Assembly: GCA_021325295.1 (NCBI GenBank)
Contig: JAJPHM010000079.1
Location: 1 to 50,729 of the forward strand
Direction of reading: 5' to 3'
From: Nitrososphaeraceae archaeon
Lineage (GTDB): Archaea > Thermoproteota > Nitrososphaeria > Nitrososphaerales > Nitrososphaeraceae
DNA length: 50,729 bases
In this document: positions 1 through 50,729 of the stretch, piece by piece
Layout of the letters: every line of letters starts with the position of its first letter
Numbering within the stretch: the first letter of the stretch is position 1
Translations under genes and position numbers: made by a program
The notes under the pieces: model-generated
Database searches by the model: none
Told to the model about the DNA's origin: nothing
What the model saw: only the letters and a program-made list of their open reading frames with translations

Positions 1-713
1 GCTGCAGGGCCGCTACCAACAGGTATTGTGGCAATGACTGTGTTTGATGGTCTATCTATTACAGAGACAGTATTGGAGCCAGCGTTTGCTACGTAAACTT
101 TGTTTGTTGCAGGGTTTACAGCAATACCGCCAGAGATAGCCTCTACTTCAATGGTTTCAACCAGCACATTGCCCAAGGCGTCAATTACAGATATAGTATT
201 TGAGCCGGAATTGGCTACGTAAACTTTGTTTGTATTGGTGTTGATTGCAAGCCCAAATGGGCTTTTCCCTACGTCCACATTATCAAGCAGTGTGTTTGAT
301 TGGCTATCAATTACAGAGACAGTATTTGAGAAGTAATTTGCCACATATACTCTGTCTGTACTTGGATTGACTGCCACTGCGACAGGACCTGCACCAACAG
401 CAACGGTTTCTATTATTGCATTTGTTGATCCGTCAATTACAGAAACGGTATTAGAGCCGGAATTGGCTACATATACCAAGTTCGTTTTGGGATTGCAGAC
501 TATGCCATTTGGATTCATACCCACTTTAATCGTGCCTATCACATTATTTGCCTGATAATCAATTACAGAGACAGAGTTTCCGTAAAAGTTCGACACGTAT
601 GCTTTGTTAGTCTGAGGATTTACTGTTATTCCGTATGGGCCATCGCCTACAGTAATAACTTCCAACAAAGTATAGAATGTGTTCCGAACTATTTTAGAAT
701 TTCTCCAATACAT
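1..713 (-). CDS. YVTN-type beta-propeller repeat protein (3' end beyond window)
   Basis: Reading the minus strand from an ATG at 713 gives an open frame of 237 codons that runs off the window edge. It contains about five tandem copies of a roughly 42-residue blade with the pattern NPxTNKVYVANxxSNTVSVID followed by a V-x-VGxxP turn, the hallmark of YVTN/40-residue beta-propellers. Such proteins are usually exported or part of the archaeal cell surface and mediate binding rather than catalysis. An in-frame TAA lies about 60 nt upstream, so 713 is the only good ATG. No signal peptide is visible at this start (the N-terminus is MYWRNSKIVRNTFYTLLE), so either export uses an unseen signal, a non-ATG start is used, or this is a 5'-truncated member. 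The blades are near-identical at DNA level, so homologous blade exchange is likely. Confidence 0.8.
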   Translation of the reverse strand, partial: MYWRNSKIVRNTFYTLLEVITVGDGPYGITVNPQTNKAYVSNFYGNSVSVIDYQANNVIGTIKVGMNPNGIVCNPKTNLVYVANSGSNTVSVIDGSTNAIIETVAVGAGPVAVAVNPSTDRVYVANYFSNTVSVIDSQSNTLLDNVDVGKSPFGLAINTNTNKVYVANSGSNTISVIDALGNVLVETIEVEAISGGIAVNPATNKVYVANAGSNTVSVIDRPSNTVIATIPVGSGPA

Positions 714-827
714 GCTTATATGACAGAGATGCAAAATTGTTAATGCCGTTTCTTATGATGTCAAAAGAGGATAGTCTTTTATAAACCAGAACCATTTAAG
801 AATAAAAGGCAGACAGGTTGATTGATT

Positions 828-1511
828 ATGAAAGCCGTAATTTTGGCTGGCGGATTTGGAAAAAGATTGAAACCACTTACTGATGATAGGCCTAAGCCGA
901 TGATAGAGGTTCTAAATACTCCTATAATTGAGTGGCAGGTAAAATGGCTAAAAAAATTTGGCATCAATGAATTCATAGTATGCGTAGGGTACATGAAAGA
1001 GCATATAATTAGCCATCTCGGAAGTGGAAATAAATTTGGTGTCAGAATTGGTTATGCTGTAGAGGATGATCCTCTTGGCACAGGAGGAGCTTTGAAGAAC
1101 GCTCAGAGCTTGCTTACAGGCTCAAATGACGGCTTCTTTATGGTCAATGGTGATGTACTTACAAACTTGGATCCTAATATCCTTCAGAACGAGAAGGGAT
1201 CATCAATAGCTGTTGTCCCCCTGAGGAGCCCATTTGGAGTAGTCGACCTTGATGCCAATGCTTCTGTCCTCGGCTTTATCGAAAAACCTGTAATTTACGA
1301 TAGGTGGATAAATGCTGGCGTATACTACTTGACGCCTGACGTCTTTGACTACCTTCCTCAAAACGGCAATATCGAAGTAACTGCCCTCCCTGCAATGGCA
1401 AAAGAAGGGCGACTGAAGGCAGTAAAGTACGAGCGAGTGTTTTGGCGTTCGATTGACTCACATAAAGATATCGAAGAGGCTGCAAAAGAGCTAAAGATTA
1501 TGCAGGCCTAG
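828..1511 (+). CDS. NDP-sugar pyrophosphorylase family nucleotidyltransferase
   Basis: A 227-residue protein beginning MKAVILAGGFGKRLKPLT, the G-G-x-G-x-R-L nucleotide-binding loop of glucose-1-phosphate/mannose-1-phosphate nucleotidyltransferases, followed by DRPKPMIEV (the conserved K-P-M/L segment) and VNGDVL, the metal-binding Asp of the family. It lacks the C-terminal left-handed beta-helix of longer members, so it is the short catalytic-domain form. The expected reaction is sugar-1-phosphate plus NTP to NDP-sugar for glycan or surface-polymer synthesis; substrate cannot be told. An in-frame TTG six bases earlier exists, but the ATG at 828 starts exactly at the first beta strand and is preferred. 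It is followed after 19 nt by the LLM oxidoreductase, suggesting cotranscription with the next three genes, although no pathway link is obvious. Confidence 0.85.
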   Translation: MKAVILAGGFGKRLKPLTDDRPKPMIEVLNTPIIEWQVKWLKKFGINEFIVCVGYMKEHIISHLGSGNKFGVRIGYAVEDDPLGTGGALKNAQSLLTGSNDGFFMVNGDVLTNLDPNILQNEKGSSIAVVPLRSPFGVVDLDANASVLGFIEKPVIYDRWINAGVYYLTPDVFDYLPQNGNIEVTALPAMAKEGRLKAVKYERVFWRSIDSHKDIEEAAKELKIMQA

Positions 1512-1530
1512 CATTAGTAAAGGTAGACAT

Positions 1531-2547
1531 ATGCACAAAACAGCTAGCTTGGAAGGCTTGCCAAGAATAGGATTCAGCCTAGGTCCTCTACTTTCTATCG
1601 GACAGGTTCTCGAATTCGCAAGACTTGCCAATCAGAAGCAAAATGTGGATTCTTTGTGGATACCAGAGTCTTGGGGCAGAGAAGCTTATTCTACTCTTGG
1701 AGCTCTAACCCAAGCTACAACAAGGGTAAGGCTTGGGACATCTATAATCAACATATATTCAAGAACGCCGGCCACAGTCGCAATGGCTGCTATCACTCTC
1801 GATGCCCTTTCAGGCAACAGAACAATTCTGGGATTGGGCTCAAGTACACCTGCAATAGTCAATAACTGGCATGGACAAAGGTTCGAAAATCCTATCGGAC
1901 GAATGAAAGAATACATTGAGGTTCTTCGGCTCATGCTAAGCGGACAGCGGGTAAACTATGACGGAATTTATTTCAAAGTGAAAGGCTTCAAAATACTGCA
2001 TGACCCTCCACGCAAAAATGTTCCGATATTTGTCGCTGCCGTAAACAAGAAAATGTTGAATCTAGCATCGAGTCTTGCAGACGGCACTCTTCTGTACTTG
2101 CGTCCTTTTGAGGAGATGAAAATGACAGTAAAAGTCATCAAGTCCAGTATAAAAAAAAATTCAGCGATTGATAGAAGGTTTGAAATAATAACTATCTTCA
2201 TTACATCAGTATCAAATAAAGAACCTGAGAAGGCAAGAGAACGTGCTGCAAAGACCCTTGCTTTTTATGTAGCTGTTGGCGAGTATTACAACCGATTTTT
2301 ATCAGCAAATGGGTTCAAAAATGAAGTAGAAATCATAACTGAAGGATACAGGAAAAATGGCCTAGATTCTATAGACAAGTTAGTACCTGACAAGATGCTC
2401 AATTCGCTGGCAGTCTATGGCACTAGCGAAGAATGTGCAAAATCCATCAAGAAGTTCTTATCCACAGGAATAACAATGCCTGTATTGCAGGTTAATCCTG
2501 TGCCTGATGCAGAAGGTTCAATTAGGGAAATGCTGTCAACTTTTTGA
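1531..2547 (+). CDS. F420-dependent LLM-class oxidoreductase (Mer-like)
   Basis: A 338-residue luciferase-like monooxygenase/LLM TIM-barrel protein. Visible family features are the N-terminal IGFSLGPLLSIGQVLEFARLA strand-helix, DSLWIPESWGREAYSTLGAL, the TTRVRLGTSIINIYSRTPATVAMAA segment typical of F420-dependent N5,N10-methylene-tetrahydromethanopterin reductase relatives, and LGLGSSTPAIVNNWHG. In archaea this family generally uses coenzyme F420; thaumarchaea make F420. The substrate is unknown, and paralogues are common, so it should not be called Mer itself. The stop TGA at 2545-2547 lies one base before the TTG start of the thiolase, implying translational coupling and a joint pathway acting on an acyl or ketone substrate. 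Confidence 0.8.
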   Translation: MHKTASLEGLPRIGFSLGPLLSIGQVLEFARLANQKQNVDSLWIPESWGREAYSTLGALTQATTRVRLGTSIINIYSRTPATVAMAAITLDALSGNRTILGLGSSTPAIVNNWHGQRFENPIGRMKEYIEVLRLMLSGQRVNYDGIYFKVKGFKILHDPPRKNVPIFVAAVNKKMLNLASSLADGTLLYLRPFEEMKMTVKVIKSSIKKNSAIDRRFEIITIFITSVSNKEPEKARERAAKTLAFYVAVGEYYNRFLSANGFKNEVEIITEGYRKNGLDSIDKLVPDKMLNSLAVYGTSEECAKSIKKFLSTGITMPVLQVNPVPDAEGSIREMLSTF

Positions 2548-2548
2548 G

Positions 2549-3652
2549 TTGCGCAGGGTAGCTATCTGTTACTATAGCACCTCAAAGTTCAGAAAAAGAA
2601 GTAACAGTTCGCTGTTTGAGCTTGCCTGTGAAGCCTGTGTCGACATATTGGCAAAGTCTCAGATATCTCAGACAGAAATTGATGCTGTACTAGTATCAAG
2701 CTCTACACAGGAGCCTTATACTTCCAGCATTGTATCTGAAATGCTTGGAATAAGGCCATCAATTTCCCAGAGAATAGAGAGCCTTTGCAACTCTGGTACA
2801 AATGCAATTATTTCCGCATACTCTCATATCATTTCTGGATTGTGTGATTCGGCTCTTGTCGTAGGTGTCGAAAAATCAGAAAGCCCAGGAAACGTTCTCA
2901 CATGGGATATTACGAGAGGCTCATTTGCATTCCCAATCCACTGGGCATCAATGTTTGCCAAGGCACATATGCGAAAATTCGGCACAACAGAAGAGCAAAT
3001 GGCAATGGTTTCGGTAAAGAATCACAGAAATGCTGTCAACAACCCTGCTGCACTTTTTCGTAAAGCTGTGACTCTTGAGGGGGTGATGGAATCAAAAAAG
3101 ATAGTTCCACCTATTAAGGTTCTAGACTGCTCAGCTATTTGCGAAGGTGCATCTGCAGTTCTGATTATGTCTGAGGACAAGGTCAAGTCATTTGGAATCG
3201 AAGATCCTGTCTGGATTACAGGAGTTGGTATGGAAACGCGTTCCGCCAGTTTTGCTGCTGTTGCAGCAGACCTATCAGCAAGTGAATCAGTAAGAAATGC
3301 TGCAAAAAAAGCATTCAGAATGTCAGGCAAGAAACCTCGAGATATAGATGTGGCTGAGGTTCACGATGCGTTTACTATTCTAGAGATCATGGCTTATGAG
3401 GACTTGGGATTTGTTGAGAAGGGAAAGGGTGGACGATTTGTAGACAATTGTGAAATTGCATTTAATCCCCGAGGCGGAATACTAGGGTCAGGTCATCCCG
3501 TCGGCGCAACAGGGATAGCACAGGTCGCAGAAGTGGCAGCACAAATTCAGGGCAAAGCTTGTAAGAGGCAGGTAAAGGACTGTGAAAATGGTCTAGTTCA
3601 GAACCTCGCGGCGGCTGGAACATCTGCTACCGTCATGATCATGAACAAGTGA
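2549..3652 (+). CDS. Thiolase-like protein (SCP2-type thiolase fold)
   Basis: A 367-residue thiolase-superfamily protein. The nucleophile-type Cys is at residue 80 in SLCNSGTNAI, and the C-terminal half has EVHDAFTILE and the GSGHPVGATG histidine loop. The second catalytic cysteine found in true acetyl-CoA acetyltransferases (in a C-x-G loop near the C-terminus) is not visible; the matching stretch reads NLAAAGTSATVMI. This resembles SCP2-thiolase-like proteins that act with a DUF35 partner, as thiolases/HMG-CoA synthases or retro-aldolases. Start: the TTG at 2549 gives MRRVAICYY, matching the expected first beta strand; a longer ATG start at 2507 would overlap the upstream gene by 41 nt and adds unrelated residues. 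The DUF35 gene follows after 24 nt. Confidence 0.85.
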   Translation: MRRVAICYYSTSKFRKRSNSSLFELACEACVDILAKSQISQTEIDAVLVSSSTQEPYTSSIVSEMLGIRPSISQRIESLCNSGTNAIISAYSHIISGLCDSALVVGVEKSESPGNVLTWDITRGSFAFPIHWASMFAKAHMRKFGTTEEQMAMVSVKNHRNAVNNPAALFRKAVTLEGVMESKKIVPPIKVLDCSAICEGASAVLIMSEDKVKSFGIEDPVWITGVGMETRSASFAAVAADLSASESVRNAAKKAFRMSGKKPRDIDVAEVHDAFTILEIMAYEDLGFVEKGKGGRFVDNCEIAFNPRGGILGSGHPVGATGIAQVAEVAAQIQGKACKRQVKDCENGLVQNLAAAGTSATVMIMNK

Positions 3653-3676
3653 TTCTCGGGGTAAGAACTACGAAAA

Positions 3677-4048
3677 TTGTCTCAAGAATTTTTGAAATGC
3701 CTTGAAAAGAGAAGGTTCAGGATTACATACTGTACCAAGTGCGATAGAAAGGTCTGGCCACCAGCTAATTACTGTCCAATGTGCCTCTCACAGACAAAGC
3801 TATCCAAGGTCGACAAAAGAGGCATCATCCTAGAGTATGCAGAATCTCTTGCAGAAGGTGAGTCAAAGATTTTTGGAATTATTGATATGTCTGGGATACG
3901 ACTTTTTGGCGAAATAGAACGATCAGTGAATACTAAAGAGACCCCGACGCTAGAAGGCGCAGAGGTAAGAATGGTTGCTTGTGGCATATCTGTGGGTAGA
4001 CCATATTACAGGTTCAAGCTCATTGACAGAAAGATAAAAAGAAGATAA
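3677..4048 (+). CDS. DUF35 zinc-ribbon/OB-fold acyl-CoA-associated protein
   Basis: A 123-residue protein with an N-terminal helix, a rubredoxin-like zinc ribbon with two CxxC pairs (YCTKC and YCPMC, residues about 19-36), then an OB-fold beta barrel. That is the two-part architecture of the DUF35 family. In archaea DUF35 proteins bridge thiolase and HMG-CoA synthase and channel the acyl intermediate; in actinobacteria relatives pair with SCP2-thiolase-like aldolases. The gene directly follows a thiolase-like gene, the standard genomic partnership. The start is TTG at 3677; the frame has no nearby ATG. The pair probably forms a complex, while its substrate is not deducible from sequence. Confidence 0.85.
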   Translation: MSQEFLKCLEKRRFRITYCTKCDRKVWPPANYCPMCLSQTKLSKVDKRGIILEYAESLAEGESKIFGIIDMSGIRLFGEIERSVNTKETPTLEGAEVRMVACGISVGRPYYRFKLIDRKIKRR

Positions 4049-4099
4049 TACATGAATTACTGAAGACTTTAATACCTTAGCTGAAAAAACTCATCATAT

Positions 4100-4462
4100 A
4101 TGAGCTATGATAGGTTTGTTGATGAGAGGCTTCTTACAAGCAGAGATGCACTAAATACGGTGCAGATCAAGATAAAGCTGCTCGAGATTGATGAAAATGC
4201 AAGGGACTTTTCTCAGCGTTTCGGCCACAGGGTTCTTGTAAAAAAGATCTTGCTTACTATAAAATATTCTAAGACAGAAGAAATAGAGGAAAAAGAGCTG
4301 GACGTGGAGGAGGTTGAGAAACGAATGAAGAAAGAAAGACTATTTAGTTCTTCAAATAGGTGGATCTCTTCTACAGAGATCAAGAACGGCTACATCGTAG
4401 CCAGCAGACATCTCGACCTGTTGGCGGATGCAGCGGCGCTAGATATCTTGCCCCTAAGTTAG
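4100..4462 (+). CDS. Conserved hypothetical protein, charged helical
   Basis: A 120-residue soluble protein with no family I recognise. Residues about 10-80 are strongly charged and helix-prone, including a Glu/Lys-rich stretch around EEIEEKELDVEEVEKRMKK. There are no cysteines, membrane segments or signal peptide. It begins at ATG 4100, 51 nt after the DUF35 gene, and upstream is TAATACCTTAG-like AT-rich DNA that may contain its own promoter, so membership in the upstream operon is uncertain. The composition and even codon use argue that it is a real gene; no function is proposed. Confidence 0.6.
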   Translation: MSYDRFVDERLLTSRDALNTVQIKIKLLEIDENARDFSQRFGHRVLVKKILLTIKYSKTEEIEEKELDVEEVEKRMKKERLFSSSNRWISSTEIKNGYIVASRHLDLLADAAALDILPLS

Positions 4463-4541
4463 AACAATTCAGAGCATCAAATTTGAAAGCTTGAACTGAT
4501 ATTTCTAAATTCGAGTTTTGAAATTTTTTCGAAAGCACCTT

Positions 4542-5021
4542 TTAAACTCGCTGTTTGCTTCTCCATACTCGAAAGGTTTCAAACCAAAATGCGGCTGCAC
4601 CAGCAACGGCAAAGCCTATCGCATGGATGTTGAGGTTGTTCAGGTCAAGTAGGATATACGTTATCAAAAGAGTCGTAAAAAATGCTGCAAAAAATAAAAG
4701 TCGGGGTATGTTGAGCCCACCTATATTGATAAATGCGTGCAGGACTCCGACCTGAACTTTTTGTATCACAAAATACCTGCCGTACTCATCTTGGCCAATA
4801 ATTGCAAGTCCAACAAGTTTCTCAATATGATAGCTTGCGACACTTGGACTGGAAAACCCGAGGTCTCTTTGGATTTCCCTTACACCTACAGGGTCACGCC
4901 TTTTCAACATGTACAGATATACTTGGAGGGTCTTGCCCTTCAGATTTTCCTCAATTGACAATTTCTTATTACTGGAATCGCCGTCAGAGCTTGAATTGGT
5001 GTCTTTTTTCAAATCAGCCAC
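4542..5021 (-). CDS. Winged-helix protein with two C-terminal membrane helices
   Basis: 159 residues. After a Ser/Asp-rich tail, residues about 30-95 form an ArsR/MarR-like winged helix: GKTLQVYLYMLKRRDPVGVREIQRDLGFSSPSVASYHIEKLVGLAIIGQDEYGRYFV, with the recognition helix around SSPSVASYHIEKL. Residues about 105-150 contain two hydrophobic segments (IPRLLFFAAFFTTLLITYILL and AIGFAVAGAAAFWFETFRV). Membrane-tethered winged-helix regulators of this form are frequent in thaumarchaea; the ligand and target genes are unknown. It is convergent with the hypothetical gene at 4100-4462 and lies between that gene and the tRNA-Asn. Confidence 0.75.
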   Translation of the reverse strand: MADLKKDTNSSSDGDSSNKKLSIEENLKGKTLQVYLYMLKRRDPVGVREIQRDLGFSSPSVASYHIEKLVGLAIIGQDEYGRYFVIQKVQVGVLHAFINIGGLNIPRLLFFAAFFTTLLITYILLDLNNLNIHAIGFAVAGAAAFWFETFRVWRSKQRV

Positions 5022-5103
5022 GCACTGAATGGATGTTCAACTTTGAGAAGAGTAGCATGTGAAATATAAAAGTCATTGGTTGAAACTGTCATCCAGAAAA
5101 TTT

Positions 5104-5213
5104 TGGCGCCGCTGATCAGACTCGAACTGATGACCCACTGGTTAACAGCCAGTTGAGCTTCAAAGCACAATATTGCGCTACGAATTTGCTCTACCATGCT
5201 GAGCTACAGCGGC
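5104..5213 (-). tRNA. tRNA-Asn (GTT) with non-canonical intron, CCA encoded
   Basis: On the minus strand the acceptor strands GCCGCTG (5207-5213) and CAGCGGC (5108-5114) pair perfectly, followed by discriminator G and an encoded CCA (5104-5106). The D arm is GCTC-AGCATGGTA-GAGC, the anticodon arm ACTGG-CTGTTAA-CCAGT with anticodon GTT (Asn), and the T arm ATCAG-TTCGAGT-CTGAT. Between the D stem and anticodon stem are 34 nt instead of one, which is explained by a 33-nt intron. The mature tRNA would be 74 nt before CCA. A TATA-like ACATTTATTTTG lies about 30 nt upstream (centre near 5244), fitting a dedicated promoter. Confidence 0.93.
5153..5185 (-). other. 33-nt non-canonical intron in tRNA-Asn (about position 27/28)
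   Basis: A bulge-helix-bulge model fits: exon GAGC (D-stem 3' strand) pairs with intron GCTC; the 5' bulge is AAA and the 3' bulge is AAC; the intron then folds on itself as TTCG/TGAA plus AGCGCA/TGTGCT with one T-T mismatch and an ATAT loop. Cutting each bulge after its second base gives exons ending GAGCAA and starting CTGG, exactly restoring a normal A26 and 5-bp anticodon stem. Because AA flanks both junctions, the precise boundary may slide by one or two bases with the same product. The outer exon-exon helix is weak, so this is a relaxed motif. Confidence 0.8.
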
Positions 5214-5648
5214 GCAATACTACAGCAAATTCAAGCACAAAATAAATGTTTTCAAAACCGGTGCCATATGCGGTTCACTGAACCACATAACCTAATTTTC
5301 TTGTTAGTTTTATGATAAGATTGATAGCATCAATACGATTATGAAACCATGGCATCACTAGCTGCAACTTTACAATTTCCTGTGCGCCAAAGTTTTTTTG
5401 TGCAACATAGTTGTATATTCTGAGCCACTCTTTATTTCTTTGTCGCTGTCTTTGTATGATATGGTCCAGTTAGCAATGTGGCTTTGTTATTCTTACCTAC
5501 TTCACAATGCGTGTTTGCTAGCTAGGTATTTGCTTTTTTGTTTATGGGCCAAGTATTTAGTGTAAATAAAGTCATTTTATGCTCAGTTGCCTATGTTTTT
5601 GCGGTCTAAAAAGGAAATAAATTGAGTCGAAAATTAAGATATCCCCGT
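5214..5648. other. Intergenic region with near-perfect palindrome at 5268-5288
   Basis: About 435 nt between the tRNA-Asn and the end of the ribosomal operon, with no convincing gene. It holds the tRNA promoter and, at 5268-5288, arms ATGCGGTTCA and TGAACCACAT around a single C, pairing at 9 of 10 positions. This could be an operator or a stem in a transcript; nothing else is recognisable. Confidence 0.4.
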
Positions 5649-5672
5649 CCTAACAAAAAAAGAAAATTTAGG
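5649..5672 (-). terminator. T-rich terminator after rpl6
   Basis: In minus-strand sense, 26 nt after the L6 stop, the RNA would read CCTAA, then a pyrimidine tract with seven consecutive T, then TTAGG. A T-tract is sufficient for archaeal termination, and its position at the end of the ribosomal operon fits. Confidence 0.45.
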
Positions 5673-5697
5673 TTTGTAAGATACTTTAGTGGTGTGT

Positions 5698-6246
5698 TTA
5701 CATGCTTTCTTCTTTGGAATATATATAAAGTCCGTCCAAGAACACACGCTGGTCTTTATCCTTTACTTTTGTAGATAACTCAATATTTGCCGCTGTCTGC
5801 GAAACATCCTCCAGACTTGGTCCCTGCACCACAACATCTTCGCCCACAACGCTGACTTTGGTGCTATCTCCAATTATCTTTGATACCCTTGCTGATCTTT
5901 CTCCAAAAAAATTCTCCACATGCACCTCTTTGCCTTTTACCTTGACTGAAATTGGAAAATGAGCAAATATTATCTTCAACTTGTATGTAAACCCCTTTTC
6001 TACACCCCTAATCATACTCTCTATTATACTTCTTGCAGTGTTAGTTACTGCAAGGTCTTTCTTGCGCGTACCGTAAGGCTTGATGGTAATTCTATTATTT
6101 TCAATAGTTATGTTGGCAGGTAACCTTGAAAAATCCTTCTTTATAGTGCCCAACTTTCCCTTTATCGATACAGTGTTTGCTTCTTTGGATACTTTAATAC
6201 CATCAGGAATGGCAATTTCTGCCATTATCTCTTGGTCAGAAGACAT
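5698..6246 (-). CDS. rpl6: Ribosomal protein L6 (uL6)
   Basis: 182 residues with two tandem alpha/beta repeats as in all uL6 proteins; the IPDGIKVSKEANTVSIKGKLG opening and the C-terminal VQGPSLEDVSQTAANIE segment are characteristic. It sits on the large subunit near the sarcin-ricin loop. The ATG at 6246 overlaps the S8 stop and has a GGTG Shine-Dalgarno-like stretch about 14 nt upstream; an in-frame TTG at 6252 is the alternative. It is the last gene of the operon here: the L32e-L19e-L18-S5-L30-L15-SecY genes that often follow in other archaea are not present. Confidence 0.95.
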   Translation of the reverse strand: MSSDQEIMAEIAIPDGIKVSKEANTVSIKGKLGTIKKDFSRLPANITIENNRITIKPYGTRKKDLAVTNTARSIIESMIRGVEKGFTYKLKIIFAHFPISVKVKGKEVHVENFFGERSARVSKIIGDSTKVSVVGEDVVVQGPSLEDVSQTAANIELSTKVKDKDQRVFLDGLYIYSKEESM

Positions 6247-6628
6247 AGCCAATTAACACACCTCCCAATCCTTGGCTTTGTGCATCGTGATGCGACATGA
6301 CTCCCTTGCTTGTCGATACAAGAAGAATTCCCATGCTATAAGCCGGCAAAAATTGCCTTTCCCAGTCAAAGTATCTATCTTTTTTAACGCTGAATCTAGG
6401 CGTAATGATTCCACACTTGTTTATCTTGGCCAAAAGCTGAACCCTGAATTTGCCTAGCCTCCCATCGTCTATTTGCTCAAATTCACCGATATAGCGATGC
6501 TTTTGCATTACACGCAAAATTTCGCTCGCGAACTTTGATGCAGGAATTATGATACACTCTTTTTTCCTTCTGGATTCATTATTGTGAATAGTGACAAACA
6601 TGTTGGATAGTACATTCAAAGCTGGCAT
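6236..6628 (-). CDS. rps8: Ribosomal protein S8 (uS8)
   Basis: 130 residues, the archaeal uS8 length. It begins MPALNVLSNMFVTIHNNE, has the central IIPASKFASEILRVMQKHRYIGEFE helix-turn region, and ends with the conserved SKGVMSHHDAQSQGLGGVLIGYVF, which contacts helix 21 of 16S rRNA. It overlaps L6 and follows S14 as in other archaeal S10/spc-type operons. Confidence 0.96.
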   Translation of the reverse strand: MPALNVLSNMFVTIHNNESRRKKECIIIPASKFASEILRVMQKHRYIGEFEQIDDGRLGKFRVQLLAKINKCGIITPRFSVKKDRYFDWERQFLPAYSMGILLVSTSKGVMSHHDAQSQGLGGVLIGYVF

Positions 6629-6674
6629 ACCTGTTTATTCTTCCTCCTCAATATAGCAGGTTGTTATGTTTTTA

Positions 6675-6854
6675 TTATTCATATTTCGCAAACCCCAGAC
6701 TTGCAGCCACTTCTCTGAAACATTGCCTGCATAGCATCAAGTTATACTTTTGTATCAAGCCAGAATAGCATCCACACCTTCTGCACCACCGAGTTCCTTT
6801 GCCGTGAGCAAGTTTCTTTCTTCCTGTAACTTCATATTCTCTTGGTTTTGGCAT
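6675..6854 (-). CDS. rps14: Ribosomal protein S14, zinc-binding type (uS14)
   Basis: A 59-residue gene. Translation from ATG 6854 gives [20 protein letters not shown], then a zinc knuckle of two CxxC pairs (WCRRCGC and LCRQCF) and the terminal [13 protein letters not shown], all diagnostic of archaeal S14. It occupies the 325-nt space between L5 and S8, the conserved order L5-S14-S8. Confidence 0.95.
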
Positions 6855-6953
6855 TGCTTATACTTTCCCCTACCTTCTTTTCCTATTCTAATCTACTATC
6901 AGAAGCTACCATTTTTATGTTGTCAATCCTTCCATTTTTATTCTCTCGCTTTC

Positions 6954-7475
6954 CTATGCAACATTTACACCAAAATTCTGAATGAAGAAATCTATTGCTT
7001 CTTGTTTTGTTATTCTGTGCTCTTGTCCTATTCTAGAATTTCTTCTGCTTCTTCTTGCTACTCTGTATCCTGGCCTGCTCAGTACTACGTTTACATCCAT
7101 TCCAAATATTCCTATCTCTGGATTGTATTTTGTTCCTGGAATATCGATATGTTCCCTTATGCCCATTGAGATGTTACCAAAATTGTCAAACGATGACGCC
7201 TTTAGGGTGTTTCCCTTGGCAGCTATTATACGCTTTAAAAAATTAATTGCCTCAATTCTACGCATTGTCACCATCGTGCCTATAGGCTCACCCTTATGTA
7301 TACCAAAATCTCTGACACTTTTTTTTGCTCCACAAACTGCGGGCTGTTTGCCTGTAAGCTCCGATATTGCTTGTTTTGCCTTTTCCAGCGGTTCGCCTGA
7401 CTTGCCAACGCCGATGTTGACTACTACTTTATCTACTAATATTCTCTTCATTTGATTTGTTAGTAATTGACTCAT
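6954..7475 (-). CDS. rpl5: Ribosomal protein L5 (uL5)
   Basis: 173 residues. VDKVVVNIGVGKSGEPLEKA and KKSVRDFGIHKGEPIGTMVTMR are the conserved uL5 N-terminal motifs; YNPEIGIFGMDVNVVLSRPGYRVARR is the archaeal/eukaryotic C-terminal signature. The protein binds 5S rRNA. The start ATG at 7475 gives a short N-terminal tail before MKRILVDKV; the internal ATG nine codons downstream is an alternative. About 100 nt separate it from S14, one of the larger spacers in the operon. Confidence 0.95.
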   Translation of the reverse strand: MSQLLTNQMKRILVDKVVVNIGVGKSGEPLEKAKQAISELTGKQPAVCGAKKSVRDFGIHKGEPIGTMVTMRRIEAINFLKRIIAAKGNTLKASSFDNFGNISMGIREHIDIPGTKYNPEIGIFGMDVNVVLSRPGYRVARRSRRNSRIGQEHRITKQEAIDFFIQNFGVNVA

Positions 7476-7482
7476 TTATTCT

Positions 7483-8199
7483 TCAACTCACCTTTATAAC
7501 AGGTTTGTCAGATCCTATAGCCATAACCATCTCGACAGGAAGCTCAACTGATCTATCTTCAATTGAGACAAGGGCTCTTGTAGGTAAGGAGAACAATCCT
7601 TCTCTCAAATCGTCAACTTTTCCAATCTTGCCTGCGTTTTCCCCACTTATAATGAGGGCAAGGCAGTTTTTCTCAAACTTTATGCTGTCAGTAATCTGGG
7701 CGTCAGGAAGCTGTATTATGCAGGTATCACCCACAGCAAAATTTTTACCGCTTATTACAGTCTTGCCATCGTGAAAACCATATTGCAGCCTTTTGCCCTT
7801 TGTCATAGTTTTGTGCGTGATCTTGACAAGTTTTACAGATTTTTCTGAACTTTCTATTGCTATTGGAACAAGTGGTTTTGAGCCTTTAGGAACCAACCTG
7901 TATGATTGACCTGTGACCGCAAGTTCGATTACATCCATAAGCCCTACAGCAAAATTTACATCATATCTTGTTATCCCATCCACCATAACCTTGCCGGCCA
8001 AGACAATTTTCTGGGCCTCGTGCATTGTGCTTGCCAACCCAAGTACATCACGCAGAACCATCCCAAGTGGGTAAGATCTATTCTTTGGATGGGGTCCTGG
8101 TCTTACTCTGAGTACAAATTGGCTCTGTTTTCTTTTGATGTTCCAAAAGCTTGGAGCCATCTGCCTTTTTACTCTGCTATCTCCGCCTTTTTTGCCCAT
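7483..8199 (-). CDS. rps4e: Ribosomal protein S4e (eS4)
   Basis: 238 residues, an archaeal/eukaryotic-only ribosomal protein. It has the N-terminal MGKKGGDSRVKRQMAPSFW, an S4 RNA-binding domain around residues 40-100 (SYPLGMVLRDVLGLASTMHEAQKI), a central eS4 domain and a KOW-like C-terminal motif (ISGENAGKIGKVDD). The ATG at 8199 overlaps the last base of the L24 stop, implying coupled translation; the gene order L24-S4e-L5 is the archaeal standard. Confidence 0.96.
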   Translation of the reverse strand: MGKKGGDSRVKRQMAPSFWNIKRKQSQFVLRVRPGPHPKNRSYPLGMVLRDVLGLASTMHEAQKIVLAGKVMVDGITRYDVNFAVGLMDVIELAVTGQSYRLVPKGSKPLVPIAIESSEKSVKLVKITHKTMTKGKRLQYGFHDGKTVISGKNFAVGDTCIIQLPDAQITDSIKFEKNCLALIISGENAGKIGKVDDLREGLFSLPTRALVSIEDRSVELPVEMVMAIGSDKPVIKVS

Positions 8200-8732
8200 T
8201 ACTTGTTATCAGACTCCATTTGCTCTCGTTTTTCGTTAGCCACTTTATCTCTTTGCTTTTGTGTTTCCTTTTCTTTTGCTTTATGCATTTCCTGCCTCTC
8301 TGTCTTTGGTTTAGATTTAACTTTCTTGTCCATTGCCCTTTCCTTTTCCTCCTTACTTTCGGCCTGCTCTTGAGTTGGTTCAGATTCAGCAGCTTTGAGC
8401 GGCTGAAGTCGCTTTAACCTCAACTTGTCGCTCAATTCTAATCCTACAATCTTTACGTTTGAAGAATGAATTGGAACCTTCACGTTTCCGCCGCGCACCT
8501 TTTCCCTCTGTATCCCCTCTATTTCAAGCGTTCCCATTTCGATATTTACCTTACTGACTTTTCCTTCTATTCCAGCATATTCTCCTCTCAAGACTTTGAT
8601 TGAATCTCCTTTTATGACGCGCATGCTCTTTCTGCCATATTGTTTCTTCAGTGTGTCATCAAGGGCAGCGCTTGCCATTTTATCACGGATATGTTTTGGA
8701 ACATGCAAAAGTTTTGGATTCAGGTTGGTCAT
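8199..8732 (-). CDS. rpl24: Ribosomal protein L24 with charged C-terminal extension (uL24)
   Basis: 177 residues. Residues 1-105 are a normal archaeal L24 with a KOW motif (VIKGDSIKVLRGEYAGIEGKVSKV) and the IEGIQREKVRGGNVKVPIHSSNV signature. Residues about 110-177 are an extra tail almost wholly Lys/Glu/Gln/Arg, predicted helical or disordered, ending REQMESDNK. Archaeal L24 is usually about 110-140 residues, so this tail is unusual; it may be a lineage extension contacting rRNA or ribosome-associated factors. Gene position between L14 and S4e is typical. Confidence 0.94.
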   Translation of the reverse strand: MTNLNPKLLHVPKHIRDKMASAALDDTLKKQYGRKSMRVIKGDSIKVLRGEYAGIEGKVSKVNIEMGTLEIEGIQREKVRGGNVKVPIHSSNVKIVGLELSDKLRLKRLQPLKAAESEPTQEQAESKEEKERAMDKKVKSKPKTERQEMHKAKEKETQKQRDKVANEKREQMESDNK

Positions 8733-8753
8733 ATGTACATTACCTCATACCAC

Positions 8754-9191
8754 CTAGACAATTATTGGAGCCAAGTTTGCTATTCTTGGCCATTTCTCTG
8801 CTGCTTCAGCAGCAACTGGTCCTTTGATATCTGTCCCTTTGATCTCCCCTTCAGGTGTAACCAAGACGGCTGCATTATCTTCAAACGCTATACGCACACC
8901 ATTCAACCTCCGTATTGGATATTTTTGTCGAATTATCACAGCTCCAAAGATCTGCTTACGCAGCTCAGACGGACCCTTTTTAACAGTTACAGTAACAAGG
9001 TCACCTACTGCTGCAGCTGGCTGCCTGGAATGTCTGCCTTTGTACCGAGTCACTTGAGCAATCCTGAGAATTTTAGCTCCAGTATTATCTGCACATACAA
9101 GAGTAGCAGTTACGGGAAGGGCCCTTGTAATGTAGGGTCTGAATTCTTCAACACCCTTTGCTGAAACCGCTCTGGACTTAGTCGCTGCCAC
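8754..9191 (-). CDS. rpl14: Ribosomal protein L14 (uL14)
   Basis: 145 residues. The core TATLVCADNTGAKILRIAQV, then RRLNGVRIAFEDNAAVLVTPEGEIKGTDIKGPVAAE and the C-terminal WPRIANLAPIIV are classic uL14 motifs of the large-subunit face near bridge B5. The start is GTG at 9191, overlapping the end of S17 by 14 nt. The N-terminal extension of about 20 residues is normal in archaea. Confidence 0.96.
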   Translation of the reverse strand: MAATKSRAVSAKGVEEFRPYITRALPVTATLVCADNTGAKILRIAQVTRYKGRHSRQPAAAVGDLVTVTVKKGPSELRKQIFGAVIIRQKYPIRRLNGVRIAFEDNAAVLVTPEGEIKGTDIKGPVAAEAAEKWPRIANLAPIIV

Positions 9192-9516
9192 CCTTCCTAC
9201 CCACCTCTATTACCACAAACGAAATAGTCTTTGAAAGTGGCCTGCATTCTGCGATTCTCACTTCTTCCCCTTCTTTTACATCAACGCATTCTGGAAGATA
9301 TGCATGGACTTTTGATCTGCTCCTCTCGTACCGCTTGTACTTCTGCACAGGCCTTGGATACTCACGGGATACTACAACCATATTCTTTGCCTTAGAGCTT
9401 TCCACTATACCTGTGAATAGCTTGCCCCTTATAGGAAGTGTTCCATGGAACGGGCAGAGTTTATCTGCGCACGACCTTCTTGGAGGAATAACCGATATAC
9501 CAATATTTCTTGCCAA
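9178..9516 (-). CDS. rps17: Ribosomal protein S17 (uS17)
   Basis: 112 residues. CPFHGTLPIRGKLFTGIVESSKAKNMVVV and YERSRSKVHAYLPECVDVKEGEEVRIAECRPLSKT carry the OB-fold and the conserved S17 signature. Two N-terminal cysteines (SCADKLCPFHG) are archaeal-type. The start is TTG at 9516, giving MARNIGI; no in-frame ATG fits. It lies between Rpp29 and L14. Confidence 0.95.
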   Translation of the reverse strand: MARNIGISVIPPRRSCADKLCPFHGTLPIRGKLFTGIVESSKAKNMVVVSREYPRPVQKYKRYERSRSKVHAYLPECVDVKEGEEVRIAECRPLSKTISFVVIEVGRKGGSD

Positions 9517-9538
9517 TTTTTATTCATCTCTGTTCAAG

Positions 9539-9799
9539 TCAAATACGATCCTCAGGCCTTGCAATCAGACCTGAACCACTTATAAAGCAAGCGGAACCTC
9601 GGATATATACAGCAAGCTTCGTGATACATATTTTTGCAATCTTTCTTAGCTTGCCTTCATCTGTCCTTATTGTAATCATGTTCTTTGATTCAAATACAAC
9701 TGTTCCATGGAGACCGATCAAAGCCTTATCAGCAGACTCCACAACTTTAGTATTCAGTCCAATGATTTCATGGACCAAAATATTTTCTTCTGATATCAT
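9539..9799 (-). CDS. rnp1: Ribonuclease P protein component 1 (Rpp29/Pop4)
   Basis: 86 residues with the Sm-like barrel of Rpp29: IIGLNTKVVESADKALIGLHGTVVFESKNMITIRT, then a short C-terminal strand ending SGSGLIARPEDRI. In archaea Rpp29 binds the specificity domain of RNase P RNA with Rpp21 for tRNA 5' maturation. Its place between L29 and S17 is the conserved archaeal location, although the eIF1/SUI1 gene that often lies between L29 and rnp1 is absent here. The ATG at 9799 overlaps the L29 stop by 4 nt. Confidence 0.93.
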   Translation of the reverse strand: MISEENILVHEIIGLNTKVVESADKALIGLHGTVVFESKNMITIRTDEGKLRKIAKICITKLAVYIRGSACFISGSGLIARPEDRI

Positions 9800-10026
9800 T
9801 GTTTGGCAGATACTTCCTTTTCCTGTTCTTCTTTATCTTCATTCAAAAGCGTCATTATACGAGCTATGTCTCTCCGCAACCATCGAATATCTCCTGCTTC
9901 TTTTTTCAATGTGCCTTTTGCTTTTTCTGACCTTAGCTTTGCTAGATCTGCCTTGAGCTCTGCCAGCTTTTCAGAGAGGTCAGTTCTGTTCATTTCACGA
10001 AGTGTTTTTATCTTAAGCCTAGCCAA
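9796..10026 (-). CDS. rpl29: Ribosomal protein L29 (uL29)
   Basis: 76 residues, all helical. LKIKTLREMNRTDLSEKLAELKADLAKLRSEKAKGTL and the IRWLRRDIARIMTLLNE second helix match uL29 at the peptide-exit site. The start is TTG at 10026, seven bases after the S3 stop. The C-terminus has a short Glu/Lys tail. Standard order S3-L29. Confidence 0.94.
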   Translation of the reverse strand: MARLKIKTLREMNRTDLSEKLAELKADLAKLRSEKAKGTLKKEAGDIRWLRRDIARIMTLLNEDKEEQEKEVSAKQ

Positions 10027-10033
10027 TTTCTAT

Positions 10034-10756
10034 TCAGCTCTCCTTTTGTAAGCTCTCTGAACCAGTCGTTTCTTCAGTGGCGCTTATTTTAGGTTCCTTG
10101 GTATCAGCTTCTGAAGTTTCCGGTTCTGGCTGGTCACCGGTAACTGGTTTTGGTTGGACAGCAGAACCATCCGCTAGTTCAAATTCTGGTGGTACTGCGT
10201 CTTTTACTGCGATTCTTAGCTGTATACCCATAAGACCCATTTTGGTCAGAACATGTGCAACCCCAGTCTTGACTATTCTATCAGATACGTTGCCGCTTTT
10301 CGGTACAATCCCAAGTGTATGCTTTTCAAAATGTGCCCGCTCACTTCGAAGCTTTCCGGAAATTGTCACTTCAACTCCCATTGCACCTGCATTCATTATC
10401 GTGTTAAGCGACCACATGGCAGCTCTCCTGAACGCTGTACCGCGCTCTATTAGCTGCACTATCCTATTGCACATTATCTTTGGGTTAAGTTCAGGTGTAG
10501 AAACTTCAAGCACAGAAATCTGAGGATTCGCAAGTCCAAACTTTTGCTCCAACTTTAGGGTCAAGTCTTTTATTCCTACGCCTTTTCTGCCAATGACAAG
10601 ACCTGGTCTTGTTACATAAAGTGTTATTTTGGTACCGACAGGTGTCTTTTGGATATCCACACCACCATAACCTGCGTCTTTGAGAACACCTGCAAGGAAT
10701 TCGTCAAGCTCCATATTCCGGTAGTTGTTCTTCATGACGTTCTTTACAGCACTCAT
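10034..10756 (-). CDS. rps3: Ribosomal protein S3 (uS3)
   Basis: 240 residues. The KH-type-2 domain holds TRPGLVIGRKGVGIKDLTLKLEQ (the GxxG loop), and the C-terminal half has RAAMWSLNTIMNAGAMGVEVTISGKLRSERA, the mRNA-entry and helicase face. The last 40 residues form an acidic/Thr/Ser-rich tail (GDQPEPETSEADTKEPK) typical of archaeal S3. The ATG at 10756 overlaps the L22 stop by 4 nt. Confidence 0.96.
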   Translation of the reverse strand: MSAVKNVMKNNYRNMELDEFLAGVLKDAGYGGVDIQKTPVGTKITLYVTRPGLVIGRKGVGIKDLTLKLEQKFGLANPQISVLEVSTPELNPKIMCNRIVQLIERGTAFRRAAMWSLNTIMNAGAMGVEVTISGKLRSERAHFEKHTLGIVPKSGNVSDRIVKTGVAHVLTKMGLMGIQLRIAVKDAVPPEFELADGSAVQPKPVTGDQPEPETSEADTKEPKISATEETTGSESLQKES

Positions 10757-11226
10757 TCAGCCCTTGCCTCCTGTGCAACAATCTCTATATGTATCAAAAA
10801 GTCAAATTTTGGGCTGGACCTGCCCATGGCACGAGGAGTGAAGCGCTCTACCTTTGTTCCCTTATGAACAACCACGCTGACAATTCTTAGCCTATCGAGA
10901 TCCATACCTTTGTACTCTGCATTTGATTCAAGGTTATCAAGGAGCTTTAGGAATTCATGCGCTGCCTTTTGCGGATATCTTCCTGCAAAAAATCCGTCGC
11001 GAATATTTGACCTATGCGCGACTTCATTGTTATATCGCCTGTAGGGCACTGCAAGTTTTCGAGCTATGACAGATTCTAAAAACTCACGTGCATTTTCTAT
11101 TGACATACCTTTTATTGCAATAGCAACTTCTCTGGCGTGTTTATGTGAAATATCCTTTTCTCTAATAGCTGATCGGACCTGTCTTGATTTGTCAAAATTC
11201 TGAAAGGAATAAGAAAAATTAGGCAT
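10753..11226 (-). CDS. rpl22: Ribosomal protein L22 (uL22)
   Basis: 157 residues of archaeal-type uL22: SHKHAREVAIAIKGMSIENAREFLESVIARKLAVPYRRYNNEVAHR, then FLKLLDNLESNAEYKGMDLDRLRIVSVVVHKGTKVERFTPRAMGRSS, the extended hairpin that lines the exit tunnel. It is 12 nt downstream of S19 and overlaps S3. Confidence 0.95.
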   Translation of the reverse strand: MPNFSYSFQNFDKSRQVRSAIREKDISHKHAREVAIAIKGMSIENAREFLESVIARKLAVPYRRYNNEVAHRSNIRDGFFAGRYPQKAAHEFLKLLDNLESNAEYKGMDLDRLRIVSVVVHKGTKVERFTPRAMGRSSPKFDFLIHIEIVAQEARAE

Positions 11227-11238
11227 TCAAGATCACTA

Positions 11239-11646
11239 CTACTTTAGCGGAACATATAAGCTCGACCTTGATGCGCCTACACCCGGTGCTCCGTGTTGGA
11301 CACGTTTGTTTGTTATCGCATATTCTCCCAAGTAATGACCAACCATTTCTGGCTTGATATTTACCTGTGAAAACTCTTTTCCATTATGAACATAAATTGT
11401 AAGGCCAGTCATGTCTGGAAGTATAATCATATCCCTAACATGCGTTTTCAATTGGCCCTTTAGCTTACCCTCACGAGCCAGTTTTACTTTTTCGCGCAGC
11501 TTTCTTTTTTCATCGTTCATATATTTTCCTACTCTCTTGTCAAGCGACCTGCGCTGTCGCGAGTTCAAAAGCGGAAGCAGATTCTCAACAGACATGGTCT
11601 GTAGCTGTTCCTGAGAGTAGCCCTTAAATTTGAATTCACGGACCAA
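11239..11646 (-). CDS. rps19: Ribosomal protein S19 (uS19)
   Basis: 135 residues. REFKFKGYSQEQLQTMSVENLLPLLNSRQRRSL is the archaeal/eukaryotic N-terminal part, followed by the universal core LPDMTGLTIYVHNGKEFSQVNIKPEMVGHYLGEYAITNK and RVQHGAPGVGASRSSLYVPLK. Start is TTG at 11646, supported by an AGGTGA Shine-Dalgarno sequence about 9 nt upstream and a TATA-like element. L2, which normally lies just upstream in archaea, is missing from the 103-nt spacer to L23, so S19 opens a second transcription unit. Confidence 0.95.
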   Translation of the reverse strand: MVREFKFKGYSQEQLQTMSVENLLPLLNSRQRRSLDKRVGKYMNDEKRKLREKVKLAREGKLKGQLKTHVRDMIILPDMTGLTIYVHNGKEFSQVNIKPEMVGHYLGEYAITNKRVQHGAPGVGASRSSLYVPLK

Positions 11647-11652
11647 CTATAT

Positions 11653-11688
11653 CATTCACCTTTCGCGCATAATACTACTTTTAAATCT
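11653..11688 (-). promoter_or_regulatory. S19 promoter and Shine-Dalgarno
   Basis: In minus-strand sense, AGATTTAAAAGT (11677-11688) is a TATA-like box about 35 nt before the TTG start, and AAGGTGAAT (11653-11661) matches the anti-Shine-Dalgarno end of archaeal 16S rRNA. The ribosome-binding site decides the TTG start of S19. Confidence 0.6.
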
Positions 11689-11749
11689 AACGAGAAATGT
11701 GATCGGTGGCTCTGGCTATTCATGCTCTTTTGCTCCAATTCTTTTGCCG

Positions 11750-12055
11750 TTACACTAGGCCAAGCTTGGTTGCAAGGTCTCTTGCACCTTCTACTGCCTT
11801 AAACTTTACAAATGCCTTCTTACCCTGAATTGTTCGCGCAGTATTGACTTCTATTGCTTCAGATTCATAGAGTATTCTTAATGCTTCAATGATCCTTCTC
11901 TTAGAAGCTCTTTCATTGACAATAAAGGTCAACTTATTCTCTCTTTCTATAAGGTTAAACGTCTTTTCAGTAACATACGGTGCGAGAATTATGGCACTTG
12001 CGTCCTCAGTCGACATGCCCTTTGTATCTTTTTTGCTGCCGGTCTTGTCGCTCAT
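11750..12055 (-). CDS. rpl23: Ribosomal protein L23 (uL23)
   Basis: 101 residues. ILAPYVTEKTFNLIERENKLTFIVNERASKRRIIEALRILYE is the conserved uL23 fold at the exit tunnel, where SRP docks; the C-terminal VNTARTIQGKKAFVKFKAVEGARDLATKLGLV completes it. The N-terminal 22 residues are a polar tail. The ATG overlaps the L4 stop by 4 nt. No L2 gene follows. Confidence 0.95.
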   Translation of the reverse strand: MSDKTGSKKDTKGMSTEDASAIILAPYVTEKTFNLIERENKLTFIVNERASKRRIIEALRILYESEAIEVNTARTIQGKKAFVKFKAVEGARDLATKLGLV

Positions 12056-12870
12056 TTGCTTCTTATCATCTCCATTATTCTGTGCAACGGGGCTTGCAAG
12101 TTCTTTAGCTCACCTATTGCATTTTCGGAAAAAATAGTTAAGCGAATAGGTTTCGAACCAGGAGTCAAATCAAGAACGCTCAGTTCCTTGGTTGTCTTTA
12201 TATCTATGCCAGAGATCGATCTGGAAAGCGCAACTACTTTTGACCCGCTTCCCACTACCAAAAGAGCGCTTGTTCCTGAACGAGCTGGCCTACCTCTTCG
12301 TCTGCCAGTTCCCGAACGCGCTTTCCGCGTTACACGAGCCCTAGTCAGGTCATCTCCTATACCAATTACATTGAGAATAGTTATCAACTGTTTTGTTTTT
12401 GTAATTGATTCAATCTCATTTGAAACAACTATCGGCAGCGAAGAGATTTTTCCGAGCTTGTGGCCTCTATTTTCAATCAGATCTCTTCTACAGGTTGCAG
12501 CTATTGCAGAGCAGAGACCAAGCCTCTTTTCTTTTTCATTTATTTTTTTGTAAATATTTTTCCAAGATTCTGGCGGATGAGCCACTCTTCCATGTCGAAC
12601 TCCAGCTACACCGGCAGCCTGTCCCGCTCTGGGGAAGCCCTCGCCCCTTGCTCTAGCAAGTCTGGCTATTCCAAGCCCTGTGTTTCTAGATTCTGCACTG
12701 ACCATCTCTCCTGCAGCTGGGTATCTGCCTTGTCTTTGAAAAGAATGAGAAAGCAAATTAACATAGACTTTGTGTATCACTTCGGGGCGATATGGTGTAT
12801 CAAACACAGGAGGAAGCTCAATATCGCCTTGACTTGATCCATCCACACCTACAACCTTGCTTACTGCCAT
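12052..12870 (-). CDS. rpl4: Ribosomal protein L4 (uL4)
   Basis: 272 residues of archaeal L4. Motifs: VFDTPYRPEVIHKVYVNLLSHSFQRQGRYPAAGEMVSAES, the tunnel loop GEGFPRAGQAAGVAGVRHGRVAHPPESWKNIYKKINEKE, and VTRKARSGTGRRRGRPARSGTSALLVV. The start ATG follows the L3 stop by one base, and its stop overlaps L23: L3-L4-L23 are tightly coupled. Confidence 0.96.
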   Translation of the reverse strand: MAVSKVVGVDGSSQGDIELPPVFDTPYRPEVIHKVYVNLLSHSFQRQGRYPAAGEMVSAESRNTGLGIARLARARGEGFPRAGQAAGVAGVRHGRVAHPPESWKNIYKKINEKEKRLGLCSAIAATCRRDLIENRGHKLGKISSLPIVVSNEIESITKTKQLITILNVIGIGDDLTRARVTRKARSGTGRRRGRPARSGTSALLVVGSGSKVVALSRSISGIDIKTTKELSVLDLTPGSKPIRLTIFSENAIGELKNLQAPLHRIMEMIRSK

Positions 12871-12871
12871 C

Positions 12872-13891
12872 TTACTGAACCACTACCTCTATTACTTTGG
12901 GTTCAAGAATCTTCTTTGGAACATTTCTAATTGGCTGCCTCAACTTGACAAGCCGTTTTGGAACGCCCGGAACCGATCCTCTCAGAACCATATAATCTCC
13001 CCTTACAAGGCCAAAATGTTTGAATCCGCCTGATGGGTTAATCGATCCTGCCCTTTGACCTTGGTCTTGGGAATCTCTTTCTGTATTTGACATGATAAGT
13101 ATTCTCTTGTTGTATTCTGTTCTTTGGTGAAATCCTCTCTGTCCTTGTCTTGCAACAGTGTACATGACTACAGCAGGAGAGATTGGACCTAATGTTCCTA
13201 CAGCACGCACACTCTTTCTCGATTTGTGCTGTTTTCTCTTGACTCCAAATCGCGTAATCGGACCCTCTACCCCTTTCCCTCTTGTGATACCAGAAACATC
13301 TACATTCTGCCCAACTTGAAAGACATCAGAGACCTTTAGCTCCTTACCGAGTATGGATTTCAGGTATTCGTATTTTGACTTCAAGTCCTTTCCTGCGACT
13401 CCGATTTCGAATACAAATGGTTTTTTCTGTGAGATATTGATATCATGTGGAGATATTGCAACTATAGCCATGACCGAACTTGCTTTCCCAATCAGAGAAT
13501 CAGCCTTTGCGATTGAATCCTCTGTATATTTGACTATGAACCTTCTAGCCAGTTCTTTTGGTGTGTCTCTCGCGTAGACATCAAATATGGCATGGTCTCC
13601 GTAAACGTCACTTTTGTAACCACGTATTCCAATGATTTTCAGAGGAGGAGTTGCAATAATAGTACACGGGTTCAGCAACTGTTTGCCAAAATTAGGGGTT
13701 TTCTCACGATCGTCTATGGTCAAGACATGAATTCCGCCGACTTTGAAGCCGGCAAACCCCATAAGAGAAGGCTTGTCAGAGGAAGCCATTTCAGGCCAAG
13801 TTCGCACTCTGGCTTCCAGACTCTTGGCCCTAGCTCTTGGCCGAAAAGCAATACTGCCCCTTCTTGGGGCGCTATATTTACGATGACCCAT
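12872..13891 (-). CDS. rpl3: Ribosomal protein L3 (uL3)
   Basis: 339 residues, the archaeal length. MGHRKYSAPRRGSIAFRPRAR at the N-terminus, GFAGFKVGGIHVLTIDD, and the W-finger-type core FQVGQNVDVSGITRGKGVEGPITRFGVKRKQHKSRKS identify uL3, an early-assembly protein near the peptidyl-transferase centre. It is first in the ribosomal operon, with a TATA-like element about 39 nt upstream, so the operon probably starts here rather than at the methyltransferase gene. Confidence 0.96.
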   Translation of the reverse strand: MGHRKYSAPRRGSIAFRPRARAKSLEARVRTWPEMASSDKPSLMGFAGFKVGGIHVLTIDDREKTPNFGKQLLNPCTIIATPPLKIIGIRGYKSDVYGDHAIFDVYARDTPKELARRFIVKYTEDSIAKADSLIGKASSVMAIVAISPHDINISQKKPFVFEIGVAGKDLKSKYEYLKSILGKELKVSDVFQVGQNVDVSGITRGKGVEGPITRFGVKRKQHKSRKSVRAVGTLGPISPAVVMYTVARQGQRGFHQRTEYNKRILIMSNTERDSQDQGQRAGSINPSGGFKHFGLVRGDYMVLRGSVPGVPKRLVKLRQPIRNVPKKILEPKVIEVVVQ

Positions 13892-13924
13892 AGATCAGAT
13901 ACTGGATGTTGACTCTTACACTCC

Positions 13925-13934
13925 CTTTAATAAG
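13925..13934 (-). promoter_or_regulatory. TATA box of the ribosomal operon (L3)
   Basis: The minus strand reads CTTATTAAAG centred about 39 nt before the L3 ATG (13891). It lies in the 93-nt gap between L3 and the upstream SPOUT methyltransferase gene, giving the operon a short 5' leader. Confidence 0.5.
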
Positions 13935-13984
13935 TTATTTGAACTTGGAAGCATCGATTCTTTTCCTGTAAACAATCCACAAAA

Positions 13985-14869
13985 TCAATGATCTAATTTC
14001 GATATTGTATTATTTAAAATCGCCAGGCTGCCAAGCAGTGCTTCTTCCATTCGGACAGTCTCTGTGCCTTGATTTGGAAACATATTTACAACAAACTGAT
14101 AGGACCTTGTATTGCTTCCCTCTTTTGCCAGAATTTCTTGTATCCCGTACTTTGGAGCTCCGAAGACAACCAAAAGATTCTTTGCTGATTTTGCACTTTC
14201 TAAAAACTGATTTTCTTTTTTTGCAAATGGGATGCCTTTTCTAGATGTAATAATAACTTCTGTACCTTCCATATTTTTTAGTAACTTGCTAAGAGATTGC
14301 GCCTCTCTTACTTGGTATCCCCAATATTCTCTAATTTCCTCTTCTTTAGCTTCTGATACCTGCAGGTCAGGAAATGTTGAGATGAATTTGACATTAATTT
14401 TCTTGCCTTCAAAACCAGATCCCTCAAAAGGAATAGGTGAACCAAGTCCGGCTTCTGCAAATAACTTGCCTTTGGCATTTACCAGTACAGCTGGACGCGT
14501 ATCACCTATTTTGAATTTCCTTATGTCCTGTAGTGGCCTATGGTGGGGTGCCTTTATTGGGTGAAGCATGCCTGCGTATTCGAGCTCGTCCATCTTTGGG
14601 TACAGAATTCTCCTCAGGTACTGTGGGGTATCAAGATAGCGAAGGATTGTCTTAAGAAGCAAAGGGTCACGTCTTTCAATACTTGAAAGGGGATCTTTGT
14701 AAACAAAGATCTTTTCCGTTCTAAATATTGAGCACGCACGTGCAATCTGCGAAACCTTGACGCTTTTATCACGCTTTGTCTGCTCATCAGAAAGGCAGGA
14801 ATCAGGAATTGCAACCCAGATATGGGGCAATGCTGGTCTTGAATTATTTGCAACTGTAGTCTGTGTCAT
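13985..14869 (-). CDS. SPOUT-superfamily RNA methyltransferase (DUF171/SPOUT1-like)
   Basis: 294 residues. The order is an N-terminal SPOUT part (LPHIWVAIPDSCLSDEQTK, KVSQIARACSIFRTEKIFVY), a central OB-fold-like insertion (KIGDTRPAVLVNAKGKLFAEAGLGSPIPFEG), and a C-terminal knot region with LLVVFGAPKYGIQEILAKEG and VVNMFPNQGTETVRMEEALLGSLAILN, where the NxxPxQGTxTVR-type stretch forms the SAM-binding trefoil knot. The archaeal gene is commonly found just upstream of rpl3, as here. The substrate is probably rRNA (inference); relatives in eukaryotes are SPOUT1/CENP-32. Confidence 0.85.
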   Translation of the reverse strand: MTQTTVANNSRPALPHIWVAIPDSCLSDEQTKRDKSVKVSQIARACSIFRTEKIFVYKDPLSSIERRDPLLLKTILRYLDTPQYLRRILYPKMDELEYAGMLHPIKAPHHRPLQDIRKFKIGDTRPAVLVNAKGKLFAEAGLGSPIPFEGSGFEGKKINVKFISTFPDLQVSEAKEEEIREYWGYQVREAQSLSKLLKNMEGTEVIITSRKGIPFAKKENQFLESAKSAKNLLVVFGAPKYGIQEILAKEGSNTRSYQFVVNMFPNQGTETVRMEEALLGSLAILNNTISKLDH

Positions 14870-14891
14870 TTACCTAACTGCCCACATACGC

Positions 14892-15554
14892 CTATTCTGC
14901 TAACAGCTGCTCTATGGCAGTGTGAAGCGAGCCACTGGAGCCAAAGTACGTGGCTCGTAACATTCCCTTTCTATCCACAAGTATGACAGATGGCGTACCC
15001 CTTAGTGCATAGGTTTCAAAAGTTTGTGCAGAATATTGTTTTGATTTAAGATATTCCTTTACCCTTCCAATGAGCACTTGTCGGTCCTTTTCGCTGTACG
15101 AACGAAAATCGGGAACATTAGCTTCTATAAAGTCTGCCACACGGCTTTCGGTCAGGGCACCGTCCTCTTTTTTGAGATAGTCCATGCCTACAGGGAAAGG
15201 TATCTTGTATGGCAGCTTGTTCCCTTCGCGCAATTGTCCAGCATACGCAAGGGCGTTGAGTGTTTCACCGATTACTTCGCCGGTGGTCACCAATTTGCGA
15301 AGATTCTCGACAGTATTCTTGTCAAAATCCTCAAATGCAGTTGCCATCCCCAGCACAGTGAGTCCTTTTTCTCGGTATTCTTTATACAAGCTTATCGCCT
15401 CGGGAATACCATACAGAAAGCAGCCAGGACAGTTGACTTGGAAAACTTCTACAAGTACAACGTTTCCGCGCTCATTCTCCAGTGAGGTCGGCCGGCCCTG
15501 AACCCATTCAGAGATCTTGAGCTCTGGAGCCCTCGACCCAAGTCTGACTACCAT
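14892..15554 (-). CDS. Thioredoxin-fold redoxin (TlpA/AhpC-TSA-like, CPGC)
   Basis: 220 residues with no signal peptide. The redox motif NCPGC (Cys42 and Cys45 in this numbering) follows VVLVEVFQV, and a cis-Pro loop RGTPSVILVDRKG occurs near the C-terminus. An insertion of about 90 residues between the motif and the cis-Pro includes two helix-rich stretches. It resembles redoxin/TlpA proteins found in other thaumarchaea; role in thiol-disulfide exchange or peroxide removal is inferred. Start: the ATG at 15554 lies about 28 nt after a TATA-like AAATTAATTTAAG, fitting a leaderless message; a GTG at 15569 is the longer alternative. Confidence 0.75.
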   Translation of the reverse strand: MVVRLGSRAPELKISEWVQGRPTSLENERGNVVLVEVFQVNCPGCFLYGIPEAISLYKEYREKGLTVLGMATAFEDFDKNTVENLRKLVTTGEVIGETLNALAYAGQLREGNKLPYKIPFPVGMDYLKKEDGALTESRVADFIEANVPDFRSYSEKDRQVLIGRVKEYLKSKQYSAQTFETYALRGTPSVILVDRKGMLRATYFGSSGSLHTAIEQLLAE

Positions 15555-15673
15555 ATCAGAATGCAACACATACTCCTTAAATTAATTTTACCAAATGAAA
15601 ACATGAGCAAGGAAGAGCTGTGCTTAAAAATACAAAAGAACTGATGAAGGAAAGGAAAGTGGCGTAATGTGAC

Positions 15674-16411
15674 CTAACCGCTCTTCCTGGCGGCCCTTTC
15701 CCTTGCCACTGCCGCATATTTTTCTATCTCTTGATCCTCAACTTTGCGCATATTTTTGACAATATTATCGATTATTGCCATCTTGACGTGTCGTGTACCT
15801 GTCTTATCTTCGCTCACAAGATAAATTGACTCTATTGCAAGCGCCGCTGCTTCTTCAAGCGAGATATCCGGTTTGTAGGATTTCTCTAGAAACTCGGTAA
15901 CCTGATCACTCCCTGCGCCAATAGCCACTGCATCGTACCCGATATAGGTTCCACTTGGATCAGTCAGAAAGAGCTCGGCACCATTCTTGTCTACTCCGGC
16001 TAGAATTAAGGCTACCCCAAATGGTCTAACACCTGCATATTGGGTGAACTGCTGGGCCATATCGGCCAAGTTTTTTGCTACCCCTTCGACGTCAACAGGC
16101 TCGTCGTAGATCAGTCTATTACTCTGAGCAAAGAATCGCGCATGGTCAACCTGCGTTCTTGCATCAGGGATATATCCTGCTGCCGCGACTCCAATGTGAT
16201 CATCAACCTGAAATATCTTTTGCGTCACATTCGAAATCTGCAGTTTCCTTGCTTTCTCCTCTACTGCCAATACAACACCGCCTTTACTCTTTATTCCGAT
16301 CGCCAGTGTTCCTCTTCTAACTGTCTCGATTGCATATTCGACCTGGTACAGCCTTCCATCAGGAGAGAATACAGTAATAGCTCGATCATATCCTGCCGCT
16401 GCTGGTAACAA
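15674..16411 (-). CDS. psmA: Proteasome subunit alpha
   Basis: 245 residues. AAGYDRAITVFSPDGRLYQVEYAIETVRRGTLAIGI is the alpha-type N-terminal gate and H0 helix (YDRAITxFSPDGRLxQVEYA). The body carries KARKLQ, GYIPDARTQVDHAR and GAGSDQVTEFLEK. Alpha rings cap the 20S core and bind the PAN/Cdc48 ATPases; the C-terminal half is Lys/Arg/Glu-rich. The start is TTG at 16411; a TATA-like TTAAATTAAA lies about 20-25 nt upstream, so the message is leaderless or nearly so. Confidence 0.95.
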   Translation of the reverse strand: MLPAAAGYDRAITVFSPDGRLYQVEYAIETVRRGTLAIGIKSKGGVVLAVEEKARKLQISNVTQKIFQVDDHIGVAAAGYIPDARTQVDHARFFAQSNRLIYDEPVDVEGVAKNLADMAQQFTQYAGVRPFGVALILAGVDKNGAELFLTDPSGTYIGYDAVAIGAGSDQVTEFLEKSYKPDISLEEAAALAIESIYLVSEDKTGTRHVKMAIIDNIVKNMRKVEDQEIEKYAAVARERAARKSG

Positions 16412-16570
16412 TTCACTTTAATTTTTTGTAACGTTTAATTTAAGTCTACCTTCTTATTCTTGGTAGTTCAAATACCGTACTACAAAACTGTCTAGTTGTT
16501 CAATAAGTAACAGCATTTATCCCCGGTAGGTTAATTTGACACTTGCAATACTATGTAATCAAATTCCAGC

Positions 16571-16990
16571 ATGGTTCAGGATGAAGTGTTGTTTTACGGA
16601 CATTCAAATGTTCGATCCTTACACACCAAGACAATCGAGATAACCAAGGACAAACACCTCAGCCTTAGAGGAGACTGCATTATTGGCGTCAGAGCAAATA
16701 AAGCCTGCTCGGATCTCAGCGAAAGTCTCAAGGCCAGACTCAGGCAATGCCATTCTACCATAATTATAGAAATTATGGCAGGTGACGAGACATTTACGGT
16801 CAGAGGAACCGGCGACGAACGACTTTTGCTTACAAATCAACATGACATAGTTATTCGCAGGACACATTTTGCATGTCCTAGGACGGCATCTGTAGGCTGC
16901 GACAGTGCCTCTTCTGACATACCAAGAACTATCATAAGTGCGCTTCAGAATAGCAATAGTGCTGGAATATTTAGAATTACTGCAGAGTAG
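16571..16990 (+). CDS. DUF371 family protein
   Basis: 139 residues with the DUF371 pattern: FYGHSNVRSLHTKTIEITKDKHLSLRGDCIIGVRANKACSDLSESLK, where GHxNxxxxHxxTxEITK and LxxRGDCIIGVxA are the conserved blocks, then a beta-rich half ending ISALQNSNSAGIFRITAE. DUF371 is an archaeal family of unknown function. The gene is divergent from psmA, separated by 159 nt containing both promoters, and converges with purC. Confidence 0.8.
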   Translation: MVQDEVLFYGHSNVRSLHTKTIEITKDKHLSLRGDCIIGVRANKACSDLSESLKARLRQCHSTIIIEIMAGDETFTVRGTGDERLLLTNQHDIVIRRTHFACPRTASVGCDSASSDIPRTIISALQNSNSAGIFRITAE

Positions 16991-17013
16991 TATGCTCGGT
17001 TTGGTATGATGTA

Positions 17014-17850
17014 TTATAGGCGAGAACCTGTTATTCTCTCATATGCAGCAATATACCTCTGACTCAGCTTGTTTACAAGCTCAATTGGAATCACGGGAGC
17101 ATCAGGTTTTCTTCCCTCCAGTGCAAAGGTATCAATTCGATCTTTGAAACCTGTTTTTATTAACCAATCTCGCAAAAGTTGCTTATCATAGCTTTCCTGA
17201 ACACGACCTGGCACATAATCAGATGCAAGCCAGAGACGATACTCATCAGGTCCTAGCGAATCTCCAAGCACTATTTCGCCAGCACTATTGCGGCCAAATT
17301 CAAATTTGACATCTGCCATTATGAACCCGGCTCCATTGGCAACTTTGGCCATTCTGTTGTAAAGCGAAATACTGGTCTCCTCCAAGTATTCATATTCTTC
17401 CTTTGACAGAACTTTGGATGATGTTAATTCCTGTGCTTTTGTTGGCCTATCATGCTCTTCGGACTTTGTGGTAGGATCAAAAACTGGCTTCGGTAGCTTT
17501 GTTGCCAGCACAGGACTGAATTCTTTGGGTAGATCGAGATCAATACCACTCCGGTACCTTTCGACAAGGCTTCCGTAGAAGTATCCTCTTACTACACATT
17601 CAACGGGAATCATATTCAGTTTTTCAACTAGCATTTTGTCCTTATCTACGACCTTTATCATATGATGTCTTGTACCAAGAGAATTAAACCAGAATTCTCC
17701 AAATTTGCAGAGTACCTCTCCTTTCCTTGGAATTGGCGTTGACATTTTGATATCAAAAGCTGAAATCCTATCTGAAAAATGGAAGAGTATATTTTTGCCA
17801 TCGTCCAGCTCATAGATATCCTTTACTTTACCTCTACGAAGTAACCTCAT
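17014..17850 (-). CDS. purC: Phosphoribosylaminoimidazole-succinocarboxamide synthase (SAICAR synthetase)
   Basis: 278 residues. RRGKVKDIYELDDGKNILFHFSDRISAFD is the ATP-binding opening of PurC, followed by PVECVVRGYFYGSL (substrate-site signature) and MADVKFEFGRNSAGEIVLGDSLGPDEYRLW. It couples CAIR to aspartate using ATP. It is divergent from purK-purE, which make the CAIR substrate, across a 126-nt intergenic region likely holding a shared bidirectional promoter, so three consecutive enzyme steps or subunits are clustered. Confidence 0.95.
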   Translation of the reverse strand: MRLLRRGKVKDIYELDDGKNILFHFSDRISAFDIKMSTPIPRKGEVLCKFGEFWFNSLGTRHHMIKVVDKDKMLVEKLNMIPVECVVRGYFYGSLVERYRSGIDLDLPKEFSPVLATKLPKPVFDPTTKSEEHDRPTKAQELTSSKVLSKEEYEYLEETSISLYNRMAKVANGAGFIMADVKFEFGRNSAGEIVLGDSLGPDEYRLWLASDYVPGRVQESYDKQLLRDWLIKTGFKDRIDTFALEGRKPDAPVIPIELVNKLSQRYIAAYERITGSRL

Positions 17851-17976
17851 GAAAAGTTCATCCCTTGGCTCAAATAAAATTATTCTTGTTCATTGTTGAG
17901 TCACATTGGTGCATGTTCAGTTCTTTTCAAAACCTTTTTAATTATATTACATGGAATCCAAACATGATAAAGAGTA

Positions 17977-19155
17977 TTGGCACTTGATACGTTATCTCCT
18001 TCTGACCCTCTTTGCGTAGGAATAATCGGTGGAGGTCAGCTAGGCAAGATGATCGCCCATGAAGCAAAGCGCATGTCTTTGAAGGTTGTTATTCTGGATC
18101 CCACAAAGGACTGCCCCGCGTCTTCGTTTGCCGATGATCAGATCGTGGCTGATTTCAAAGATGAAAATGCGATAAGGAAGCTTTCATCTATGTCCGATAT
18201 TGTCACATATGAGATTGAGCTAGCAAACTCTGCAGCCCTGAAGGAGCTGGAATCACAAAAATATCCCATATTTCCTCTTCCTCATGTCCTCAAAATAGTC
18301 CAAAACAAGTACCGACAGAAATTGTTTCTGAGAGAAAACGGCATACCAGTTCCAGAATTTGCACTTGTAACGTCTGAGTCACAACTTGAAGGTCTCTGTG
18401 AAGAGTATGGATACCCTGCAATGCTCAAGGCCTGTGAGGACTCGTATGACGGGAGAGGCAACTTTATCATAGCCTCAAAAGACGATATCAGCAGATCACT
18501 TCAATACTTTGCAGGAAAAGAGTGCATGCTTGAGAAGTTTGTGGCCTTCAGTAAGGAAATATCCATAATGGTAGCAAGAAATATCCAAGGTCAGATAGAA
18601 TCTTTTCCAGTGGCTGAAAATATACACAGGAACAGCATTTTAGATACTACAATTGTGCCTGCAAGAATTTCCTCAAGCGTTCAAGGTCAAGCCAAAAGAA
18701 TCGCAACCAAGACGGCAAGTGCATTTGGCAGTCCTGGAATATTTGGAGTCGAGATGTTTGTTACAAGGGACAACAAGGTCATGGTAAATGAAATAGCTCC
18801 AAGACCCCATAACTCTGGCCATTATGCAAATGAAGCATGTTCGATCTCCCAATTTGAACAGCACCTGCGTGCAGTGATGGGGCTGCCACTCGTAAAACCG
18901 GAGCTTTTATCACCAGCTGTAATGGTCAACATTCTCGGCCCTGATGGCATTGACGGTCCTTACAATATACAAGGCGTTTCAAAGATCTGTGCAGTTCCAG
19001 GAGTAAAGTTGTACATATACGGCAAAAAGATCTCAAAGTACCGACGCAAGCTTGGGCACATTACTGCGACAGCAAGTAGCTTAGGCAAGGCTATTGAAAG
19101 AGCAAAGGCCGCAAGAGAGATGATAAAGGTAGACAGGGCTATTGGCGGCAGGTGA
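17977..19155 (+). CDS. purK: N5-carboxyaminoimidazole ribonucleotide synthase (ATP-grasp)
   Basis: 392 residues. The N-terminal preATP-grasp part begins CVGIIGGGQLGKMIAHEAKRMSLKV; the ATP-grasp domain has FVAFSKEISIMVARN and VNEIAPRPHNSGHYANEACSISQFEQHLRAVMGLPL, the PurK-specific catalytic segment. It carboxylates AIR with ATP and bicarbonate. Start is TTG at 17977, about 35 nt after an AT-rich TATA-like CTTTTTAATTATA. Its TGA stop is in the same frame as purE and is followed immediately by that gene's ribosome-binding site. Confidence 0.94.
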   Translation: MALDTLSPSDPLCVGIIGGGQLGKMIAHEAKRMSLKVVILDPTKDCPASSFADDQIVADFKDENAIRKLSSMSDIVTYEIELANSAALKELESQKYPIFPLPHVLKIVQNKYRQKLFLRENGIPVPEFALVTSESQLEGLCEEYGYPAMLKACEDSYDGRGNFIIASKDDISRSLQYFAGKECMLEKFVAFSKEISIMVARNIQGQIESFPVAENIHRNSILDTTIVPARISSSVQGQAKRIATKTASAFGSPGIFGVEMFVTRDNKVMVNEIAPRPHNSGHYANEACSISQFEQHLRAVMGLPLVKPELLSPAVMVNILGPDGIDGPYNIQGVSKICAVPGVKLYIYGKKISKYRRKLGHITATASSLGKAIERAKAAREMIKVDRAIGGR

Positions 19156-19161
19156 AATAAT

Positions 19162-19704
19162 CTGAACAAAGGCACGCTTGTCGGTATAATAATGGGAAGT
19201 GACTCGGACCTGCAAATCATGAATGGAGCTGCTGAAATGCTTGACCTTTTCAAGATTCCGTATGAAATCACTATTGTTTCAGCACATAGGACTACCAAGA
19301 GAATGGTAACATACGCAAGTCAGGCTAAGGGCAGAGGCTTGAAGGTGATAATTGCTGGCGCTGGTGGAGCTGCTCACCTTCCCGGAATTGTGGCCTCCCT
19401 TACACCTCTACCTGTAATAGGAGTTCCTATCAAGACTACAAGCCTCGACGGGCTGGATTCTCTTTTATCTATTGTCCAGATGCCATCAGGAATCCCTGTG
19501 GCCACTGTGGCAATCAACGGGGCAAAGAATGCAGGAATTCTTGCGGCCGAGATTCTCGGAATTAGCAGTCCTATTATATCAAACAGCGTTCAGAAATACA
19601 GGCAGAATCTTGAATCTGAAGTACTAAGAAAGTCACTGTCGCTTGAGAAGATTGGGGCAAAAAAATACCTTGAAAGAGCCGCCAAGGGCATGCATAGAAA
19701 ATGA
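19162..19704 (+). CDS. purE: N5-CAIR mutase (class I PurE), probable CTG start
   Basis: 180 residues counted from CTG 19162. The first ATG (19192) would remove the first beta strand ([12 protein letters not shown]), which all PurE proteins need; the open frame before it runs back to the purK TGA with only CTG as a near-cognate start. An AGGTGA Shine-Dalgarno sequence overlaps that TGA and lies 6-7 nt before the CTG, strongly supporting it. Family motifs: [26 protein letters not shown] and [27 protein letters not shown] (class I, with the active-site histidines). A C-terminal extension of about 20 residues is Lys-rich. It acts with PurK. Confidence 0.9.
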
Positions 19705-19772
19705 TTCAGGTGTATCGTCGTTGGTCATATAGATACAGATAATTCAAAGTTAACTTTAATAACGGTGCAAAT

Positions 19773-21599
19773 GTGCCAAGTTCGTTGAGTAGTAAAGCTA
19801 CCTCTGGTTCTTTGAGGTTTAGTGGCAAGACAGTTGTGGTAACCGGCAGTGGAACGGGAATTGGACAGGCCATTGCAAAGAAATTTGCAGAGAATGGAGC
19901 TAATGTCGTAATCCTTGGCAGAAGAAAGGAGCCCCTAGTTCAGACAGCAGATATACTAAGCGAGATTATGCGAAAATCAGGCTCTACTGGTAGAGTGCGA
20001 GTGTTTCCAGGTGTTGATGTGGCGGATGAGCATGGCATAAGCACAATGTTTGAAGAGATCAAAAAAGAATTCGGTAGCGTCGATATCATCGTAAACAATG
20101 CGGGTGTTTCTGGCCCGGTTAAGACTTTTACAAACGCCACAGTTAATGACTTTAGAGATTGTGTGGCAATTCATCTTACGGGAACATTTTGGACTTCTAT
20201 AAGTGGATTGGATGCTATGCAAACAGGTGGTAGAATAATAACCATTTCAACATTCTTTTCCGAGGAGAATCGTTATGAGCAGAGACCCTACAGGTTCAGG
20301 ACCCCGTATACTGCTGCTCAGGGTGCCAAGAATAGGTTAACTGAGGCTCTTGCATGGGAGCTTGCGCAGCGAGGGATCGTGTCCGTCGCCACAAATCCAG
20401 GACCAGTTCACTCTGATAGGATATACAAAACAGTATATCCAAAGGCAGCAGCAGAATTTCTCAGAATTGGCGGCTATCCCGGACTAAATTCAGTAGAAAT
20501 TGAGAAGGCGGCTAGCCTTGCCCTTCCACTCTTGGGCGAATCCGAAGAGACCACCTCCAAGGGAATAAGGGAAATTGCGACAGGAATTGCAAAATCACAT
20601 GGGCAAGAGTCGCAGGCGGAAATTGATAGACTGGACAAGACCATAGAAGGTATGCTATCAAAGATACAGGATATTGCAGAGAAGATCCAGAATAATACCA
20701 GCAAGATGATCGTGGATGGTCAGTTTCTGACGCAGGAAAATGTCGCCGAAATGGTGTTGAATCTATCAGAAGATAAAATTGGAAATCTGGTTAATGGCAA
20801 GGTTATACCAAATGACAGGGTCTTTTATCCAGTTAGACCAGCAGTCGCGACCTCTGTTGGTAATACCCACATTGATCTTGGAAATAAAGTGATCATCGTG
20901 ACTATATCTAACGTGTCTGAGAGATACTATCAACGCATTAACCAGACTCTCACTTCTATCAAGGAAGCTGGGGCAAAACATATCTTGGTTGTCAGCGGAA
21001 AACAATCATCTGGCCAAGCCTTCGGCTGGCCAACAGTCCAATCAGCTGATCTTTTGGACGAAAAGAGTATGAGGGAGATCATGTTGTCAGCGAAGGCCAA
21101 ATTTGGCAGCATTGACGGAGTAGTCCACTTTACAGGAGAATACGACTATAATGTACCGCTTTCTTCTCTCGACAGAAGACGATGGGATATGCTCGTCGAG
21201 AATTTTATTTACATTCCAGCTCTTATTACTAAGGAAGCAGTAAATGCCATGGCGCCTGAAGGCGCAATAGAGGACCCTGCAAAATACAAGGGCTCACAGG
21301 GTATTGTCGTCATAGTCGGACCTGATGCTCCAGTAGGCAAAAAGATTTCAGGCATGATCCGGGCAAGGGCAGATGTATTCAGAGGTGCCTTGCGCCCCTA
21401 TACAGCTACGGTAAATCAAGAGCTTGGCGACGTGCTTGGCTCTAATATACGCCTATTCCTTGTACTTTCAGGCAATATTGAAGGGGCAGAACCTGATGCT
21501 CGAAAACTATCAAGCTCGGTGGTTAGCTTGCTCTCTGGCTCAGCATCAGATAGAAATGAAACAATATTTTATATCGATGAATCAAGGTCCATATCTTGA
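19773..21599 (+). CDS. Tandem-SDR protein resembling malonyl-CoA reductase semialdehyde-reductase half
   Basis: 608 residues in three parts. Residues 17-270 are a full SDR Rossmann domain with TGSGTGIG (24-31), NNAG (108-111), Ser159 and Tyr179, but the usual YxxxK lysine is Gln183 (YTAAQ). Residues 270-350 are a helical linker. Residues 365-600 are a second, degenerate SDR domain with no glycine-rich or catalytic motif, ending in RPYTATVNQELGDVLGSNIRLFLVL. The same order (active SDR, helical linker, degenerate SDR with a TAT-containing late helix) is what I recall for the part of Chloroflexus malonyl-CoA reductase that reduces malonate semialdehyde. A role in the 3HP/4HB cycle is therefore possible but inferred; the GTG start at 19773 may be a few codons too early. 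Confidence 0.7.
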   Translation: MPSSLSSKATSGSLRFSGKTVVVTGSGTGIGQAIAKKFAENGANVVILGRRKEPLVQTADILSEIMRKSGSTGRVRVFPGVDVADEHGISTMFEEIKKEFGSVDIIVNNAGVSGPVKTFTNATVNDFRDCVAIHLTGTFWTSISGLDAMQTGGRIITISTFFSEENRYEQRPYRFRTPYTAAQGAKNRLTEALAWELAQRGIVSVATNPGPVHSDRIYKTVYPKAAAEFLRIGGYPGLNSVEIEKAASLALPLLGESEETTSKGIREIATGIAKSHGQESQAEIDRLDKTIEGMLSKIQDIAEKIQNNTSKMIVDGQFLTQENVAEMVLNLSEDKIGNLVNGKVIPNDRVFYPVRPAVATSVGNTHIDLGNKVIIVTISNVSERYYQRINQTLTSIKEAGAKHILVVSGKQSSGQAFGWPTVQSADLLDEKSMREIMLSAKAKFGSIDGVVHFTGEYDYNVPLSSLDRRRWDMLVENFIYIPALITKEAVNAMAPEGAIEDPAKYKGSQGIVVIVGPDAPVGKKISGMIRARADVFRGALRPYTATVNQELGDVLGSNIRLFLVLSGNIEGAEPDARKLSSSVVSLLSGSASDRNETIFYIDESRSIS

Positions 21600-21669
21600 C
21601 ATTGTAATGTTAAATCAAGCTTGATCATCTTCTTGGCCCTGCAGGTAGTACTGGAAGCAACAGTCGCTT

Positions 21670-22476
21670 CTACTTGAGGACAGTATAGAGCCACTCTACC
21701 ACGAACCTTATTCCAACCCCTACGAGCGCAAATGCCAGAATCTTGTGCAGCAGACTCTCCTTTGCAGATTTTGAAATCCTAGCACCAAGCTGTCCACCTA
21801 CAAACGAACCAGCAGCAAGTGACAGGGCTTGAACATAGTCTGGATGTCCTAGAAAGGCATGTGTAAAAAATCCAGATAGTGAAGAAATGAGAATTATGAA
21901 TTGGGAAGTAGGCGCAGCTCTAAACATTTTCATCCCAAATATCAATAACATCATAGGTACAAATATTATGCCACCACCAACACCAAAAAGGCTTGAGATG
22001 ATTCCGGAGAAAAAAGTACCAGCGAACATGAGTAGATACGATAAAGAAGAGGGTTTTGCCGGAACTGTGACATCGGCTTGACCATCATATGCTGTTTTTG
22101 CCCTTGCAGAATTTCTATACAATAAGTATATACCGGTAAGAATTAGCAGTATGGCGAAATAGAGTTTGAACGACTCTAACGATATCAATCCGGCAAGAAA
22201 GGCTCCTAGGACAGATCCAGGAATTGCAAAAATTGCCATCTTCAGGCCTGTGCTATAGTCAATCCTCTTTTGCTTTGCGTATTCCAACGTCGAAGAAGCA
22301 CTTGTGGAAGTAACAGCAAGAAGACTTGTGCTGGCAATCTGAGAAGGCGAAAATCCCATGTACGTCAGGACTGGAACCATTATTATTCCTCCTCCCACGC
22401 CAACTAATGAGCCAAGGGTGCCTGCTCCAACACCGAGAGCTATTAGAATACTAATTATTGCAATACTATCAAACAA
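21670..22476 (-). CDS. TSUP-family (TauE/SafE-like) membrane transporter
   Basis: 268 residues with eight likely membrane helices in two repeats. Each repeat has the TSUP glycine-rich motif: GTLGSLVGVGGGIIMVPVLTYMGFSP and SSLFGVGGGIIFVPMMLLIFGM. The family exports or imports organic sulfonates, sulfite, or related anions. Substrate cannot be told. It is convergent with the tandem-SDR gene and divergent from homoserine dehydrogenase (216-nt intergenic gap). Confidence 0.88.
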   Translation of the reverse strand: MFDSIAIISILIALGVGAGTLGSLVGVGGGIIMVPVLTYMGFSPSQIASTSLLAVTSTSASSTLEYAKQKRIDYSTGLKMAIFAIPGSVLGAFLAGLISLESFKLYFAILLILTGIYLLYRNSARAKTAYDGQADVTVPAKPSSLSYLLMFAGTFFSGIISSLFGVGGGIIFVPMMLLIFGMKMFRAAPTSQFIILISSLSGFFTHAFLGHPDYVQALSLAAGSFVGGQLGARISKSAKESLLHKILAFALVGVGIRFVVEWLYTVLK

Positions 22477-22692
22477 TCCTGCCGCACATGATCCTTTGCA
22501 TTTGAAGCAAACTGAGCTGACTTAAGAAATCATAAGAATAAATCATTTGCTACAAATGGCGCAATCAATTAACCAACTTATCTACCAAGCACCATTGCAG
22601 GGTCTATGCATGAAAACGACTAACAGAATTTCGTTGCTATTGGTCGTTCAAATATATAAACCCCGAATTATTATGCAATAGCGGAGCCTAAG

Positions 22693-23712
22693 TTGCGATT
22701 AATAGTAATTGGTTTTGGTGTTGTTGCGCAAAGCTTCGCAAAATTGCTCTTGTCACGATCGGCAGAGCTGTATAGTGAACATGGCATCAAGCCTAGAATA
22801 GTTGCATGTGTGGACAAGGGCGGATGTGCCATTTCTCCTGCTGGTCTGAACTTGCAGCGCCTTTTGGAAGCCAAGAAATCCAAAGGTACCGTGGCTTTTT
22901 ATGACAAAGCAGGTTCAAAATTTGATCCAATGCAAATAATAGAAAATGTTGATGCTGAAGTGGTTCTTGAGGCTACTCCTACTAATCTTGAAGGAGGAGA
23001 ACCGGGTATGACTCACATCATATCTGCTATGAGGACGGGCAAGAATATTATAAGCGTGAATAAGGGACCTCTTGCTCTTGCCTTCCCTTCTCTGATGGAG
23101 CTTGCAAACTATAATGGTGTGATGTTTAGGTTCAGCGGGACGGTCGGAGGAGGAACACCGATACTTGAATTTGCGAAGCGATGTCTGAAAGGTGATAGGA
23201 TAACATCCTTTAGAGGAATTCTGAATGGGACAACCAATTATATTCTAAGTAAGATGGAAGAGGGATTGACTTACGATAGTGCTCTAGACGATGCGAAGCA
23301 GAAAGGCTATGCCGAGGCCATTCCATCTCTCGATACCGATGGATATGATGCAGCTGCCAAGCTGGTAATCATGGCAAACTGGATAATGGGCATGAAAGTG
23401 ACCATGAAGGACGTAGATAGAAGAGGTATAAGCGATGTAAAGCTATCCGATGTCAAAAAGGCCAAACAGAATAATAGCGCCATAAAGCTAATTGCAGCAT
23501 GCAATAACAAGCGGCTTGATGTAAAGCCGACAGAAGTGCCCAAGATAGACCCCATTTGCGTAAATGGTACATTAAACGCAGTATCTTTTTCTTCAGAACA
23601 CTCAGGACAACAGACAATTATCGGCAGAGGAGCTGGAGGAATCGAGACAGCAAGCGCAATCCTCAGAGACCTCATAGAAATAAGAGACCATGTTTTCGAA
23701 CATAGTAACTAA
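22693..23712 (+). CDS. hom: Homoserine dehydrogenase
   Basis: 339 residues. The NAD(P) fold begins MRLIVIGFGVVAQSFAKLL; the catalytic domain shows VNKGPLALAF, FSGTVGGGTPILEFAKRCLKGDRITSFRGILNGTTNYILSKMEEG and DTDGYDAAAKLVIMANW, the signature of homoserine dehydrogenase (SxxxxG(S/T)P then NGTxNxIL). It converts aspartate semialdehyde to homoserine for threonine and methionine. No ACT domain or aspartokinase fusion is present. The start is TTG at 22693, since the first beta strand begins at that codon. Confidence 0.92.
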   Translation: MRLIVIGFGVVAQSFAKLLLSRSAELYSEHGIKPRIVACVDKGGCAISPAGLNLQRLLEAKKSKGTVAFYDKAGSKFDPMQIIENVDAEVVLEATPTNLEGGEPGMTHIISAMRTGKNIISVNKGPLALAFPSLMELANYNGVMFRFSGTVGGGTPILEFAKRCLKGDRITSFRGILNGTTNYILSKMEEGLTYDSALDDAKQKGYAEAIPSLDTDGYDAAAKLVIMANWIMGMKVTMKDVDRRGISDVKLSDVKKAKQNNSAIKLIAACNNKRLDVKPTEVPKIDPICVNGTLNAVSFSSEHSGQQTIIGRGAGGIETASAILRDLIEIRDHVFEHSN

Positions 23713-23890
23713 CCCTCAGTCTTGGTTATTCGAATTCAGAATCGTATTGCACCAAAGATTGACTCGTGATTTCTTCACCAGTTTAATGTAAGGTAAAGTA
23801 AATAAGTGAATCGTGAAAAAACATATTGTTGCATATCGAACGGCACTCCCACACCATTTGGACCAATGCTAGTTCAGCTTCAGGTGCAAT

Positions 23891-24385
23891 TTGAATCTGA
23901 AGGTAACCTTCTTATCTAAAAGGGAAATTTCTGAAACAGTACAGAAAATTAAAGCAAATTGGCCGCAGGGCTTGCCCACTAACATAAAAAGCCTAAAGGC
24001 ATACGACCTTGAAGACAGCAAGCGGCTTCTTGTTTCAGACAACATTATCGCTGTTGAAACTTTTGATAAAGGACAGCAGGTAATCATTCCTTTTCTTGGA
24101 AGTAGCGAAGTTCTCCAGCACTTCCCTTCTGTTAGCATAGATATGGGCGCCGTAAAATTCATTTGCAATGGAGCAAAGGTCACCAGACCCGGAATCACAA
24201 ACTTTTCGGCTTTTAAAAAGGGTGATATTGTATTGGTAAGGGATCAAGTCCATGCGAAGGCATTAGCTGTGGGAACAGCAATTGAAAATAGTGATACCAT
24301 TATGAATATGCAAAAAGGGTATGTTATCAACACACTTCATTATATTGGCGATATTTTTTGGGAGATGTACAAGCAAATTCACTAA
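23891..24385 (+). CDS. PUA-domain RNA-binding protein
   Basis: 164 residues. An N-terminal alpha/beta part (VTFLSKREISETVQKIKANWPQGLP) precedes a PUA domain at about residues 82-155: VSIDMGAVKFICNGAKVTRPGITNFSAFKKGDIVLVRDQVHAKALAVGTAI, matching the GAxxxxxxGAxxxxPGI and GD-V-V-x-A-x-G pattern. This two-part form is like MCT-1/archaeal PUA proteins linked to translation initiation or tRNA/rRNA modification. No catalytic domain is visible. The start is TTG at 23891. It is convergent with psmB. Confidence 0.82.
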   Translation: MNLKVTFLSKREISETVQKIKANWPQGLPTNIKSLKAYDLEDSKRLLVSDNIIAVETFDKGQQVIIPFLGSSEVLQHFPSVSIDMGAVKFICNGAKVTRPGITNFSAFKKGDIVLVRDQVHAKALAVGTAIENSDTIMNMQKGYVINTLHYIGDIFWEMYKQIH

Positions 24386-24515
24386 AGTGACGGCCAGCTG
24401 ATAATTCGAGCGTTGATTGTTACTAGAATCGTAAAAATAGATCAAGGCAAGTATTGAACCATTGAGCAGTAAATTACCGCAGTGCTGGAATTTGATGTGT
24501 CACGATTGAGGGGGG

Positions 24516-25127
24516 CTACTTTTGGAACTGATTGAACGTAAACGTCTCCTCGCGCGGCCCACTTTTTGTAACGTAAAGGACATCAATTCCATCTCCACTT
24601 GCAGCGTCTCTCTGAATAGCAGACCTTATGGACCTTAGTGCCAGTTCTTTAGCATCTTGCTCTGACATGTCTGTTTTGTATTCTGCATCGAGTATACCAA
24701 GTGCCATTTCCGCTCCAGTGCCTACTGCTGCATAGTCATCTGGGAGAACAGAGCCTAATGGATCGAGAGTATAAATCTCTGGTTTAGTCTCGACACCGCC
24801 TACGATGACTTGTGTTAGCAACGGAAAGTATCGTCTCTCAAACATTATGACAGACATCAGTTTTGCAATAGAGTTAGGGGGGACATTTCGCCTTGTTTCA
24901 AGACGCCTAATTTTTGCCAGTGCTCCTGTCTGCCTCACAAGTACCTGCATATCAGCAACCATACCTGCACAGGCTGCACCGACATGGTCTGTCACAGGAA
25001 ATGTCTTTTTGATATTCTTGTTTACTACGAAATTTCCAAACGATATTCGCTTTTCAGCTGCCAATACAACTCCTGCATCATAGGATATTCCAACAGCAGT
25101 AGCGCCCGGCATAAATTCAAAGGCCAT
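24516..25127 (-). CDS. psmB: Proteasome subunit beta, predicted non-catalytic
   Basis: 203 residues of the beta-type proteasome fold. The 8-residue propeptide MAFEFMPG is followed by ATAVGISYDAGVVLAAEKR where active subunits read TTTVG...DKR. Thus the nucleophile Thr1 is Ala (residue 9), Asp17 is Glu (residue 25), while Lys33 (residue 41) is kept. Remaining motifs such as CAGMVADMQVLVRQ and VGTGAEMALGILD are normal. Crenarchaea and thaumarchaea often carry two beta subunits, one inactive, so this is probably the structural partner that needs a second active beta encoded elsewhere. Divergence from or linkage to psmA is not seen; psmA lies 8 kb away on the same strand. Confidence 0.93.
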   Translation of the reverse strand: MAFEFMPGATAVGISYDAGVVLAAEKRISFGNFVVNKNIKKTFPVTDHVGAACAGMVADMQVLVRQTGALAKIRRLETRRNVPPNSIAKLMSVIMFERRYFPLLTQVIVGGVETKPEIYTLDPLGSVLPDDYAAVGTGAEMALGILDAEYKTDMSEQDAKELALRSIRSAIQRDAASGDGIDVLYVTKSGPREETFTFNQFQK

Positions 25128-25322
25128 ATACTTGAGCTATATCCAGATATCAGTTAGATTTAGTCGTTTCTATTGAAGTCAAGGTGGAAATTATACCAAT
25201 CTCTACACAATGTTCCCAGACAAGTCATAGGCCAGAGATCCTCTTGTAAGCACAGGTCTATCCCGTTCTGCTTGTTTATATCATCCTGTTTTTAGGCTGC
25301 GACATTTCAGAGGAACAGGTTA

Positions 25323-27014
25323 TTACTTTTTCATTACAGAATAGTCATGAATGCGGATTGCTTCTGCAACAAGTCTGTTTTGAAGTTCAAGTGCTTCCTT
25401 ACCCTCTGGATGCTTAGCTTCCGCAATAGCCTCTGCCACAATGCTGATGATATGCCGCATAAGAAATTCGTCTCCCCTTGCTGACTCTGCTCTATAAGTT
25501 GAATTAGCTTTGTTAACAAAGACCACGTTTTCATTTGTGAAACTATATCTTGAATCGGATTCATCTTCATATGGAATCACCTTGTAACCTATCTTCTTTA
25601 AGGCAAATGTCTTTTTGACAACAGGTCTTCTTATCTTTCTGGTTCTAATTAAGGTGCCATCTGCCTGTTTTTCATCAACAATTTCAATTGCTTCATTAGA
25701 TCCTGTAGAGGTATCTCCAGATGTGTCCTGTCTTTGCTCTGATTCAAGTCCTTGAAGAGTTTCTCGAATAATCCTTTCGGAATGACTTGTTCCTGAGGCA
25801 TCTGCAATTGATGCAGAAGGTCTGGCGTCACGACCTTCGTTTATTAAATCACTTTCACTTCCTAACTTTTCGTCTACAGTAGAGGTTGGCATTGGAATAG
25901 CTTTCTCTCTCAACTCGGTTTCATCAGAGGGTTTTGGTGATGGCTGCTTGATCACTTCTTGGATGTCCACCATTTCATAGCCTTGTACCTCTTCCTGAGT
26001 CTCGAGAGTTTCAACAAGCGCCTGCCCGAGAACTTTATCTATCTCTCTGTAAATCCTTGATTCTTCACGGGTAATTAGTACATCTTCATATTCAGTAAGG
26101 CTAGGAAGGATTGTGTCAATAACGAATGTTTTCATTGCTTGATTAAATTTGAAATATTCATCGTCTTCAATGAGCGCTGATTTATCCGCGAATCGAGAAG
26201 TTAAAGAGTCACACCTCACATACCCGGTAACTCTGTTTAATTTTGTATCAAATCCAAAGTTGCTTCGAGTTACAATGTGGTTTCCAACCATTACTGCGAT
26301 CCCCCTTTCCTCATCTGAAAGTGGTCTTCTTGCAATAATGATTTCTCCAGAAATTTTTCCATTTTCCAAATTTACAGGTATTCTATGTCCCTGTATGTCC
26401 GGAGCCCTGATTATCTGGGCACCTGCAAAATCCCACTCCTTGAATGATTCTGCTTCTTTGACGTAAACTTCAAACATTGGCTGCCTTAGGATGGCAAGCT
26501 TACGGATCTCTTTAGTCAGCTTTAGACCATCGATTTCCATTTTCGCTCCAGACATTGTCAGCTCCGTGCCATCACGTCTGAGCGGACTTTCCTTCAATTC
26601 AGCCAGACTGGCATTACCAGTGAACAGCTTGTCAAGAGCAGTAGCGTCAATGACAATTGATTTGCTAAAGTTGCCTCGTCTGGTCTTTATCTTCATGCTC
26701 TCAAATGATGTAAGAAATGAAAGTCTTCCGGTTCCATATCTTCCGGTCCTTATTCTCTTGAATCGTGGAGAAATTGATTCGATTCTCTTGTGTGGTGAAC
26801 CTAAAAGCAGAAACTTCTCTACACCGGCCTGGTCCATTCCTGCGTCATCTTCAATAACTATCGAACCATTCTTTAAAACTGAAACAAGCACCTTTGTCGC
26901 ATCCTCATCGAACGCATTCTCTACAAGTTCCTTTACAATTTCGGTGGGTGAGACCCATGTTTTTGTGGCAAATTCTTTGAAAAATGATGGGTGTACCTTA
27001 AGCTCTGTTGTCAT
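25323..27014 (-). CDS. GHKL-type ATPase (HSP90/histidine-kinase-like ATP-binding domain)
   Basis: 563 residues. The N-terminal GHKL ATPase module has all boxes: IVKELVENAFDEDA (N box, Glu and Asn), EDDAGMD (G1, metal and adenine Asp), and RYGTGRLSFLTSF (G2, GxxG lid). Residues about 130-320 form a transducer-like domain. Residues about 340-450 are a Ser/Glu/Gln-rich linker, low complexity and probably disordered. Residues about 455-563 form a conserved-looking globular end beginning around LIRTRKIRRPVVKKTF. No kinase His box, MutL or topoisomerase end is visible. It may be a MORC- or HSP90-like ATPase acting on DNA or proteins; partner unknown. It sits just upstream of the proteasome beta gene on the same strand, 195 nt away. 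Confidence 0.8.
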   Translation of the reverse strand: MTTELKVHPSFFKEFATKTWVSPTEIVKELVENAFDEDATKVLVSVLKNGSIVIEDDAGMDQAGVEKFLLLGSPHKRIESISPRFKRIRTGRYGTGRLSFLTSFESMKIKTRRGNFSKSIVIDATALDKLFTGNASLAELKESPLRRDGTELTMSGAKMEIDGLKLTKEIRKLAILRQPMFEVYVKEAESFKEWDFAGAQIIRAPDIQGHRIPVNLENGKISGEIIIARRPLSDEERGIAVMVGNHIVTRSNFGFDTKLNRVTGYVRCDSLTSRFADKSALIEDDEYFKFNQAMKTFVIDTILPSLTEYEDVLITREESRIYREIDKVLGQALVETLETQEEVQGYEMVDIQEVIKQPSPKPSDETELREKAIPMPTSTVDEKLGSESDLINEGRDARPSASIADASGTSHSERIIRETLQGLESEQRQDTSGDTSTGSNEAIEIVDEKQADGTLIRTRKIRRPVVKKTFALKKIGYKVIPYEDESDSRYSFTNENVVFVNKANSTYRAESARGDEFLMRHIISIVAEAIAEAKHPEGKEALELQNRLVAEAIRIHDYSVMKK

Positions 27015-27156
27015 CTCGTCAATGACGAGATATTTATCTACCTTTATTTATTACTTGTCGAATTATTGTTGACCAATTTGTCATTTGCCCTGACTCTTAC
27101 TTCATATACTGATTGAAACAGCAAAAGTATTATTATTGTTGCATCCAGCCTGACAT

Positions 27157-27282
27157 GTGACAAAATGTACCTGTGGTAATGATACAAGGACCTTTGAAGC
27201 CTGTACGCCACTTGGATGCAGCAGTATTGTAGTCTGTCTTGGCTGTCACAAAGAGATAGAAGAATGTGTCTGCAAAAACTGA
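27157..27282 (+). CDS. 41-residue Cys-rich zinc-binding microprotein
   Basis: Reading from GTG 27157: TKCTCGNDTRTFEACTPLGC, then SSIVVCLGCHKEIEECVCKN and TGA. Eight cysteines (CxC, two single Cys, CxxC, CxC) and one His in 41 residues make chance unlikely and suggest two zinc sites. It is in the divergent gap between the GHKL ATPase and aRF1. Function unknown; similar microproteins occur elsewhere in this window. Confidence 0.6.
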   Translation: MTKCTCGNDTRTFEACTPLGCSSIVVCLGCHKEIEECVCKN

Positions 27283-27379
27283 TTATAGACTTTTAATTTT
27301 ACTTTATCTAATCTTGACTTAATTGGTTGTTATCCACGCTCAGTCTCGGTATGACGGCCAGTGCAGGCTTTGGACTATT

Positions 27380-28654
27380 TTATGATGGCCTGAAACGCAA
27401 TATTGCGCCAATTCTTCCCAAGCTTGCAAGCTGGGCACCTTCTTCAGTCTTGCCCGAAATGACTTCAAGCTTGCTTCCAGTCATCAGGGTTAGCTCCTCC
27501 AGATAATCCACAATGTCTTTCTCAGCGATATCATAATCTGACGCATTGCATTTAGGGCATGGCTTTGAGCTAAGCTCCTGCTTTGAAGCAATCAGACTAG
27601 GTCTATCGACAATTTTCTCTTGAATGTTGCCGCAAACTCTACATTTTACCAGAAGCTGCAGATAGCTAATATCATCAGTAACAACAACAGTATCGACAAG
27701 TCCGGATTGCAGATTATTTATGACATCGTAAATACCATAGATTCCAAGCCCCCTTCCTGAATGCACTTCACTCATGAATTTCTTGACTATTTTTTTTTCT
27801 TCCATTAGCCTATAATCTGCAAGCACACCTTGATCTTGTGCCTTGTTTATTATTTCCCGGACTCCTTCTTCTCCTGAGTATGAGGTGTCCAGTACAGCAA
27901 CAACGTTATTTTGAAGCCTGTAGTCAAGATATTCTTCTTTTAAAAAGTTCTCCTTAGTAGGTCCCGGTCCTCCAACTATGAGACCCTTAACGCTATACTG
28001 ATCGATAAAGACTTTCTTGGCGTGATCAGCAACCCTATGATAGTATTCATTGAGTTCATTATCTCTCAATCTCTCAAACCTTCGTGCTGATTGTCCACCT
28101 TGTCGATGTTTTCCCGCAACCCCAGAGGTAAGGGAATCGACTAGCTCTGACCTATCGCCTGTAAGTATACCAATTCCAGCCTCTTGAGTATCGATAGATA
28201 AGACCCCCATGACCTTATCATCCTTTAGCATATCCTTTAGGTGATCTGTCCAGAAATGGTCGTCGCATCTATAGAGGCTTATCTGAACAGGTTTTGGCGG
28301 TATTATTGCCTTCAGCTCAATTTTTTCTGTCCCGAAACCCCTGCCTGTCGGGATTGCGCCACAGAAGACTACTATGCCATTTTCAGGAGTTTCCTTGACT
28401 AACTTTAGATATTCGATTGTCCTACTGAGGGCATCTTGGACATGTGTCCTAGTTAGGTCTGATTTTATATTAGAAGCTGTTCCGGCCTCTTCTCTGAGCT
28501 GGGAGATCACCTCAAATATGGGTCTTCTTGGTGGAACATAGACTGTGACAAGCTCTGTCCCATGACCGGAAATACTAGAAAGATCATTCAGAGTCTTGGC
28601 TAGCCGATATCTTTGTACAGAGTTCCACTTGCCATTTGAGCTTCTTTCATCCAT
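27380..28654 (-). CDS. prf1: Peptide chain release factor aRF1
   Basis: 424 residues of the eRF1/aRF1 family. Domain 1 has TASNIKS (the NIKS stop-codon-reading loop), domain 2 the universally required GGQ at AGKHRQGGQSARRFERLR, and domain 3 the eL30-like fold with a zinc-like set of cysteines (CRVCG and CPKC). It terminates translation at all three stop codons and also works with archaeal Pelota-like partners. The ATG at 28654 lies about 37 nt after the TATA-like CTTATATTATG; the longer TTG start (28684) would sit within that promoter. Confidence 0.95.
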   Translation of the reverse strand: MDERSSNGKWNSVQRYRLAKTLNDLSSISGHGTELVTVYVPPRRPIFEVISQLREEAGTASNIKSDLTRTHVQDALSRTIEYLKLVKETPENGIVVFCGAIPTGRGFGTEKIELKAIIPPKPVQISLYRCDDHFWTDHLKDMLKDDKVMGVLSIDTQEAGIGILTGDRSELVDSLTSGVAGKHRQGGQSARRFERLRDNELNEYYHRVADHAKKVFIDQYSVKGLIVGGPGPTKENFLKEEYLDYRLQNNVVAVLDTSYSGEEGVREIINKAQDQGVLADYRLMEEKKIVKKFMSEVHSGRGLGIYGIYDVINNLQSGLVDTVVVTDDISYLQLLVKCRVCGNIQEKIVDRPSLIASKQELSSKPCPKCNASDYDIAEKDIVDYLEELTLMTGSKLEVISGKTEEGAQLASLGRIGAILRFRPS

Positions 28655-28833
28655 CGAAAATGTTACAATAAAAAATTCTCTCAAACATAATATAAGGATA
28701 TCAAGAGGCTACATTCTAACAGCAGGTTGGTTTATAATTTCATTGTAAAGTACAGCTCTATCAAATACACTCATTATTGAATCAAAGTTAAATAAGAAGC
28801 AAAGAATAACAATTTACAAATAAATTTTAGAAG

Positions 28834-29388
28834 ATGTTCCCAAAACTTGAGTACATAAAACAGGCAAGGATTCGGCTTGGGGTAACCCAAAGGAAGCTTG
28901 CTGCCTTGACAGGCATAAGTACATCGATGATAAACCAGATAGAATCTGGCAGGTGTAGACCAAGTTACGAAACTGCAAGAAAAATTTTTGAGGTTCTCGG
29001 TTCGCTTGAAAGCAAGTCATCCATGAAGGCAGGAGATATCTGCAGTCGGCAACTTCTTTCGGTCCACAGTGGAGAAAAGCTCTACAGGGCATTGGAAATC
29101 ATGCGCAAGAATTCGATTAGCCAGTTACCTGTATTTGATGGTTCGAGGGTTGTAGGCATATTGACAGAAGACGGTCTTGCAAAGGCGCTAGTAGAAAAGG
29201 ACGAAACTCAGGTAAAAAACATGTCCGTTCTACAGGTGATGGACCCCCCTCCTCCCATAGTTGACGTATCAACTCCTGCGAAGGCCCTTATTCCACTTGT
29301 AAGATTTGCTAAATGTATACTTGTAAGTGAAAGAGCCAATGTAATAGGAATTGTCACAACAACAGATACTCTAAAGATGGTAGAGTAA
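28834..29388 (+). CDS. XRE-type helix-turn-helix plus CBS-pair regulator
   Basis: 184 residues: an XRE/Cro helix-turn-helix at residues 1-55 (ARIRLGVTQRKLAALTGISTSMINQIESGRCRPSYETARKI), followed by a CBS pair (about 65-184) with SVHSGEKLYRALEIMRKNSISQLPVFDGSRVVGILTEDGLAKAL and a second copy ending GIVTTTDTLKMVE. CBS pairs bind adenine nucleotides, so this looks like an energy- or nucleotide-responsive repressor. It is divergent from aRF1 and probably controls neighbours or itself. A TATA-like AAGTTAAATAAG lies about 50 nt upstream. Confidence 0.88.
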   Translation: MFPKLEYIKQARIRLGVTQRKLAALTGISTSMINQIESGRCRPSYETARKIFEVLGSLESKSSMKAGDICSRQLLSVHSGEKLYRALEIMRKNSISQLPVFDGSRVVGILTEDGLAKALVEKDETQVKNMSVLQVMDPPPPIVDVSTPAKALIPLVRFAKCILVSERANVIGIVTTTDTLKMVE

Positions 29389-29403
29389 GAAAGACATCCT
29401 AGT

Positions 29404-29565
29404 TCAATCGGAGATCTTTTCCAAACCAACGCAACAGTCTGCGCACTTTATACAATCTGGGCATAGTGACACCAAGCTATGTTTTGATATTGGACATCCG
29501 CATAATGCGCAGGAATTTTGAGATTTAGGCTTGGAGCGAGATTTGGCCTGAGGACTGATAACCAC
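29404..29565 (-). CDS. 53-residue Cys-rich microprotein downstream of GAPDH
   Basis: From GTG 29565 on the minus strand: a basic N-terminus (QAKSRSKPKSQ) followed by a cysteine block CALCGCPISKHSLVSLCPDC and IKCADCC. It has eight cysteines in about 28 residues (CxxCxC, CxxCxxCxxCC), a zinc- or metal-cluster-type array. A GTGAT ribosome-binding-like motif lies 8 nt upstream. It is on the same strand as gap and starts 32 nt after the gap stop, so cotranscription is likely. No known function is recognised. Confidence 0.6.
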   Translation of the reverse strand: MVISPQAKSRSKPKSQNSCALCGCPISKHSLVSLCPDCIKCADCCVGLEKISD

Positions 29566-29597
29566 TGACTATATCACTTCATATATTCCAGCCAAGT

Positions 29598-30641
29598 CTA
29601 TTTGAACTCTTCCTCAAGAACTTTTTTCTTCTTGCTCATCTGGAAGAGGTTATCAGTCCTCTTCAATGCATCCTGTCGTGGTCGTTTGAAGACCATTGAC
29701 TGCATCAACATATGATTTTCGGGAATCACCATTCCTGTCTGGTCGTCAGAGTAGGATATCTTGACAATGTCATCCTGAATTCTTAGGACATCTCTATGAA
29801 TATGCACCATTCCAGTATCACCGTGCGGAAATCCAAGCTGAATTGCCTTCTTCCTGACATCAGCAGTGCCTTTCGCAGAGCCCAAGATGGCGATCCCAAA
29901 CTCGCTATCAAATGCGTCAAGTATCTCCTCTTTGCTTGGTGCAGATCCAGCGAACCTGACTGTCATCTGGTGAAGATGCATCATCCTCGAAGGAACTTTG
30001 TAAGCATCCACAAAGAGGTTTGCAGATGGAATAAAGTCCTTGACATCATCTTGATGGTGGGGATTTCTATCCCATTCGATCGAATCCTTTACTTCCTTTG
30101 AATCCTCAAGATCAGCCCATCTTCTTACAAGCAAAACATCATATCTTTTTATCTTATCGCCAAAATTTTCTATCAGAGGCTGCATTATCCTTCCCATGCC
30201 TGAGACATTGCAGCTTCCCTGAATGACATAAGTCTTGCCCGCAGCCTTGGAGTAATTGACCCGGGAATTATGGATCATATCAGCTACTGCATGATCGCCA
30301 TGTCTTTCTTCTCCCCCCTGAAAAATGGCCGCCTTTCCCATAGGCTCGTACAGGTTCCTCTTGTTTTCAAATCCTCCACCTTCTTTTGCAGCATCGACGA
30401 CAAGGTCACTCTGACGAATGGCCTCTTCTATCGTGCCTGTAACTTTGTACCCTTGCTCTTTGAACTTGGAAAGCAATGGCTCTGGAACATAGACACCGAA
30501 TCTGTTTTCAAGTGCTTCCTTGACTCTATCATCAACTGTATATTTTGCAACTCCTATAAACTGAACTTCCTTATCAGCTGAAAAGGCTGATGCCAAACGA
30601 CGGCCAATATTGCCGTATCCGTTAACAAATATCTTGACCAC
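29598..30641 (-). CDS. gap: Type II glyceraldehyde-3-phosphate dehydrogenase (archaeal)
   Basis: 347 residues. KIFVNGYGNIGRRLASAF is the Rossmann start; the catalytic cysteine is Cys144 in GSCNVSGMGR, and the neighbouring IFQGGEERHGD and RRWADLEDSKEV are typical of the archaeal type II enzyme, distinct from bacterial GapA. It interconverts glyceraldehyde-3-phosphate and 1,3-bisphosphoglycerate, mostly gluconeogenic in thaumarchaea. PGK, the next enzyme, is also in this window at 39.9-41.1 kb but not adjacent. A TATA-like stretch of T/A repeats lies about 40 nt upstream. Confidence 0.94.
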   Translation of the reverse strand: MVKIFVNGYGNIGRRLASAFSADKEVQFIGVAKYTVDDRVKEALENRFGVYVPEPLLSKFKEQGYKVTGTIEEAIRQSDLVVDAAKEGGGFENKRNLYEPMGKAAIFQGGEERHGDHAVADMIHNSRVNYSKAAGKTYVIQGSCNVSGMGRIMQPLIENFGDKIKRYDVLLVRRWADLEDSKEVKDSIEWDRNPHHQDDVKDFIPSANLFVDAYKVPSRMMHLHQMTVRFAGSAPSKEEILDAFDSEFGIAILGSAKGTADVRKKAIQLGFPHGDTGMVHIHRDVLRIQDDIVKISYSDDQTGMVIPENHMLMQSMVFKRPRQDALKRTDNLFQMSKKKKVLEEEFK

Positions 30642-30865
30642 CGTAAATCACAAACTGGGCAAGTTTGAATAGTTTCCATATTTTATATATATTTCCAAAG
30701 CAAGAACAAAACGTACAAATGAATTCATCATGGAATTGTTGTTGCTGTCTTGAGGCATTCAATTACAGTTGATCAACATGCTATATCACCAACGATTTGG
30801 TTGGATCTCAAATGTGCACTAGATTTAAATACACTTGTAGGCTAAAAATAACGTGAGGCTCTGCG

Positions 30866-30916
30866 ATGACTGGTGATTATTTTTGGCTCTGCATATCAAT
30901 CACCCCTAGTTGCTAG
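30866..30916 (+). promoter_or_regulatory. Possible trpG leader: short ORF with Tyr-Phe-Trp and stem GGTGATT/AATCACC
   Basis: A 16-codon frame (MTGDYFWLCISITPSC) ends 28 nt before trpG and holds consecutive Tyr, Phe and Trp codons. The same segment contains a perfect 7-bp inverted pair GGTGATT (30872-30878) and AATCACC (30898-30904). This resembles an aromatic leader peptide with a nearby stem, but it may be chance. Confidence 0.25.
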
Positions 30917-30943
30917 CCATTTCAATGGAGTGACAGGCTCACT

Positions 30944-31531
30944 GTGAAGATAATTGTAATAGATAACTATGATTCATTTGTATACAATATTGCTCAGATA
31001 TTAGGGGAATTAAAAGCCGAGCCTACAGTTGTCCGCAACGATCAGATCACTATTGATTCAATTAGAGATATGGATCCGGATGCAATAGTTATATCTCCAG
31101 GGCCTGGTCATCCTGCCGATAGAAGGTACTTTGGAATATGTACAGACGTAATAACAAAACTTGGTCCCACTATACCCATTCTTGGAGTTTGTCTAGGACA
31201 CCAAGGGATTTTCCATGCGTTTGGAGGAAGGGTGATAAATGCAAAAAAGGTAAGGCATGGCAAGACCAGCATTATAGAGTATTCTCCAGATAGGCTTTTT
31301 GAAAGTGTAGCAAATCCCTTCAAGGCAACCAGGTACCACTCACTTGTTGCTGATCCTTCAACTATTCCAGACTCGTTGGAGATTACTGCAAAGGCAGTTG
31401 ATGACGGAGAAATCATGGCGCTCAGACACAAAAAATATCCTATCGAAGGTGTACAGTTCCATCCTGAATCTGTTCTCACTGGCGAAGGCAGAAAGATCCT
31501 TTTGAATTTTATCTCGATGGCAAAGAGATGA
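30944..31531 (+). CDS. trpG: Anthranilate/aminodeoxychorismate synthase glutamine amidotransferase
   Basis: 195 residues of class I glutamine amidotransferase. IIVIDNYDSFVYNIAQIL opens it, the nucleophile is in LGVCLGHQGIFHAFGG, and the His-Glu pair is in GVQFHPESVLTGEG. It supplies ammonia to the TrpE or PabB partner, not present here. The start is GTG at 30944 with GGAGTGA about 12 nt upstream as ribosome-binding site. The next gene, trpD, supports the tryptophan role. Confidence 0.9.
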   Translation: MKIIVIDNYDSFVYNIAQILGELKAEPTVVRNDQITIDSIRDMDPDAIVISPGPGHPADRRYFGICTDVITKLGPTIPILGVCLGHQGIFHAFGGRVINAKKVRHGKTSIIEYSPDRLFESVANPFKATRYHSLVADPSTIPDSLEITAKAVDDGEIMALRHKKYPIEGVQFHPESVLTGEGRKILLNFISMAKR

Positions 31532-31594
31532 AATTATCTGCTAGATAAAATGAAAAGCAGAGGAAAAAAGATAAAGTGGAAGAGGTAATTTCTT

Positions 31595-32668
31595 GTGAGT
31601 CAACCCTATGCCCTCCAGCCCCTAATCCGTAAGCTTGTCAACAAAGTCGATCTTTTGGACGACGAGATCACTCGAGCTATTGATGCTATTCTCGAAGGAA
31701 GGTGCTCAGACGCTGCAATAACTGCATTTCTTGTTGCGTTGTCAATGAAAGGTGAAACAGCAGAGGAAATAAAATCCATCATTCAATCAATAAAAAAATA
31801 TGCTGTTAGAATATCACCGAAGGTAAACGGACCACTTGTAGATACTTGCGGTACTGGAGGAGACTCGATAAGGTCGTTCAATGTAAGTACTGCTGCAGCC
31901 ATAGTTGCATCAGCTGCCGGTGTGAAGGTCGCAAAGCATGGCAACAGATCCAGTTCAGGATTATGTGGGAGTGCAGATTTTCTAGAGTTTGTTGGCCTTG
32001 ACCTTAATTCCTCTCCTGAAAGAGTCGGATCATGTATAGAGGATATTGGGCTAGGTTTCCTCTTTGCCCCAGTCTTTCATCCTGCGATGAGAAATGTAGC
32101 TGCTGCAAGAAAGGCAGCAGGTATAAGAACAGTATTTAACATAGTTGGTCCACTGAGCAATCCTTGCACCAATATCACTGCTCAAGTCGTTGGTGTCTTT
32201 GAACCGGCTCTTATGGACATTATGGCTGTTGTCTTCTATTCCACTGAAATTGAGGCTATGATTGTGCATTCTCACGATGGCTTTGATGAGCTTTCAAATA
32301 CAAGTGAAAATGATGTAATTTGGATCAACAAACACAAAGGGCGGCCAATGCGAATACGAATTGATCCAAAGTCCGTAAACATGGAAATCGTTAGACCCCA
32401 AGATCTCTTAGTAGATTCAAAAGAGAATTCAATTAAAGATACACTAAAGGTTATTTATGGAAAGGCAAGCAGGGAAAAGGAAGACATGGTTGTGTTGAAC
32501 GCTTCTGCTGCTTTGGTAGTTGGCAAAGTTGCAGCGGATTTTAAAGACGGAATAGAATGCGCGAGAAATGCGATAAGGGATGGCAGGTCTCGGGAAAAAT
32601 TATTTCAGTTGGTCAAATATTGCGGCAATGTGGAAAAATTACAGGCGGCTGAAAGAGTACTTCTCTAG
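31595..32668 (+). CDS. trpD: Anthranilate phosphoribosyltransferase
   Basis: 357 residues. LVDTCGTGGDSIRSFNVSTAAAIVASAAGVKVAKHGNRSSSGLCGSADFLEFVGL is the PRPP/anthranilate site of TrpD (CGTGGD and KHGNRxxSxxxGSADxLE), followed by LGFLFAPVFHPAMRNVAAARKAAGIRTVFNIVGPLSNP. It attaches PRPP to anthranilate. Start GTG at 31595, 63 nt after trpG; other tryptophan genes are not in this window. Its stop overlaps the radA stop by 4 nt (convergent). Confidence 0.94.
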   Translation: MSQPYALQPLIRKLVNKVDLLDDEITRAIDAILEGRCSDAAITAFLVALSMKGETAEEIKSIIQSIKKYAVRISPKVNGPLVDTCGTGGDSIRSFNVSTAAAIVASAAGVKVAKHGNRSSSGLCGSADFLEFVGLDLNSSPERVGSCIEDIGLGFLFAPVFHPAMRNVAAARKAAGIRTVFNIVGPLSNPCTNITAQVVGVFEPALMDIMAVVFYSTEIEAMIVHSHDGFDELSNTSENDVIWINKHKGRPMRIRIDPKSVNMEIVRPQDLLVDSKENSIKDTLKVIYGKASREKEDMVVLNASAALVVGKVAADFKDGIECARNAIRDGRSREKLFQLVKYCGNVEKLQAAERVLL

Positions 32669-33705
32669 TCAGCCTCGTCTTCCTTATCCTTATCTTTGTC
32701 TTTTGCTCCCCTCTTTGTCTTGGGTGAATCTGATTCGATATCATCAACACCCTTCTCGTTAACAGTAAATCTGACGTCTGCATATGGATGGTATGGCGAA
32801 TCAATTATCCTTGCTATTCTATCATTGCCTGCTTTCTTTAGGTATATCCTATATGTTGAAGCGTGCCCGATTACGTTCCCTCCTGCAGGTTTTGTTGGGT
32901 CACCAAAGAAGGCATCCGGCGATGATTGTACCTGATTTGTGATCACTATGGCGACATTGTATATTTCTGCGATCCTTACCAATTTGTGCATAATGCCGTT
33001 AAGGCGCTGCTGCCTATCGGCCAGTGTTCCTCTTCCTGCAAATTCGGCTCTATGAAGTGAAATAACGCTATCAATTATTATCATCTTTGCCTTAAAGTCG
33101 TCAATGTACTTTCCTATCGACTTGACAATCAGTTCAAGGTGACTACTGTTGTATGCCTTACATATTGCAATTCTCTTTAAAATTTGCTCTGGGTCCAAAC
33201 CCCTACTTCTTGCAATCTGATCGACTCTCTCCGGTCTAAATGTGCCCTCTGTATCTATCAGTATGACTCCGCCGTCAAGCCCACCTTCCTGCACTGGAAG
33301 CTGGGATGTAACACATAATGTATGACATATCTGGCTCTTGCCGCTTCCAAATTCACCATAGAATTCTGTAATAGCCTGAGTCTCTATTCCCCCTCGTAGC
33401 AGTTCGTCAAGAACTTTGGCCCCTGTGGAACAGCGAAGTAAGGATTTTCTCTTTTCAAGCTCTACGTCTGCAGTAGTAAATTCATTATCCAGCACACCGC
33501 TTTCCCTTAGAAACTTTTGGGCAGCCATGATGAACGTAGCTGCGGTCTCCTTTGAACCACCGATATCTGCACAAAGCTCATCTGGTACTGCGGTAGCCAG
33601 CTCCATAACAGAATTGACACCAGCTTCTCTCATTTTCTTGGCAGTAGTTGGTCCTATACCTTCTATGTCTTCAATTTCCAATTCCAAAATATTATTGTCT
33701 GTCAT
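32665..33705 (-). CDS. radA: DNA repair and recombination protein RadA
   Basis: 346 residues, the archaeal RecA/Rad51. A helix-hairpin-helix N-domain (IEGIGPTTAKKMREAGVNS) is followed by the FTTAD polymerisation motif, Walker A GEFGSGKS, Walker B MIIIDSVISLHRAEF and the L2/ATP-cap VITNQVQSSPDAFFGDPTKPAGGNV. It catalyses strand exchange in recombination repair. The ATG at 33705 is about 30 nt from the TATA-like box at 33731-33740, so it is preferred over the TTG at 33726. The C-terminus is a short Lys/Asp-rich tail. Confidence 0.96.
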   Translation of the reverse strand: MTDNNILELEIEDIEGIGPTTAKKMREAGVNSVMELATAVPDELCADIGGSKETAATFIMAAQKFLRESGVLDNEFTTADVELEKRKSLLRCSTGAKVLDELLRGGIETQAITEFYGEFGSGKSQICHTLCVTSQLPVQEGGLDGGVILIDTEGTFRPERVDQIARSRGLDPEQILKRIAICKAYNSSHLELIVKSIGKYIDDFKAKMIIIDSVISLHRAEFAGRGTLADRQQRLNGIMHKLVRIAEIYNVAIVITNQVQSSPDAFFGDPTKPAGGNVIGHASTYRIYLKKAGNDRIARIIDSPYHPYADVRFTVNEKGVDDIESDSPKTKRGAKDKDKDKEDEAD

Positions 33706-33730
33706 TGCTGCCCTTACCTGCTCCAAAAGT

Positions 33731-33769
33731 CATATTTAACATGTAATACACCCTAGGGGGAGGGGGCCC
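33731..33769 (-). promoter_or_regulatory. radA promoter with C-rich element
   Basis: Minus-strand sense: GGGCCCCCTCCCCC (33756-33769), 15 nt, then GTTAAATATG (33731-33740) as TATA box, then the radA ATG 25 nt further. A near-identical CCCCCTCCCCCC block precedes another leaderless gene at 36.2 kb. Confidence 0.55.
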
Positions 33770-33841
33770 TAGTGCATATCGAAATTCAAAGCATAAAAAG
33801 ATGAAATAATATCAAAAGTGGACTTTATAAAATCAAATCAG

Positions 33842-33877
33842 AAAAAATCAGCTAGGAAAGAAAAGAAATTTCCTAGC
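33842..33877 (-). terminator. Hairpin plus T-tract terminator of the DUF5679 gene
   Basis: Perfect 9-bp stem GCTAGGAAA / TTTCCTAGC (33851-33859 and 33869-33877) with a 9-nt loop, followed in minus-strand sense by six T (33842-33847). It lies 10 nt beyond the stop of the gene at 33888-34112. Confidence 0.7.
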
Positions 33878-33887
33878 AAAACATGGG

Positions 33888-34112
33888 TTACCTTCTTGAT
33901 TTACTTTTTGACTTTCCTTTTGACTTGGCAACAGCCTTCTTTGCCGCCGGCTTTGCCTTTGAGCCGCCGCTACCTCCACCTATCTTGAACATCTTTGTAC
34001 CGCATACAGAACATGTTCCAGATAAGGCAGACCGTCCGTTCTTCATTGTTACCTGCTTTTCCCCCTTCATGTCTCTCTTTGCTTTACACTTTACACAATA
34101 TGCTTGTGTCAA
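33888..34112 (-). CDS. DUF5679 zinc-ribbon-like protein with Lys-rich tail
   Basis: 74 residues. The N-terminal 45 residues fit DUF5679: AYCVKCKAKRDMKGEKQVTMKNGRSALSGTCSVCGTKMFKIG with CxxC and CxxC pairs, a small zinc ribbon found in archaea and chloroflexi. After GGGSGG comes a 24-residue tail of Lys, Ala, Ser and Arg, like a histone-tail or ribosomal-protein extension. It may bind nucleic acid; function is unknown. Upstream is the 12-bp inverted repeat at 34129-34160. Confidence 0.8.
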   Translation of the reverse strand: MTQAYCVKCKAKRDMKGEKQVTMKNGRSALSGTCSVCGTKMFKIGGGSGGSKAKPAAKKAVAKSKGKSKSKSRR

Positions 34113-34128
34113 CGACCTTGTTCACTTG

Positions 34129-34160
34129 TGCTTGGATATAAGAATAGCTATATCCAAGCA
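34129..34160. repeat. Perfect 12-bp inverted repeat upstream of the DUF5679 gene
   Basis: Arms TGCTTGGATATA (34129-34140) and TATATCCAAGCA (34149-34160) around an 8-nt spacer. It begins 16 nt upstream of the start codon, so TATA sequence and operator overlap. Likely regulator-binding palindrome, or a stem in an RNA. Confidence 0.6.
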
Positions 34161-34175
34161 TGATAAAGTCCAAAG

Positions 34176-34487
34176 ATGACCAATTTATAGCCCGATTCTG
34201 TCTAAACTACTCGGATACGCCCAAGATATATTCGGTAAATTTGGAACTTATAGGGAAAAATATACACCAAAGCTTATCCCGCCGCACATAGTTTGCTGAA
34301 TTCGCTGGCTTTCACTAAGGCAATAAATCAGAAATCGGCATTCGTGAAGAGGGAATTTCCATGTGTCGATGCCGATTTTCGCACATCCAGCACACCGCTC
34401 TGCGTTATTCATAAACAGCCGAGTAATTTTATTGTCATCAATTTGATACAGGCGTTCGTATTCATACACGACTAATCCAAGCTTCAT
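34176..34487 (-). other. Unassigned region: candidate structured RNA, or a 79-codon ORF
   Basis: About 330 nt with no confident gene. One minus-strand frame (34248-34487, 79 codons) contains a plausible segment RLFMNNAERCAGCAKIG but then degenerates. The same strand has a strong hairpin with 10-bp arms AAATCGGCAT / ATGCCGATTT and, near its 3' end, GACAGAATCGGGCT followed by ATA, close to the conserved 3' block of RNase P RNA (GACAGAAYCCGGCT). A GATGAC / GTCATC pairing could close a helix. The matching conserved 5' block was not found, so RNase P RNA is a weak idea. Confidence 0.3.
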
Positions 34488-34509
34488 ACAAGCGTAAGAT
34501 TAGTATACT

Positions 34510-35397
34510 TTGACATCGTTTTATGACATAATCAACGCGAAACTAGAATTGACAGGAGATGCAGGACACCTAACTCAGAATATAGAAGAGCTTGGATGGG
34601 ACGGGCTTGTCAACCTAAAGCGTAAGCTATCAGATGAGCTTAAGGATCTGACCGATAAGGTCATTAATATAGATAGAAACCAGATGCAAGCTATTAACAA
34701 TAGGATCAGGGAAAAGAAGAACCTGGTTGATACGCTGTCAGAAAAAGCAAAGAAAATACGCTCTCAAATAGATGATTGCAATTCTAAACTTCTCATTACC
34801 AGTCAAAAGGTCGCCCAAGCTAAGGATTTCCTCAGTATGATGGAATCGAGAATTCCTGCAGAAAGGCAGGAGGATCTGTTGCGTGCTATTGAAGTTGATC
34901 AAAAATTAATAGAGGAAAAACAGTTCAAAGGAGAACGCGGAAAAGGCGAAATTCTTTCGAGGATCAAAGAAGCAACCATGAAACTAGAGGCTATCAAAGC
35001 TATCCAAACAATCAAAAGCCAGCAATCAGAGCTTCACAAAGAGGCTACGGCAATAAACGACTTGCTGAAGATTCTTGAAAGGGAGCGCGAATCAATAAGG
35101 CAGGAAATCGTGCAGGCAAATAATTCGATAGACATGGCATATGAATCGAAGCGTCAGCTTGCATCAGAGCGCGCCTTGTATCTTGAAAGATACGACCACA
35201 CAGTTGCAAAGTTTGATGCCATAAACAGCCGACTGGATGCCATGGCCAGTATGAGGAAAAAACAGATGCACGAGTATGGGCCTGGACTTCCACAGGATGC
35301 CCTCTTTAAGGTAAAAGAAATGGCAAGGAAAAAGCTGGAATCTGGCTCAAAGCTAAGTTTTGATGAACTGAAGCTTCTTTACAACGATAGTGACTAG
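34510..35397 (+). CDS. Coiled-coil protein of unknown function
   Basis: 295 residues, almost entirely heptad-rich coiled coil from residue 30 to 250, with no membrane segment and no catalytic motif. Example segment: LVDTLSEKAKKIRSQIDDC. A compact C-terminal helix region (RKKLESGSKLSFDELKLLYNDSD) follows. It resembles archaeal coiled-coil proteins with SMC/Rad50-like helices but without ATPase domains, so it might be structural or a scaffold. Starts at TTG 34510 with TTAGTATACTTTG-like promoter DNA just before it. The HExxH gene follows 113 nt downstream. Confidence 0.75.
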   Translation: MTSFYDIINAKLELTGDAGHLTQNIEELGWDGLVNLKRKLSDELKDLTDKVINIDRNQMQAINNRIREKKNLVDTLSEKAKKIRSQIDDCNSKLLITSQKVAQAKDFLSMMESRIPAERQEDLLRAIEVDQKLIEEKQFKGERGKGEILSRIKEATMKLEAIKAIQTIKSQQSELHKEATAINDLLKILERERESIRQEIVQANNSIDMAYESKRQLASERALYLERYDHTVAKFDAINSRLDAMASMRKKQMHEYGPGLPQDALFKVKEMARKKLESGSKLSFDELKLLYNDSD

Positions 35398-35510
35398 CAG
35401 ATCAACCTGATACGATGGCACAAGAGAAGACCCAGATAATTGTTTTTTATCTTATTGAGTCATTTTTTCTATCTATTCTTATATTATTAAAGCAATGTAG
35501 AGAATATGCC

Positions 35511-35834
35511 ATGGCTATAAGCGATTTTGCAATTGCATGTAGTCTGGACGAATCTCCCCCATACTTTACATACCATGGCGATACAATGTTAATAGTCCAG
35601 TCAAAACTTCATGCTCAGACAAACCAGAATAGTTTTGGTTTTATAGAACCATTCATTGAGGCTCTGATATCGCATGAGACAATTCATGTAGTGATAAAAA
35701 AGGTGGAAGGCGAGACTGAGTCAGATTCCCTTGATGATATAGAGGTGCTTGTAGAGCATAATGGTATGCGCTTTCAAGTTACATTAAACAATATGCTATT
35801 TGCCAACGACAAATCAGGCATTGTACTACCCTGA
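35511..35834 (+). CDS. Small protein with HExxH zinc-protease-like motif
   Basis: 107 residues. SHETIHVVIKK contains a HExxH (HETIH, residues 55-59), with an upstream helix FIEPFIEALI as expected for a minimal zincin. No third ligand can be assigned (His of VEHNG, residues about 82-83, is a candidate). The ATG at 35511 follows a TATA-like TTATATTATTAAAG by about 30 nt, whereas an in-frame ATG at 35415 would add a hydrophobic 32-residue start. Function is inferred only from the motif. Confidence 0.55.
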   Translation: MAISDFAIACSLDESPPYFTYHGDTMLIVQSKLHAQTNQNSFGFIEPFIEALISHETIHVVIKKVEGETESDSLDDIEVLVEHNGMRFQVTLNNMLFANDKSGIVLP

Positions 35835-35854
35835 TGCCCAGATTTGCCACACCA

Positions 35855-36199
35855 TTACTCTCTTTTGACCAATATATAATGCGGCATCTGGGAAAGCGTT
35901 GCAGGATAGGATGTTTGATAGTCCCACCCAAGTGCAAGTAGTTTCTTTGCCTCCTCAATGGTAGTGACTGTAGCTATATCTACAATCCTTCGACGTCGGA
36001 AAGAGGCTCTTGCCGTCACTTGGTGTTTATGTTCAGTTCCGTCTTCGTTTACAAGTCTCCAGATAGCTTTGCCCGTTGAGAAATCTTCTCCAGCTTTTTC
36101 AAAGCCAATTTGCTGCCCTGGAAACCCTGCTGCCTTGCATCTATTACACTCTTGCATCTTTTTTTGCGGTTTTGATGCTTCCGCGTGAACTGCTGACAT
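35855..36199 (-). CDS. Conserved hypothetical protein with CxxC
   Basis: 114 residues, unrecognised. A polar N-terminus carries one CxxC (ECNRCKAAGF), then WRLVNEDGTEHKHQ and a basic RRRR segment, and a C-terminal alpha/beta part EEAKKLLALGWDYQTSYPATLSQMPHYIL. It is probably a small nucleic-acid- or metal-binding protein. The ATG at 36199 lies about 29 nt from the TATA box at 36222-36233 and is leaderless. Convergent with the HExxH gene. Confidence 0.65.
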   Translation of the reverse strand: MSAVHAEASKPQKKMQECNRCKAAGFPGQQIGFEKAGEDFSTGKAIWRLVNEDGTEHKHQVTARASFRRRRIVDIATVTTIEEAKKLLALGWDYQTSYPATLSQMPHYILVKRE

Positions 36200-36221
36200 G
36201 TATGCCTATCGGTAGAATCAT

Positions 36222-36256
36222 CTAATAAAATATGGATAACCTTGGGGGGAGGGGGC
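36222..36256 (-). promoter_or_regulatory. Promoter with TATA box and C-rich element
   Basis: Minus sense: GCCCCCTCCCCCC (36244-36256) then, 10 nt on, ATATTTTATTA (36223-36233) as TATA box, then the ATG at 36199. The C-rich block is shared with the radA promoter. Confidence 0.55.
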
Positions 36257-36496
36257 ATAAGATAATTTTTGCCTGCTCAAATACACTTTGTGATGACGAG
36301 ATAGTCAATTTAGCCAGCATAGCTTGCGCCTAAAGCAAGGGCATTAATTGGCCGGAAACATAATGCAAAGACTGTCAATTGTCTGTGTTCATTAGCAATT
36401 AGCCGTTTATGTCGATAAGTAGACTGACGAATAATACGGCTGACCCCACGAGCAAAAAGAACAAGGGAAAAAATAAGGGTTTAACGCTATTAGCTG

Positions 36497-36862
36497 ATGG
36501 CAAGCATGGCTGAATTTAAGCAAGTTATAGTAGTAAGAAAGGATCTAGGAATGGGACTGGGTAAGATAGCCGCGCAGGTAGCCCATGCTGCAGTAATGGG
36601 GGCTGAAAGGACAAGGGAAAAGAATCCTCAACTTTTCAAATCATGGATGGCTGAAGGTCAGGCAAAAGTAGTAGTAAGAGTTGGCAGCTTAGAAGAGTTA
36701 TTGGAAATAAGAAGGCAAGCAGAAACACTGCACTTGTCTATAGCCCAAGTTCAAGATAGTGGACTGACCCAGATCCCTCCAGGAACGGTAACATGTCTTG
36801 CATTAGGCCCAGTCAAGTCCGAGCTCGTTGACAAGATTACAAGCAAATTAAAGTTACTCTAG
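36497..36862 (+). CDS. pth2: Peptidyl-tRNA hydrolase Pth2
   Basis: 121 residues with the Pth2 signature: KQVIVVRKDLGMGLGKIAAQVAHAAVMGAER at the start, and LSIAQVQDSGLTQIPPGTVTCLALGP near the end. It recycles peptidyl-tRNAs in archaea. Two in-frame ATGs (36497 and 36506) are possible. Upstream is a 297-nt divergent spacer with no gene, in which I saw only a short GCTTGC/GCAAG hairpin. Confidence 0.95.
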   Translation: MASMAEFKQVIVVRKDLGMGLGKIAAQVAHAAVMGAERTREKNPQLFKSWMAEGQAKVVVRVGSLEELLEIRRQAETLHLSIAQVQDSGLTQIPPGTVTCLALGPVKSELVDKITSKLKLL

Positions 36863-37776
36863 TTTCTGCTCAATAAAATAACTCCAGAGATTACGGCTAT
36901 CGTGGCTATGGCTTGGAGTATACTTATTGCCTCCCCCAGTACTGCTGCCGCGATTATAATTCCAAAAATTGGGGTCATAGAAAACATAGACATAGTTTTT
37001 ACTGTCCCAATTCTTTTCATGCCTTCAAGAAACAGAAGAAGCGCTCCGCCAAATCCCGATATCGCGACAGCCGTTATCGTAAGCCAGACAGTATAGCTTA
37101 TTCCAGCCAGAGCGGAGCCATTTCCCAGAAAAATTGCTATCGCAAGCAAAACAATGCCACCTATCAGAGACTTGAGCATGGCTATTTTTGCCGGGCTTGA
37201 ATCGGGGCTTTTTATCAGCAATTTTCTGCTAACGTTATTATCTATTGCCCAACAAAACATTGCCAAAAGGATCATAACATTGCCTGCCTTGAGCTCGAGC
37301 AGACTTGAAGATATTTTGATATTGGTAGTAGCCACCAAAAGCCCGGCAACAACAAGTATAATCGCAAATATTCCGATCTTACCCTTTGGTTTTTCTCCAA
37401 AAAATAGGGATGAAAGGATTATTGTAAATATTACTTCACCATTTGTAAGTATTGACGCGTCAGAGGCGGCCGTCTGCTTCAAACCGTAAAAAAGAAGGAC
37501 AGGAGCAATAACTGCGCCAAGAATCGTGATTATCATCAAGTAATAATAGTCCCCAGTGGCAAGGCGAAAAGATGCCTTCGCAAATGGTACAAGCGCCGCC
37601 CCAGAAATTACATAAATCACTGCAGAAAGCAACAGAGGATCTACTATAGAAAGTGGAAGCTTTGCCAACGTAAAGGCAGAACCAAAGAGCGCCGATGCAG
37701 CAAGTACAGATGCATATCCAAAATAAGAGCTGCGTGTGTCTTTACTTGGTTCTGTCCTTTCCTGCGGCATTTGCAA
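36859..37776 (-). CDS. EamA/DMT-family transporter
   Basis: 305 residues with ten predicted membrane helices in two five-helix EamA repeats (SALFGSAFTLAKLPLSIVDPLLLSAVIY and LAMFCWAIDNNVSRKLLI). Drug/metabolite transporters export amino acids or other small metabolites; the substrate is not inferable. Its stop overlaps the pth2 stop (convergent). Confidence 0.85.
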   Translation of the reverse strand: MQMPQERTEPSKDTRSSYFGYASVLAASALFGSAFTLAKLPLSIVDPLLLSAVIYVISGAALVPFAKASFRLATGDYYYLMIITILGAVIAPVLLFYGLKQTAASDASILTNGEVIFTIILSSLFFGEKPKGKIGIFAIILVVAGLLVATTNIKISSSLLELKAGNVMILLAMFCWAIDNNVSRKLLIKSPDSSPAKIAMLKSLIGGIVLLAIAIFLGNGSALAGISYTVWLTITAVAISGFGGALLLFLEGMKRIGTVKTMSMFSMTPIFGIIIAAAVLGEAISILQAIATIAVISGVILLSRN

Positions 37777-37950
37777 ACAGAAGGCCTGACAAGGCGTTAT
37801 TTGTTTTTGTCTGAATCAAACTGTACTAAATATCTCTCAGTAAGCGATAGAATTGGACGAATTATGAATTACCATGATATTTGTATGGCGGTTGCCTTCA
37901 ATTAGAAGCCTCGACAAGAGATATATCTCGGCAGCGAAGTCTGCATTATA

Positions 37951-39690
37951 TTGGAAGAAAATAGAAAAGATAGTAGAAAAGATCCAGATTCAGGCCCAAA
38001 CTCTGGCCTTACTTCTGGCCCAAAATCTTCCAAAAAAATCATAATTTACGCAATAATAGGCATAATTGCAGTGGTAGCTGTGTCTCTTGTTACCTTTACA
38101 GGTAGCGGAAACAACTCCAGCCTAACGTCACTTGGAGGCCAAGCAAATTCCGGCTCTGGAACCGCATTACTTGGACAGCAAAGTGGTCAAGTAATCCAAG
38201 ACACAAATTCCAGCCAGCAGCAATTGCAGTCGTTTCGTGACGTATTCTGCGGAAACCAATCAGAGCCTAATTCCACTGCCTATGTCAGAGAAATCAAACT
38301 GCCAAGCTCTTGCGAAATGCCCCTTGGAATAACTGTTTACAGAGACACGGTATGGTATATATCCACAAAGCAGGGTCTCTTGGGCATATATAATATCACG
38401 TCGCAAAGATTCGTCCAAGAATACAGGATCCCCGGGTGGGGTACAAGTCAGGATTCTGCGGCTTTTCCACCACAAGTATGGGCGCTAAAGATTGACAAGC
38501 AAGGCAACATCTGGTTTACAGATGAACGCGACACGATATGGAAGTTTTCAATGACTGCCAAGACTTTTGAAAAATATGTGGTTCCAAGTGCGGGCGGCAC
38601 ATTTGGCGCATCATACCCTGTTTCTCTTGACTTTGATTCTGCAGGCAACATTTACTTTGTCGGAGTACACTCACCTACGTTGTGGTTTGGAAAAATTAGC
38701 GAGATGAAGAACGGCACTTCACAAGGTCTTTCGGCAATACCATTGCCACTCGAAGGCTTTGCCAGTATTGACAAGGATCTTATAAGCACTGGGTCGGTAA
38801 CTGTCGATAATAATAGGAATGTAGTTTGGGTCACCGCCCTTGCCTTCCAGCAGAAGGGCCAGATCTTCAGATACGACATTGACAAGAAGACATTTGATGT
38901 ATACAATCTTTCTGACAATTTAACATCACCAGTTGGTTCTACCCTCGATAGCAACGGAAACCTTTGGGTTACAGATCACGGTACCAGTACCTTTTTCAAG
39001 CTCGACCCTTCAAGCGGTAAAATTACAGAGTACGTAACTTCTGTTGCTTCTTCCAAGATATACGGCGGCACTACTCCATCTGATGCATATACGCTACCAT
39101 ACTGGATAGAAAAAGGACCGACTGCCACAATATGGCTCAATGAACATGAAGGTAACAAGATCGCAGTATTTGACCCAGCAAAATCAACTCTTGTCGAATA
39201 CTGGATTCCATCGCAGAACAAGTTTTTCTCAAAATGTCCGGATGGTAGTCCGACATGTGGGGTTGCTAATGCTTTACAATTTTCTGTGGGTGAGAATAAC
39301 CAAGTATGGTTCTCAGAATGGACTGAAAACAAGATAGGCACAGTTGATACTCAAAAACTAATTCCCTTCTCTGTTTCAACTTCGACACAGAATGTAACGG
39401 TGGCGAGAGGAGATAGCACTGAAATAAAGGTAACAATTGAAGATGCAGGTGCCAACAGCATCAGCGTCAAGATGATTGCATCAGGCTCTTTCACTCCTAA
39501 CGCTCAGTTTGGCAACAGCACAGGGACATATAGTGAGGAATCAGCCACAATAGACCCCGGAAATTCAAAGCAAGTCTCCTTTATCTTTACTCCTGCACGA
39601 GATCTAAAGCCAGGCCAATATATGATGATGCTTGGTGCATCAGATGATGATGTCAGTTACCTTAAGGCAGTAACAGTCAACGTAACATAA
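37951..39690 (+). CDS. Membrane-anchored beta-propeller protein, Vgb-like, with Ig-like C-terminal domain
   Basis: 579 residues. A polar N-terminal tail is followed by a membrane helix at about 29-48 (KIIIYAIIGIIAVVAVSLVTF), so the rest is outside. Residues about 100-470 form a propeller of the virginiamycin-B-lyase/NHL type with repeats such as GNIWFTDERDTIWKF and GNLWVTDHGTSTFFKLDPSSG. The last 110 residues (FSVSTSTQNVTVARGDSTEI) look like an Ig-type beta sandwich. No lyase activity is implied; surface binding is likelier. Starts at TTG 37951. Confidence 0.85.
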   Translation: MEENRKDSRKDPDSGPNSGLTSGPKSSKKIIIYAIIGIIAVVAVSLVTFTGSGNNSSLTSLGGQANSGSGTALLGQQSGQVIQDTNSSQQQLQSFRDVFCGNQSEPNSTAYVREIKLPSSCEMPLGITVYRDTVWYISTKQGLLGIYNITSQRFVQEYRIPGWGTSQDSAAFPPQVWALKIDKQGNIWFTDERDTIWKFSMTAKTFEKYVVPSAGGTFGASYPVSLDFDSAGNIYFVGVHSPTLWFGKISEMKNGTSQGLSAIPLPLEGFASIDKDLISTGSVTVDNNRNVVWVTALAFQQKGQIFRYDIDKKTFDVYNLSDNLTSPVGSTLDSNGNLWVTDHGTSTFFKLDPSSGKITEYVTSVASSKIYGGTTPSDAYTLPYWIEKGPTATIWLNEHEGNKIAVFDPAKSTLVEYWIPSQNKFFSKCPDGSPTCGVANALQFSVGENNQVWFSEWTENKIGTVDTQKLIPFSVSTSTQNVTVARGDSTEIKVTIEDAGANSISVKMIASGSFTPNAQFGNSTGTYSEESATIDPGNSKQVSFIFTPARDLKPGQYMMMLGASDDDVSYLKAVTVNVT

Positions 39691-39896
39691 TGCAAGATGA
39701 CTAGCTTGCATTCACCATTTTTTACTATAAGTCATCTCATAGACATCTGTACAAGGCAATAGTTCTACGATTACTCGCAGATCAGCATAAAATACGCCTC
39801 CACAGAGAATTTTTCTGTATTGAGATTATTTATGAGAGGAGTTCTAGTTATTGCATTTGAGGACACCGGTCTTACCCGTGAGCTTCCAGCTAGAGC

Positions 39897-41096
39897 CTAT
39901 TTCTTGTCCAAGACAAGAATGCCAGGCATTTCATCTCCTGCCAAGTATCTCAGAGTAGCACCTCCGCCGGTCGACACATGACTTACTTCTCCTTCAGACA
40001 CCCCTGCTCTTTTTATGGCCTCAAGCGTATCACCGCCGCCTATCAGGGTTTTAGAGCCTCTCCAAAATGCCAGTGCCATGCTTCTTGCTATGTTAACTGT
40101 CCCATTTGCAAAGAGCCCTACTTCAAATAAGCCCATTGGACCGTTCCAAAAGATCATGCCCGAGCCTTTGCTTCCAAGCTCAGCTGAATATTGTTCTGCG
40201 GTTTCGTTTCCTATATCAAAGCCTGACATGCCATCTGGTATATCTCCCTTTACAAGCACTGCAGAATTATCCTTTGGCGAATGGGCAACCACATGATCCG
40301 TCGGCAGCATTATCTTGTCGCCAAATGATGAAAGCGCTCTTGTAACCCACGACAGGTGCTCGTGGTCTATAGGAGAGTTCCCAGTCCTGATTCCTTTTGC
40401 TTTGAGGAAAGTATATGCTGCCGCTCCTCCTACAATGGCTCTATCTGCCTTGGGCAAGAGGTGTTCAAGGGCACCTATCTTATCCTTTATCTTTGCTCCA
40501 CCAATAACCAAAGTAAAAGGCTTGATAGGATTTTCTTTCATCATAGAAAGGTATTCCACTTCTTTGGCCAAGTTAAATCCCGCTAGACGTTTATCAAACA
40601 TCTTTGCAGCGCCATAGGTAGAGGCATGCTTCCTGTGAGAAGTACTGAATGCGTCATTTACATATATCTCTGCCAGTGACGCAAGCTGTTTGCAAAATTC
40701 AGGGCTATTTGCTTCCTCACCTTGATAGAATCTCAAGTTCTCAAGAAGCATGATCTGGCCGCTTGACATGTTTGCAATCTCCTTCTTCACGCTGTCTCCA
40801 ACACAATCCTTAACAAAGCGAATAGAAGTACTTGAGCGCAGTATTTCTGAGAGCCGCCTAGCAACAGGGGCCAGTGAAAGATTTGCATCAGGGCCACTTG
40901 GCCTTCCCAAGTGTGAGGCCAAGATCACCTTTGCCCCACGCTTTGTTAGATACTCAATCGTTGGAATGGACATTCTAATTCTATAGTCTTCTCCGACTGA
41001 ACCGTTATTGACACTTACGTTGAAATCCACCCTTATCAGAACAGCCTTGGCTGCATAATTTCGGTCTTCAAGATCTGAAATGGTTTTCAGTTTCAA
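39897..41096 (-). CDS. pgk: Phosphoglycerate kinase
   Basis: 399 residues. VLIRVDFNVSVNNGSVGEDYRI with ILASHLGRPSG is the N-terminal substrate domain; FTLVIGGAKIKDKIGALEHLLPKADRAIVGGA and FWNGPMGLFE with GGGDTLEAI form the nucleotide domain. It interconverts 1,3-bisphosphoglycerate and 3-phosphoglycerate, next step from GAPDH. Monocistronic by appearance. Confidence 0.95.
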   Translation of the reverse strand: MKLKTISDLEDRNYAAKAVLIRVDFNVSVNNGSVGEDYRIRMSIPTIEYLTKRGAKVILASHLGRPSGPDANLSLAPVARRLSEILRSSTSIRFVKDCVGDSVKKEIANMSSGQIMLLENLRFYQGEEANSPEFCKQLASLAEIYVNDAFSTSHRKHASTYGAAKMFDKRLAGFNLAKEVEYLSMMKENPIKPFTLVIGGAKIKDKIGALEHLLPKADRAIVGGAAAYTFLKAKGIRTGNSPIDHEHLSWVTRALSSFGDKIMLPTDHVVAHSPKDNSAVLVKGDIPDGMSGFDIGNETAEQYSAELGSKGSGMIFWNGPMGLFEVGLFANGTVNIARSMALAFWRGSKTLIGGGDTLEAIKRAGVSEGEVSHVSTGGGATLRYLAGDEMPGILVLDKK

Positions 41097-41177
41097 CTGC
41101 CTAATTCAACCATTGATTATTTTTGGGGTTAATTTAACTTGTGAAGTCACCTCCAGGCAGATTTAATATTTTTGTGA

Positions 41178-41387
41178 ATGAATGATGCAGATAAAACGTG
41201 GCTATCAGATGGTTTTGCTGAAGTGACTTTCTTACCTATTCCTAGCCGTCATGTTCAGAAGGATATCTTGCCTACCGCCCACTCTGAAGTAGTAATGTAC
41301 ACGAGTCACAACCTACAACATCATATTTATCGCAGATTCAAGAAACATTTTCCTTACATATTGCGCATGTTGGCTACTGTCAGATAA
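41178..41387 (+). CDS. Hypothetical small protein (weakly supported)
   Basis: A 69-residue frame in a 435-nt gap between pgk and the DUF929 gene. It contains no known motif, is His-rich and basic near its end (HHIYRRFKKHFPYILRML), and has a TATA-like AGATTTAATATT close upstream. It could be a real small gene or a fragment; the remaining DNA up to 41532 holds nothing recognisable. Confidence 0.3.
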   Translation: MNDADKTWLSDGFAEVTFLPIPSRHVQKDILPTAHSEVVMYTSHNLQHHIYRRFKKHFPYILRMLATVR

Positions 41388-41532
41388 GTTTCGTATGAAT
41401 TGCATGAAATCTCACCTTTTGGTGAATCACTCCCAAGGTCATTCCGATTAGCGTACCATATTCTGAATATTATGCGGATACTAGTGTGCTACCGGTTGGC
41501 TGCTCTCCATAAGATTAATAAAATAACTATCT

Positions 41533-42156
41533 TTGAATGAAAACGTGAGTTTTGTTCCAAAACGAGCCTTGGGCAAATTTATGCATATTACAGACCAGCC
41601 GTTAAATAGACCTAGTGGTAAGGTGCTTGTCTTCTTTATGGGGGCAGGGTTTTGCCCTTTCTGTGCTGCTGAAAGATGGCCGTTGATCTATGCTTTGGAG
41701 AGATTCGGCAGATGGGAAGGATTAGCAGTTGATAAGAGCGCAGGTGCAGATGAGAAATACCTTAACCTCTCTACCTATAACTTTACAAAATCTAGGTATT
41801 TGAGCGAACATATTGAGTTCATTGGAAGGGAGACTGCTGACAGAAACTTTGAACCTCTGCAAGAGCTTTCAAGCGAAGATTATGACATTCTAGATACATA
41901 CAATCCGGATCAGATCATTCCTTTTCTCATGATTGACGGCCAATTTGTGCAAGTAGGGGCAGGGTATAACCCGCAGTTGCTTGAGGGCTTGACTCACGAT
42001 CAAATCAAGCTAGAAATAGAGAAAACAGAATCTGCAACCGGCAAAGCCATTAGAGCTGAAATAGATAATATTTCAGCTCTGGTTTGCAAAGCTACTAGAG
42101 TAAGCGTACCATACTGCGATTCTGAAAATATAAAGAACTTGATGTCAAAAATTTAA
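41533..42156 (+). CDS. DUF929 thioredoxin-like protein (CPFC)
   Basis: 207 residues. FFMGAGFCPFCAAERWPLIYALERFG holds CPFC (Cys41, Cys44), followed by EFIGRETADR and the cis-Pro-like PFLMIDGQFVQVGAGYNP. DUF929 proteins are archaeal thioredoxin-fold proteins, some membrane-linked; here no transmembrane segment is visible. Start TTG at 41533. Likely a cytosolic disulfide reductase or oxidoreductase. Confidence 0.8.
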   Translation: MNENVSFVPKRALGKFMHITDQPLNRPSGKVLVFFMGAGFCPFCAAERWPLIYALERFGRWEGLAVDKSAGADEKYLNLSTYNFTKSRYLSEHIEFIGRETADRNFEPLQELSSEDYDILDTYNPDQIIPFLMIDGQFVQVGAGYNPQLLEGLTHDQIKLEIEKTESATGKAIRAEIDNISALVCKATRVSVPYCDSENIKNLMSKI

Positions 42157-42207
42157 CTGCAAAAATCAATTCAATGGAGGCCATAATTAGATGGCAGTAT
42201 CCGTTTT

Positions 42208-42726
42208 TTAATCCTCTACAGCTATCAGCTGTTCCTTCAATGGTGTAATGCGGATCTTTGTTGGACACCCAAGCTTGCTAGAGGCCACCTTAAAGCCTTC
42301 TTTTGCCAACTCAAGGTTGGCTGCAGAAACGTGCGCCTCTATTATCACCTGTCCTGGCATTATTCTTGCAGCAAGTCCCGTGGCCTTGCCAAAGGCTCTT
42401 CTCATCCCCTCCTGCAGACGGTCGGCTCCAGCAGTTGCAATCATTTTATTCTCCCTTAACACCACATGTGGATACACTCTCAGAATCGAGAAAAAGCTCA
42501 TCTCTCCAGCTGTTGCCATTCTCTTGTTTGCTGCAAGCCTTGCAGCTTCTAGTGCATTATGCCTCACCTGAATCTTTTCTGTGCACAAAAGCTCTATTTT
42601 GTAATCATAATTGCTTCCGGCTTGGCCTGAAGAAAACCTAGCAATTTTTATCTGGGGCTTGCCAGCAATGTACTCACGCCTGACATATGGCATCCCACGC
42701 GTTTCACGGTAATTAACTCCTTTCAT
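42208..42726 (-). CDS. rpl10e: Ribosomal protein L10e (uL16)
   Basis: 172 residues. MKGVNYRETRGMPYVRREYIAGKPQIKIARFSSG, CTEKIQVRHNALEAARLAANKRM and the loop LRENKMIATAGADRLQEGMRRAFGKATGLAARI are archaeal L10e/uL16, which sits near the A-site tRNA on the 50S. It is away from the main ribosomal operon and divergent from endA across a 63-nt gap. Confidence 0.95.
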   Translation of the reverse strand: MKGVNYRETRGMPYVRREYIAGKPQIKIARFSSGQAGSNYDYKIELLCTEKIQVRHNALEAARLAANKRMATAGEMSFFSILRVYPHVVLRENKMIATAGADRLQEGMRRAFGKATGLAARIMPGQVIIEAHVSAANLELAKEGFKVASSKLGCPTKIRITPLKEQLIAVED

Positions 42727-42789
42727 ACAATATCCACTTGAATTTGCTTTGAATGCTTAAATGTGGTTCCGGGCAGTGATTTAATCGTT

Positions 42790-43428
42790 ATGTCCGTTTC
42801 AGCTCATCCACCTGATGACCTAGCAAATGACGCCAGCTACATTGGTAGAGCGTTATTAGTAAATGGTAACAGAATAGTTGTCAGCGAACAGCGATTTCAG
42901 GATGAGCTTCACACAAAGGGATTTGGAGAAAAAGAAGGCACAGAATATCTACTCAAGCCCTACGAAGCCCTTTATCTTGCATATGTAAAACGTCTTGAAC
43001 TCCATGATGGTAGCAAAAGTACTACAGGCGATAAAAATGGACAGTTTGACTTTGACTCACTCTTTGAAGTCCTAGTCAGACAAGATAAAAGCATCTTGAC
43101 AAGATTCTTGATCTACCGCGATCTGAGGAGCAGGGGCTATATTGCAAAAGAAGGTTTTGGCTTTGGAATCGATTTCAGAGTATATGGAAGAGGAGAATTT
43201 GAGAAAAAACCGGCAAAATATGTAGTGTTTGCGATAAATGAAGGAACCAATGCAAAGGCTAGGAAATTTTTTACCATGATAGAACAGATAGAAAAGATGG
43301 GAAAGGAAGCAATTATAGCTGTCATAGAAAGAAGAGGTGAAATAATATACTACAAAGCCTCGAGAATGCGGTTTGGGGAGAATCATTACAACACAAAAGT
43401 GAGATCTGCCGGGGCTCTGTTAACTTAA
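42790..43428 (+). CDS. endA: tRNA-splicing endonuclease EndA family subunit, 3' end altered by IS insertion
   Basis: 212 residues as it stands. LIYRDLRSRGYIAKEGFGFGIDFRVYGRGEF contains the EndA core with the catalytic-type Tyr132; however the following EHSKYLV-like histidine motif is KKPAKYVV, so the usual catalytic His is absent. A lysine near residue 172 (MGKEAIIAV) is in the expected place. It is either the structural partner of a heterotetrameric enzyme or a changed active site. Start ATG at 42790 about 30 nt after GCTTAAATG (TATA), preferred over GTG 42763. The last six codons before TAA (from AGG... in the target duplication) come from an IS6 end: originally SAGTEIYK, now SAGALLT. Confidence 0.85.
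   Translation: MSVSAHPPDDLANDASYIGRALLVNGNRIVVSEQRFQDELHTKGFGEKEGTEYLLKPYEALYLAYVKRLELHDGSKSTTGDKNGQFDFDSLFEVLVRQDKSILTRFLIYRDLRSRGYIAKEGFGFGIDFRVYGRGEFEKKPAKYVVFAINEGTNAKARKFFTMIEQIEKMGKEAIIAVIERRGEIIYYKASRMRFGENHYNTKVRSAGALLT
43405..43412. repeat. Left copy of 8-bp target site duplication (TCTGCCGG)
   Basis: TCTGCCGG directly before the left inverted repeat of the insertion sequence. Matches the right copy exactly, indicating a simple transposition without later rearrangement. Confidence 0.95.
43413..43428. repeat. Left terminal inverted repeat of the IS
   Basis: GGCTCTGTTAACTTAA, perfectly matched to the right end. It supplies the new TAA stop of endA (43426-43428) and, on the other strand, the stop of the transposase. 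Confidence 0.95.
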
Positions 43429-44066
43429 CCACCGTCCCTTGCCAAGTATGTGGTAAACCGTATTCTGTCAGCTCCCGCATTGATATAGAATAAAAATAAT
43501 TTCAGCCAGTTCCAGACATGACGCCTATTACAATCTACTTTTCTGCATGGAAAATGGTCATCAAAACATTCTGTCCTATCCTTGATGTTCTGTATGAATC
43601 GTTCCATCAAATTCTTCAATGGTGTACCATAAACGCGATGTCGCATCCTCAACCATTTGCAAGCATCTACATACCACGGAGCACCATCCGTGAAAATGGG
43701 TTTCCTGCCATATCTATCCCTCAGTTTCCGGAAGAACCGGTAACAGACAAACAACGTCCTCTCCCTCGATAAATGCATCATGAGACATGAATTGAGGGCA
43801 GGCTCGTATGCAATCCACAGCCAGTAGTCCTGCCCATCTATCTGAACCAATGTCTCGTCAACAAATATCGCTCTAACCAGTCGTCTGTCTGTCCTAAACC
43901 TGTCTGCATAATCTGAATACCTCTGAACCCATTTCCAGATAGCGACATGGCTTCTCTTTACTATAGATGATAGGCATCTGGCAGCTAACCTGAAGCTTCT
44001 AGAACTATAATATAGATACAGGCCGTACCTGATTATGGCTGGGTCTGTCCTAGTTCTGTACATCAT
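43425..44066 (-). CDS. IS6-type DDE transposase
   Basis: 213 residues. An N-terminal HTH region (AARCLSSIVKRSHVAIWKWVQRY) is followed by a DDE catalytic core: FVDETLVQIDG (Asp70), IFTDGAPWY (Asp127), and NLMERFIQNIKDRTE (catalytic Glu near 155). Layout and length are those of short archaeal IS6/IS240-like transposases. It fills most of the 711-bp element and appears intact, so the element may be active. Confidence 0.92.
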   Translation of the reverse strand: MMYRTRTDPAIIRYGLYLYYSSRSFRLAARCLSSIVKRSHVAIWKWVQRYSDYADRFRTDRRLVRAIFVDETLVQIDGQDYWLWIAYEPALNSCLMMHLSRERTLFVCYRFFRKLRDRYGRKPIFTDGAPWYVDACKWLRMRHRVYGTPLKNLMERFIQNIKDRTECFDDHFPCRKVDCNRRHVWNWLKLFLFYINAGADRIRFTTYLARDGG

Positions 44067-44107
44067 AGCAATGACAGGCTAGGACATTCCTAGCTATACG
44101 GATTACC

Positions 44108-44123
44108 TTAAGTTAACAGAGCC
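44108..44123. repeat. Right terminal inverted repeat of the IS
   Basis: TTAAGTTAACAGAGCC, the exact reverse complement of the left repeat, 42 nt upstream of the transposase start. Confidence 0.95.
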
Positions 44124-44150
44124 TCTGCCGGGACTGAGATATATAAATAG
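44124..44150 (+). pseudogene. endA: Detached 3' end of endA with right target duplication
   Basis: The right duplication TCTGCCGG (44124-44131) continues in the endA frame as ACT GAG ATA TAT AAA TAG, i.e. the original TEIYK and stop. Removing the IS and one duplicate restores an uninterrupted endA C-terminus. The same bases ATATATAAATAG may also serve as TATA box for the next gene. Confidence 0.85.
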
Positions 44151-44174
44151 GTAGATGCTTCCGACATTCGAGGA

Positions 44175-44336
44175 TTGGATACAAAGGAAGTTTACTGCCA
44201 TGATTGCGGAGCCGTCCTCGCTAAATTCAATACCAAATATTTCTCGGACGCAGATATTACTGAACTCTTACGCCTTCATTATTCATCTCACATAAAAAGC
44301 GGGCACCAGCTAGAAACAAGAATAGTCGAGAAGTGA
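44175..44336 (+). CDS. 53-residue C2H2-like zinc microprotein
   Basis: From TTG 44175: MDTKEVYCHDCGAVLAKF, then NTKYFSDADITELLRLHYSSHIKSGHQLETRIVEK. One CxxC with His residues at 35, 39 and 44 suggests a single C2H2-type zinc finger. It starts 25 nt after the original endA stop and so was probably next to or cotranscribed with endA before the IS arrived. No function known. Confidence 0.6.
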   Translation: MDTKEVYCHDCGAVLAKFNTKYFSDADITELLRLHYSSHIKSGHQLETRIVEK

Positions 44337-44394
44337 CAGCTGAATAAAGTTGTGGTTAGCATAAGGGCTCGTTAACAAGACCAGTTCCTTTACT

Positions 44395-44601
44395 TTGGAG
44401 CACTGTACAATTGCATTCAATGGTCAGCAAGTGATTTTCATTGCTAGCAGTCTTTTACTTGTCATTCTAGGCATTTTTCTTTCTAATGCTTTTGGAGCTT
44501 GTTTGTTTGAAATAGCAACTCAACCATGGGCAGGTCAACAGAGTACTAAGCAGATTTACGGAAATTGTAGTTGTACAAATCAAATTGACAATTTGTCTTA
44601 A
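44395..44601 (+). CDS. Possible small membrane or exported protein
   Basis: A 68-residue frame from TTG 44395. Residues 13-34 are strongly hydrophobic (VIFIASSLLLVILGIFLS), followed by AFGAC and a polar tail with C-x-C. It could be a signal-anchored or lipoprotein-like microprotein, but nothing supports it outside composition. Confidence 0.4.
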   Translation: MEHCTIAFNGQQVIFIASSLLLVILGIFLSNAFGACLFEIATQPWAGQQSTKQIYGNCSCTNQIDNLS

Positions 44602-44663
44602 CTTGACTGGACCGCACAAATAAACAAATAAATGGTTTATTACGCCAAAGGCCCGACGTGGTC

Positions 44664-45104
44664 ATGCAACAAGAGATTTGTGACAGGATAATGAAGATTG
44701 ATCGCAATATACGCTTCGTTGGAATAGTCAGCAACAAAGGCGAAGTTATTGCAGGAGGTTTCTGTAACGGCGTCGAGCCTCTACTAAGCGGCCAGGACGA
44801 ACAGCAAATGTACATTCAATCATTATCAAGCATGAATATGTTGCGTGATTTTCGGAGTAGCTTGGGTGAAGTAGTTTACAGCATTACTGAATACAAGAAA
44901 GTTGCACTTGTTACTTTTCCCTTGTCAGACGGGATACTCTGCCTATCATCCTCGTCAGAGGCTAATATAGGCAAGATAAAGGAGCGTGCTCTTAAGGTAA
45001 TTAATTCATTTAGAGCAAATAGCCGAAAGGTCGCTTCTGCTAAAAAAATACCAAGTAAGAAAACACGAAAAGGTAAAAATACGACTCAGAGCCAAGCTGT
45101 ATGA
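44664..45104 (+). CDS. DUF6659-like (roadblock-type) thaumarchaeal protein
   Basis: 146 residues. NIRFVGIVSNKGEVIAGGFCNGVEPLLSGQDEQQMYIQSLSSMNMLRDF, then VVYSITEYKKVALVTFPLSDGILCLSS, fits the small thaumarchaeal family with a Roadblock/profilin-like alpha-beta fold. A basic Lys-rich tail follows. These occur in many copies in thaumarchaea with no known role; signalling is conjecture. An alternative GTG start lies six bases upstream. The next gene overlaps in the same frame region at its stop. Confidence 0.7.
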   Translation: MQQEICDRIMKIDRNIRFVGIVSNKGEVIAGGFCNGVEPLLSGQDEQQMYIQSLSSMNMLRDFRSSLGEVVYSITEYKKVALVTFPLSDGILCLSSSSEANIGKIKERALKVINSFRANSRKVASAKKIPSKKTRKGKNTTQSQAV

Positions 45105-45125
45105 AAGGCAAAGCAGGATGAGAGT

Positions 45126-45275
45126 TTGGTAAAGAGACTATGTGAAAGCTGCTTTTATAATGGAGAGGAGTCTGAATTTATGGCTGCAAGCGATTTTTGC
45201 ATCGATTGCATGGGAGTTCATTCAATGTGCCCGAAATGTAAAGCCGGCTTTCACAGCGTACACGTTATTGAATAG
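45126..45275 (+). CDS. 49-residue zinc-ribbon microprotein
   Basis: From TTG 45126: MVKRLCESCFYNGEESEF, ending MCPKCKAGFHSVHVIE. Three CxxC pairs (CESC, CIDC, CPKC) and two late His residues suggest a double zinc site. It is 21 nt downstream of the DUF6659-like gene and probably cotranscribed. Confidence 0.6.
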   Translation: MVKRLCESCFYNGEESEFMAASDFCIDCMGVHSMCPKCKAGFHSVHVIE

Positions 45276-45666
45276 GCATTTGCTATAGAAGTATTTTTTT
45301 AATGGTTTCACCTCATGATAAAGGCTGCAGGATGATGACGAATACTGACAGTCCACCGATTGTTCTGCGAAGTTACAGTTGGAGTAGATGAAGAAATACT
45401 ACCGGACTGCTGAATCCTTCAGCCGTAGTCAGTGGACATTGAATTCATCGGAGCTTGGTGGAGACTACTTTTAGATAGACACGTATTGAAATGCAGTTCA
45501 ACCAAATTATGTAGCAGAATCAAGAAGAACGCGGAATGATTTTTGGCTCATTCTCTCCAGATTGACATAATATCCACATTGAATGCGTTAAAAGCCAATT
45601 TTCCGAGAATAAGGATGAATTAAACAGGTCGCATACAATCAGGCTTGATGTAGACAAGATATACAA
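45276..45666. other. Gene-free spacer with one hairpin
   Basis: About 390 nt without a convincing gene on either strand. A bulged hairpin at 45405-45430 (GACT GCTGAA / TTCAGC with AGTC closing) is the only structure I noticed. C/D-box-like GATGATGA at about 45333 lacks correctly spaced partners. Confidence 0.35.
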
Positions 45667-45704
45667 AAGCTAAACATACCTTTAAAAGAAGCTAAACAAG
45701 CTTC
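45667..45704 (+). promoter_or_regulatory. Operator-like promoter of the acyl-CoA synthetase gene
   Basis: TATA-like CCTTTAAAAG (45679-45688) is 27-36 nt before the ATG. AAGCTAAACA occurs twice (45667-45676 and 45689-45698), 22 bp apart, one on each side of the TATA box. GAAGCT-AAACA-AGCTTC (45688-45704) is a perfect inverted repeat over the expected transcript start. This arrangement suggests repressor control. Confidence 0.6.
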
Positions 45705-45714
45705 TCAAATAATA

Positions 45715-47844
45715 ATGACAGTTCCTAGTACAGAAGTAAAAAAAATATTTGATAGAGTTTTTTCAGGTAAAGAGAAAGTAATAACAGAAGAATCTGCCAA
45801 GCAGATTCTGGCCGACTATGGAGTTAAGGTTCCACCATATGCGCTTGTTACAAGCGCAGATGAAGCCGCAAGAAAGGCAAATGAAATTGGCTTCCCCCTT
45901 GTAGCAAAGATAGTCTCGCCGGAGATCCTTCACAAGACTGATGTGGGTGGCGTCAAAGTGGGGCTAGGTTCTGAAGGACAAGTGCGAGAAGCATTCAATG
46001 ACATGCATGGTCGGCTCGCATCAAAATATAACGTAAAAGGAGTTCTACTTGAAAAAATGGTTCCTCAGGGAGTAGAGCTGATAGTCGGATTGCAAAATGA
46101 CCCGCAGTTTGGCCCGGTAATCATGGCCGGCCTTGGTGGAATTTACACTGAAGTCTTTAAGGATGTGTCGTTTAGAGTTCTACCGATAAAAAAAGAAGAT
46201 GCCATAGAGATGGTCGAAGGTCTAAAGGGAAAACAGATCCTGAAAGGCTTCAGGGGCTCTTCGGCTATCAATATGGACATGCTTGCCAATGCTCTTGTAA
46301 GTATTGGAAACCTTGGAACTGACTTGGCTCCATACTATGAAAGCGTAGATTTTAATCCAGTAATTTTTTATGAAAATGACTATTATGTAGTCGATGCAAA
46401 GATTCTCCTAAAGGAAAAGCCTGACCTGAATGTAATATCGAAAGCAGAACCGGATTCAACATATATGGATCTATTCTTCAATGCAAAGTCAATCGCCCTG
46501 ATAGGGGCATCGCCTGAGGCAGGCAAGGTCGGCAATTCTGTGCTTGAAAGCCTTGCAAGGCATAACTACAAGGGCAAGATTTTTCCAGTCAATGCAAAAG
46601 GGTATCCGGAAATCTTGGGAATCAAGGCGTACAAGAGTCTGGAGGAGGTTAACGATAAAGTTGATGTGGTTGTTGTCACAGTCGATCTGAGGTTTGTACC
46701 TGACCTCCTAAAGATCTGCAACCAGAAAGGCATACATAACGTGGTTATAATTTCTGGCGGAGGCAAGGAGCTTGGCGGTGAGCGTGCCACTATTGAGCAG
46801 CAAATAAAGGATTTCTCGCGCCAGATGAGGATACGCATAATCGGTCCTAACTGCATAGGCATGTTCAACGGCGAGAACAGGTTAGACTGTGCATTCCAAG
46901 GCCACGCAAGGATGGTCCGACCCAAGAAGGGCAATGTTGCATTCCTTTCTCAGAGCGGAACAGTGGGCATAGCGTTCATGGAGAGTTCTGACTCTTTTGG
47001 CATGAGCAAGATGATATCATATGGCAACAGGTCAGATGTTGATGAGGCAGATATGATCTGGTACCTATCTGAAGATCCGCAGACAAAGGTCATTGGTTTG
47101 TATGTCGAGGGTCTTGGGGATGGTCGCAAATTCATGAACACAGCTAGAAAAGTGATAAATGAGAGACATAAACCTGTAGTTGTCTTCAAAAATGGAAGGA
47201 CATCAAGGGGAGCAAAACAAGCAGCTTCACATACTGGTTCACTTGGTGGATCGTTTGGGGTAGTAAAAGGTGCGCTGGATCAGGCTGGCATAATATCTGT
47301 AGACAGCTATGAAGAAATGACTGCATCTCTGAAGGCACTTACATGGCAACCGGTGCCGACAGGCAATAGGGTAGCAATGGTAACAAATGGCGCAGGACCA
47401 ATAATTGCAGCCATCGATCACTTTGAGAGGCTTGGTCTTCAAATTGCAGAGATCTCTGAACAGACAAAGAATGCGTTCAAGGAACATTATCCGCCAACCT
47501 ATGTAATTGGCAATCCTTGCGATATCACAGGTTCTGCTAATGCCGACGACTACAGGTTTGCTATTCAAGCATTCATGGATGACCCCAATGTCGATATCAT
47601 TATGCCATGGTTTGTATTCCAAGATGACCCGCTAGAAGAATCAATAGTAGATGTTCTTGCATCATTCCAGAAGATTGGTAAAAAACCGATTTTGATTGGA
47701 GCAATGGGTGGACCATTTACACAAAAGATTTCAAAACACATAGAAGATCAGAACGTCCCTGTCTACCACTCTGTTATCGAATGGGTTACTGCAGCGGGTA
47801 GTCTGGCGAAATGGTCCAAGGTAAGCGGGAAAGCAAAGCAATAG
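45715..47844 (+). CDS. ADP-forming acyl-CoA synthetase (candidate 3-hydroxypropionyl/4-hydroxybutyryl-CoA synthetase)
   Basis: 709 residues with ATP-grasp first and CoA-ligase second. The ATP-grasp part (1-235) has [21 protein letters not shown] (His73) and [25 protein letters not shown]. Residues about 255-380 are a CoA-binding Rossmann domain ([15 protein letters not shown]), and residues 405-700 hold [10 protein letters not shown] and [10 protein letters not shown] with the phosphorylated His506. In thaumarchaea proteins of this layout make 3-hydroxypropionyl-CoA and 4-hydroxybutyryl-CoA with ATP to ADP, an energy-saving trait of the 3HP/4HB cycle; acetate or other acids are alternatives. 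Substrate is inference. Promoter looks operator-controlled. Confidence 0.88.
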
Positions 47845-48009
47845 TTCATGTCAAAAGCCGTTGTCTGCCTGCCAGATTGTCTTGACCCCAAAGGATGCGC
47901 TACGCTGGGCGGCCATTTGCTAGTTTGGCTCTCATAATAACTTGCTCATAGCAGCAGGTACTAAACTGGCTGATGGAGTCACTATAAATTAGCATACGAT
48001 CTAGAGATA

Positions 48010-48582
48010 TTGATTCAGTTGGAGAATAGCATACTTGAAGTTCGCCGTGCATTTGGATTCTTTTTCATAGCTGTAGCAATAGCTGTGGCGGCCGGCGCGG
48101 TAGCAAGCGAGGTTGCATACTCTGACGGCTTGGGTGTAGTCTATCAGGCAGTAATGTGGCTTGCAAGCTTTGGAGTTACCTTTGGAGTCGCGGCAGGCAG
48201 GTTCCGCAAGGTCTTTCCATCTATCCGTAGCAGGATGAAAAACAGTATTGGGTGGCCTACAACGGCAAAGGCCATAAACGGTATTTGTTGGGCTGGACCT
48301 TTTGCTGCAATTGGCCTCTTTCCTTATCTGTACCAGTACTTGATACTGCTTGGAATCGGACTTGGAAATCTCTCCACATATCTTTTGATGAAGAAACATA
48401 GCGGCCTGGATAACAGAGAACAAGCAATAGTTGGCATAATTTCGCTGGTATCAATTCCTGTTGCTGTTGGAATCGATCATATCGTGGTCTCAAACCAGTC
48501 AGTTTTGGTAACGCTTTCAAGGATCTTGATATCGGTAGCTTATGCAGCTGGCGGAATATTTGCACTACACGCCAAGCAGTAG
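48010..48582 (+). CDS. Hypothetical membrane protein, five to six helices
   Basis: 190 residues with hydrophobic helices spanning most of the length (FGFFFIAVAIAVAAGAVAS, VMWLASFGVTFGVAAG, a pair near 95-118, and two near 135-185). No transporter motif recognised. Start TTG at 48010. Resembles uncharacterised thaumarchaeal membrane proteins. Confidence 0.6.
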   Translation: MIQLENSILEVRRAFGFFFIAVAIAVAAGAVASEVAYSDGLGVVYQAVMWLASFGVTFGVAAGRFRKVFPSIRSRMKNSIGWPTTAKAINGICWAGPFAAIGLFPYLYQYLILLGIGLGNLSTYLLMKKHSGLDNREQAIVGIISLVSIPVAVGIDHIVVSNQSVLVTLSRILISVAYAAGGIFALHAKQ

Positions 48583-48870
48583 ATGACTTCAATTTATGGC
48601 AGTATAATTTAGCAAAGTAAAGGAAAGGTAAAAAGACCAAGATTTATGCCAAAGCCATACATCGGGACGCACCTATTCACTCTGCGTAACTCGACAGCTT
48701 TGACACTGCAGACTATAGAACTGTACATTACATCATAATAGTCTCATACCGCCCAGCAATTTTACTGCTAGTGCATTATGTATGTCCATTTTGCCGCACT
48801 ATAGTTTTAAAAAAATTGATAATGGTGCTTATAATGTAAACAAGTAGTAATTTGCCAATTGCTTCCTCCA

Positions 48871-49161
48871 ATGGCGGCGCTTTTTGAAGTCGATTATAAT
48901 GACTCAGTATGGGATGCATGGTTAACCACAGTTAATCTGATGGACATAGTCGAGCGCTCTCAGCAAGCTAGGCAATCATATAACTTTGAGGAATCTAGGC
49001 ATCAAATCGAAAAAATATGCCAAGTAGCAGAGGAGCACCTGATTGACAAAAATGAAAGAGAATGCTGTTGTGGCCTTTCTTCAGCTGAACATCTGCTTCT
49101 GAAGAGAAAAATTTTGAAATTTTATATGCTACAGGTATCCAGCCTTAAACATTTCCTTTAA
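48871..49161 (+). CDS. Hypothetical small helical protein
   Basis: 96 residues from ATG 48871 (an upstream in-frame TTG exists at 48859). It is mainly helical, with a striking ECCCGLSSAEH cysteine trio near residue 65. No family recognised. A promoter-like GTTTTAAAAAAATTG lies about 65 nt upstream. The 48583-48870 spacer before it holds no other gene. Confidence 0.55.
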   Translation: MAALFEVDYNDSVWDAWLTTVNLMDIVERSQQARQSYNFEESRHQIEKICQVAEEHLIDKNERECCCGLSSAEHLLLKRKILKFYMLQVSSLKHFL

Positions 49162-49224
49162 TGGACTGCAGCGAATAAATTAAATGCAAGGTTTGATAGA
49201 GACCTTACAAGGTAAATTGTTGTC

Positions 49225-50112
49225 GTGAGCGTAAAGGACTATGTTGAGGTTTCAAAGCCAAGAATAGTTGTGGTTCTCGTCATCACTGCCGTTACGTCGC
49301 TCCTTGCGGGCAGCAGATTTGATAGCACACCAGCTGATGCTTGGGATGTAACGGCCTGGCAGGTAGGATTTCTGGTGCTTGCTGGTTCCCTCGCCTCCAT
49401 GGGTGCAAGCGCACTCAACCACTATTACGACCGCGACATTGATAAAGTGATGGAACGTACCTCAAAAAGGCCCATACCAGCAGGCAGATTGGCAGCAAAG
49501 AATGTGCTTGCTTATGGAATTATACTGAGCATACTGTCTGTGGTAATTGCATGGTTCACGCTTAACCCTGTTGCCACAGGCATGATAGCCCTCGGCATAC
49601 TCTTTTATGTTCTAGTATACACTGCTTGGCTGAAACGCAGCAATGCATCAAATATCGTTATTGGAGGATTTGCAGGTAGCGCAGCCTCCATGGCAGGATG
49701 GGCAACTGCGACCGGATCTATTAACCTTTTGGGGTTCCTAGTGGGATGGCTTGTATTTATGTGGACACCACCGCACTTTTGGTGTCTTGCTATAAGAGCA
49801 AGGGAGGAATATGCTAGTGTTAGAGTGCCGATGCTTCCGGTGCTCATAGGAAACCAAAAGACTGCAGGTTATATTCTGGCAAATACAGCGATATTGCTGC
49901 CATATTCTATTTCTCTTTACTTTTTTGGTCTAGGATTGCTGTACACAATAGTCGCTGCAATTTCAGGCTCACTTATGTTGGCCTACCACTACAAGCTAAC
50001 AAGGAACCCGACACCAGAGTTTGCTTGGAAAGCCTACAAGGTCACAGCGCCATATCTTGTAGTGATATTTGTTGCACTAGCATTTGATGCTCTATTTTAC
50101 TACAGGTTCTGA
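49225..50112 (+). CDS. ctaB: Protoheme IX farnesyltransferase (heme O synthase)
   Basis: 295 residues, UbiA-family. Two aspartate motifs: NHYYDRDIDKVMERTSKRPIPAGRL and the second in VFMWTPPHFWCLAIRAREEYASVRVPMLPV; about eight membrane helices. It attaches a farnesyl group to protoheme for heme O/A-containing terminal oxidases. Start GTG at 49225 with AAGGTAA upstream. No oxidase subunits are adjacent in this window. Confidence 0.94.
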   Translation: MSVKDYVEVSKPRIVVVLVITAVTSLLAGSRFDSTPADAWDVTAWQVGFLVLAGSLASMGASALNHYYDRDIDKVMERTSKRPIPAGRLAAKNVLAYGIILSILSVVIAWFTLNPVATGMIALGILFYVLVYTAWLKRSNASNIVIGGFAGSAASMAGWATATGSINLLGFLVGWLVFMWTPPHFWCLAIRAREEYASVRVPMLPVLIGNQKTAGYILANTAILLPYSISLYFFGLGLLYTIVAAISGSLMLAYHYKLTRNPTPEFAWKAYKVTAPYLVVIFVALAFDALFYYRF

Positions 50113-50196
50113 TTGGCTGGCCATACTAACAAGCTATTTGTCAATTCACTATCCTTGTACATAATAGTACCGGCCCCAGAAAGTAAACTAGATAAG

Positions 50197-50418
50197 TCAA
50201 CTGGCCGACCCGGCGACAACTTCAACACGGCGTTTGTCCTTGGTTACCCAAGATACTCTAATGAGGCCGTAAATTTCAAGGTCAAGCAGGACTTTGTTAA
50301 AGTCAGCGTCAGTTAGAGAAACACCGTCCTTTCCTAGCGCATTCATAAGATCAGAATCGGTGATGTTTCCCACCTGCTTTATCTTTTCATATATCAGGTT
50401 GCGGAGTGGATACCTCAT
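50197..50418 (-). CDS. Small winged-helix-like protein
   Basis: 73 residues with a helix-turn-helix-style pattern: LRNLIYEKIKQVGNITDSDLMNALGKDGVSLTDADFNKVLLDLEIYGLIRVSW, then a short beta wing KDKRRVEVV. It looks like the compact winged helix frequent in thaumarchaea, possibly an RNA-polymerase- or transcription-linked factor; convergent with ctaB. Confidence 0.6.
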   Translation of the reverse strand: MRYPLRNLIYEKIKQVGNITDSDLMNALGKDGVSLTDADFNKVLLDLEIYGLIRVSWVTKDKRRVEVVAGSAS

Positions 50419-50729
50419 AGACAGAGATGAAAGGCAGCATTATATCAATCAACAGTTTGCTATTGCTGTGCCGTTTTGTCATGTCATTAATTATCATGTA
50501 GGTTCTGCGTTTACATTACCTTATCTTTGCAAATATCCTTCGCGAAGGTTAATTCATTTGGTCTCCATTTCTTTCCATCCCGTACGAAAGTTGCTGTCCG
50601 CAGATTGGCAGACTGATTGATTCTCTCTCCCTTCCTCTCTGCTTGGCAATGAATAAGCATTGCCATCAAGCGTGAATAAATGAATAATCCAAGCACAGGA
50701 TGAATGAATAACCAATATATTTTCACGAA
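50419..50729. other. AT-rich end region without clear gene
   Basis: 310 nt to the window edge. Short ATGAATGAATAA-like repeats occur near 50650-50720. A 71-codon minus frame here looks like composition noise, and a gene beyond the edge cannot be judged. Confidence 0.4.

Follow-up and report, generated by a model that had tools for sequence, protein, structure and literature searches.

What happens to a gene of the tRNA-splicing endonuclease family when a mobile element enters its 3' end, and what happens to the gene behind it? This question is raised by an endA-like gene in the window, that is, the whole stretch of 50,729 nt from a Nitrososphaeria-type archaeon that was analysed here; the affiliation of this archaeon is judged from named relatives of the transposase. 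An initial annotation proposed that an IS6 element starting at 43405 had rewritten the last residues of this gene; we checked the region 43405–44150 by direct reading of the sequence, by open reading frames and by repeats. No tRNA was found in the 50,729-nt window by ARAGORN, and the window gave no Rfam match.

The insertion and the endA reading frame

The features of the junction are as follows.

43413–44123, minus strand: archaeal IS6-type insertion sequence, 711 bp (direct read, ends and duplication)
43405–43412, no strand: left target duplication TCTGCCGG, exact match to the right copy
44124–44131, no strand: right target duplication TCTGCCGG, exact match to the left copy
43413–43428, plus strand: left terminal inverted repeat, GGCTCTGTTAACTTAA, containing the new endA stop and the transposase stop
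44108–44123, minus strand: right terminal inverted repeat, complement of GGCTCTGTTAACTTAA (repeat search and end count)
42793–43428, plus strand: endA-like gene for a non-catalytic (beta-type) tRNA-splicing endonuclease subunit, ending SAGALLT-TAA (PF01974, PF02778, TIGR00324)
44132–44150, plus strand: orphaned original endA 3' end, comprising the last base of a Gly codon, the T-E-I-Y-K codons and TAG (in-frame restoration)

The inverted repeats of the 711-bp element start with GGCTCTG and are complementary at 16 of 16 positions, and the target duplication TCTGCCGG is identical at all eight positions on both sides, as had been claimed. The length of 711 bp stood as well, while position 43405 proved to belong to the first duplicate, the element itself beginning at 43413. 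Such ends and duplication exceed chance, because the genome contains 11 exact occurrences of the 16-bp end and none of the reversed control sequence, and because exact 8-bp duplications surround seven related elements with the same type of ends, one in this genome (L053) and the others in relatives (L060, L062, L065, L066, L067 and L069).

The endA-like gene starts with the ATG at 42793 and now stops at the TAA at 43426–43428, inside the left end of the element. When the element and one duplicate are removed in silico, the frame ends with SAGTEIYK and the TAG at 44148–44150; the net change in the protein is therefore the replacement of five residues (TEIYK) by four (ALLT). Both the present and the restored end had been given in this form, and the reconstruction of the empty site by the initial annotation is right as judged from the reading frames. 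The left end is entered one base in: after a single G, the codons GCT, CTG, TTA and ACT and the stop TAA are read, giving ALLT. The endA and transposase genes are convergent and overlap by 4 bp, since their stops (that of the transposase at 43425–43427, minus strand) share the palindrome TTAA.

The gene was previously supposed to have survived by borrowing a stop from the transposon. The stop does come from the element end, but the notion of a rescue fell away, as stops occur in most frames and the tail is variable, leaving little to rescue. Upon inward reading from either end of the element, five of the six frames stop within 2–6 codons and the sixth after 26, so that a short foreign tail is expected from most insertions into genes in either orientation. 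Judging by these frames, the ALLT tail with its stop is the default outcome to be predicted from the insertion, and no special rescue would be involved.

The partner subunit and its variable tail

The product of the endA-like gene matches PF01974 (E = 2.4e-21) and PF02778 (E = 2.1e-7) and reaches 64.6 bits with TIGR00324 (cut-off 59.6). Its alignment with the Methanocaldococcus enzyme 1a79 demonstrates that the catalytic Tyr and Lys are kept and that Pro occupies the position of the catalytic His. A His is found there in only one of 29 aligned relatives, the remaining 28 having another residue, while a paralogue on a different contig (G000:C26:50785) has the full Tyr-His-Lys triad. Two endA-like genes are present in most genomes of the same family. 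The alpha2-beta2 type of tRNA-splicing endonuclease was assigned to Thaumarchaeota in a review (PMC4090602), and, as in the alpha2-beta2 enzymes of Thaumarchaeota and Crenarchaeota considered there, we see a pair of paralogues, of which one has the catalytic triad and the other is structural. The window gene fits the structural partner of such a two-gene endonuclease; its reading as the catalytic subunit was rejected, as Pro at the His position leaves the triad incomplete. The earlier description as an essential tRNA-splicing gene thus needs amendment: membership in the splicing endonuclease family is retained, the gene is that of a non-catalytic partner subunit, and its essentiality is plausible given the predicted structural role in an alpha2-beta2 enzyme.

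Unlike the solved 1a79 domain, the partner subunit has a variable C-terminal extension past the domain end. Its Pfam domain reaches to residue 186 of the 211, leaving the altered residues outside. Among 39 relatives, the tail following the conserved YYK comprises 11–32 residues (median 22) of varied sequence; in the window, it has 23 residues now and 24 in the restored form. The TEIYK end, proposed earlier as a test of the insertion, was sought in these 39 relatives and found in none of them. Since the tail is conserved neither in sequence nor in length, this absence is uninformative and cannot discriminate, and the insertion is not refuted by it. The replacement of the five tail residues was probably neutral, and the partner subunit with the ALLT tail would presumably still work.

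The zinc microprotein and the cost of the insertion

On the other side of the element, the following features are to be considered.

44175–44336, plus strand: zinc microprotein of 53 aa with a TTG start and CHDC and His-rich motifs (conserved endA neighbour, intact frame)
44140–44149, plus strand: TATATAAATA, probable TATA box in front of the zinc microprotein gene (from the sequence and relatives)

The microprotein matched none of the Pfam and NCBIfam families at cut-off. A CxDC...LA protein is encoded directly 3' of endA in 30 of the 39 relatives, which bears out the neighbourhood that the initial annotation had suggested looking for, and its first Cys codon lies 35–92 nt past the endA stop. 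In the window, the corresponding distance is at present 767 nt; in the restored site it is 45 nt, a value within the range of the relatives, which provides a further, independent argument for the empty site. The restored TAG (44148–44150) is followed after 25 nt by the TTG at 44175, so the claim that the IS separates endA from a small zinc protein gene starting 25 nt after the original stop was accurate. In relatives, TTG, GTG or ATG is often found seven codons before the first Cys of the microprotein (L011–L038, L072–L082). A second small Cys-rich ORF (CESC, CIDC, CPKC) is located farther downstream, at 45126–45275, and similar ORFs occur past endA in several relatives.

The putative TATA box TATATAAATA overlaps the old TEIYK codons and their stop, lies wholly to the right of the element and precedes the TTG start by ~33 nt. 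Several relatives have TATA-like boxes at the matching place, and their mean best score of 5.95 of 8 was equalled in none of 2000 shuffles; as the stretch had been selected after inspection, this counts as support and not as an unbiased test. Four relatives of the Nitrososphaera type that were examined for such a box (L011, L012, L013 and L023) show no clear one before the microprotein, which is explained by the microprotein start overlapping or nearly touching endA; co-transcription of the two genes is possible in these relatives. In the window, the microprotein gene probably keeps its own promoter, the element having landed to the left of it.

We consider it very probable that this locus represents an insertion of an IS6-type element into the tail of a non-catalytic endA, with an 8-bp duplication, a stop supplied by the element and both neighbours most likely working. 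In this reading, the 3' end of the non-catalytic subunit gene received an archaeal IS6-type element by transposition, 8 bp being duplicated; translation now enters the element and halts at the TAA in the inverted repeat, ALLT replacing TEIYK; and, as the change affects a variable C-terminal extension and lies left of the probable microprotein promoter, both neighbouring genes most likely still work. The insertion appears to be recent, and it is probably ordinary and harmless, with a small functional effect.

It is unlikely, although of all alternatives this one has most in its favour, that the insertion harms the locus and is tolerated by the strain, the subunit being weakened or the microprotein silenced by the loss of co-transcription with endA. 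The close neighbourhood of endA and the microprotein is conserved in those 30 of 39 relatives, the overlap of its start with the endA stop in some Nitrososphaera-type relatives suggests a single transcript, and 711 bp with an opposing transposase gene now lie between the two genes; nevertheless, the tail of the endA protein is variable, the microprotein frame is intact, and the TATA-like box is kept at its distance before the TTG. We give distinctly less credit to the insertion being functional and not neutral, with endA uncoupled from a conserved, co-transcribed microprotein gene (a splicing-linked pair) and the subunit tail changed. It is more doubtful still that the insertion was selected because the element end improves the tail or brings advantageous regulation of the neighbours: the intact frames on both sides agree with this and nothing else does, while the end-proximal stops built into the element yield a short tail by default.

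The element, its relatives and the significance of the locus

The transposase gene of the element is described first.

43425–44066, minus strand: transposase of 213 aa, intact (PF13610; DDE residues D70, D126, E155)

The transposase matches PF13610 (IS240/IS6-type DDE; E = 4.5e-11, 43.5 bits, above the cut-off of 27), and its acidic triad was placed by alignment with relatives. Its best NCBIfam model is NF033587 transpos_IS6 (E = 7.4e-29), with 100.9 bits, below the curated cut-off of 125. From the archaeal signatures (PMC6807381), W---F fits WLKLF, while E--F---K-R is represented by ERFIQNIKDR, having E, K and R in place and F one residue early. The element has the 8-bp target duplication used to define IS6 in the broad sense, as well as the near-perfect ends starting with GG (16/16) and a size (711 bp) within the ~700–890 bp given in PMC7986276. 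The archaeal members were kept within IS6 by the latter paper, and argued not to belong in IS6/IS26 by another (PMC6807381). The miss at NF033587 fits the published view of archaeal members as distant, and the element was filed on these grounds as archaeal IS6-type, not strict IS6/IS26; the original label "IS6" is valid in the broad archaeal sense (ends, duplication, PF13610), though not at the NCBIfam IS6 cut-off. The known archaeal IS6-type elements (ISH14, ISH29 and others; PMC6807381) are similar in their ~700 bp, GG-starting ends of ~14–17 bp and 8-bp duplication, and their transposase has ~211 aa versus 213 here; the host in the present case is a Nitrososphaeria-type archaeon, and the likeness to these members refers to the published sizes, ends and duplication.

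The search for more copies of the 711-bp IS, suggested earlier, returned a single one: no near-identical second copy was found in the 79-contig draft assembly, the best other match having 82% identity over ~110 bases, and the others in general ~82% or less at the ends or 44% in the protein. For the other nine exact 16-bp ends, the distance to a contig end is ~110 bp at most where the end is visible. At contig ends (L002–L006, L008, L055–L058), the assembly is interrupted by a multi-copy sister IS that shares this 16-bp end. Four pairs of contig ends are matched by duplications, three by 8 bp (C6 and C17 by CTGCCGCT, C56 and C60 by AACAGAGC, C35 and C69 by GCTCTTTT) and one by 7 (C63 and C31, ATTATTC). 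L053 (G000:C15:41870-42481) is a more distant IS6-type element of 724 bp with 44% identity and the exact 8-bp duplication CAACTTCC. Related transposases were revealed in 40 of 61 genomes searched; a complete genome of the same family (G025) has six identical copies with 79% identity to that of the window. The IS of this genome (L060) resembles the window element in its ends and exact 8-bp duplication, but is 705 bp long, has one mismatch between the ends and is not at endA. Although the assembly is a draft with related elements at contig ends, an artefact or a chance repeat is hardly credible and was rejected, since the element is single and fully assembled, with no near-identical copy to collapse, and both its duplication and its ends match exactly, as is typical of this type.

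A mobile element supplying a new stop to a host gene was described in Nitrososphaera evergladensis SR1 (NitEve-E2; PMC6563490), where, as here, insertion at the 3' end removes the native TAG and brings its own TAA, the frame staying open. In the case of NitEve-E2, the element is an integrated one, and its 13-bp attachment site lies in the gene for a zinc-finger protein, whereas we deal with a small transposase-type element, an 8-bp duplication and endA. The endA insertion is a new clean example, an element-supplied stop being already known in the same lineage.

This locus may be regarded as a clean textbook case in which a mobile element enters a housekeeping gene with hardly any cost, because stops occur in most frames at the element ends, the tail is unconserved, and the probable promoter of the next gene lies just beyond. 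The more useful by-product of our analysis is the pair of endA and the zinc microprotein, which is conserved in this archaeal family and may point to an uncharacterised tRNA-splicing partner.
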